Virus record (IMG/VR): IMGVR_UViG_3300037153_000341
Location: 1-31,843 of that record
DNA: 31,843 bases
Reading direction: 5' to 3' (one strand)
Source of the DNA: a virus
Positions 1-31,843 of this stretch are shown here, piece by piece (the first letter of the stretch is position 1; every line of letters starts with the position of its first letter). The notes beneath the pieces are model-generated. The model ran no database searches, was not told the origin of the DNA, and saw nothing but the letters and a program-made list of their open reading frames with translations. A program made the translations under genes and the position numbers.

Positions 1-120
1 TTCGTCACCGTCGGCGGCAACACCTCGACCTCGAGCGACTCGGACGGCGGCGAGGTGATGCGCCGCCAGCGCAACCGCTACTCGCAGGGCACCGTGTTCG
101 TCCGCGTCGCCGAGCCCTAA
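1..120 (+). CDS. C-terminal end of a phage lysin (CHAP/amidase-type), partial
   Basis: The frame is open from the window edge to TAA at 118-120 and encodes the last 39 residues of a protein. The stretch reads FVTVGGNTSTSSDSDGGEV followed by an Arg-rich segment and a final TVFVRVAEP. A VEGNT-like strand, a Gly/Ser-rich turn, an RxR segment and a closing FVRV strand is the usual end of CHAP-type peptidoglycan hydrolases in actinophage lysins. The catalytic Cys/His lie outside the window, so the family call rests on this tail alone. Its stop overlaps the stop of the leftward gene at 117-500, so the two are convergent. It would be placed after the tail genes in a typical genome, which supports circular permutation. 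Confidence 0.55.
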   Translation, partial: FVTVGGNTSTSSDSDGGEVMRRQRNRYSQGTVFVRVAEP

Positions 121-500
121 GCTAACCGCTCGGGAGCTTCCGGGCCGCCCGCGGCCTCCTCGTCGCGGGTGAGGATGCGGCCGCGCTTCGCCCATCCCTG
201 CACTGTCGACGGCGGCACGTCGAGCGCCTCGGCGAGCGAACGGACGGAGACGCTCTCACGGTCGAGCAGCTCGGCCACGGCGAGGTAGACCTCGTCCTCG
301 CTCGCGCGCGCGCGCCGGTCGTCGCGGTCCTGCTGGTCGAGCAGGCTCCGGATCCACCGCACGGCGTACTGCGGGGGCGGCTCTCCGGGCGGTCGGCCCC
401 CTTGCATCGGCGCGGACGCTACTGCGACGAAACCCGCTGTTTCGTGCGATCCCTCGCGCGGAATAGGCGGCTGTCGGATTACGTTCGTGCCGCCAGACAA
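117..500 (-). CDS. Leftward helix-turn-helix DNA-binding protein
   Basis: The protein has 127 residues from a TTG start. An in-frame ATG at 405-407 would give a 97-residue form, but neither start has a convincing Shine-Dalgarno sequence. The C-terminal third contains SVRSLAEALDVPPSTVQGWA, a helix-turn-helix with the usual spacing, after a charged helical stretch rich in Asp/Arg/Glu. The N-terminal 30 residues look disordered. The gene is transcribed away from the XRE gene at 779 across an AT-rich gap, the arrangement of phage immunity regions. It may control lysogeny or its own promoter. The stop overlaps that of the lysin. The DNA-binding role is well supported by the helix pattern; the lysogeny role is inferred from position. 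Confidence 0.6.
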   Translation of the reverse strand: MSGGTNVIRQPPIPREGSHETAGFVAVASAPMQGGRPPGEPPPQYAVRWIRSLLDQQDRDDRRARASEDEVYLAVAELLDRESVSVRSLAEALDVPPSTVQGWAKRGRILTRDEEAAGGPEAPERLA

Positions 501-778
501 AAGCCCACCAGACCACGCTCACACGTAAGTAGTCACAATCATACGAAACCCCTGGTAAAACGCTGTAATTCGCTTTGTGGGCAATCTCGCAAATAGCGTA
601 GATTTTTGTGCGACGGTCCTCTTGCAGCAAAGGTCACTGTCCTCTACGCTCGCACCTTCACCGTCCGGCCACGACTCTGCGACCGTCGACCGGAAAGAAC
701 GAAAGCGGAGTCACTGGCGTCGGCCGGGGCGAGTGAGCATCTGCGGAAACCGCCCCGACCGAGGGAGGTCACGGAAGG
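501..778. promoter_or_regulatory. Divergent intergenic control region
   Basis: This is a 278-base gap between two divergent HTH genes. Its left half (521-610) is much richer in A/T than the surroundings. On the minus strand TATGAT (538-543) is a good -10 match for the leftward gene, about 38 bases before its TTG. On the plus strand TTGTGG (575-580) and TAGATT (599-604), 18 bases apart, form a weaker sigma70-like pair pointing toward the XRE gene. No clear palindromic operator was found by eye. GGAGG at 764-768 is the likely ribosome-binding site of the gene at 779. Small open frames here (402-596, 606-797) look like chance. Confidence 0.4.
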
Positions 779-1024
779 ATGGCACCTGCTGCGATGAGCG
801 CGGCCGACCGCGCACGCCCCGACACGACCACGTTCGCCGGCCGCGTCCGCCTCGAACGGCTCGAGCGCGAGCTCACACAGGCCGAGTTCGCCGACCTCAC
901 CGGCATCAACAAGGAAACGATCTCGAACTGGGAGCGCGGCACCCACGGCCCGTCGCTTCTGAGCGTCTACCGGCTCGCGCGCACGACCGGCAGAACCGTC
1001 GGCTACTACCTCGCGGGCGAATGA
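779..1024 (+). CDS. XRE-family repressor-like transcription regulator
   Basis: An 81-residue protein dominated by one Cro/C1-type HTH. RLERELTQAEFADLTGINKE supplies helices 1-3, followed by TISNWERGTHGPSLLSVYRLA, the recognition helix and packing helix typical of the family. The final GYYLAGE is also usual for short XRE proteins. ATG at 779 has GGAGG 10 bases upstream; an ATG at 794 is an alternative. It opens the rightward early operon and its stop overlaps the nuclease start (ATGA). As the first gene of the early operon it could be a Cro-like or immunity repressor acting in the gap at 501-778; that role is inferred. Confidence 0.85.
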   Translation: MAPAAMSAADRARPDTTTFAGRVRLERLERELTQAEFADLTGINKETISNWERGTHGPSLLSVYRLARTTGRTVGYYLAGE

Positions 1025-1371
1025 CCCGACCGGCGCGACCACTCCTCCAGACGATGCGAGAGGACAAGCTGCAGGCGGCGGTCGTCGACGCCGCCCAGGC
1101 GACCGGCCTCTGGCTGGTCTACCACACGTTCGACTCACGACGGTCTGCGGCCGGGTTCCCCGACCTTGTCCTCGTCGGCCGGCCCGACCGGCGGTTCGCC
1201 GGCCTCGTCGTCGTCATCGAGCTGAAGAGCGCACGTGGGAAGACAACCCCGGCGCAGGAGTTGTGGCTACGCGCGTTCGACGCGAACTCGCAGGTGATCG
1301 CCTGGCTCGCCCGCCCCGACGACCTCGACAGCGTGCTCGCCCTGCTCACTACCGGACAGGCGTCCGCGTGA
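1021..1371 (+). CDS. VRR-NUC domain nuclease
   Basis: A 116-residue single-domain protein. GFPDLVLV (residues 45-52) followed by VIELKS (65-70) and TTPAQELW (75-82) form the PD-(D/E)xK signature of the VRR-NUC family: catalytic Asp48, Glu67 and Lys69, and the downstream Gln79 of motif QxxW. Phage VRR-NUC proteins are small nucleases thought to act on branched DNA during replication or recombination, and they resemble Holliday-junction resolvases in fold. ATG was chosen because it overlaps the upstream stop (ATGA). It probably works with the RecT-like protein further right, but that partnership is inference. Confidence 0.85.
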   Translation: MTRPARPLLQTMREDKLQAAVVDAAQATGLWLVYHTFDSRRSAAGFPDLVLVGRPDRRFAGLVVVIELKSARGKTTPAQELWLRAFDANSQVIAWLARPDDLDSVLALLTTGQASA

Positions 1372-1622
1372 CACCCCCACGTCACGCCCATACCCACGAC
1401 GTCTATTGGCCCGAGGGTGAGCCGGGCCGTCCCGACGCCGCCCGGTGTGGCGCGGCGGCGAAACCAACGCCGGCGGCCGTGCCGCAGCTACCGCCGGCGT
1501 TGGGGGGCGGCTACTCGCACGTCGGGGCGGTCCACGTGCGGGTGCTGCGGGCGATCACCGACCGGTACGCCCGCGAGCTCGAGCGCGACGTCCTCAGAGT
1601 CCTGTTGCGGTGCCCCGTATAG
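1368..1622 (+). CDS. Small protein of unknown function
   Basis: An 84-residue frame from GTG that overlaps the VRR-NUC stop (GTGA). The N-terminal half is rich in Pro/Ala/Gly with two His near the start (HAHTHDVYW). The last 35 residues (HVRVLRAITDRYARELERDV) form one amphipathic helix. I do not recognise a family. The support for it being real is the chain of overlaps on both sides and unbroken coding on the same strand. Confidence 0.5.
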   Translation: MTPPRHAHTHDVYWPEGEPGRPDAARCGAAAKPTPAAVPQLPPALGGGYSHVGAVHVRVLRAITDRYARELERDVLRVLLRCPV

Positions 1623-1747
1623 GAGTCATCGCGCAGGTGATCCGGCCCCGGACGCTGCCGGCGCCGACCACCGCCAGAGCCGAGGCGGAGGCGGCCCACG
1701 TCGGCGCCGTGCCGGGGACGCTAGCCACAGGGCCGGACGGCCCATGA
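1610..1747 (+). CDS. Possible very small protein
   Basis: A 45-residue frame from GTG, overlapping the end of the preceding gene by 13 bases and the next start by ATGA. It begins MPRIGVIAQVIRPRTL and is rich in Ala, Pro and Thr. No family is recognised. Without it, 121 bases would lie uncovered in an otherwise gapless operon, and its stop sits exactly in the ATGA of the next gene. Those are the only arguments for it. Confidence 0.35.
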   Translation: MPRIGVIAQVIRPRTLPAPTTARAEAEAAHVGAVPGTLATGPDGP

Positions 1748-1950
1748 CCACCGCTCTCCTCGTCGTCGTCCTCCTCGCCGCGCTCGCGGTCATGACCGGC
1801 GGCTTCCTCGCCCAGGCGGTCGCGCACGCACGCGAAGCGAACCGCCGCCAGCGGGCCGAACAGCGCATCAGCGACCTCGAAGCCGAGGTCGAGGCGTACC
1901 GCCGGCGGGCGCTCGTCCGGGTCTACGACCGAGCCGAGGAGCTCGCGTGA
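1744..1950 (+). CDS. Small single-pass membrane protein with coiled coil
   Basis: A 68-residue protein whose first 25 residues form a hydrophobic membrane segment (ALLVVVLLAALAVMTGGFLA). The rest is a charged helix (RRQRAEQRISDLEAEVEAYR) with heptad spacing. The arrangement resembles phage membrane-anchored spanin-like or Rz-like proteins, but equally many early phage membrane proteins of unknown role. Its distance from the lysis gene and its early-operon position argue against a lysis role. ATG overlaps the previous stop. Confidence 0.6.
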   Translation: MTTALLVVVLLAALAVMTGGFLAQAVAHAREANRRQRAEQRISDLEAEVEAYRRRALVRVYDRAEELA

Positions 1951-2150
1951 AGTGCCCGCGCGACCACGAGATGGTTGTCACGGAGACGTTTCGCTCTGAC
2001 CACGAGGAGGGCGACTCGCCGCGTGACACCCAGAGCCTGCGCATCTTCAAGGCAATGGGCATCGATCTCGGCGCCCTCGTCACGCTCTGGGAGTGCCGAG
2101 CATGTAACTACGCGATCGCGACGTTCGCCTACGACGAGGAGCCGGACTGA
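1947..2150 (+). CDS. Small zinc-ribbon-like protein
   Basis: A 67-residue protein with a Cys at each end of a folded core: CPRDH at residues 3-7 and WECRACNYA near residues 49-57. The CxxC pair in the C-terminal half plus the N-terminal Cys/His suggests a small zinc-bound fold. It starts at GTG inside the previous stop (GTGA) and its TGA shares a base with the next ATG. Function unknown. Confidence 0.6.
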   Translation: MKCPRDHEMVVTETFRSDHEEGDSPRDTQSLRIFKAMGIDLGALVTLWECRACNYAIATFAYDEEPD

Positions 2151-2272
2151 TGCCGTGGTGGGGAATCGTCGCGATCCTCCTCGCCGTGGCGGCGATCGGC
2201 CTCTTCTGGACGTGGGCGCTTCTACGGGCGGCCGCCCGCGCCGACCGGGAAGCCGACCGGGACGACCTGTGA
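2150..2272 (+). CDS. Tiny single-pass membrane protein
   Basis: A 40-residue frame (MPWWGIVAILLAVAAIGLFW then a Trp/Leu stretch and an Arg/Asp-rich tail). Residues 4-25 form one transmembrane segment, followed by a cytoplasm-like charged end. It is linked by a TGATG overlap to the gene before and a GTGA overlap to the gene after. Small membrane proteins of this kind are common in early phage operons; whether it acts in superinfection exclusion or as a holin-like protein cannot be told from sequence. Confidence 0.55.
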   Translation: MPWWGIVAILLAVAAIGLFWTWALLRAAARADREADRDDL

Positions 2273-2634
2273 TCACCGTCGACGCGATCCCCGGCACGAT
2301 GCGCCGCTGCCCACCCGAGCCGCGCGAGGCTCCGCCGCCGCCCGAGACCCGCCGCATGTTCGCCGGCGCGCACGAGCTCCGCACCCACCTCATGGGTGAC
2401 TGCTCCGTCATCTACAGCCGCGAGCCGCGAGGGCTCCGGACGGTCGAGAGGATCTCGCTCGACGCCCGCGGCCGCTACCCGACCTGGGACGAGATCAAGT
2501 TCGCCCGCTACCGGCTCCTCCCGCACGACAAGACGTTCGCCCTCTTCCTGCCGCCGCCCGACCTCTACTGCGACGTCGGCGGAAACGTCATGCAGATCCT
2601 CGAGGTCGTCGGCGAGCAGGCGATCGACCAATGA
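2269..2634 (+). CDS. Conserved phage protein resembling the DUF7694 type
   Basis: A 121-residue protein from GTG. After a proline-rich start it has a compact domain with RYPTWDEIKFARYRLLPHD followed by a FALFLPPPDLY segment. A conserved YPTWDEI motif followed by a Leu-Pro-rich strand and a Tyr is the pattern of a small phage family often filed as DUF7694. The family has no assigned function. It sits between a tiny membrane protein and the excisionase-like genes, with GTGA and ATGA overlaps on either side. Confidence 0.6.
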   Translation: MITVDAIPGTMRRCPPEPREAPPPPETRRMFAGAHELRTHLMGDCSVIYSREPRGLRTVERISLDARGRYPTWDEIKFARYRLLPHDKTFALFLPPPDLYCDVGGNVMQILEVVGEQAIDQ

Positions 2635-2690
2635 GCGACCGGCCGACGATCCCGCAGTCACTCCCGCCCGGCGGCGGCGACACCGTATGA
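2631..2690 (+). CDS. Possible 19-residue coupled ORF
   Basis: MSDRPTIPQSLPPGGGDTV, starting in the ATGA of the preceding gene and ending in the ATGA of the next. It carries no domain and may serve only to carry ribosomes across the gap. Similar mini-frames occur at 6884, 7196 and 12441. Confidence 0.3.
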   Translation: MSDRPTIPQSLPPGGGDTV

Positions 2691-2965
2691 CCGGCGAACG
2701 GCTCCTCAAAGCACGTGACGTCGCCGACCTCCTCGGGTTGGAAGTCGCGACCGTGGTCGACCGGTTCCAACGCGGCGACCTACCGGGATTCCGGCTGTAC
2801 GGCAACCGGCCCGGCAGCCCGCTCCGGTTCCGGCTGTCCGAGATCGAAGCCTGGCTGGAAACCGAGTGTCGGCCCCCACGCGGCGAGCAGCGTGTGGCGG
2901 CTGCGGCGGCGGAGGTTGAGTTCGATGCGAAACAACTCCTATGGCCGCTCAGGCTGCGACCGTGA
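2687..2965 (+). CDS. Excisionase-like helix-turn-helix protein
   Basis: A 92-residue protein with a MerR/excisionase-type winged HTH: LLKARDVADLLGLEVATVVD then FQRGDLPGFRLYG and RFRLSEIEAWLE. The order helix-turn-helix, G-x-LPG wing, then a helix ending in W-L-E is the HTH_17/Xis pattern. It lies two genes upstream of the integrase, so a role as recombination directionality factor is plausible, possibly shared with or contested by the HTH protein at 2941. The start overlaps the 19-residue frame. The C-terminal 30 residues are Ala-rich and extend past the start of the next gene by 25 bases. Confidence 0.7.
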   Translation: MTGERLLKARDVADLLGLEVATVVDRFQRGDLPGFRLYGNRPGSPLRFRLSEIEAWLETECRPPRGEQRVAAAAAEVEFDAKQLLWPLRLRP

Positions 2966-3165
2966 CCGTCGTGCCCGTCGTCCTCACGAAAGCCGAGGCG
3001 GCGGCGCGCGCGCGTGTCAGCGTCCGCACGCTCGAGCGGGCGATGGCCGCCGGTGAGCTTCGCTACTCCGGCGGCCGCACCACCTACCGCGTCCTCATCC
3101 GGCCGGAATGGCTCGACGAGTGGATCGACCGAAGAGGCATAGACCGCGGCGGGAACCAGGACTAG
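2941..3165 (+). CDS. Second excisionase-like HTH protein
   Basis: A 74-residue protein. VLTKAEAAARARVSVRTLER forms the HTH, followed by AMAAGELRYSGGRTTYRVLI as the wing and PEWLDEWIDRRG as the final helix. This is the classic small Xis layout and the closest HTH gene to the integrase (34 bases away). Best candidate for the excisionase that drives attL x attR recombination; by analogy it would bind direct repeats in the attachment region at 4541-4979. The start ATG lies within the end of the preceding gene. Confidence 0.7.
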   Translation: MAAQAATVTVVPVVLTKAEAAARARVSVRTLERAMAAGELRYSGGRTTYRVLIRPEWLDEWIDRRGIDRGGNQD

Positions 3166-3198
3166 GATGCGAGGCCAACCCAACGAACGGAGGCCCGC

Positions 3199-4437
3199 GT
3201 GACTATGCCCACGCTCCTTCCCGGCGTACGGCTCCACCCGAACGGGGCGAGCTACCGAGTACGCGTCCATCCCTTCCCCGACGAGGCCGGGTTCGCCACC
3301 CCCGAGGAGGCAAACGAACATTCGCTCCTTCTGCGCCGCTTGAAGCGCGAGGGCGTCACCGTGAAGCCGCGGTGCATGACGCTCGCCGACGCGGCCCGCG
3401 AGCAGCTCGACCGGCTTCGCAAGGTCGGCGGCCGCCGTGGCCGCCCCTACACGGCCGACTCCCTGGAGCAGGCGGCGATCTGCGCCCGGCCGTGGACGGG
3501 CGAGCCGTGCAAGCCGCGCAAACGGAACGGCGAGACGATCCTTCCGCCGGCGCCGGTCGACGAGAACGGCGTCCCGTTCGCGAAGACGCCGGTCGCCCAG
3601 CTCCGCGTCCGCCCGCTCGAGACCTACCTCGAGCGGCGCGCCGAGACGACCCCGCGCGCCGCCGTCGGCGAATACCAGTTCCTCGTCCAGACCTTGAAGC
3701 TCGCCGCCCGCCGCGGCGAGAAGTTCGACCAGGCGCTCCTCGAGCTCGAGCCCGTCCGCCGACGGCCAGGCCCCAGACGCCACCGGCTCTCACGCGACGA
3801 GCTCCGGTTCGCCGCCGCCCGGATCCCCGAGCACGTCCGTCGCGGTGTCCTCCTCGGCGCCACCCTCGGCGGGCGCACCACCGAGACCCTGTCGATCGAG
3901 GACGGCTGGCTCGACCTCGACCGCCGCATCCTCACCGTGCCCGACTGGGCGACGAAGGAACGGCGGGAGAAGATCGTCGACCTGCTGCCGGAGGAGGTCG
4001 CCCTGTTTCGCGAGCAGCGGCTCGTCCGCTCCCCGAACGCGGCGCTCGGCGCCAATGGCACCCGGCTTCTTTTCCCCCGCCTCGGCGGCACCCCCTACGG
4101 GCGCAAAGGATTGTGGGCCGACCTCACCCGGGTCGTCCGTGTGAAGGCGGCCGGCGACTGGCGCGAGGCGCATGGCCTCCCGGAGGGGGCGACGACGCCG
4201 TTCGACCGGTTCACCCCCTACGACCTGCGCCGCTCGGCCGCGACGCTTCTGCGCGAGATGAGCATCTCGCCCGAGCTCGCCGCCGCGCGGCTCGGCCACA
4301 AGGACGCCGGCCATCTCCTCCTGACCGTCTACGCCGACGCCCGCCGCGAGCGGCTGAAGGCGGAGCTCGACGAGATCGCGGCCGAAGGTGGCATCGATGC
4401 CCGCCTCGAGCGGCGCGCGGGGGGCGCAACGGCATGA
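3199..4437 (+). CDS. int: Tyrosine-family integrase
   Basis: A 412-residue site-specific recombinase. The catalytic domain shows Arg226 (LGGRTTETLSI), Lys253 (ATKERREKI), Arg344 in YDLRRSAATLL, His367 in ARLGHKDAGH and the nucleophile Tyr378 in LLLTVYADA. The first residue of the usual HxxR box is Tyr341 rather than His, a tolerated but less common change. The N-terminal part has an arm-binding-like segment (GVRLHPNGASYRVRVHPFP) and a core-binding region. GTG 3199 follows GGAGG at 3189-3193 by 5 bases; ATG 3205 is an alternative. It lies beside the tRNA-derived attachment core and phased repeats immediately downstream, which are its likely substrates. Confidence 0.92.
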   Translation: MTMPTLLPGVRLHPNGASYRVRVHPFPDEAGFATPEEANEHSLLLRRLKREGVTVKPRCMTLADAAREQLDRLRKVGGRRGRPYTADSLEQAAICARPWTGEPCKPRKRNGETILPPAPVDENGVPFAKTPVAQLRVRPLETYLERRAETTPRAAVGEYQFLVQTLKLAARRGEKFDQALLELEPVRRRPGPRRHRLSRDELRFAAARIPEHVRRGVLLGATLGGRTTETLSIEDGWLDLDRRILTVPDWATKERREKIVDLLPEEVALFREQRLVRSPNAALGANGTRLLFPRLGGTPYGRKGLWADLTRVVRVKAAGDWREAHGLPEGATTPFDRFTPYDLRRSAATLLREMSISPELAAARLGHKDAGHLLLTVYADARRERLKAELDEIAAEGGIDARLERRAGGATA

Positions 4438-4540
4438 ACTACGGTCGTCCGGGCGGTCGAGACGCGACGGAGGAGCTATGCCTTCTCACTCCGCCGCGAC
4501 TCCACCGTCCGGGCTGTTTCAGTCTGCCCGATGCCCGCGA

Positions 4541-4559
4541 TTTGGTCCCGGTTTGGTCC
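4541..4559 (+). repeat. Left pair of attP arm-type repeats
   Basis: Two direct copies of TTTGGTCC at 4541-4548 and 4552-4559, exactly 11 bases apart. The same octamer recurs three times at 4768-4797 with the same spacing and orientation. They lie about 40 bases left of the tRNA-like core and are likely integrase arm-binding sites; that role is inferred from phage attP architecture. Confidence 0.6.
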
Positions 4560-4597
4560 GAAGCTCCGCAAACACCTCTTTTGCAGGGGTTTTCCAC

Positions 4598-4621
4598 TGC
4601 GGGACTAGGATTCGAACCTAG
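4598..4621 (-). other. attP: attP core: 3' end of a tRNA gene
   Basis: On the minus strand CTAGG-TTCGAAT-CCTAG forms a perfect 5-bp T-stem with a 7-base loop (4605-4621), followed by TCCCGCA (4598-4604) in the position of the 3' acceptor strand. The rest of a tRNA (anticodon and D arms) is not recognisable upstream on that strand, so this is a fragment and not a functional tRNA gene. Many phages with tyrosine integrases carry the tRNA 3' end as their attP core so that the host tRNA is restored on integration. It lies 161 bases past the integrase stop. The host tRNA would be expected to begin TGCGGGA. Confidence 0.65.
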
Positions 4622-4631
4622 CACCCCGCCT

Positions 4632-4666
4632 TCGCCGCCTCCCGACAGGGCTCGCCGCCTCCCGAC
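4632..4666 (+). repeat. 15-bp direct repeat pair beside the att core
   Basis: TCGCCGCCTCCCGAC occurs at 4632-4646 and again at 4652-4666, a 20-base period (about two helical turns). It lies between the tRNA-like core and the terminator. It may be a binding site for Int, Xis or a host factor; no direct evidence. Confidence 0.45.
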
Positions 4667-4676
4667 GCTTTCCGCC

Positions 4677-4702
4677 AAAACCCCCGCACGTCGGGGGTTT
4701 TT
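4677..4702. terminator. Strong bidirectional intrinsic terminator
   Basis: A perfect 10-bp stem: AAAACCCCCG (4677-4686), loop CACGT, and CGGGGGTTTT (4692-4701), followed by a fifth T. The A-run on one side and T-run on the other make it work in both directions. It closes the integrase transcript on the + strand and would insulate the operon starting at 5046. Confidence 0.75.
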
Positions 4703-4767
4703 CACGTGCAACACCCGCCAAGCCCCGCCAGCGCCCGACACGTTCCGCCAGGCTCGGGGAGCCCCGA

Positions 4768-4797
4768 TTTGGTCCGGATTTGGTCCGGATTTGGTCC
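4768..4797 (+). repeat. Right triplet of attP arm-type repeats
   Basis: Three direct copies of TTTGGTCC at 4768-4775, 4779-4786 and 4790-4797, each 11 bases from the next and separated by GGA. They are the same octamer, strand and period as the pair at 4541-4559. With the core between them this gives an asymmetric two-plus-three arm arrangement. Confidence 0.6.
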
Positions 4798-4945
4798 AAG
4801 GGAAGGTGCCGATTACCTGATGGGCAACAGCGCCGCCATCTCGTCTACGTCCCGAACACCCGCGGTGCTCCACCGGCCGAAGCCGGGCCCAGGCCGGTCT
4901 AGGCGAAAAGGCTGGTTTAGCAGGGGTTTCCCGCTCCGGCCGACT

Positions 4946-4980
4946 TGGAGCAGACCTGGAGCAGACGCCTTGCTCCAGGT
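4946..4980. repeat. Phased direct repeats plus inverted copy upstream of the second operon
   Basis: TGGAGCAGAC occurs at 4946-4955 and 4957-4966 (11-base period). The second copy also forms the left arm of a perfect 10-bp inverted repeat: ACCTGGAGCA (4954-4963), 7-base loop, TGCTCCAGGT (4971-4980). There is no T-tract, so it is more likely a protein-binding site than a terminator. It lies 66 bases before the methyltransferase ATG and may regulate that operon or bind an excisionase. Confidence 0.45.
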
Positions 4981-5045
4981 GCTTGTGGGCGCCGGGTGGA
5001 CGCCGAGCCCGTGGCGGACGTGGTGGCGACCGTGAAGGCTGCCGG

Positions 5046-6011
5046 ATGACCCAGCTCGAGCTCGATCTGTTCCGCGACGCCGTCACGACGACGAGCTGGG
5101 CACCGGTCCGCGAGCTCAGCTACGACGAGTGGCTCCGCCACGGCCACACGATCGCCCGCGTTCAGGACGCCTCGATGTGGTGGCTTGGCGACTGGTGGCG
5201 TTACGGCGAGCACCGCTACGGCGACCGAGCCCGCGCCGCCGAGCTCGAGCTCCCCTGGGCGTTCCAGACCTGCATGGACGCCGGCTGGGTCGCCAGCCGC
5301 ATCGGAACCTCGCGCCGGCGCGAGGTTCTCTCATGGTCGCATCACCGCGAGGTCGCCGCGCTCGAACCGGACGAGCAGGACCGCTGGCTCGCCGCTGCCG
5401 AGCAGGGCGATGACCCTGACGACGACGGCGAGCACTGGACGCGCGCCGAGTTACGGGCCGAGCTCCGGTCGCGCCGGTCGCTCAACGCGCCGGCGCCGCC
5501 CGAGGGCCGCTACCGCTGCCTCGTGATCGATCCGCCCTGGCCGGTCGAGAAGATCGTCCGCGACGTCCGCCCGCGGCAGGGGGCGGCGCTCGACTACCCG
5601 ACAATGGAGCTCGAGCAGATCGCCGAGCTTCCCGTCGGCGAGCTCGCGGCCGACGACGGCTGCCACGTCTACCTCTGGACGACGCACCGCTACGCCCCGG
5701 CCGCATTCGAGCTCCTCGAGAGATGGGGCGCCGTCTACGAATGCCTCCTGACCTGGGTGAAGCCGACCGGCATGACGCCGTTCTCGTGGCTCTACGACAC
5801 CGAGCACATCCTCTTCGCCCGCATCGGTTCGCTCCCGCTCGAGAGGCTCGGACTACCGCTGTCGATCGCCGCGCCGACCGGCGGGCATTCCGTCAAGCCC
5901 GACGGGTTCTACGACCGCGTCCGGGCCGCGAGCCCGGAGCCGCGGCTCGAGATGTTCGCGCGCCAGCGACGGGACGGCTTCACGCCCTGGGGCGACGAGG
6001 TTGCCGCGTGA
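5046..6011 (+). CDS. MT-A70-family DNA adenine methyltransferase
   Basis: A 321-residue protein. The C-terminal two-thirds is an MT-A70 methyltransferase: catalytic DPPW at residues 162-165 (VIDPPWPVEKI), the HVYLWTTHRYAP strand, LLTWVKPTGMTPF, and HSVKPDGFYDRV followed by EMFARQ and a final GWGDE-like end (TPWGDE). Family members transfer a methyl group from SAM to N6 of adenine; phage versions usually protect DNA from host restriction. The N-terminal 100 residues contain SYDEWLRHGHTIARVQDASM and WWLGDWWRYGEHRYGD, a domain also seen in actinobacterial plasmid and phage proteins of ParB or regulatory type. It opens the rightward replication operon after the att region and overlaps the next gene by GTGA. 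Confidence 0.88.
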   Translation: MTQLELDLFRDAVTTTSWAPVRELSYDEWLRHGHTIARVQDASMWWLGDWWRYGEHRYGDRARAAELELPWAFQTCMDAGWVASRIGTSRRREVLSWSHHREVAALEPDEQDRWLAAAEQGDDPDDDGEHWTRAELRAELRSRRSLNAPAPPEGRYRCLVIDPPWPVEKIVRDVRPRQGAALDYPTMELEQIAELPVGELAADDGCHVYLWTTHRYAPAAFELLERWGAVYECLLTWVKPTGMTPFSWLYDTEHILFARIGSLPLERLGLPLSIAAPTGGHSVKPDGFYDRVRAASPEPRLEMFARQRRDGFTPWGDEVAA

Positions 6012-6334
6012 GCGCCTGGGAAGCAGACCGGGACTGGGCCGCCGGCTACGAACCCGAGCTCAGGACGATCCTCGCGCGCAACCTCATCCACCTCGTCTCG
6101 CTCTCGCCGGCAAACGAGCAGCAGGACACGCGCCAAGCGACCGACTACATCGTCTCGACCTCGATCGGCGAGATCGCGTTCCGCGTCCGCCACGAACGAT
6201 GCAACTTCCGCGACGTCACCTTCCGATATCGCCGACGGCGAACCCGCGACGCACCCTGGAAGGGCGGATACGAAGTCGACAAGCTGATTAACGGACACTG
6301 CCGCGCCTATCTCTACGCATGGGTGCGACGATGA
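6008..6334 (+). CDS. Conserved phage protein of unknown function
   Basis: A 108-residue protein from GTG. The core reads DTRQATDYIVSTSIGEIAFR followed by VRHERCNFRDVTFRYR and ends GYEVDKLINGHCRAYLYAWV. An acidic residue, a strand with V-R, and a final Tyr-Leu-Tyr-Trp strand recall phage proteins with a restriction-endonuclease-like fold, but the lysine of a PD-(D/E)xK site is not clear. I therefore leave the function open. GTGA and ATGA overlaps tie it to both neighbours. Confidence 0.6.
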   Translation: MSAWEADRDWAAGYEPELRTILARNLIHLVSLSPANEQQDTRQATDYIVSTSIGEIAFRVRHERCNFRDVTFRYRRRRTRDAPWKGGYEVDKLINGHCRAYLYAWVRR

Positions 6335-6696
6335 CGCTCGACCACATTCTGTTCGACCTCGACCGCGTCAGGGACGCCCGGCTGATCGAGCAAGCCCTGG
6401 CTCTCGGCCGCGAGAAGATCAACAACGATCACGTCACCTCCTTCACCTGGGTGACGCTCTCGGAGCTCAGCGAATGCGGCGCGATCATCTCGCTCGACCT
6501 CAGTCTTCCAGCGCGGCTCGCGATGGCTACGCCTCGCTGGTACGAACGCAAATGCGAGGCGCAGTCGCGGGCTGTCTGGCGCGGCCAGATGACGGCCGAC
6601 GAGAGCGCATCAGAGCTTGAATTCTGGCATCGGATTTGCCGGTCGCTGCTTTGGCCGAAAGGGTGGTCGAGCAACTGGGCAAGGCGCGCGGCGTGA
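6331..6696 (+). CDS. Hypothetical protein
   Basis: A 121-residue protein. ATG at 6331 is chosen over an in-frame ATG at 6319 because it sits in the upstream stop (ATGA). It is rich in Leu, Arg and Trp with helical segments (RDARLIEQALALGREKINND; ESASELEFWHRICRSLLWP) and no recognised motif. It overlaps the next gene by GTGA. Confidence 0.55.
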   Translation: MTLDHILFDLDRVRDARLIEQALALGREKINNDHVTSFTWVTLSELSECGAIISLDLSLPARLAMATPRWYERKCEAQSRAVWRGQMTADESASELEFWHRICRSLLWPKGWSSNWARRAA

Positions 6697-6887
6697 CGGT
6701 AAGCCGAAGCAACGCCTACGTCGACGACCCCGGCCGCCAGTGCGCCGGCAAGGTCACCTGGTCGAGCCGGAAGAAGGCGAAGCTCCACGCCCGCCGACAT
6801 GGCAGCCAGGGAAGACTCACCGTCTACCGGTGCCCCCACTGCGGCTGGTTCCACCTCGGGGCCAGACCGGCCGGGAGACCAGCATGA
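6693..6887 (+). CDS. Small zinc-ribbon protein
   Basis: A 64-residue basic protein from GTG within the previous stop. One Cys at residue 16 (GRQCAGKVTW), then a Lys/Arg-rich helix (SRKKAKLHARRHG), then VYRCPHCGWFHLG with a CxxC and a following His. The Y-x-C-P-x-C-G-x-x-H-L ending is a common small phage zinc-binding motif near replication genes. Probably DNA- or RNA-binding; partner unknown. Confidence 0.6.
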   Translation: MTVSRSNAYVDDPGRQCAGKVTWSSRKKAKLHARRHGSQGRLTVYRCPHCGWFHLGARPAGRPA

Positions 6888-6904
6888 GCGATGAAGGGGG
6901 TTGA
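6884..6904 (+). other. Possible 6-residue coupled ORF / ribosome-loading leader
   Basis: MSDEGG-stop begins in the ATGA of the preceding gene. Its GGGGG run (6897-6901) is the only Shine-Dalgarno-like element for the GTG at 6908. It is probably not a functional peptide and may help couple translation. Confidence 0.2.
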
Positions 6905-6907
6905 CAC

Positions 6908-7199
6908 GTGATCGACCAGAGCGACCAGACGTCTCTCTATGAGACGCAGCTCGAGAATCCCGAAGTCGAGGAGCTCCTCGAGGCGCGCGAGAAGGTGAAG
7001 GCGCAGGCGAGCGCAGTCGCGAAGCGCGCCCGCACCGCTGACGCGGCGGCGAAAGCCGCGCTCGAACAGCTCGACCTCGGAAACGGCGCACCCGTCCGGA
7101 TCGGCCGGTTCCTCGTCCGCCGCCGCCACGTGGCGGCGGCGGACGGTCGCGTTCGAGGCGGAGGCTCGCGACCAGCTCGTGATCAAGACGATCGGATGA
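6908..7199 (+). pseudogene. Conserved RecT-adjacent phage protein with a frame change
   Basis: From GTG 6908 the frame encodes a coiled-coil protein (NPEVEELLEAREKVKAQASA) leading to APVRIGRFLVRRRHVAA. After about 7133 this frame turns into low-complexity sequence rich in Gly, Arg and Asp that runs to 7252. The sensible ending, RTVAFEAEARDQLVIKTIG-stop, is in the frame one base further on and ends at 7197-7199. The pattern V-R-x-G-R-F...T-V-x-F-E-x...I-x-I is what I would expect at the end of proteins placed before recT in actinophages. The shift coincides with a perfect 32-bp palindrome. It is either a sequencing or assembly error, a real mutation, or a +1 recoding site. Confidence 0.55.
7114..7145. 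repeat. Perfect 32-bp palindrome inside a gene
   Basis: Each arm is 16 bases (7114-7129 and 7130-7145) with no loop, centred on CACGTG and flanked by CCGCCGCCG / CGGCGGCGG. It lies exactly where the reading frame of the surrounding gene changes. Confidence 0.85.
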
Positions 7200-7252
7200 C
7201 GAGCGACCGCCCGACCCGCCGACCCGACCGTCCCCGCGAGCGAGGCCGATGA
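7196..7252 (+). CDS. Possible 18-residue coupled ORF
   Basis: MTSDRPTRRPDRPRERGR, an Arg/Pro-rich peptide. Its ATG overlaps the corrected stop of the preceding gene (ATGA) and its stop overlaps the RecT ATG. It resembles the mini-frame at 2631 at the start (both contain SDRPT). It may only link translation between genes. Confidence 0.3.
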   Translation: MTSDRPTRRPDRPRERGR

Positions 7253-8214
7253 CTGTTGACCCCGAACGGCTCCGCCGCGACACCCTGACCGTCTGGGTCG
7301 AGGACTACGGCGGCCGTTACGAGACCGCGTCGGCGATGGCGAACGCCGCCGTCCGCGGCCTCGGCGCGACCGGTGAGGAGCTCGACTGGCTCGACCAGGA
7401 GTGGCGCCGCCGCTTCGACCACGAACGCACGGAACCCACGGAATCGACGGAACCAACGGAATCCCCCCAGCAGGAGGACACACCGATGACCGAACCCGGA
7501 ACAACTGAACAGGCCACGCCGGCGTCGTCGCGGGCGCCGGCGTCGGGTGGGGGATCCGTGCCGGCGCCCACGAGGCCGCCGGCCGATCCCGAGCTCGACC
7601 AGCTCGCCCGTTTCGGCCAGTGGATCGCCGCCGCCGAATCCGGTCGCGACGACGAACGAACACGCGGGATGGCGGCCGCGCTCCGCGCCCATTACGTCCG
7701 CGAGCTCGACCTGAAACCGTGGTCGGTCGCCGAGCTCTCGTTCATAAAGGGCAAGCTCTACCCCTCCTCGAGGCTCCTCCGTTCGCTCGCCGGGCGCGCC
7801 GGCTACGCGGTCGAGCGAGCCGACTCGAACGAGGAAACCTGCACCGCGATCCTCCGCCGGGACGGCCGGGAACTAGGCCGCTCGACGTTCACGATGGAGC
7901 AGGCGAAACGAGCAGGCCTCACCAGGGTCGGCACACCCTGGCAGACCTACCCCGCCGACATGCTCTGGACGAAAGCCGCGCGGCGCGTGATCGACGATTA
8001 CGCCCCCGACGTCGCGCTCGGCTTCTCGCTCGGCACACCCGCAGAGGGCGAGGTCGAAGCCGAGGCGCTCGCCCGTGCGAACCCGCCGCCGCCCCCGCCG
8101 CCGGCGAACTCGAGCGGCGAGCCGCAGGGCGAACCCGAGGACGCGGACTGGCGTGAGGTCGCCGACCGGGAGGGCGTCGACACCGGCGCCTCCTTCGGCG
8201 ACCCGGTGCAATGA
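7249..8214 (+). CDS. recT: RecT-like single-strand annealing protein
   Basis: A 321-residue protein. Residues about 150-265 carry the RecT-family pattern: ELSFIKGKLYPSSRLLRSLA, then STFTMEQAKRAGLTRVGTPW, then YPADMLWTKAARRVIDDYAP and DVALGF. The A-K-R-A-G-L...W-x-x-Y-P-x-x-M-L-x-x-x-A order is typical of this group. Such proteins anneal complementary single strands in phage recombination. The first 79 residues form an extra domain ending in a TEPTES repeat. A second start is likely at ATG 7486, which has AGGAGG 8 bases upstream, giving a 242-residue form holding the whole annealing domain. The C-terminus has a poly-Pro stretch and an acidic tail, as in many SSAPs. No RecE/exonuclease partner adjoins it; the VRR-NUC at 1021 is a possible partner. 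Confidence 0.8.
   Translation: MTVDPERLRRDTLTVWVEDYGGRYETASAMANAAVRGLGATGEELDWLDQEWRRRFDHERTEPTESTEPTESPQQEDTPMTEPGTTEQATPASSRAPASGGGSVPAPTRPPADPELDQLARFGQWIAAAESGRDDERTRGMAAALRAHYVRELDLKPWSVAELSFIKGKLYPSSRLLRSLAGRAGYAVERADSNEETCTAILRRDGRELGRSTFTMEQAKRAGLTRVGTPWQTYPADMLWTKAARRVIDDYAPDVALGFSLGTPAEGEVEAEALARANPPPPPPPANSSGEPQGEPEDADWREVADREGVDTGASFGDPVQ
7472..7488 (+). promoter_or_regulatory. Internal ribosome-binding site within recT
   Basis: AGGAGG (7472-7477), 8 bases, then ATG (7486-7488), in frame with the RecT-like gene. It is one of the best Shine-Dalgarno sequences in the window, whereas the upstream start at 7249 relies on overlap with the preceding gene. It suggests a second, shorter product. 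Confidence 0.6.
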
Positions 8215-8687
8215 GCGGCCAGGAGCTCGAACGGGTCGAGGTCGAGGAGGTCGGCGGGCTCGTCGTCATCCCCGGCACCGGCGAGGTCATCGAGATCGCC
8301 GACCCGGCCGTCGTCGCCTACGGGCTCGAACGGATCCGCGAGCTCGAACGCGAGCTCGGCGACGTCAAGGCCGAGTTCGTGCGCGCGATCCGCGCCGAGT
8401 CGGAACGGCAGGGGAAGCGGACGTTGTACCTCGGCGAGCGCGTCGCGACGGTCACCGGCGGCTATCCCGTCTACGACCACCTCCGTCTCGAGGACGCGTT
8501 GCGCGACGCCGGCCTGCCCGAGCAGCGGATCCGGGAGGCCGTCGTCGAGACCGTCACGTACAAGCCGAACGGGAACGTCCTTCGCCAGCTACGCGGCGCA
8601 AGCGACGCGTACGCCTCGGCGATCGACGCCGCCCGCACGGGCGAGACCCGCGTCGGCGTCAAGGTCGAACGGGCCGGCCGCCGATGA
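8211..8687 (+). CDS. Conserved phage protein, RecT neighbour, coiled coil
   Basis: A 158-residue protein starting in the RecT stop (ATGA). After a short beta segment (LVVIPGTGEVIEI) it has a long helix (GLERIRELERELGDVKAEFV) and then a mixed domain (VYDHLRLEDALRDAGLPEQR) ending in a basic tail. The layout recalls small phage proteins that accompany recombinases, such as Gam-like or Gp157-like coiled-coil proteins, but no motif proves either. A role in replication or recombination is inferred from its position. Confidence 0.5.
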   Translation: MSGQELERVEVEEVGGLVVIPGTGEVIEIADPAVVAYGLERIRELERELGDVKAEFVRAIRAESERQGKRTLYLGERVATVTGGYPVYDHLRLEDALRDAGLPEQRIREAVVETVTYKPNGNVLRQLRGASDAYASAIDAARTGETRVGVKVERAGRR

Positions 8688-8866
8688 ACACCGCCCACTG
8701 CGCGCTCTGCCTCCGCCGCTACCCCGCAAGCGAGATCCTCGACCACCTCCGCGACGCCCACGACCAGGACGTCGCGCTGACGACCTGGCCCGACGGGGAA
8801 CTCGTCATCGTCGACGCGACGCTCGAGCCAGCCGACTTCCTCGACGTCGAGGGGCGGCCCGAATGA
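8684..8866 (+). CDS. Small C2H2-type zinc-finger protein
   Basis: A 60-residue protein. CALCLRRYPASEILDHLRDA followed by His provides C6, C9, H21 and H26, with helix spacing close to a C2H2 finger. The rest is acidic (VIVDATLEPADFLDVEGRPE). It starts in the previous stop by ATGA and ends in the next by ATGA. Likely nucleic-acid or protein binding. Confidence 0.6.
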   Translation: MNTAHCALCLRRYPASEILDHLRDAHDQDVALTTWPDGELVIVDATLEPADFLDVEGRPE

Positions 8867-9075
8867 CCCAGGAGCAGACGATGCTGTTCGGGCTCACCGA
8901 CCACGGCGCCGAGCTCCTCATCCGCCGCCGCCGCGACGGCTACCAGGTCGTCTGCTACCGCTGCAAACAAGTCCTCGCCCGCCACCAGCTGATCCGAGAC
9001 GCCGCCTTAGAGGCGGCGAAAGCCGCCGGCCATGTCTGCCCACCCCCCGCGCAGATCCGGGAAATCCCGTACTGA
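8863..9075 (+). CDS. Small zinc-binding protein
   Basis: A 70-residue protein with GYQVVCYRCKQVLARHQLIR and a later GHVCPPP. The CxxC pair plus His and a distal His-x-Cys would complete a four-ligand zinc site. Charged N-terminus and a helical middle (RDAALEAAKAAG). No function known. The stop shares a base with the next ATG (TGATG). Confidence 0.55.
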   Translation: MTQEQTMLFGLTDHGAELLIRRRRDGYQVVCYRCKQVLARHQLIRDAALEAAKAAGHVCPPPAQIREIPY

Positions 9076-9518
9076 TGTACCTCGCAATTCGAAACTGGAA
9101 TAAGTACCAGCATTACCAGCGGCGCCAACCACCCTGGATAAAGCTCTACATCTCGCTCCTCGACGACGACGAGATCCAGGCTCTGCCCGTCCCGACGCGG
9201 CTGCTCTGGGTCGACCTCCTCCTCCTCGCCGCCCGGACCGCGAACGCGATCCCAGACGATCGCGAAGCGATCGCGAAATCGCTGAAACTCGAACCTGAAG
9301 CGTGCCGCGAAGGAATCGACCAGCTCCTCAAAGGCCGATGGATAGTGGGAAGGAAGACAACGAGGCGTGCTAGCAAACGTGCTAGCAAAAACGACCCCCC
9401 AGAGACAGAGACAGAGAAAGACCCCCCCAGCCCCCCCGCCGGGGGGCTTGCGCTGAACGCGCAGACCGGCTGCACCCACCAGCGATGCCGAGGCCAGACG
9501 AGGTGCCAGTACGAATGA
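9075..9518 (+). CDS. Replication-organiser-like winged-helix protein
   Basis: A 147-residue protein. MYLAIRNWNKYQHYQRRQPP then WIKLYISLLDDDEIQALPVP and TRLLWVDLLLLAARTANAIP match the N-terminal winged-helix domain of phage replication initiators related to DnaD or O-type proteins. A following helix (REAIAKSLKLEPEACREGID) completes the wing. The full-length family usually has a second domain; here the protein ends with a low-complexity tail (TETEKDPPSPP) and a Cys-rich end (CTHQRCRGQTRC). The tail is encoded by C-runs and a GC hairpin at 9429-9448. No phage helicase or primase is present, so replication likely recruits host proteins. Confidence 0.65.
   Translation: MYLAIRNWNKYQHYQRRQPPWIKLYISLLDDDEIQALPVPTRLLWVDLLLLAARTANAIPDDREAIAKSLKLEPEACREGIDQLLKGRWIVGRKTTRRASKRASKNDPPETETEKDPPSPPAGGLALNAQTGCTHQRCRGQTRCQYE
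9429..9448. repeat. GC-rich hairpin in the 3' part of a coding gene
   Basis: AGCCCCCC (9429-9436), loop CGCC, GGGGGGCT (9441-9448): an 8-bp perfect stem preceded by another run of seven C (9422-9428) and a GAGACA-type tandem repeat. No T-run follows, so it is not a standard terminator. Confidence 0.6.
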
Positions 9519-10126
9519 GCGAGACGAACCCCCGTGACTGCGAGAGGCTCTGCCCGAAGTGCGGCGAGTGGAAGCACCACTCGCGATTCCGAAGTCGAAA
9601 GCGAACCACATCGAACGGTGTGGGGATTGAGTTCAACACACTCTGCAAAGCATGCGAGCAGATCGAACGGAATGAGAAAGAAAACGATGACCGCGCGCTC
9701 TGGCTAATCGATCGCCGCGCCGCATCTCATGCCCGACGGGCCGGCGTCACAAAGGCGTTCTTCTGGATGAACATGAGCTGGCGCGCCCTCGCGCCGGTTA
9801 TGCGGGCGCTGATGACCCCCGAGGGCCTTTGTCTCGATTGTGGTCATCCGTTTCTGAACGAGCGCGATATTCAGATCGAGCACCGCGAGCCCTTGCGTGG
9901 TCCGCAGGACTGGGCTCGGCAGCACGCTCGGAATATCGGGCTCGGGTGCGGCTCGTGCAACAACGGCAAGCGGGGCAAGCCGTTCGCCCGCTGGCTGGAT
10001 GAGCAGGAGGACGCTCGTCTAGCGAACGAGAGTCATCGCGCCGCCGAGGTCGGGGTGCGCTTCGTCGAGCTGACGCCATGGCCGACGCTCTTCGATCCCC
10101 TTCCGTTCGAGGACGGGTCGCCGTGA
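9515..10126 (+). CDS. HNH endonuclease with N-terminal zinc ribbon
   Basis: A 203-residue protein. The N-terminus has CPKCGEWKHHSRF (Cys13, Cys16) and TLCKACEQ (Cys44, Cys47). The catalytic domain reads GLCLDCGHPFLNERDIQIEH then NIGLGCGSCNNGKRGKPF: structural Cys106/109/145/148, catalytic His123 and Asn140. The His-Asn-Asn layout with paired CxxC is the HNH family, metal-dependent nucleases. ATG at 9515 overlaps the upstream stop; an in-frame ATG at 9485 is less likely. The base composition (many A/T third positions at 9590-9720) differs from neighbours, suggesting recent arrival. It may be a free-standing homing nuclease. Confidence 0.85.
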   Translation: MSETNPRDCERLCPKCGEWKHHSRFRSRKRTTSNGVGIEFNTLCKACEQIERNEKENDDRALWLIDRRAASHARRAGVTKAFFWMNMSWRALAPVMRALMTPEGLCLDCGHPFLNERDIQIEHREPLRGPQDWARQHARNIGLGCGSCNNGKRGKPFARWLDEQEDARLANESHRAAEVGVRFVELTPWPTLFDPLPFEDGSP

Positions 10127-10368
10127 ACCGCTGCTCGTCGTGCGACCGGGAGATCGTGTTCGCCCGCACCAGGCTCGGGCGGCTCACCCCCGTCGACCTC
10201 GAGCCGGCCGGCGACGGCTCCGTTCACCTCGTCCAGCGGGACGGCGTCCTCTTCGCCGACGTTCTCGGCAAGGAGCGGCTCGAGGAGGCGTGGCGCCTGG
10301 GGCTCGTCCTTCACCGGCCGCACTGGCAGACGTGCACCGATCCCGACCGTTACCGGCGGTTCCGGTGA
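10123..10368 (+). CDS. Small Cys-containing phage protein
   Basis: An 81-residue protein from GTG. It starts NRCSSCDREIVFARTRLGRL and ends HRPHWQTCTDPDRYRRF, so one CxxC at the N-terminus and a His/Cys pair near the C-terminus can bind zinc. Between them lies a beta-rich part (LVQRDGVLFADV). This layout occurs in many actinophage early genes with no assigned function. The start overlaps the HNH stop (GTGA). Confidence 0.6.
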   Translation: MNRCSSCDREIVFARTRLGRLTPVDLEPAGDGSVHLVQRDGVLFADVLGKERLEEAWRLGLVLHRPHWQTCTDPDRYRRFR

Positions 10369-10369
10369 G

Positions 10370-10624
10370 ATGCACGTCCCGGTCGTCTGGCGCGACCTCC
10401 TCGACGACCTCGACCGCTACCCCGCCCAGGAGGCGACCCCGGTGCTAGCTCGGCTGGTGGCGGCGACGAACCCGACCGCCGGCCGGGACGTCGACCTCGT
10501 CGCGCACACACTCGGGGTCGCCGTCGAGATCCTCCGCCGCCGGCGACCCGCCGAGCCGGAGCCCGAGCTCGGGCTTGTGATCGAGCTCGCGCTCTCCCCG
10601 AGCGGGGCGGTGCCGCCGCTGTGA
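10370..10624 (+). CDS. Hypothetical helical protein
   Basis: An 84-residue protein with helices at VVWRDLLDDLDRYPAQEATP and HTLGVAVEILRRRR, and an acidic Pro/Glu linker (PAEPEPELG). No family is recognised. The start lies 1 base after the previous stop and the end overlaps the next start by GTGA. Confidence 0.5.
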   Translation: MHVPVVWRDLLDDLDRYPAQEATPVLARLVAATNPTAGRDVDLVAHTLGVAVEILRRRRPAEPEPELGLVIELALSPSGAVPPL

Positions 10625-10848
10625 GCGACGAGGACTATCGGCTGCCGCTCGAGGCGATCGCCGACGGGCTCGCGAACGACCGGGTGCCGGGCTCGGGCGG
10701 GCTGGTGACGCTCGTGCAGGTCGCGGGCGAGGGGGTGCTCGTGCTCCGCGAGATCGCGGAGACGCTCGAACGTGCGGCCAGGCTCCTCGCCGCGATCCGA
10801 AGCGAGCTCGAGGTCATCGCCAACGACGTCGAGAGGAGGCCACGCTAG
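10621..10848 (+). CDS. Hypothetical helical protein
   Basis: A 75-residue protein from GTG. Two helices are apparent: RLPLEAIADGLAN and a long one from EGVLVLREIAETLERAARLL onward to the basic end. The heptad-like pattern suggests oligomerisation. No function recognised. Its stop is immediately followed by the GTG of the transglycosylase gene. Confidence 0.5.
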   Translation: MSDEDYRLPLEAIADGLANDRVPGSGGLVTLVQVAGEGVLVLREIAETLERAARLLAAIRSELEVIANDVERRPR

Positions 10849-11352
10849 GTGGCGAGGCGAACGGCGGCGCTCGTCGCGAGCCTCGTCCTGGCGGGCGCTG
10901 CCGGCGCGACGCTCGACCCGACCGACCATCCAGATCCCGGTTTGCGCGAGCGAGGGGTCGGGCAGATTCGCTTTCAAGGGCACGGGCCGGAATGGTGGGC
11001 ATCGCGATCCCACCGTCTCGAGACTGCGCTACGAGGCGAGCAGACCCGCACGGAGCATCTGCAGCGTCTGCTCGCCTCACGGCTCGAACAGCTCGTCTGG
11101 CTGGTGCAGGCGTTCCTGTGCATCCACCAGCACGAAGCCCAGACTTGGGACACGAACACTGGCAACGGCTACTTCGGCGGCCTCCAGTTCGACCTCACGT
11201 TCCAGCGCACCTACGGCCGCCGGCTCCTCCAGGCGAAAGGCACGGCGGACAACTGGACACCATCCGAACAGCTCGCCGTCGCGATCACCGCCTACCGCAG
11301 CCGCGGCTTCCACCCCTGGCCCCAGACCGCGCGGATGTGCGGCTTGTTGTGA
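10849..11352 (+). CDS. Secreted Rpf-like transglycosylase
   Basis: A 167-residue protein. Residues 1-20 (RRTAALVASLVLAGAAGAT) look like a secretion signal. Residues 88-167 form a resuscitation-promoting-factor-type transglycosylase domain: CIHQHEAQTW with catalytic Glu96, then TGNGYFGGLQFDLTFQRTYG, WTPSEQLAVAITAYRSRG, and WPQTARMCGLL. Cys91 and Cys164 are placed for the family's disulfide. The enzyme cleaves peptidoglycan glycan strands. The family is typical of Actinobacteria, which sets the host group. Its position among early genes is unusual for a lysin; it could act in DNA entry, exit, or waking dormant hosts, all inference. GTG start directly abuts the previous stop. Confidence 0.85.
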   Translation: MARRTAALVASLVLAGAAGATLDPTDHPDPGLRERGVGQIRFQGHGPEWWASRSHRLETALRGEQTRTEHLQRLLASRLEQLVWLVQAFLCIHQHEAQTWDTNTGNGYFGGLQFDLTFQRTYGRRLLQAKGTADNWTPSEQLAVAITAYRSRGFHPWPQTARMCGLL

Positions 11353-11410
11353 CCGGCAACCCGTGTTCGCGTCCTCGCCTTTGTCCATCGGGTCAGGACG
11401 GTAATCCGGG

Positions 11411-11713
11411 GTGAAGCCGTACTACGAGGACGAATGGGTGACTCTCTACCTGGGAGACTGCCGAGACGTGCTCCCCCTCGTCGCGGCTGACGTAGTGGTT
11501 ACTGACCCGCCATATGGAATCGATGGCGGGCGTGGTGGCGATGCCAGGTTGGCGCTCGTGACGGTGAGCCCACCGTGGCGATCTCGCAATACATGGAACT
11601 CTGGAGTGGTGGTGGCTGCCAGCGTCGGTGCGACACCGAAACCGAGCTGCTGTCCGGAAAGCCGTGCATGTGCGAGCCCGGCGCGGAGGAGTGCAAGCCG
11701 ACGACTCGGATGA
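11411..11713 (+). pseudogene. N-terminal remnant of a DNA methyltransferase
   Basis: From GTG the first 47 residues read KPYYEDEWVTLYLGDCRDVL then ADVVVTDPPYGIDGGRGG. This is the start of an N4/N6 (beta-type) DNA methyltransferase including the catalytic DPPY. After about residue 50 the frame loses all resemblance and continues as Ser/Arg/Ala-rich sequence to 11713, overlapping the next gene in another frame. The SAM-binding FxGxG motif and target-recognition region are missing. It is a truncated relic, joined to another truncated gene by an apparent deletion near 11545-11575. It is unlikely to be active. Confidence 0.7.
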
Positions 11714-12444
11714 GCGTGATGATCCGTGACGTCCCCGGCATCGGTGTGTGGCGGCTGGAGTCGCACGGGTGGAACGCGGCAGCCGAACTCCCCCCGGTGG
11801 TGCAACTCCTCGCGTCGCAGGCGAACGGCCGGCCCATGCCGGCGGTGTTGCGCCTCGAGCCGCGGACGGCGAAGCAGATCGTGGATGGCAAGCCGCAAAC
11901 CCGGAAGTTCGTCGTGCCGGTGCTTGACCTGCCGGGTGTCACGATGGACGAGCTCGGGATGGTCGCGGCGCCACGTGCGCTGAACGCGCCCGCACCGGTC
12001 GGGGAGCGGCCGGCGCTGTCGGCCGGCGGGGAGCCCGTGACACCGGCTGACCCGCAGTTCGAGGAGCACTCGAGCGCGCCAGGATGGGGACCGGCGCCAA
12101 CGACTTCCCACGGGGAAGAGGCTGGTCAAGGTGCTGAAACCGCAGGCGATTCTCCGGAGTCGCCTCGGGGTGCCAGCCGAGAGGCGGCGGGGGATGAGGC
12201 ACCCACCCCGCCGCCGGCTCTTATGAACGAGATCTCGTCGCTGTCGACGCTCCTCGTTGCTCATGCGGTCGAGCTCGGGAAAGGAGCTGAGACGAAGCGG
12301 TTAGCAGCGAATCATCTCGCTGAGCATGGGCCCGGTGAGACTCACGTCGCTTGGCTGAAGACTCAGATCGGGCGGGCGCAGGAGGCTCTCGAGGAGAAGG
12401 CCGTTGTCGCCGAGGCCGCGGCGATCACTCGGAACTCGGCATGA
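11575..12444 (+). CDS. N-terminally truncated Gp3-like (recombination directionality factor-like) protein
   Basis: A 289-residue protein from GTG. SQYMELWSGGGCQRRCDTET then LLSGKPCMC, RMSVMIRDVPGIGVWRLESH and RTAKQIVDGKPQTRKFVVPV match the central part of the phage Gp3-like family, whose phiC31 member is a directionality factor for a serine integrase. Full-length relatives begin roughly 80-100 residues earlier, a part missing here. The frame stays open up to 11506 but has no start codon before 11575. The C-terminus carries a Pro/Ser/Glu-rich linker and a helical domain (SSLSTLLVAHAVELGKGAET). This phage has a tyrosine integrase, so an RDF role is doubtful; a replication-linked role fits its position better. 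Confidence 0.65.
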   Translation: MAISQYMELWSGGGCQRRCDTETELLSGKPCMCEPGAEECKPTTRMSVMIRDVPGIGVWRLESHGWNAAAELPPVVQLLASQANGRPMPAVLRLEPRTAKQIVDGKPQTRKFVVPVLDLPGVTMDELGMVAAPRALNAPAPVGERPALSAGGEPVTPADPQFEEHSSAPGWGPAPTTSHGEEAGQGAETAGDSPESPRGASREAAGDEAPTPPPALMNEISSLSTLLVAHAVELGKGAETKRLAANHLAEHGPGETHVAWLKTQIGRAQEALEEKAVVAEAAAITRNSA

Positions 12445-12488
12445 GCGCGCGGAGCGAATGCGAACCGCGAGAAGGGGAGTCTCCGTGA
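12441..12488 (+). CDS. Possible 15-residue coupled ORF
   Basis: MSARSECEPREGESP, starting in the ATGA of the preceding gene and ending in the start of the next (GTGA). It contains a partial copy of the PREVAEP-coding repeat found twice in the next gene. It probably mainly serves ribosome transfer; GGGGAG (12474-12479) is the next gene's ribosome-binding site. Confidence 0.25.
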   Translation: MSARSECEPREGESP

Positions 12489-12865
12489 GCGCCCTGTTCG
12501 GAGTCGACTGGACCTCGACGGACGGTCTAAGTACGGTGACGATCCGCGCCCGAGCGGGCGAGGGGTGGTGGCCCGCTTCCGTGTCCATCGAAGCCGACTT
12601 CGGAAGCACGATCCAGCCCGAAGAGGCAGAAGTTCTGGCGGACTACATTAGGCTAGCCGCGGCGAGTGCTCACCGCTGGCACCGTCGGCAACGTACCGAA
12701 CCGCGAGAAGTGGCAGAGCCGGAAAAGTGTCCTCATTGCAAGGGGTTCGGCATCATCGGCGGCTATCACGACAGTCGCGAGTGCAACCGGTGCAAAGGGC
12801 TGGGCTACGACGAAGTAGAGCGTCGGAAAAGCATCAAACCGCGAGAAGTGGCAGAGCCGTGGTGA
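12485..12865 (+). CDS. Protein with DnaJ-type zinc-binding module
   Basis: A 126-residue protein from GTG with GGGGAG 5 bases upstream. Residues 1-65 form a small mixed fold (VTIRARAGEGWWPASVSIEA). Residues about 82-108 hold two CxxCxGxG repeats: CPHCKGFG and CNRCKGLG, the zinc-binding motif of DnaJ and of small phage proteins that carry it alone. The zinc module is flanked by two identical PREVAEP sequences encoded by a 23-bp direct repeat. Function unknown; a chaperone or nucleic-acid-binding accessory is possible. The stop overlaps the next GTG. Confidence 0.65.
   Translation: MSALFGVDWTSTDGLSTVTIRARAGEGWWPASVSIEADFGSTIQPEEAEVLADYIRLAAASAHRWHRRQRTEPREVAEPEKCPHCKGFGIIGGYHDSRECNRCKGLGYDEVERRKSIKPREVAEPW
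12699..12859 (+). repeat. 23-bp direct repeat flanking a zinc module
   Basis: Identical 23-base copies at 12699-12721 and 12837-12859, 138 bases apart, both coding PREVAEP in frame. A shorter partial copy (AACCGCGAGAAG) lies at 12463-12474 just before the gene start. Confidence 0.8.
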
Positions 12866-13053
12866 CCGACAATCCCGCCCGTCTCCTCGACGCCAAGGCG
12901 ATCCAGCGCGAGTACGGCTTCCCACAACAGACCGCCTATCGTTTGATGGACCGCCTGCCGAACGTCGACCTGAAACCCGAGGGGATTCGGAAGCGGCTGG
13001 TGTGGCGGGAGGACTTCGAGCGGATGCTGGAGGAAAGGACGGTGAGGGTGTGA
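12862..13053 (+). CDS. Small excisionase/MerR-like HTH protein
   Basis: A 63-residue protein from GTG. LLDAKAIQREYGFPQQTAYR is a helix-turn-helix, followed by LMDRLPNVDLKPEGIRKRLV as turn and wing and WREDFERMLEER as the closing helix. The layout is that of AlpA/Xis-type small DNA-binding proteins. It is the third such gene here; it is far from the integrase, so gene regulation is more likely than excision. Confidence 0.65.
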   Translation: MTDNPARLLDAKAIQREYGFPQQTAYRLMDRLPNVDLKPEGIRKRLVWREDFERMLEERTVRV

Positions 13054-13400
13054 GACACGAACCGACCTACATTGACCGGACAATCGCCGCTGTCCGGAAC
13101 CATCGGGGCGCGGATAACTGCTGGCCCCAGTGGGCCAACATCTTCGCGGACACGATCGAGGACTTGCAAGCCGAGAACAAGCGGCTGCGGGTAAAAGGTG
13201 ACAGATACGTGCGCGCAGTTTGGTCGGTTTGGCGTTCGTGTCCTAACTATGGAAGTGAGGGATGCACCTGTGGCATTCACGCAACACCTGACCGAGACTG
13301 CCCGATCCATTGGGCGGTTGAACGCCTAGAACGGCACGGCGTCGGTTATGAGGAGGCCCGCGAAACCCTCGCCTCGGCCGCCCGAGGCGAGCCGAAATGA
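13050..13400 (+). CDS. Cys/His-rich hypothetical protein
   Basis: A 116-residue protein from GTG overlapping the previous stop. It has a helical N-terminal half with a coiled-coil-like stretch (ADTIEDLQAENKRLRVKGDR) and a Cys/His cluster (SCPNYGSEGCTCGIHATPDR followed by DCPIHW). The Cys/His residues can form a small zinc site. No family recognised. It is the last gene before the 133-base gap that precedes the tail fibre module. Confidence 0.55.
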   Translation: MRHEPTYIDRTIAAVRNHRGADNCWPQWANIFADTIEDLQAENKRLRVKGDRYVRAVWSVWRSCPNYGSEGCTCGIHATPDRDCPIHWAVERLERHGVGYEEARETLASAARGEPK

Positions 13401-13533
13401 CCCCCGCCTAACTATTCTGCCGGGCGGAAGCGGTTCGGGAGCCGTTCCGGATGCTGTCGACGTCGGCTGAGAACGGGCTGCAGGGCTTGGCCGGCGTTGA
13501 GACCATCCGACGGTCGCGGCAGGAGGAGGGACG
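13401..13533. promoter_or_regulatory. Gap between early and late modules
   Basis: 133 bases with no gene, one of the longest gaps between + strand genes. It contains an imperfect hairpin (GGAAGCGG near 13429 with CCGTTCC near 13450) and a strong ribosome-binding site, AGGAGGAGGG (13521-13530), for the ATG at 13534. A late promoter is expected here; no clear -10/-35 pair was found. Confidence 0.35.
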
Positions 13534-13710
13534 ATGACCCCGTACAGGGAACGGCGGGAGGCCGGCGACTACGCGCCGGATACCACCGCTGACCACGACC
13601 CCGACAACGAGGTCGACGACGACGCCGAGGCCGAGGGTGAGGCCGACCGTGAGGGGCCCGAGCCGCTGAAACGGCCGCGCGGACGGCCGCGGAAACACCC
13701 GGTCGTGTGA
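13534..13710 (+). CDS. Small acidic protein with AT-hook-like tail
   Basis: A 58-residue protein with an excellent Shine-Dalgarno. It begins MTPYRERREAGDYAP, has an acidic middle (DHDPDNEVDDDAEAEGEADR) and ends KRPRGRPRKHPVV. The RGRP core flanked by basic residues and Pro is an AT-hook, which binds the minor groove of AT-rich DNA. The N-terminal motif reappears in the next gene's protein. Its stop overlaps the next GTG. Possible late regulator or DNA-condensing protein; inferred. Confidence 0.6.
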   Translation: MTPYRERREAGDYAPDTTADHDPDNEVDDDAEAEGEADREGPEPLKRPRGRPRKHPVV

Positions 13711-15602
13711 CCGACTACCGCGACAGACGAGCCGCGGGCGCCTATCTCGCGACGCGAGAGGACGAGCTCGAGTCCGAGCTCGAGCGCGAACGGCAGATCG
13801 AGTGGATACGCCGGCTCTACCAGCTCGACGCGCCCCGCCCGGTCGAGCGTGAAGGCCCGACGACGTATGCGGAACGCAGGTTGGCGGGTGAGTTCGAGCG
13901 GGTCGCGGCGGAGCGTGCCGCGGAGATGGCGGCCGCGCTCGACGTCGAGCTCGAGCCGCTCTCACCGGGCCAGTACGAGGAGCGCTACCACGTCCCGATC
14001 GGCTCCGACGAGGAACTCGAGGACTACATCGAATGGGTCGCCGGCGAGGACGGCGGCGGCACGAGCGCCGCCGACCTGCCCCCGGGCGGCCTGACCGGCG
14101 ACGTCCTCGTCAAGCAGTCACCGGCGGATTACGACACGACCTGGGTTTCGGGGGCGACAGGCCCGCCCGGCCCCGAAGGCCCACCCGGGCCGGAGGGGCC
14201 GCCGGGTGCTGCGAACGCCGCCTACACCGCCACCTGGACGTGGACGACGAAAACCGCTGATGCGGCCACCGGCGGCCAGGTCGGGATCGACGCCACGACC
14301 TGGGCGGCAGCGTCGCAGCTGAACCTGAACGAGAAGACGAGCGACAACGCCGACACGGCCGCGTTCCTCGCCAAGGTCAAGATCGGTGACGGCTTCCAGC
14401 TGCAGCAGAAGACCGACTCGACCCGGTGGGCGAGATACCGGCTGACCGGCCTTCCGACCGACCACGGCGCCTGGTGGTCATGGCCCGTCGCTTTCGAGGA
14501 CGGCGGCGGCAGCCCGCCGGGCGGAAACGCCGCCACCGCTGTCAGCATCCTCACCCAGGGCGCCCAGGTCGAGGAGTGGCTCGGCGGCACCGGCGCCCCC
14601 GACGCGGCGCTCGGCAAACCCGGCGACTGGTATCTCGACTACGGAAGCGGCGACGTCTCCGAGAAGACCGCTGACACCGTCTGGACAGGCCAGACGAACA
14701 TCAAAGGGTCCCAGGGTGACGCCGGCCCGCAGGGGCCTGTAGGCCCGCAAGGGTCGGCCGGCGCCCAGGGTCCCCAGGGGCCGCAAGGCCCGACCGGTGC
14801 GCAAGGCCCCGCTGGCTCAACCGGAACCCAGGGTCCTGCCGGCCCAGGTGTCGCCGCCGGCGGCACAACCGGGCAGCTGCTCGCGAAAGCGAGCGCGACC
14901 GACTACGCGACGCAATGGGTCACGCCGACGACGACGATCGCCGGCACCTACCTCTCCCGGCCCGCCGCCTCGACTGTCGCCGCCGGCACCGTCTACTACG
15001 CCACCGACACGCTCGGGACGTTCCGCTCCGACGGGACGACGTGGACGCTCGTCGAGCAGGGTGCGCCGCTGATCACGTCGGCGCAGATGTCGGCAGCCCC
15101 GTTCACGACCCCCTACGACGGGCAGGAGATGCGCCTCCTCGTCGATGCCACGAACGGCGTCGAATGGAGGCTCGTCTACCGCGCCGGCTCCAGCTCGGCC
15201 TACAAGTGGGAATTCGTCGGCGGCGGCGAGATGTGGGCCACACTCGCCGCCGAGAGCACGACAACGGTCGGATCCTGGCTCGACCTGACCACCATCGGCC
15301 CCCGAGTCATCGTCCCCCGCGCCGGCGACTACGACGCGACCGGCGGCGCCGGCCTCTACCACTCCGTCGCGAACGGAGGCTGCACCGTCGGTATCGCCCA
15401 GAACGCCGGCACACCAGCCGTCCCCGCCGTCGCGACCGGCAACAACCCCGTCGCGTCGAACTTCATCACGATCCCCGTATCGCAACGGCTCACAGGGCTC
15501 GCCGCCAGCGACGACATCCGTCTCCGCTACCTCAACGGTCTCGCCGGAACGATGACAGCCGACCGCCGATGGATCCGCGTCCGACCCGTCCGGGTGAGCT
15601 GA
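13707..15602 (+). CDS. Collagen-like tail fibre / minor tail protein
   Basis: A 631-residue protein from GTG. Residues 1-115 are a charged helical domain with two copies of a Y-x-x-R-R-x-A-G motif (DYRDRRAAGAYLA; TYAERRLAGEF). Two collagen-like Gly-X-Y stretches follow at residues 149-168 and 334-381. Each is associated with a GDVLVKQSPADYDTTWV or GQLLAKASATDYATQWV motif, a common trimeric fibre element. The C-terminal 200 residues are beta-rich (TAGTVYYATDTLGTFRSDGT; WATLAAESTTTVGSWLDL) and likely form the receptor-binding or C1q-like head. Its place upstream of terminase rather than after the tape measure is uncommon. Confidence 0.75.
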   Translation: MTDYRDRRAAGAYLATREDELESELERERQIEWIRRLYQLDAPRPVEREGPTTYAERRLAGEFERVAAERAAEMAAALDVELEPLSPGQYEERYHVPIGSDEELEDYIEWVAGEDGGGTSAADLPPGGLTGDVLVKQSPADYDTTWVSGATGPPGPEGPPGPEGPPGAANAAYTATWTWTTKTADAATGGQVGIDATTWAAASQLNLNEKTSDNADTAAFLAKVKIGDGFQLQQKTDSTRWARYRLTGLPTDHGAWWSWPVAFEDGGGSPPGGNAATAVSILTQGAQVEEWLGGTGAPDAALGKPGDWYLDYGSGDVSEKTADTVWTGQTNIKGSQGDAGPQGPVGPQGSAGAQGPQGPQGPTGAQGPAGSTGTQGPAGPGVAAGGTTGQLLAKASATDYATQWVTPTTTIAGTYLSRPAASTVAAGTVYYATDTLGTFRSDGTTWTLVEQGAPLITSAQMSAAPFTTPYDGQEMRLLVDATNGVEWRLVYRAGSSSAYKWEFVGGGEMWATLAAESTTTVGSWLDLTTIGPRVIVPRAGDYDATGGAGLYHSVANGGCTVGIAQNAGTPAVPAVATGNNPVASNFITIPVSQRLTGLAASDDIRLRYLNGLAGTMTADRRWIRVRPVRVS

Positions 15603-15613
15603 AAGGAAACACC

Positions 15614-15922
15614 GTGAAGATCAGCACGCTCATCGAGGTAGCCGGCACCACCTACCCGTACACGCCGGAGCAGGCCGCAGCCCAAGTCCTGGCCGCGTTG
15701 GGTGGCAACGCGGCGAACGACACGAGTACGGCCCGGATCACGTTCCACAAGCTCGACATCACCACCAACGTCGAGCTCGAACCCGACGACAACATGCCCT
15801 ACACACCCGACGCAGCAGCAACCCAAGTATTGGCAGCATTGGCTGGCAACCCCACCACCGACCACGCCACCGTCTCGATGACGATGCCGAACGCCTACGG
15901 CAACGCCGGTGTCACAACATGA
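15614..15922 (+). CDS. Protein with an internal duplication
   Basis: A 102-residue protein from GTG with GAAAGGA seven bases upstream. It contains two copies of a 30-residue unit: YPYTPEQAAAQVLAALGGN... and MPYTPDAAATQVLAALAGN..., each followed by a Thr-rich strand. The repeated helix plus strand could form a small symmetrical fold. It lies immediately after the tail fibre gene and may be a fibre accessory. No family recognised. A third DNA copy of the unit is found just downstream. Confidence 0.6.
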   Translation: MKISTLIEVAGTTYPYTPEQAAAQVLAALGGNAANDTSTARITFHKLDITTNVELEPDDNMPYTPDAAATQVLAALAGNPTTDHATVSMTMPNAYGNAGVTT

Positions 15923-15977
15923 CCACCCCACCCACCATCCACGACATCCTCCTATACGCCGGAGCAAGCCGCGGCCC
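15659..15977 (+). repeat. Degenerate tandem repeat units
   Basis: The 25 bases at 15659-15683 recur at 15953-15977 with 3 differences; a more diverged copy lies near 15800. In the third copy the frame that would read YTPEQAAAR is not the frame used by the ORF covering it. Confidence 0.6.
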
Positions 15978-16077
15978 GGTGCTCGCCGCGCTCGAGGCAC
16001 TCCTGGGGCGATGCTCGCTGGATGATCTGCACGCCTACTGCAGAGGGCAAAAATCCTTGGAAAACGCCGCTTTTTGA
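15919..16077 (+). CDS. Small hypothetical protein
   Basis: A 52-residue frame starting in the ATGA of the previous gene. PVLAALEALLGRCSLDDLHA forms a helical core; the end (GQKSLENAAF) runs into AT-rich DNA. It contains a third, frame-shifted copy of the repeat in the preceding gene, so it may be a decayed duplicate with a new frame. Confidence 0.4.
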   Translation: MTTPPTIHDILLYAGASRGPVLAALEALLGRCSLDDLHAYCRGQKSLENAAF

Positions 16078-16093
16078 TTTTTATGATTTGCAA

Positions 16094-16390
16094 ATGACCC
16101 TCAAAGGCGAATTTTTCTCTCCAACGTTTCGGGTTCGAGCGCGATCGACGACGGCTCGCGGCTACGGAGTCGAGCACAAGGCGATTCGAGCTCGTCTGGC
16201 CGGATTTGTCGCTGCGGGGTTATCGACCTGCGCTCGGTGCGGCCGGCCGATTCGGGCCGGCGAGCCGTGGGACCTCGGGCACGCAGACGACCGACTTCAC
16301 TACAACGGCGCTGAGCATCGCCGATGCAACCGCGCGACGGCCACTCTGAACGGGCCGAACTCGCGCCGGGTCTCGAGGGACTGGACGTGA
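16094..16390 (+). CDS. HNH endonuclease beside terminase
   Basis: A 98-residue protein. CARCGRPIRAGEPWDLGHAD followed by DRLHYNGAEHRRCNRA supplies Cys46, Cys49, catalytic His63, Asn71, His75 and Cys78 of the HNH fold. Small HNH proteins next to the terminase are common in HK97-like phages, where the HNH can be required for cos-type packaging cleavage. The ATG at 16094 has weak ribosome binding; TTG at 16088 is possible. It is preceded by an AT-rich stretch (16045-16120) unlike its surroundings. Confidence 0.8.
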   Translation: MTLKGEFFSPTFRVRARSTTARGYGVEHKAIRARLAGFVAAGLSTCARCGRPIRAGEPWDLGHADDRLHYNGAEHRRCNRATATLNGPNSRRVSRDWT

Positions 16391-16626
16391 CGGCCGCTCG
16401 ACGTCGAGCTCCAGCCCGGCCGCGAACGCCGAGCGAGCGGGACCTCGTCGCGACCGTGCTCGAGGCCGCGCGGACGGACTGGCGCGCGGCCGCGTTCGTG
16501 CTCGAGCGCCGGTTTCCGGAGCGCTGGCTCCGACGCTCGGCCGTCGACGAGGCGGCCGCGGCTCCGCGAGCTGATTCGCTCGACGAGCTCGCCGGCCGGC
16601 GCGCTCAGCGGAGGGGGTCGAAGTGA
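16387..16626 (+). CDS. terS: Small terminase subunit-like protein
   Basis: A 79-residue protein from GTG in the HNH stop. ERDLVATVLEAARTDWRAAA then FVLERRFPERWLRRS is the helical W-x-A-A-x-x-L-E-R-R-x-P-E-R-W pattern of small terminase subunits that select phage DNA. It is short for that family (often 110-160), so it may be a reduced version holding only the DNA-binding part. It immediately precedes the large terminase, overlapping by GTGA. Identification rests on this motif and the position. Confidence 0.6.
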   Translation: MTAARRRAPARPRTPSERDLVATVLEAARTDWRAAAFVLERRFPERWLRRSAVDEAAAAPRADSLDELAGRRAQRRGSK

Positions 16627-18065
16627 GCGCGGTCGTAGAGTTCGTCCGCCCGCGGGTTCTCGTCGTGCCGGAGTCGAGCTCGAGCGCCGGCCGGGAGGCG
16701 GTGGAGCTGGCGGCGCTCGCCGGCCTCGAGCTCGACCCCTGGGAGGCGTACGTTCTCGAGCACGCGCTCGCGGAGCGCGACGACGGCCGCTGGAGCGCGG
16801 TCGAGGTCGGCGTCTGCGCGCCCCGCCAGAACGGAAAGAACGCGATCCTCGAGGCGCGCGAGCTCGCCGCCCTGTTCCTCCACGACGAGCGGCTCGTAAT
16901 TCATTCCGCTCACCATTTCAAAACGAGCAAGGAGCACTTTCTTCGGCTTATCGGGCTGATCGAGGGGACGCCGGAGCTGTCGCGCCGCGTGCACCGGATT
17001 CTCCGTTCGCACGGCGAGGAGGGGATCGAGCTCAAGGGCGGGCAGCGGATCCTGTTCGTGACGCGGACGAAGTCGAGCGGCCGTGGTTTCACGGCGCCGC
17101 TTGTGGTGTTCGACGAGGCGATGTTTTTGGCGGAGACGTCGGTCGGGGCGTTGATCCCGACGCAGTCGGCGATGCCGAACCGGCAGCGCTGGTATGCGGG
17201 TTCGGCGGTCGACCAGACGATCCACCCTGACGGGTTGGTGTTCGCACGGATTCGCGAGCGGGCGCTCCGCAACTCGGACGGGCGGCTGGCGTATTTCGAG
17301 TGGTCTGCGGACGGGGAGCGGCCGGAGCTCGTGACCGATGGGGAGCTCGAGGACGAGGCGGTGTGGGCGGCCGCGAACCCCGGTTACGGGATCCGGATCT
17401 CGCGGGAGGCGATCGAGGACGAGCTGCGCGCTTTGGCGCCGCGGACGTTCGCGGTCGAACGGTTGGGGATCGGCGACTGGCCCGACTCGACCGGGAACGT
17501 CGACACCGTGATCCCATTGGAGGCGTGGGCAGAGCTCGCCGACGAGGAGTCCGAGTTGGTCGACCCGGTCTGTTTCTCGTTCGACGTCGCCCCCGACCGG
17601 GCGACCGCCGCCGTCGCCGCCGCCGGCCGCCGGCTCGACGGGCTGTTCCACGTCGAGGTGACGCATCACAAGCGCGGCACCGGCTGGGTCGTGCCGACGT
17701 TGGAGAAGCTGCGGGAGAAGTGGGACCCGCTCGCGATCCTCTGCGACGCCACGGGGCCCGCCGGCTCGCTCCTCCACCGGGCGCTCGAGCTCGGGTTCGA
17801 CGTCGAGACGGTGACGGCGCCGGAGCACGCGAAGGCGTGCGGCCAACTCGTCGACCTCGTCGACGAGCACGGCCTCCGGCATCTCGGCTCGGCCGAGCTA
17901 GTGGCGGCGCTGAAGGGCGCAACGACACGACCTTTGGGGGACGCGTGGGCGTGGTCGCGGAAGAACTCGAGCGTGGACATCTCGCCGCTCGTCGCGTCCA
18001 CGTTGGCGTTGTGGGGTTCGTCGACGCTCGCCTCGGGCGGCGGCGACGACCTGGGGGTGTTCTGA
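16623..18065 (+). CDS. terL: Large terminase subunit
   Basis: A 480-residue packaging motor. The ATPase domain has Walker A APRQNGKN (residues 66-73) and Walker B LVVFDEAM with the Asp-Glu pair at 164-165; FVTRTKSSGRGFTA lies between. The nuclease domain shows acidic residues in CFSFDVAPD (Asp321) and AILCDATGPAG (Asp375). Length and motif order match HK97/phage terminases. GTG overlaps the previous stop. It translocates DNA through the portal encoded next. Confidence 0.93.
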   Translation: MSAVVEFVRPRVLVVPESSSSAGREAVELAALAGLELDPWEAYVLEHALAERDDGRWSAVEVGVCAPRQNGKNAILEARELAALFLHDERLVIHSAHHFKTSKEHFLRLIGLIEGTPELSRRVHRILRSHGEEGIELKGGQRILFVTRTKSSGRGFTAPLVVFDEAMFLAETSVGALIPTQSAMPNRQRWYAGSAVDQTIHPDGLVFARIRERALRNSDGRLAYFEWSADGERPELVTDGELEDEAVWAAANPGYGIRISREAIEDELRALAPRTFAVERLGIGDWPDSTGNVDTVIPLEAWAELADEESELVDPVCFSFDVAPDRATAAVAAAGRRLDGLFHVEVTHHKRGTGWVVPTLEKLREKWDPLAILCDATGPAGSLLHRALELGFDVETVTAPEHAKACGQLVDLVDEHGLRHLGSAELVAALKGATTRPLGDAWAWSRKNSSVDISPLVASTLALWGSSTLASGGGDDLGVF

Positions 18066-18068
18066 CCC

Positions 18069-19295
18069 GTGTGGCCGTTCAAACAGCGGGAGGGGTCGGA
18101 CCTGTCGATGGCGGACGTGTCGATCCAGCCGCAGGTGTCGACGTTCTGGGATTCGCTCTGGGGTGCGAACGGCTCCGGGGCGCCGGTGGCGTGGACACCG
18201 ACGTTGATCGACCGGGTCTGGGTCGTGAACCGCTGTTTGCAGTTGTGCTCGCAGGAGCTCGCGTCGATGCCGCTCAGGTATTTCGGGCCGTCGGAGCCGG
18301 CGTGGGTCGCGAATCCCGACCCGGCGTGGTATCCGAACGGGATCGGCGACGCGGTGTTCGCGGCGGCCTGGTCGATGTACGCCTACGGCGACGCGTTCCT
18401 GTACGTGACCGACCGGTACGCGACCGGCTATCCGTCGGCGTGGACGGTTCTGGACGCGGCGACGATGAACGTCCAGCGTGAGCGCGGCCGCCGGACGTAC
18501 CGCTCCGGCAACGTCGAGCTCGACCCGGATGCGGTCGTGCAAATCAGCCGCGACCCGCGCGGCGCCCTCAAAGGGACGAGCGCGCTCGCCTCCTACGCGT
18601 CGGTTGCGTGGGGGCAGGTCGCCGCGTCCGAACTGGGGCGGACGATGGTCGGCGCCGGCGGCGGCGTCCCCTGGGCGGTGTTGCGGTCGAAGCTTCGGAT
18701 CGGCCCGGAGCAGGCGCGGGCGATCCAGGACGGGTGGGTCGCGGCCCGCCAGCGGGCGGCGGCGGGCGTTCCGGCCGTGCTCGGCCCCGCGCTCGAGCTG
18801 CAGCAGCTCGCGTTCTCACCGTCCGACCTGAGCCTGCTCGAGCTGCAGGAGTTCGACGCTCGCGCGATTGCGTCGGCGTTCTCGGTGCCGGCGTTCATGC
18901 TGAACATGCCGCTCGCGGGCGGGCTCACCTACCAGAATCCCGAGACGCTGTTCGAGGTCTGGTGGCGGACAGAGCTTCGGCCGGCCGCCGGTCGGGTCCA
19001 GCGGGCGTTGTCGGCGAACATGCTCCCGCGCGGACAGTGGGTCGAGTTCGACGCCCGCGCGGTGCTCGCGCCGACGTTCGCCGGCCAGGTCGATGCGTGG
19101 GACAAGCTGCTGAAGGGAGGAGTCGTGACCGTTGACGAGTTCAGGGCGGCGGTGTTGCATCTGCCGCCGCTCGCCGAGGGGGAGGCGCTGGACGACCTGA
19201 CGGAGCCGCCGACCGCGGCGGCGAGTCCGGCCCAGTCGGGGCCGGGGACGGCGGTCGTGCAGGAGTTGCGGCCGACGGTGGTGATGTCGTCATGA
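18069..19295 (+). CDS. Portal protein (HK97 family)
   Basis: A 408-residue protein from GTG. IDRVWVVNRCLQLCSQELAS and PLRYFG near the start, then WSMYAYGDAFLYVTDRYATG, VQISRDPRGALKGTSALASY and a late ARAIASAFSVPAFMLNMPLA are the typical order of HK97-type portals. It forms the ring at the head vertex through which DNA passes. It starts 3 bases after the terminase stop and overlaps the protease start by ATGA. The C-terminal 80 residues include a Pro/Ala-rich tail. Confidence 0.9.
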   Translation: MWPFKQREGSDLSMADVSIQPQVSTFWDSLWGANGSGAPVAWTPTLIDRVWVVNRCLQLCSQELASMPLRYFGPSEPAWVANPDPAWYPNGIGDAVFAAAWSMYAYGDAFLYVTDRYATGYPSAWTVLDAATMNVQRERGRRTYRSGNVELDPDAVVQISRDPRGALKGTSALASYASVAWGQVAASELGRTMVGAGGGVPWAVLRSKLRIGPEQARAIQDGWVAARQRAAAGVPAVLGPALELQQLAFSPSDLSLLELQEFDARAIASAFSVPAFMLNMPLAGGLTYQNPETLFEVWWRTELRPAAGRVQRALSANMLPRGQWVEFDARAVLAPTFAGQVDAWDKLLKGGVVTVDEFRAAVLHLPPLAEGEALDDLTEPPTAAASPAQSGPGTAVVQELRPTVVMSS

Positions 19296-20302
19296 GCGCG
19301 CCGATGCTTGTCCGGACGGAGCTCGGCTTCGACGTCGACGAGGACCTGGAGGCGGCCGCGTTCACGCGGCAGACGTTCGTCCGCACCGTCGAGGCCGAGC
19401 TCGTCGAGGGTGACGGCCGCACCTTGGACATGCGGGTCGTCCCGTACGGGGTGGAGGCGGTTGTTGCCGACCCGCCCTCGCATATCCCTTATCGGGAGAT
19501 GTTCGTCCGGGGGGCGTTCGAGCGGCAGCTGGCGGCGCCGAACCGCGTCCGCGTCTGGCTGAACTTCGAGCATGAGCAGGGGCTGCGAGGCATCGTCGGC
19601 CACGGCCTCGAGCTGTCCGAGGACGACCGAGGCCTGCACGGCTCGTTCCGCGTTCACGAGAACACCGACGGCGACAAAGCTCTGGCGCTTGTCCGCGACC
19701 GGATCCTGTCGGGGATCTCGGCCGAGTTCGTCGCGATCCGCTCCCGCCGCGTCGACGGAGTCGTCCAGAGGTTGCGCGCCCATCTGGACAAGGTGTCGCT
19801 CTGCCGCTCGCCCGCCTACGCGGGCGCGGAGGTGCTGGCGGTCCGCGAGCTCGACCCGGCCGTTACCGTGTCGGAGGCCGGCACGGCCGGCACGGCATCC
19901 GTACCCGTCGTGGCGGCGGCCGTGCCGGCGTTCCCGGACGAGCTCGCCGGCCGCCTCGCCGAACTCGGGGTCGAACCGTTGGAGCGGATGGCGACGACCG
20001 CTTCGGCGTGGGACGGGTCGCCGGCCCGGTTCACGGACGACCAGTACCGCCGCTCCGCCCTCTTGTGCCGCGGGTCGGGATCACCGCCGAAGCAGGACTG
20101 TTCGCTGCCGGTGCTCGAGCCGGACGGCACGCTGAACGTAAACGCGCTCGGAGCCGCCGCAGCGGCGCTCGCGGGCGGCCGGGGCGGGTTGGCGAACGTC
20201 ACTGCCGCGCAACGTGCTGCGGCTGCGCGCCGGCTCGTCAGGTACTACAACGCGGCGAAGCGGGAGCCTCCCGCGAGCCTCGTCGCGCTCGCGCGCAGCT
20301 AG
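19292..20302 (+). CDS. Prohead protease with C-terminal extension
   Basis: A 336-residue protein. Residues 40-185 are the HK97-type serine protease: MRVVPYGVEAVV, FVRGAFERQL, WLNFEHEQGLRGIVGHG with His94, GLHGSFRV and RILSGISAEFVAIR with the catalytic Ser at 140 or 143. It cuts the capsid delta domain during head maturation. An Ala-rich linker leads to a C-terminal domain of about 95 residues (WDGSPARFTDDQYRRSALLC; KQDCSLPVLEPDGTLNVNAL; AARRLVRYYNAAKREPP). This domain is seen fused to proteases in some phages and has no assigned role. Confidence 0.88.
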   Translation: MSAPMLVRTELGFDVDEDLEAAAFTRQTFVRTVEAELVEGDGRTLDMRVVPYGVEAVVADPPSHIPYREMFVRGAFERQLAAPNRVRVWLNFEHEQGLRGIVGHGLELSEDDRGLHGSFRVHENTDGDKALALVRDRILSGISAEFVAIRSRRVDGVVQRLRAHLDKVSLCRSPAYAGAEVLAVRELDPAVTVSEAGTAGTASVPVVAAAVPAFPDELAGRLAELGVEPLERMATTASAWDGSPARFTDDQYRRSALLCRGSGSPPKQDCSLPVLEPDGTLNVNALGAAAAALAGGRGGLANVTAAQRAAAARRLVRYYNAAKREPPASLVALARS

Positions 20303-20311
20303 ATGGGCCAG

Positions 20312-20485
20312 TCAGTGACCGGCGTCGCTAGATGCGTCCTGCGGCCAAAGGGCCCAGACGCCCGCGATGACGAGCATCGGCACGACCAGATAGAGCGCGT
20401 ACGGCGTGATGAAGAGGCCGAGGGCGAGGAAGAGGCCGCTGCCGATCACGCAACGCTTCGGCCCGGCCATCGTGGTAGTTCCCAT
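20312..20485 (-). CDS. Leftward two-helix membrane protein (moron-like)
   Basis: A 57-residue protein read against the structural operon. ATG at 20485 is preceded on that strand by GAAAGGA with 8-base spacing, a strong ribosome-binding site. Two hydrophobic segments, CVIGSGLFLALGLFI and YLVVPMLVIAGVWALW, suggest two membrane passes. Genes inserted backward between late genes are often lysogen-expressed cargo (morons), for example exclusion proteins. A holin is possible but the place is unusual. The 3' end lies 9 bases from the protease stop. It was easy to miss inside a longer frame. Confidence 0.6.
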   Translation of the reverse strand: MGTTTMAGPKRCVIGSGLFLALGLFITPYALYLVVPMLVIAGVWALWPQDASSDAGH

Positions 20486-20732
20486 CAGGTCGATCCTTTC
20501 GGTGAAGCAGTGGACGTGCCTGTCATAGAGCACTATCGACCGCGCCGCGCTCGTCTTTAGGCGCGACCTTGCACGCCAGCCGCGGTCGCGTCTACGATTG
20601 CGCGCGAGGCGCACCTTGCCGGGCGCTAGGTAGCCACCCGGCCGTACCATGAGGCCGCACCGCTGCCGCCTGACACGCTCTGAGGGCAACACCCGCCGAA
20701 CCTGAACGTACGAATTCGGAGGGGGTTGCACC
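20486..20732. promoter_or_regulatory. Gap between the leftward gene and capsid
   Basis: A 247-base stretch with no supported gene. It must hold the promoter of the leftward membrane gene; TATGAC (20522-20527 on the minus strand) is a weak -10 candidate. CGCGACC near 20562 and GGTCGCG near 20583 form a 7-bp inverted repeat. GGAGGGGG at 20718-20725 is the capsid gene's ribosome-binding site. Confidence 0.4.
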
Positions 20733-22001
20733 GTGAGCGGGAACGGCTCGCAGACGATTACCCGGATGCGGCTGGAGCGGCTCGTCGACGAGCGCGCCCG
20801 GCTCGCCGAGAACATGCAGGAGACGCTCCGCGCCGCCGAGGACGAGCGTCGGCCGATGAACGAGGTCGAGGATCAGATGCTCGCGCAGTGGCGCGGCCGC
20901 CTCCAGGAGCTCGACGACGAGATCGGCGTGCTCAGCTCCGACGTCCAGCGCGAGACGAACGCGCGTGACGTGTCGGCCGTCCTTCGCGCCGCCGACGACG
21001 GCCGGCCGCCCGAGCCGGACGAGCGGGGGCCGGTGTACCGGACGTTCGCGGCGTACGCGCGGGACGCGCTGCTCGTCCGCTTCCCGAATCTCGCCGCTCA
21101 GACCGGCGGTGACGCGCAGGCGATCGTCGAGCGGGCCCGTGAGAACCTCGCCCGGCTCGAACGCGTCCAGAACACCTTGACCGCCGACGTGCAGGGATTG
21201 CTGCCGCCGCAGCATCTCGCGCAGATCATGGACATCATCAACAAGTCGCGGCCCGTCGTTCAGAGCGCGCGCCAGCTCTCGCTGACGTCGGGACGGATGA
21301 CGTATCCGCGGATCACCGGCCGCCCGGAGGTGTTGAAGCAGGCGGCGGAGAAGACGGAGGCGGGCACCGCGAAGATGTCGGTGACGCTCGACACGCTGAA
21401 CGCCGACACCTACCTCGGCGGCGGCGACCTGTCCTGGCAGGTGATCAACTGGTCGACGCCGGACGCGCTGCAGTTGTGGTTCGACCTTGCCGCGGAGGCG
21501 TACGCGCACGAGACCGAGAAGAAAGCCTGCTCGGAGCTCGGCACCGCCGGCGGCGGCACGATCTCGAGCCCGTTGGGGACGACCGGGACGGAGTCGTTCG
21601 GCCAGTGGCGGCAGGCGGCGATCTCGGCGATCTCGACGCTCTACAACAACTCGGGCGGCCGGGCGATGACCGACACGCTGTACCTGTCGGCGCAACGGTT
21701 CTTCGCCCTGGCGGGGCTCGGCACCGACCAGGTGTTGCAGGTGTCGTCGGTCGGCACGCTCGACCTGACGACGATGACCGGCACCTGGGCCGGCCTCAAA
21801 GTCGTCGGCTCCTACGGGTTCGGCACCGGCTCGAACACGGCCGTCGTCGGCGACTCGTCGGCGCTTCTCGTCGCCGAGACGCCGGGGGCGCCGGTCGAGA
21901 TGCGGGCGGTCGAACCTGCGATCGGCGGCATGGAGGTCGGCGTCATCGGCGCGTTCCAGGCGAAGGTGTTCGACCCGGCCCGGTTCATGCACCTGAGCTA
22001 G
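20733..22001 (+). CDS. Major capsid protein (HK97 fold)
   Basis: A 422-residue protein from GTG after GGAGGGGG. Residues 1-110 are a charged coiled-coil region (RLERLVDERARLAENMQETL), the delta domain normally removed by the protease. The mature part includes MTYPRITGRPEVLKQAAEKT, DLSWQVINWSTPDALQLWFD, a GTAGGGTISSPLGTTG loop, ALAGLGTDQVLQ and the C-terminal VGVIGAFQAKVFDP, in HK97-fold order. It assembles the icosahedral head. Confidence 0.88.
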   Translation: MSGNGSQTITRMRLERLVDERARLAENMQETLRAAEDERRPMNEVEDQMLAQWRGRLQELDDEIGVLSSDVQRETNARDVSAVLRAADDGRPPEPDERGPVYRTFAAYARDALLVRFPNLAAQTGGDAQAIVERARENLARLERVQNTLTADVQGLLPPQHLAQIMDIINKSRPVVQSARQLSLTSGRMTYPRITGRPEVLKQAAEKTEAGTAKMSVTLDTLNADTYLGGGDLSWQVINWSTPDALQLWFDLAAEAYAHETEKKACSELGTAGGGTISSPLGTTGTESFGQWRQAAISAISTLYNNSGGRAMTDTLYLSAQRFFALAGLGTDQVLQVSSVGTLDLTTMTGTWAGLKVVGSYGFGTGSNTAVVGDSSALLVAETPGAPVEMRAVEPAIGGMEVGVIGAFQAKVFDPARFMHLS

Positions 22002-22013
22002 GGCGGAACCCGA

Positions 22014-22364
22014 GTGGCCGCCTACGCTGGAACGGCCGAGCTCGCCCGTGTGCTCGAGAAACGACGGCCGACCGTGGACGAGCTCGTCGCGATGGAACGC
22101 GTCCTCGACGCCGCCGCCTACGAGATCGACTACGAGCTCCAGGGCGGCTCCGCCACGTACGGGTCGCTCTGGTACGGGACGCCGTATCCGGCGCTCGTCG
22201 TCGAGGTGAACCTGGAGCGTGCGGTCGAGCACTGGAGCCAGGGGTACGCGCCGTTCGGGATCGTCGGGATGGGGGAGGCGACCCCGACGATGACCGGCAA
22301 AGACCCGTTCGACCGTCACGCCGCGAAGCTGGCGCCGCTAAAGGCGACGTGGGGGATCGCGTGA
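22014..22364 (+). CDS. Head-tail connector protein (gp6-like)
   Basis: A 116-residue protein from GTG, 12 bases after the capsid gene. A helical first half (ELARVLEKRRPTVDELVAME; RVLDAAAYEIDYELQGG) followed by a region with YPALVVEVNLERAVEHW fits the HK97 gp6-type adaptor fold encoded directly after capsid in this gene order. The call rests on position and helix pattern. Confidence 0.6.
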   Translation: MAAYAGTAELARVLEKRRPTVDELVAMERVLDAAAYEIDYELQGGSATYGSLWYGTPYPALVVEVNLERAVEHWSQGYAPFGIVGMGEATPTMTGKDPFDRHAAKLAPLKATWGIA

Positions 22365-22395
22365 TAAGTAACACTGGGATGCTAGCCTTACGCGC

Positions 22396-22974
22396 ATGGG
22401 GGGTGGCAAGCGGAAGCCCTGCGTCGTCGACGGCTGTCGGAATCTCTCGTCGCCGGGCCATCGCTGGTGCGCCACCCATCAGTGGCGCTGGCGTCACTAC
22501 CGCGACCTCGATCACGTACGGACATACCGGCCGGCCGAGGAGCGCTTCTGGTCACGAGTCGATTCGTCCGGTGCGTGCTGGCTCTGGACGGGCGGCCACA
22601 GCGGCGACGGCTACGGGGCTATCACCGTTGACGGACGAACCACCGGGGCCCATCGCTACAGCTACGGGCTCAACGTCGGGCCGATCCCGACCGGCATGTA
22701 CGTCATGCACACCTGTGACGTGCCGCTCTGCGTCAATCCAGCGCACCTGCGACTCGGGACGCCCAGTGACAACGGGGCCGACTCGGCTCGAAAGGCTCGC
22801 CGGCCCCGAGGCTCGAAGCAGCACGCGTCGAAACTCACCGAGGGACAGGTGCTCGACATGCGAGCCCGGTACGCCGCCGGCGGCATCACACAGAAGCAGC
22901 TTGCAGTCGACTACGGCATCAGTCACGCGCTCGTTAGCTTCATCGTCACGCGGAGGATCTGGAAGCACATCTAG
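22396..22974 (+). CDS. Free-standing HNH homing-type endonuclease
   Basis: A 192-residue protein interrupting the connector genes. An N-terminal zinc knuckle (Cys9, Cys14, Cys25, His28) is followed by the HNH_3-type domain CWLWTGGHSGDGYGAI, AHRYSYGLNVGPIPTGMYVM, HTCDVPLCVNPAHLRLGTPS with catalytic His105, Asn114 and His117. The C-terminus, LTEGQVLDMRARYAAGGITQ then KQLAVDYGISHALVSFI, is a DNA-binding HTH common in homing HNH enzymes. It has its own short spacers on both sides and no overlap, unlike its neighbours, which fits insertion. It probably cuts related phages lacking the insert. Confidence 0.88.
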   Translation: MGGGKRKPCVVDGCRNLSSPGHRWCATHQWRWRHYRDLDHVRTYRPAEERFWSRVDSSGACWLWTGGHSGDGYGAITVDGRTTGAHRYSYGLNVGPIPTGMYVMHTCDVPLCVNPAHLRLGTPSDNGADSARKARRPRGSKQHASKLTEGQVLDMRARYAAGGITQKQLAVDYGISHALVSFIVTRRIWKHI

Positions 22975-22989
22975 CAGGGCGGGGATCGG

Positions 22990-23472
22990 ATGAGCCTTCC
23001 CGACGTGCCGACGGCGATCGCGGCCCAGCTCGAGGCGGTGCTCGGCCCGGTCGTGCCGGAGCTGCAGGTCGTCGGCCATCGCTGGTTCAACCCGACGCCG
23101 CCGGCGCTCGACGTCTACCCGGCGCCGACGTTCCTGACCCAGAACGCGTTCCGGATCCACGAGGCGATCTGGACGGTACGCGCACGGGTCTCGACGGCGG
23201 ACAACGCGGCCGGGCAGGAGCTCCTGCTCGAGCTGCTCGACCCGTACGGGCCGGCGTCGGTGCGGGCTGCGCTCCGGTCCGACCCGACGTTCGCCGGTGC
23301 TGTCGAGGACTCCGGGCTCGCGCAGGACTTCCCGGACGCGTCCGGTTACCAGGTGTACCGCGACACCGACGCCGGCCCCGACTTTTTGGGCTGCGAGTGG
23401 ACGCTCCGGGTCGTGCTCGCCTTGCCAGCCGAGCCCGTTGCGGCGGGGCTCGTCGAGGCGGTGGAGCCGTGA
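22990..23472 (+). CDS. Head-tail completion / tail terminator-like protein
   Basis: A 160-residue protein with GGGG before the ATG. PDVPTAIAAQLEAVLGPVVP, then FRIHEAIWTVRARVSTADNA and a LLELLDPYGPASVRAALRSD helix suit the tail terminator family (a helix, a beta sheet, then the D-P-Y-G-P-x-S-V-R motif seen in actinophage versions). It would cap the tail tube. The stop overlaps the glycosyltransferase start (GTGA). Confidence 0.55.
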   Translation: MSLPDVPTAIAAQLEAVLGPVVPELQVVGHRWFNPTPPALDVYPAPTFLTQNAFRIHEAIWTVRARVSTADNAAGQELLLELLDPYGPASVRAALRSDPTFAGAVEDSGLAQDFPDASGYQVYRDTDAGPDFLGCEWTLRVVLALPAEPVAAGLVEAVEP

Positions 23473-24665
23473 GCCGTCTGTTGTTTCTCTCCAATGCTCC
23501 TTGGGCCAGCAGCGGCTATTCCGAACAGATGGCGCTGTTCGTTCCCAGGTTGCGCGACCAGGGGCATGAGGTCGCCATGCTTTGCAACTACGGCCTCCAC
23601 GGCCGCGAGACGAACTGGAACGGCGTCACCTGCTTCCCCTCCGACGGGCTGTGGGGGAACCTGAACCTGGCGACGTTCGTCGACCACTGGCGCGCCGACC
23701 AGGTGATCGCATTGTGCGACGCCTGGGTGCTCACCCCGGACAAGTGGCCGGACGGCCTGACAGCGGCGGTGTGGGCGCCCGTCGATCACTATCCGATCCC
23801 GCCGCCGGTTCTCGGTGTCCTCCAGTCGGACCGGATCCGGCCGGTCGCGATGTCGCGGTTCGGGTTCGAGCAGATGACCGCGTTCGAGCTCGACCCGCTG
23901 TACGTCCCGCATGGCGTCGACATTGAAATGTTTAGACCTCAGCCTGAGATCAAGGACGAGGTGCGGGACGAGCTCGGGATCCCCAGGGACGTCTTCCTCG
24001 TCGGGATGGTCGCCGCGAACAAGGGGAACCCGGCGGTGCCGCGTAAGAACTTCCCGGGCGCGTTCCTCGCGTTCTCGCAGTTCGCCCGCCGGCATGAGGA
24101 CGCCTGGCTGTACGTGCACGCGGAGGCGCAGGCGAGCCCGACCGGCGGCGGCGGCATGGCGTTGGACACGCTCGCGACCGTCACCCAGTGCCCGGCCGGC
24201 CGGGTCCGGTTCCCCTACGCGGCGGCGTTCCAGCTCGGGATCCCGCGGCAGGCGCTCGCGTACACGTATCAGGCGTTCGACGTGCTCCTCAACCCGAGCA
24301 TGGGGGAGGGGTTCGGGATCCCGCTGATCGAGGCTGCGGCGTCGGGGGTGCCGGTGATCGCCTCCGACCACTCCGCGATGACCGAGCTCACCCAGGCTGG
24401 TTGGCTCGTCGACGGCGACCCCTGGTGGGACGCCGCGCAGGAGAGCTTTTTCATCAGCCCGTTCGTGGCGGCGATCGTCGGCGCGCTCGAGGCCGCCTAC
24501 GCCGCGCGCGACGACAGGGATATCAGGGAGAGGGCGAGGGCGTTCGCGCTCGCCTACGACGCCCGTACGGTCACGGAGACGTACTGGCGGCCGGCGCTCG
24601 ACTCGCTCCTCGGCGACACGCAAATCCGCGAGCCGAAAACGCAACTCGCCGGGGCGGTCGTGTGA
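23469..24665 (+). CDS. GT4-family glycosyltransferase
   Basis: A 398-residue protein from GTG. The N-terminal half is a Rossmann-like acceptor domain (RLLFLSNAPWASSGYSEQMA) and the C-terminal half has the GT-B donor site: FLVGMVAANKGNPAVPRKNF, AFDVLLNPSMGEGFGIPLIE with the E-x7-E pair at 280/288, and ASGVPVIASDHSAMTEL. GT4 enzymes move sugars from nucleotide or lipid donors with retention. It is in the tail/connector cluster and coupled to a second glycosyltransferase; glycosylation of virion proteins is the likely purpose. The sugar and target are unknown. Confidence 0.85.
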   Translation: MSRLLFLSNAPWASSGYSEQMALFVPRLRDQGHEVAMLCNYGLHGRETNWNGVTCFPSDGLWGNLNLATFVDHWRADQVIALCDAWVLTPDKWPDGLTAAVWAPVDHYPIPPPVLGVLQSDRIRPVAMSRFGFEQMTAFELDPLYVPHGVDIEMFRPQPEIKDEVRDELGIPRDVFLVGMVAANKGNPAVPRKNFPGAFLAFSQFARRHEDAWLYVHAEAQASPTGGGGMALDTLATVTQCPAGRVRFPYAAAFQLGIPRQALAYTYQAFDVLLNPSMGEGFGIPLIEAAASGVPVIASDHSAMTELTQAGWLVDGDPWWDAAQESFFISPFVAAIVGALEAAYAARDDRDIRERARAFALAYDARTVTETYWRPALDSLLGDTQIREPKTQLAGAVV

Positions 24666-25315
24666 AACGGGCGCTCGTCACGTTCGCGACCGGCGACCAG
24701 ACCGAGCTGCTCGAGCTCGCCCTACCCGGGTTCGAGGCCTATGCCGACCGGCACGGCTACGACCTCCTGACCGACCCGCCGCGGCTGAACGTGCGGCCGC
24801 CGTCGTGGGGGAAGGTGATCCGCCTCTTGCAGACGCTCGGCCGCTACCAGGAGGTGCTCTGGGTCGACGCGGACGTGCTCATCCTCCGGGACGACGTGGA
24901 CGTCGCCGACGAGGTCGACCCCGACGCGTGGCAGGCGATCACCCTCCACGAAACCCGCGAAGGGTCGATCCCGTCGTGCGGCGTCTGGTACTGCCGGCCC
25001 GAGCTTCGGCCGGCGCTCGAAGAGATGTGGCGGATGAGCCGCTACACGAACCATCCCTGGTGGGAGCAGGCCGCGCTGCACGACGCGCTCGGCTACGGCG
25101 GCACACCCGTTCGTCTGCTCGCCCCGACCGACCTGTACGACCGCACCTGTTGGCTCGACCCGGGCTGGAACTCGCTCCGGCTCGAATACCCGGAGGGGCC
25201 CGAGGACGACCAGGCCAGGTTCGTCCACTGCGGCCCCGGGTCACGCGTGAGTTTCCGAGCAGAGCTCATGCGCGAACTAACCGCGCGGGAATTCGCGCAG
25301 AGAGGAGGCGTCTAG
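24662..25315 (+). CDS. Second glycosyltransferase, GT-A type
   Basis: A 217-residue protein from GTG overlapping the GT4 stop. ALVTFATGDQTELLELALPG, then PPSWGKVIRLLQTLGRYQEV and LWVDADVLILRDD with a D-x-D metal site at residues 69-71 fit the GT-A fold of the GT34/galactosyltransferase or GT8-like group. FVHCGPGSR near the C-terminus provides a late His. It probably adds a sugar together with its neighbour. Confidence 0.75.
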   Translation: MKRALVTFATGDQTELLELALPGFEAYADRHGYDLLTDPPRLNVRPPSWGKVIRLLQTLGRYQEVLWVDADVLILRDDVDVADEVDPDAWQAITLHETREGSIPSCGVWYCRPELRPALEEMWRMSRYTNHPWWEQAALHDALGYGGTPVRLLAPTDLYDRTCWLDPGWNSLRLEYPEGPEDDQARFVHCGPGSRVSFRAELMRELTAREFAQRGGV

Positions 25316-25483
25316 CTAATGCTTCGCCCGCGGTTGACGACGAGCGCAGCTACGCATCCTTTGCTTCACGACCGCTTTTCTGATCGTGCCGCGCCTCGAC
25401 GCGTGATAGCAGGCGAAGCCGCAGAACCGGCCGGCGTTGGAGCGGATGAAAACTCGTCCGCAGTGTTCGCACGTCTGAGTCAA
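25316..25483 (-). CDS. Leftward small zinc-finger protein
   Basis: A 55-residue frame from TTG on the minus strand. MTQTCEHCGRVFIRSNAGRF then CGFACYHASRRG gives Cys5, Cys8, Cys21 and Cys25, a complete CxxC...CxxxC zinc site, and a strongly basic tail (IRKAVVKQRMRSCARRQPR). The pattern matches the zinc ribbon that begins many phage HNH nucleases, so it may be a stand-alone relic of one. No clear ribosome-binding site. It lies backward in a 207-base gap between + strand genes; a 67-residue + strand frame here (25319-25522) has no domain pattern and is rejected. Confidence 0.5.
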   Translation of the reverse strand: MTQTCEHCGRVFIRSNAGRFCGFACYHASRRGTIRKAVVKQRMRSCARRQPRAKH

Positions 25484-25522
25484 CCGGCTAAGTCTAACAA
25501 GTTTGAAAGGAGTTGGCTTTAG

Positions 25523-25948
25523 GTGCCGAAATACCTTCTCACAAATGCGCTCGTCCAGGTGAACGGCCAGGACCTATCTCGGTTCGCGTTCAGTCTGGAT
25601 ACCCCGGATGAAAGGGAGCAGGTAGACGTAAGTGGATTTAACCCGACCGGGACGCAGGAGTTCCTGCCGGGCCAGCGGTCGCAGACGATCACGGTCGGGT
25701 TCCTGCAGGGGTTCGGGACGGGCGAGCCGCACCCCGTTTTGCGGCCGTTGTATGAGGGCGGCTCTGCGTTCCCGCTCCTGATCCGGCCGGACGCGACCGC
25801 TGCCGCGGGGCCGACGAACCCGACGTTCGGCGGTACGGCCAGCCTCTACGCGTACAACGGGTTGGCCGGCCAGCTGAACGCCCGTGGGGAGATCGAGGCG
25901 ACGTTCCGGCCGGCGACGGGCGGCGGCTTCGCCTGGGGGACGGCGTGA
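25523..25948 (+). CDS. Major tail (tube) protein-like
   Basis: A 141-residue protein from GTG with GAAAGGAG about 10 bases upstream. KYLLTNALVQVNGQDLSRFA, QVDVSGFNPTGTQEFLPGQR and SQTITVGFLQGF followed by a beta-rich half and ARGEIEATFRPATGGGFAWG fit a siphovirus tail tube subunit in size and gene order (before gp10-like and chaperone genes). A related minor tail protein is possible. Confidence 0.6.
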   Translation: MPKYLLTNALVQVNGQDLSRFAFSLDTPDEREQVDVSGFNPTGTQEFLPGQRSQTITVGFLQGFGTGEPHPVLRPLYEGGSAFPLLIRPDATAAAGPTNPTFGGTASLYAYNGLAGQLNARGEIEATFRPATGGGFAWGTA

Positions 25949-26037
25949 GGCTCCGCACCGACGTTGGTCTCGGCGATGTCGCGCTCGTCGTCATCGCCGT
26001 TTTCGTCGTCCTCGCGTACGCGAGCGGCTGGGGCTAG
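25945..26037 (+). CDS. Tiny single-pass membrane protein
   Basis: A 30-residue frame from GTG (MRLRTDVGLGDVALVVIAVF then VVLAYASGWG). Residues 9-27 are one hydrophobic segment. It overlaps the tail gene stop by GTGA and its TAG is followed directly by the next ATG. Membrane proteins are unexpected within tail genes; alternatively it only carries ribosomes to the next gene. Confidence 0.4.
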   Translation: MRLRTDVGLGDVALVVIAVFVVLAYASGWG

Positions 26038-26499
26038 ATGCTGGCCGGAGCTGTCGCACCCGGGGCCGCTGCGGGCGTTCACGTCAAGGGGCTTCGCGAG
26101 CTCCAGCAGGCGTTCGCGCTCGCCGAGCGGGAGGCGCGGCTGTTCGTCCGCGCCGAGCTCCGTCACGTCGCCGAGCCGATCCGGGCCGAGGCCGAGCAGC
26201 TCGCGCTGACGTCGATAAGCGGCATGGGCCGAAACCGGAAGTCGGCCAAGTGGGGAAAGATGCGGGTCGGCGTCACACGGACGCTCATCTACGTCGCGCC
26301 GAGACAACGCGGCCGGCTGACGAAACAGAACCCCGACCGCTGGGGCCGCGGCTACTACAAAGGCGACTTCGGCGGGCGGCTCATGCGGGTGGCGATGGAG
26401 CCGGCGCTCGAACACCACGCCCCCGACGTCGAGGCGCGGATGGAGCACGCGCTCGACCGGATGGCCGACCACTTCAACCGAGGAGGCACCGTCATATGA
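26038..26499 (+). CDS. HK97 gp10-like tail component
   Basis: A 153-residue protein. VHVKGLRELQQAFALAEREA, then ELRHVAEPIRAEAEQLA, GVTRTLIYVAPRQRGRLTKQ and ARMEHALDRMADHF follow the usual pattern of the gp10-like family (a helix pair, then a beta hairpin with a basic loop, then a C-terminal helix). Such proteins complete the head-tail joint. Start ATG abuts the previous stop; end overlaps the chaperone start by ATGA. Confidence 0.65.
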   Translation: MLAGAVAPGAAAGVHVKGLRELQQAFALAEREARLFVRAELRHVAEPIRAEAEQLALTSISGMGRNRKSAKWGKMRVGVTRTLIYVAPRQRGRLTKQNPDRWGRGYYKGDFGGRLMRVAMEPALEHHAPDVEARMEHALDRMADHFNRGGTVI

Positions 26500-26939
26500 G
26501 CGCGAACGAGACCGAGCGGCGCGAGGGCGGGTTCGAGCTCGACGGCCGCTTCTACCCGTGGCGGTTCTCCGAGATGGGGAAAGATCTGATGCTGATCGAC
26601 CGGATCGCCGGCATGGGACTGGTCGAGTTCTCCGAGGCGACCGAGAACGGCCTCGGTGAGTTGCGCGCCGGCATCCTCCTCACCCTGATCGCGACGTCGC
26701 TTCGTGCCGGCAACCCGGAGTGGTCGGTCGAGCGGATCGTCCGCACCGTCGAGGACCTGAACCTGTCCGACCTTACGCTCATGGGCGGCGCCGAGAAGGA
26801 GACGGAGAGCCCTCCTACGGTGGCGCCGACGCCAGACGGCGACGGCGCGCCCTCGAGATCACCGAGCAACGGTTCCTCGTCCTCACCGACCCCGCCGGTG
26901 AGCTCGGACTCCGAGGCGTGGTCAGAAATCCCGACGTGA
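26496..26939 (+). CDS. Tail assembly chaperone, short form (gpG-like)
   Basis: A 147-residue protein. FELDGRFYPWRFSEMGKDLM, LVEFSEATENGLGELRAGIL and VERIVRTVEDLNLSDLTLMG form the helical chaperone domain; the rest is a Ser/Pro/Thr-rich linker. In long-tailed phages this gene lies directly before the tape measure and is read both as a short protein and, after a -1 ribosomal shift, as a longer one. The downstream frame at 26849-27064 fits that exactly. The chaperone holds the tape measure during tail assembly. Confidence 0.75.
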   Translation: MSANETERREGGFELDGRFYPWRFSEMGKDLMLIDRIAGMGLVEFSEATENGLGELRAGILLTLIATSLRAGNPEWSVERIVRTVEDLNLSDLTLMGGAEKETESPPTVAPTPDGDGAPSRSPSNGSSSSPTPPVSSDSEAWSEIPT

Positions 26940-27064
26940 TGTTCCAGCCGTGGCTCGCGCACCTCTTCCCCGGGGTGACGCTCGAGCGGATCACGGCGGG
27001 GGACTGGACGCTCTCGGGTTACGTCGCGATGGCCGACTTCGCGCGCGACCACAGGGGGGGCTGA
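26849..27064 (+). CDS. Tail chaperone frameshift extension (gpT-like part of gpGT)
   Basis: A -1 frame relative to the gene at 26496, open without stops across the linker. From ALEITEQRFLVLTDPAGELG on it becomes a plausible folded domain (RNPDVMFQPWLAHLFPGVTL; ERITAGDWTLSGYVAMADFA) ending HRGG-stop. It has no ribosome-binding site of its own, so a fused gpG-gpT product through programmed slippage is likely. No textbook X-XXY-YYZ heptamer was found in the 26780-26860 part; GGGCGGC near 26783 and GCCCTCCTAC near 26810 are weak candidates. Coordinates give the supported domain, not an independent start. Confidence 0.6.
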   Translation, partial: ALEITEQRFLVLTDPAGELGLRGVVRNPDVMFQPWLAHLFPGVTLERITAGDWTLSGYVAMADFARDHRGG

Positions 27065-27094
27065 ACCTCGGCGCGCACGCTTGTCGTTTCCGTT

Positions 27095-29827
27095 GTGGGC
27101 GACACGTCGAAGCTCGAGCGCAGCCTGAAGGACGCGCGCACGTCGACGCAACGTCTCGGCGGCTCGATGGGCCAGCTCCGCGTCGGCTTCGGGACGGTCG
27201 CGAAAGCAACGGCCGGCGTTGTCGGCCTCACGTCGGCGTTCAGTCTGTTGGGTGACGCCGTCCACGCGGGCATCTCGGAGTTCTCGGAGGCTGCGAAGGC
27301 GAACGCCGACCTGGACGCGGCGTTGAAGTCGACGCACGGAACGGCGAACGTCACCGCTGGCGAGATCGACGCGCTGTCGACGTCGCTGATGAACCTCTCG
27401 GGTGTCGACGACGAGGTGATCAAGGGCGGCGCGACGATGCTGCTCACGTTCCGAAACGTCCGGAACGAGGTCGGCGCCGGCAACGACATCTTCACCCAGG
27501 CGACGAAGGCGGCGCTCGACCTGAGCGTCCGCTTCAAAACAGACCTGGCCGGGTCGGCGAAGCAGCTCGGGAAGGCGTTGAACGACCCGGCGCGCGGTCT
27601 CACCGCGCTGCGGCGGATCGGCGTCTCGTTCTCGGACGCGCAGGCGAAGCAGATCAAACAGTGGGCCCAGCACGGCCAGATCTTGCGGGCGCAGAAGGCG
27701 ATCCTCCGTGAGCTCACGATCGAGACGGGCGGCACCGCGAAGGCGCTCGGGACGACGCTCGCCGGCAGGATCAACATCGTCCGCGAGAACGCGAAGAACC
27801 TCGCAGCCGAGGTGATCGGCGTCCTGACGCCGTCGTTCGAGCGGCTCGTCAAGCGCGCCGAAGCGTGGATCCAGAACGCCGACAACCAGAAGCGTGTCGT
27901 CGGCGCGGCGAAGGAGGCCGTCCGGATTTTCACCGGCGTTTTGAACACGCTCAAGGGCGCGCTCGACGACGTGAACCAGATCACCGGCTCGACGAAGGAC
28001 ACGATCAAGCTCTTCGTCGGCGTCTGGGCGGCGTTCAAGATCACGGCGTTGATCTCAAACCTTGGGCTCGTCGCCGGCGCCGTCAGCGGCATCGGCAAAC
28101 AGGCGACGGTCGCAACGGGCGAGGTGGGTGTCCTCCGCGGCGCGCTCCTCGGTCTGCCGACGCTGATCCCGGTCACGATCGCGGTCGCAGTCGAGATGCA
28201 CCGCGAGCAGATCCAGAAGGCGCTCGAGGGTGTGCCTGTGAGTCGGATCGACCGGGTCGGGCCGTTCCCGATCCCGACCGGTGCGATCGCGAAGGTGCTC
28301 GGCTTCAAGCCGTTCGAGGCGCTCGGCCTCGCCGGCGGCAAGGAGAAGCCGCCCGAGTTGCCGCCCGGCCTTACCCGCGGACGCGCCGCCGGCGGCTTGC
28401 CGGGTGGTATGGCGGCCCAGGTGATCGCCGGTCTCAAGAAGCAGGCGGACGACGCTCAGAAGATCGGGCCGGCGGCCGACAAGGCGGCGGCGGCTAGCAA
28501 GGGCGTGTCGCAGAAACTCCGGAACGCCTGGTTCGACAATGAGATCACGCGGGCGCTCACCCGCGTCGAAGGGATCCGGAGCATTCAGGGACAGATCTCG
28601 AGGTTGGAGGAGATCCGCCAGCTGATCCTGAAACGCGCCGCGGCGACGAAGGACGTGACCAGGGCGAACACGCTGGAGGACCAGGCGTTCCAGGTGTGGC
28701 TACAGCAGCGCGGGTTGCGCGACCAGTTGGCGCAGGAGGCGGCGTCGAAGGCGGAGGCGGCGCAGCAAGCGATGGCCGACGCGGCCGAGAAGGCAGCTGC
28801 GGCACGCGACGCCGCGACCCAGAAGATCACGGACGTCTTCGGGCTGAAACTGAGCCGGGCCGAGTTGACGAAGACGCTCGCCGACGACCTCGCCGTTCTC
28901 AAGGCGTGGGAGGCGTCGACCCGCCAGCGGATGACCGTCGTCGGCCGGACGCTCGAGCTGCAGCAGCAGCTCGTCGATATCCAGGGCCGGATCGCCGGCG
29001 TCGTCCAGCAGGAGAAGGACGCCGTCAGGGAGGCTGCTCGGGCGGAGCGGGAGAAGGCGGCCGCGGAACGGGAGAAGGCAAGGCAGGCGGCGGAGGCCGC
29101 GAAGGAGAAGGCGAAGGCGGCGGCGGAGGCCGCGAAGGAGAAGGCGCGGGCGGCGGCGGAGGCTGCCAAAGCCGCGGCAGAGGCGGCGCGGGAACGGGCG
29201 AAGGCGGCGGCGGAACGAGCGCGGGAGAGGACAGCGGCGAAACAGTTCGGCCTGCTCGGGTTCGGCCCGACCGGCGGCGAACGAATCCCCGGCGTGGAGG
29301 CGCTGAGAGGAAGGCTTGCCCAACTCCAGCAGAAGATGGCGGGCACGGCCACGCCGAAGATTCGCCAGCAGATCCTCCAGATCGGGAAGGTGCTGAGCGG
29401 TGCGTTCGGGAAGGTCGGCACGGACGTCCGGTCGAAGATCGACGAGATCATGGACGGCTGGGCCGACGCCCTGAACGAGGGCTCGAAGAAGCTCGACCTG
29501 ACGAAGTTCCACCGGCCGACGGCGTTCGGGGCGGCGGGCGCTCACCCGGCGGCGGTGGCTGCGATTGCCGGCGGCATCATCAGCGACGCCTACTACCCAG
29601 GTCGCGGCGGTAGGACGCCGCTGTGGAAGCTCGCCGGCATGACGAGGCCGCCTATCGGACCGTCGACGCCTCCGGGCCTTCGGGCCGTCCCCGGCGGGTT
29701 CGTGCCGGCGCCGATCACGATCAACGGCAACGTGAACCTCCACGGCGTCCAGTCCGTCTCGGAGCTCGAGCAGCAGCTGACGAAACGGCAGGTGGGGCGG
29801 GCGCACCTGCGGCGGGGCGCCCGCTAG
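27095..29827 (+). CDS. Tape measure protein
   Basis: A 910-residue, mostly helical protein. The N-terminus (GDTSKLERSLKDARTSTQRL; FGTVAKATAGVVGLTSAFSL) and the conserved stretch with TQATKAALDLSVRFKTDLAG and LGKALNDPARGLTALRRIGV are typical of tape measures. Residues about 645-720 are an Ala/Glu/Lys/Arg coiled coil with a 33-base DNA repeat. Length sets the tail length. The first canonical in-frame start is GTG 27095, which lacks a ribosome-binding site; the residues coded just upstream (ARTLVVSVV) look like part of the protein, so the true start may be further left. Confidence 0.9.
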   Translation: MGDTSKLERSLKDARTSTQRLGGSMGQLRVGFGTVAKATAGVVGLTSAFSLLGDAVHAGISEFSEAAKANADLDAALKSTHGTANVTAGEIDALSTSLMNLSGVDDEVIKGGATMLLTFRNVRNEVGAGNDIFTQATKAALDLSVRFKTDLAGSAKQLGKALNDPARGLTALRRIGVSFSDAQAKQIKQWAQHGQILRAQKAILRELTIETGGTAKALGTTLAGRINIVRENAKNLAAEVIGVLTPSFERLVKRAEAWIQNADNQKRVVGAAKEAVRIFTGVLNTLKGALDDVNQITGSTKDTIKLFVGVWAAFKITALISNLGLVAGAVSGIGKQATVATGEVGVLRGALLGLPTLIPVTIAVAVEMHREQIQKALEGVPVSRIDRVGPFPIPTGAIAKVLGFKPFEALGLAGGKEKPPELPPGLTRGRAAGGLPGGMAAQVIAGLKKQADDAQKIGPAADKAAAASKGVSQKLRNAWFDNEITRALTRVEGIRSIQGQISRLEEIRQLILKRAAATKDVTRANTLEDQAFQVWLQQRGLRDQLAQEAASKAEAAQQAMADAAEKAAAARDAATQKITDVFGLKLSRAELTKTLADDLAVLKAWEASTRQRMTVVGRTLELQQQLVDIQGRIAGVVQQEKDAVREAARAEREKAAAEREKARQAAEAAKEKAKAAAEAAKEKARAAAEAAKAAAEAARERAKAAAERARERTAAKQFGLLGFGPTGGERIPGVEALRGRLAQLQQKMAGTATPKIRQQILQIGKVLSGAFGKVGTDVRSKIDEIMDGWADALNEGSKKLDLTKFHRPTAFGAAGAHPAAVAAIAGGIISDAYYPGRGGRTPLWKLAGMTRPPIGPSTPPGLRAVPGGFVPAPITINGNVNLHGVQSVSELEQQLTKRQVGRAHLRRGAR
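29090..29146 (+). repeat. 33-bp-period repeat in the tape measure gene
   Basis: A 24-base unit (positions 29090-29113) recurs unchanged at 29123-29146, coding AEAAKEKA with 11-residue periodicity. Related imperfect copies flank it between 29040 and 29230, forming an alanine-rich coiled coil. Such repeats expand and contract and can change tail length. Confidence 0.7.
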
Positions 29828-29831
29828 GACG

Positions 29832-31244
29832 ATGGCCGTCCCCGACGGCCGCGTCCTCGTCGCGTTCGACGACCCGATGCTGACCTGGGACCCGACCTGG
29901 ACAGCGCTCGACCAGGACTACCCGAACCTCGTGACGTCGTATCAGATCGACCGTGGCCGCCAGTACGAGCTCGACCGGACCGACACCGGGCACGCGACCG
30001 TCGAGCTCGCCGACGTCGAAGGGGTCTTGGATCCAACGAACACCGCCGGCCCGTTTTACGGCGCCGACAGCACCGGCGCCCCCAGGATCGGCCCGTTGCG
30101 GCAGATCATGCTTCGCCGCTACAACCCTGTCTCCGACGTGTGGGAGACGCGGTTTCGCGGCTTCATCGACGGGCTCGACTACGCGCTCGACCCGACCCAG
30201 AAGCTGTGGCGCCTCACGATCCAGTGCGTCGACCTGTTCGAGGTGCTCGCCGCCGTGCAGATGTTCCCGAACGACTGGTCGGCGCCGGTGTCGGGCCGGT
30301 TCGGCGACGACCCCAATGTGGTCTCGGCCGAGCTCGCCGCTGCCGTCGCCGGGCAGGTCTGGTACGGCCCCGACCTGGCGGGCGAGACGATGGAAAGCCG
30401 GATCGAGAAGATCCTCGGCCAGGTCGGGATACCCGCCGGCTACCGGGTGACGTTCTCCGGCAACGTCACCGTCCAACCGCAGACGTATTCGCCGGGGGAA
30501 TCCCCGCTGAACGCCATTCAGGAGACGACCGACGCCGAATGGCCGGGAGTAGGTAATACGTACTGCGACAGGCACGGGCGGATCTGCACCCACGGCCGGC
30601 TGGCGAAATTTGACCCAGCCGGTGTTTTAGCCGGTGCGCTCCCCGGCGCCTGGGATTATCACGAGTTCAAAGCCGGCGACGGCTCCTACATCGCCTTGGA
30701 CCCCGCGCAGTACGCGCACGTGCGGGAGTTCGCGTTCAACCGCGGCCTGGCGAAGGTGATCAACCACGCCCTGGCGACGCCGGCCACCATCGAAGACGAC
30801 CAGGTTCCCGGCCAGCTCGTGATGGACGACGACTCGATCGGCCAGTACGGCTACCGCTCCTGGTCAGCCGAAAACCTTTTGACCTACGGCGGTCTGATCG
30901 GCCCCGTCTCGGCGCTCGAGGAGACGAAACGCTTCGCCACCTACTACGTGCAGAACTTCCGGATCCCGTTCAACCGTGTGTCTGCGCTCACGTTCCGGTC
31001 GATCCAGCCGGGCTCGGCGGGCGCCTCGGAGAACTGGCGCTTGCTCTGCCAGGTCGACGTTTCCGACACGGTCGAGGTGTACGTCGACGCGCCGCAGGGC
31101 GGCGGCTTCGTCGGCCCCGCCTACTTCGTCGAAGGCGTCCACGAGCAGGCGCAACCGTTGAACGAGCTCTACGACGACGTCACCCTCTCGCTCGACTTGT
31201 CGCCGCGCGCCTATTTCACCGAGAACCCGTGGGGGGACACGTGA
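29832..31244 (+). CDS. Minor tail protein (tail tip/hub)
   Basis: A 470-residue protein starting 4 bases after the tape measure stop. An N-terminal beta domain (VLVAFDDPMLTWDPTWTALD; RGRQYELDRTDTGHATVELA; DPTNTAGPFYG) leads to RRYNPVSDVWETRFRGFIDG and LWRLTIQCVDLFEVLAAVQM. This is the usual sequence of the minor tail protein after the tape measure in actinophages, likely the distal tail or hub. The C-terminal YVDAPQGGGFVGPAYFVEGV and HEQAQPLNELYDDVTLSLDL are also typical. Confidence 0.8.
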   Translation: MAVPDGRVLVAFDDPMLTWDPTWTALDQDYPNLVTSYQIDRGRQYELDRTDTGHATVELADVEGVLDPTNTAGPFYGADSTGAPRIGPLRQIMLRRYNPVSDVWETRFRGFIDGLDYALDPTQKLWRLTIQCVDLFEVLAAVQMFPNDWSAPVSGRFGDDPNVVSAELAAAVAGQVWYGPDLAGETMESRIEKILGQVGIPAGYRVTFSGNVTVQPQTYSPGESPLNAIQETTDAEWPGVGNTYCDRHGRICTHGRLAKFDPAGVLAGALPGAWDYHEFKAGDGSYIALDPAQYAHVREFAFNRGLAKVINHALATPATIEDDQVPGQLVMDDDSIGQYGYRSWSAENLLTYGGLIGPVSALEETKRFATYYVQNFRIPFNRVSALTFRSIQPGSAGASENWRLLCQVDVSDTVEVYVDAPQGGGFVGPAYFVEGVHEQAQPLNELYDDVTLSLDLSPRAYFTENPWGDT

Positions 31245-31768
31245 CCAAAGTCCAGCGGCCGATCATCCACGGCCGCGACCACGAACACGGTGGCGCCGAC
31301 CCGATCCGGATCGTCTGGGAATCCGTCGGCTCAGGTGGCGGCGCCTTCCCGTGGGGCTACTACACGTTCACCCGCAGCTTCACGTCGACCGACCTCGGGA
31401 TCCTTCGCTATCTGAGCTGGACGTTCGGCGGCGGCGACCCGCTCCTCTCGCTCGCCGACCCGACCCTCCCCGTCGTCGTCGACGCCGGGGTTTACACCTA
31501 CCTGATGACGGTCGGCCCGACAACGGCGCCAGGCTCGACCGGCCACGCCTACATGGAGCTCGTCGCGATGGGCTCGAGCGGCTTCGCGTTCGGCTGGACC
31601 GGCCACAGCTGGCAGCTGACGGAAGCGAGCATCAACTCGATCCAGGGTGACGCGACCTTCGTCACGCACCAGAACGCCGGCGACCTCTGCCGCGTCAACG
31701 TCAACCATGTCGCGGGGACGACGCCGATCACCTACTCCGGCCACTGCGTCGTCCAGAAGCTCGGCTGA
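31241..31768 (+). CDS. Minor tail protein with C1q-like beta domain
   Basis: A 175-residue protein from GTG in the previous stop. The start RPIIHGRDHEHGGADPIRIV is a His/Gly/Asp-rich signature common at the N-terminus of actinophage fibre or tip proteins. The remaining 140 residues (YYTFTRSFTSTDLGILRYLS; TLPVVVDAGVYTYLMTVGPT; HAYMELVAMGSSGFAFGWTG) form a beta sandwich like the C1q/TNF type. Likely receptor-binding or fibre-tip protein. The stop shares a base with the next ATG (TGATG). Confidence 0.65.
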   Translation: MTKVQRPIIHGRDHEHGGADPIRIVWESVGSGGGAFPWGYYTFTRSFTSTDLGILRYLSWTFGGGDPLLSLADPTLPVVVDAGVYTYLMTVGPTTAPGSTGHAYMELVAMGSSGFAFGWTGHSWQLTEASINSIQGDATFVTHQNAGDLCRVNVNHVAGTTPITYSGHCVVQKLG

Positions 31769-31843
31769 TGCCGGCGACGAAGTTCTCGAAGGTGAAGTGG
31801 GGTGACGGGCTCGCGGTCACCGACGAGGGCGGAGGTGTCATCC
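31768..31843 (+). CDS. N-terminus of a further tail protein, partial
   Basis: The frame begins MPATKFSKVKWGDGLAVTDE then GGGVI at the window edge. A K-V-K-W-G-D-x-L-x-V-T-D-E-G motif is a common start of small phage fibre-associated proteins. Only 25 residues are visible. Confidence 0.5.
   Translation, partial: MPATKFSKVKWGDGLAVTDEGGGVI

What the first reader, a model, noticed from the sequence alone, without database searches (positions are those of the whole stretch)
4541..4797. attP with tRNA-derived core and 11-bp-phased arm repeats (2 left, 3 right)
TTTGGTCC occurs five times in one orientation: twice left (4541, 4552) and three times right (4768, 4779, 4790), always 11 bases apart, about one helical turn. 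Between them lies a perfect T-arm plus acceptor strand of a tRNA on the minus strand. The integrase stops just upstream. Phased same-face arm sites on both sides of a tRNA core are the expected design for a tyrosine integrase, but I do not know this octamer from a described system.
Basis: partly seen in the sequence, partly recalled or inferred. Interest (0 to 1): 0.7.

Follow-up and report, generated by a model that had tools for sequence, protein, structure and literature searches.

The report
Phage attachment site with phased integrase-binding repeats
This is the site a temperate soil-type phage most likely uses to splice itself into a host tRNA-Gln gene; it is a textbook layout with a lineage-specific recognition word, whose 11-base rhythm turns out to be kept across its relatives even where the word itself has changed.

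Summary
TTTGGTCC occurs exactly five times in the window, all in one orientation, two left and three right of a tRNA-derived core, each neighbour 11 bp apart (0.46 expected). The core is the T-arm, acceptor strand and discriminator of a tRNA-Gln, found in Solirubrobacterales and other Thermoleophilia. The upstream gene is a tyrosine integrase with excisionase-like HTH genes before it. A phage whose integrase is about 50% identical has the same attP element by element, with another tRNA core. More distant integrases in Thermoleophilia chromosomes sit next to tRNA 3' ends with a pair of 11-bp-spaced repeats between; the word differs by lineage (TGGTCA, TGGACG, TGGTCAA, GGGATG) but the 11-bp rhythm stays. 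Phage P2's annotated integrase arm sites are also 11-bp direct repeats, TGTGGTCA/TGTGGACA, and mycobacteriophage Pixie has the same 2+3 direct layout. So this is an ordinary lambda/P2-type attP: a new member of a known kind. No binding was tested, no lysogen of this phage was found, and the integrase N-domain could not be assigned to an arm-binding family by profile.

The parts
3199..4437 (+). tyrosine-recombinase integrase gene (412 aa, GTG start)
   Evidence: PF00589 E 1.2e-8; PHROG 1 integrase E 1e-25; R226, R344, H367, Y378 conserved in 8 homologues
2687..2965 (+). excisionase-like HTH_17 protein, candidate recombination directionality factor
   Evidence: HTH_17 E 6.4e-9; PHROG 66 excisionase E 2e-8; start chosen by inspection
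2941..3165 (+). second excisionase-like HTH_17 protein
   Evidence: HTH_17 E 3.6e-7; PHROG 66 E 3e-7
4541..4548 (+). left arm-type site 1 (TTTGGTCC)
   Evidence: aligned position in L036 is TCTGGTCC
4552..4559 (+). left arm-type site 2 (TTTGGTCC)
   Evidence: conserved in L036
4595..4621 (-). attP core: 3' end of tRNA-Gln (T-arm, acceptor strand, discriminator G, two more bases), 27 bp identical to L049
4610..4616 (-). T-loop (7 nt) between two 5-bp inverted T-stem halves: predicted overlap (crossover) region
   Evidence: sequence; inferred from tRNA geometry, not tested
4632..4646 (+). accessory direct repeat 1 (TCGCCGCCTCCCGAC), candidate excisionase/bending-protein site
   Evidence: L036 has 20-bp-spaced repeats in the same place
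4652..4666 (+). accessory direct repeat 2, 20 bp from repeat 1
4677..4701 (+). hairpin with T-run (terminator-like) between core and right arm
   Evidence: 10-bp perfect arms; z -2.31; counterpart in L036
4726..4739 (+). accessory repeat 3 (CGCCAGCGCCCGAC, diverged)
   Evidence: family D2
4768..4775 (+). right arm-type site 1 (TTTGGTCC)
4779..4786 (+). right arm-type site 2 (TTTGGTCC)
4790..4797 (+). right arm-type site 3 (TTTGGTCC)

Best explanation
4541-4797 is the attP of a temperate phage of Thermoleophilia-like actinobacteria. The integrase's C-terminal part cuts and exchanges strands at the T-loop of a tRNA-Gln sequence shared with the host chromosome, while its N-terminal part holds the TTTGGTCC arm sites (two on the int-proximal side, three on the far side). 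Sites one helical turn apart lie on one face of the DNA, so adjacent integrase protomers can bridge arm and core in an intasome. Because the phage carries the tRNA 3' end, integration rebuilds an intact tRNA-Gln next to int. The HTH_17 proteins, possibly through the 20-bp-spaced accessory repeats, would set direction (excision). Shown: repeats, core identity, integrase family, conserved anatomy. Inferred: binding, crossover point, excisionase role, host.
For: Five octamers at 11 bp. Core is a tRNA-Gln 3' end present in Thermoleophilia. Adjacent integrase and excisionase-like genes. Same attP order in L036, integrase about 50% identical, with a different tRNA core. In Thermoleophilia chromosomes related integrases face tRNA 3' ends: of 15 such loci the 11-bp lag gives the unique longest repeat in 10 and a tie in 3, with P at most 0.016 against shuffles in 11 of them. 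Two integrated relatives have 26-27 bp direct repeats of the tRNA 3' end at the far end of the element. P2's annotated Int arms are 11-bp direct repeats with TGTGGTCA/TGTGGACA. Unrelated integrases with curated arm-binding domains (L011, L024: PF12167; L023: PF14657) have TTTGGTCC pairs beside int. A Solirubrobacterales genome has TTTGGTCC-N3-TTTGGTCC 57 bp beyond a tRNA-Lys 3' end. Structure model resembles Tn1549 and lambda Int.
Against: No lysogen of this phage or close relative was found; no close integrase in 396 actinobacterial genomes or annotated phages. The N-domain matches no Pfam arm-binding family and is modelled at low confidence. The right arm was not recovered at the far end of the G264 element and only weakly in G092. 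L195, L205, L210 and L218 do not show a clear 11-bp signal.
Confidence: 0.93

Rival explanations
1. The octamers are operators for a repressor or regulator (for example of int or of the downstream MT-A70 gene) and only happen to flank a tRNA fragment.
For: Phased direct repeats are also typical of regulator sites; the right cluster lies about 250 bp before the MT-A70 gene. Similar arrays occur in some phages without an integrase nearby (L006, L029).
Against: Symmetric placement around a tRNA core and conservation of both clusters with the core in L036; 11-bp pairs between int and tRNA in many relatives with different downstream genes; P2 precedent.
Confidence: 0.04
2. The arrays are replication iterons (an origin), as TTTGGTCC arrays in other contigs lie inside a gene for a helix-turn-helix, probably replication, protein.
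For: L009, L019, L034 and similar contigs carry 11-bp-spaced TTTGGTCC in such a gene.
Against: In the window the repeats are outside any such gene and bracket an int-adjacent tRNA core; no initiator gene is adjacent.
Confidence: 0.02
3. The tRNA fragment is a passive relic and the real attP lies elsewhere, the octamers being unrelated repeats.
For: No lysogen junction was seen for this phage.
Against: T-arm to discriminator is kept exactly, at the expected place 3' of int, with flanking repeats conserved in L036.
Confidence: 0.01

Closest known systems
Mycobacteriophage Pixie (subcluster K3) attP, PMC3203893
   Same: Pair of arm sites left of a tRNA core and three right, all direct; terminator-like hairpin near the core in its sequence; tRNA 3' end core
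   Different: Arm word TTTGGGTACAC with 12-14 bp spacing, an extra inverted site, attP 5' of int, tRNA-Lys
Mycobacteriophage cluster J (Omega, BAKA) attP, PMC3706429
   Same: attP 3' of int, tRNA core about 100 bp from the int stop, direct-repeat arm pairs on both sides, HTH candidates upstream
   Different: Pairs on both sides (2+2), arm consensus TGCATAC.., 44-bp core in tRNA-Leu
Bacteriophage P2 attP
   Same: Annotated Int arm sites are 11-bp-spaced direct repeats with a TGTGG(T/A)C kernel; all in one orientation on both sides; int-proximal arm at the end of int
   Different: 2+2 sites; annotated core is not described as a tRNA; IHF and Cox sites annotated; integrase matched only at weak structural level
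Mycobacteriophage CrimD (subcluster K1) attP, PMC3203893
   Same: 24-bp core that is the extreme 3' end of a tmRNA including the T-stem; 11-bp arm repeats in pairs; terminator between core and right arm
   Different: Right pair inverted relative to left; attP 5' of int

Membership tests
Tyrosine recombinase (phage integrase) family | Catalytic domain with R, HxxR, H/W, Y | tested here: met
   PF00589 above its cut-off; R226, R344, H367, Y378 conserved; the H of HxxR is Y341 here, as in L011/L024
Arm-binding (lambda-type, two-site) integrase | N-terminal arm-DNA-binding domain | tested here: inconclusive
   No Pfam arm-binding hit; in-register but weak profile match to L023's PF14657 domain, E 0.02, probability 2%; predicted strands and helix at low pLDDT
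Arm-binding (lambda-type, two-site) integrase | Repeated arm-type sites on both sides of the core | tested here: met
Arm-binding (lambda-type, two-site) integrase | Integrase binds the arm sites | not testable with these tools
   needs footprinting
tRNA-targeted attP that rebuilds the tRNA | Core identical to a host tRNA 3' end | tested here: met
   tRNA-Gln in 116 of 123 loci; 27 bp identical to L049
tRNA-targeted attP that rebuilds the tRNA | Observed attL/attR junctions in a lysogen | tested here: inconclusive
   none found for this phage in the genomes sampled, which hold no close relative of its integrase; seen for distant relatives in G264 and G092
P2-type arm sites | 11-bp direct repeats with TGTGG(A/T)CA | tested here: inconclusive
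   11-bp direct spacing and TGGTC kernel match, full word does not; resemblance only, not filed as P2-like

The most novel reading that the evidence does not exclude
Arm sites of distantly related integrases share a deep recognition code: a TGG(T/A)C-like kernel repeated at exactly 11 bp, with the flanking letters drifting together across all copies within a phage. If so, arm words and attP sites could be read from sequence across phyla, and this family would allow N-domain specificity to be mapped by covariation.
Probability: 0.25. Interest if true: 0.5.

Novelty: new member of a known kind. Interest (0 to 1): 0.33.

Why it matters
It gives a complete predicted integration module (integrase, excisionase candidates, attP, tRNA-Gln attB) for phages of Thermoleophilia, a soil lineage for which my literature search found almost nothing on phage integration. 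It could seed integration vectors there. The family-wide 11-bp rhythm with changing words is a simple rule for finding attP sites in metagenomic phages and a natural data set for matching integrase N-domains to DNA words.

Tried and rejected
Close integrase relatives: single-protein scan of IMG/VR gave none; the two-sequence profile gave only the L036 phage and a truncated copy; annotated phages none; 396 actinobacterial genomes none. Literature search for the octamer as text returned only chance strings. The 8-sequence alignment was too diverse for a collection scan; a scan with the tRNA-Val-type integrases gave one weak hit, not used. Structure prediction had only five rows and is of medium to low confidence; used only for the overall fold. 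N-domain searches against PDB and Pfam gave chance hits. Many of the 39 IMG/VR loci with the octamer pair show no integrase or tRNA and may be chance or other functions; they were not counted as support. The second repeat pair at 4946/4957 has no exact counterpart in IMG/VR.

Full report
Observation. TTTGGTCC is present exactly five times in the window, at the coordinates given, all on the + strand (mean 0.46 in shuffles, none of 100 reached five). In each cluster the start-to-start distance is 11 bp. The minus strand of 4598-4621 reads CTAGG-TTCGAAT-CCTAG-TCCCGCA: a perfect T-stem, T-loop, T-stem and the 3' strand of an acceptor stem. ARAGORN finds no complete tRNA in the window, and the 24-mer occurs once in the record, which is a virus record, as expected for an attP.

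The core. Among them are Solirubrobacterales and other Thermoleophilia. A Solirubrobacteraceae tRNA-Gln (L049) is identical to the window over 27 bp, 4595-4621, from the T-stem through the discriminator G and two bases beyond; identity stops just 5' of the T-stem. A crossover anywhere in this block leaves the tRNA sequence unchanged. The 7-nt T-loop between two 5-bp inverted halves is the natural overlap region; that point is inferred.

The genes. 3199-4437 is a tyrosine integrase (PF00589; PHROG 1). R226, R344, H367 and Y378 are invariant among eight relatives; the histidine of HxxR is Y341, as in two other integrases carrying the same octamer. Two overlapping HTH_17 genes before int match excisionase PHROG 66. 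The modelled fold is closest to Tn1549 and lambda integrases, at modest confidence.

A conserved attP. The IMG/VR scan for the octamer pair gave 39 loci. One, L036, encodes an integrase about 50% identical. Its attP aligns with the window's element by element: arm pair, a TTTGCAGGGnTTT block, a T-arm core of a different tRNA, 20-bp-spaced accessory repeats, a terminator-like hairpin followed by TTTTCACGTG, further accessory repeats, and the arm triple. The accessory repeats have changed together (CGCCGCC in the window, CGTCACC in L036), which suggests a second DNA-binding protein, probably an excisionase; this is inference.

The 11-bp rule. In 399 Thermoleophilia genomes, 21 have matches to the integrase profile. 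Where the integrase stop is followed by a tRNA reading towards it (15 loci, including the viral locus L024), the longest repeat between them is at lag 11 in 10 and tied in 3, of 24 lags tried; 11 of the 15 have P at most 0.016 against shuffles. The loci are partly related; the distinct lineages with the signal use AGTGGTCA, TGTGGACG, CCTGGTCAA, GTGGGATG, GCGGGATG and ACTTGACC next to Val, Glu, Gly and Ala tRNAs. So the word drifts and the helical phase stays. Two of these elements have their second tRNA 3'-end copy, 26-27 bp, 30 kb and 7.3 kb away; a clear right arm was not found there, only a weak pair in G092. In Solirubrobacterales the exact octamer pair occurs once in 232 genomes, 57 bp past a tRNA-Lys 3' end, though no integrase lies on that 7.4-kb contig and one match by count alone would be near chance.

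Known systems. P2's annotated Int-binding arms read TGTGGTCAATG/TGTGGACGTGA and TGTGGACACTG/TGTGGACACTC, 11 bp apart and direct. Pixie has a pair left and three right, all direct (PMC3203893), with 12-14 bp spacing. CrimD has a 24-bp tmRNA 3'-end core, 11-bp arm repeats and a terminator between core and right arm. Cluster J phages place attP 3' of int with tRNA core and direct-repeat pairs (PMC3706429). Rebuilding the tRNA at the junction is the usual case in actinobacteriophages (PMC10865867). Every component here has a precedent; the octamer, the target tRNA and the host lineage are new instances.

Limits. Arm binding is not tested. The N-terminal domain matches no curated arm-binding family; its profile aligns in register with the PF14657 domain of L023 but weakly. 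No lysogen of this phage was found. The host is inferred from the tRNA and from the integrase relatives.

Noticed in passing
window 4916-4980: A second pair of 11-bp-spaced repeats with a different word (TGGAGCAGAC at 4946 and 4957), overlapping a perfect 10-bp inverted repeat (4954-4963/4971-4980) and preceded by a 24-bp stretch 83% like the core-left flank (4916-4939 vs 4579-4602). Could be a relic attachment arm or an operator of the MT-A70 gene.
   Followed up: partly
L009:3976-4096, L019:2471-2587, L034:6670-6800, also L002, L008, L014, L016, L018, L033, L040: TTTGGTCC arrays at 11-bp multiples inside or beside a gene for a helix-turn-helix protein with a DQKRTK-type repetitive linker; looks like iterons inside a replication-type gene. 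No PHROG match for L009's protein.
   Followed up: partly
L006:690-900, L029, L031, L039: Repeated triples of TTTGGTCC at 11 bp, about 106 bp apart, in a non-coding stretch before a lysozyme-like gene of large phages; no integrase nearby.
   Followed up: no
L038:3677-3774: Seven TTTGGTCC in 3+3+1 blocks at 11-bp spacing with a conserved GTCCATGGTGCC spacer.
   Followed up: no
L222:1372-1519 (G390:C205): Solirubrobacterales chromosome with TTTGGTCC-CCA-TTTGGTCC just past a tRNA-Lys(TTT) 3' end and a minus-strand ORF resembling a NYN-type protein beyond it: probably one end of an integrated element.
   Followed up: partly
L090 about 150-245, compared with L145: Same MAG holds an intact tRNA-Gln and a second copy whose 5' half is replaced up to the anticodon: looks like a junction of another element at the same tRNA gene.
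   Followed up: no
window 2687-2965: The first HTH_17 protein also weakly matches NCBIfam MAD1 (E 2.3e-6, far below cut-off), an antiphage-system HTH protein; more likely excisionase-like.
   Followed up: no
window 4983-6011: An MT-A70 family methyltransferase gene (PF05063) follows attP directly.
   Followed up: no
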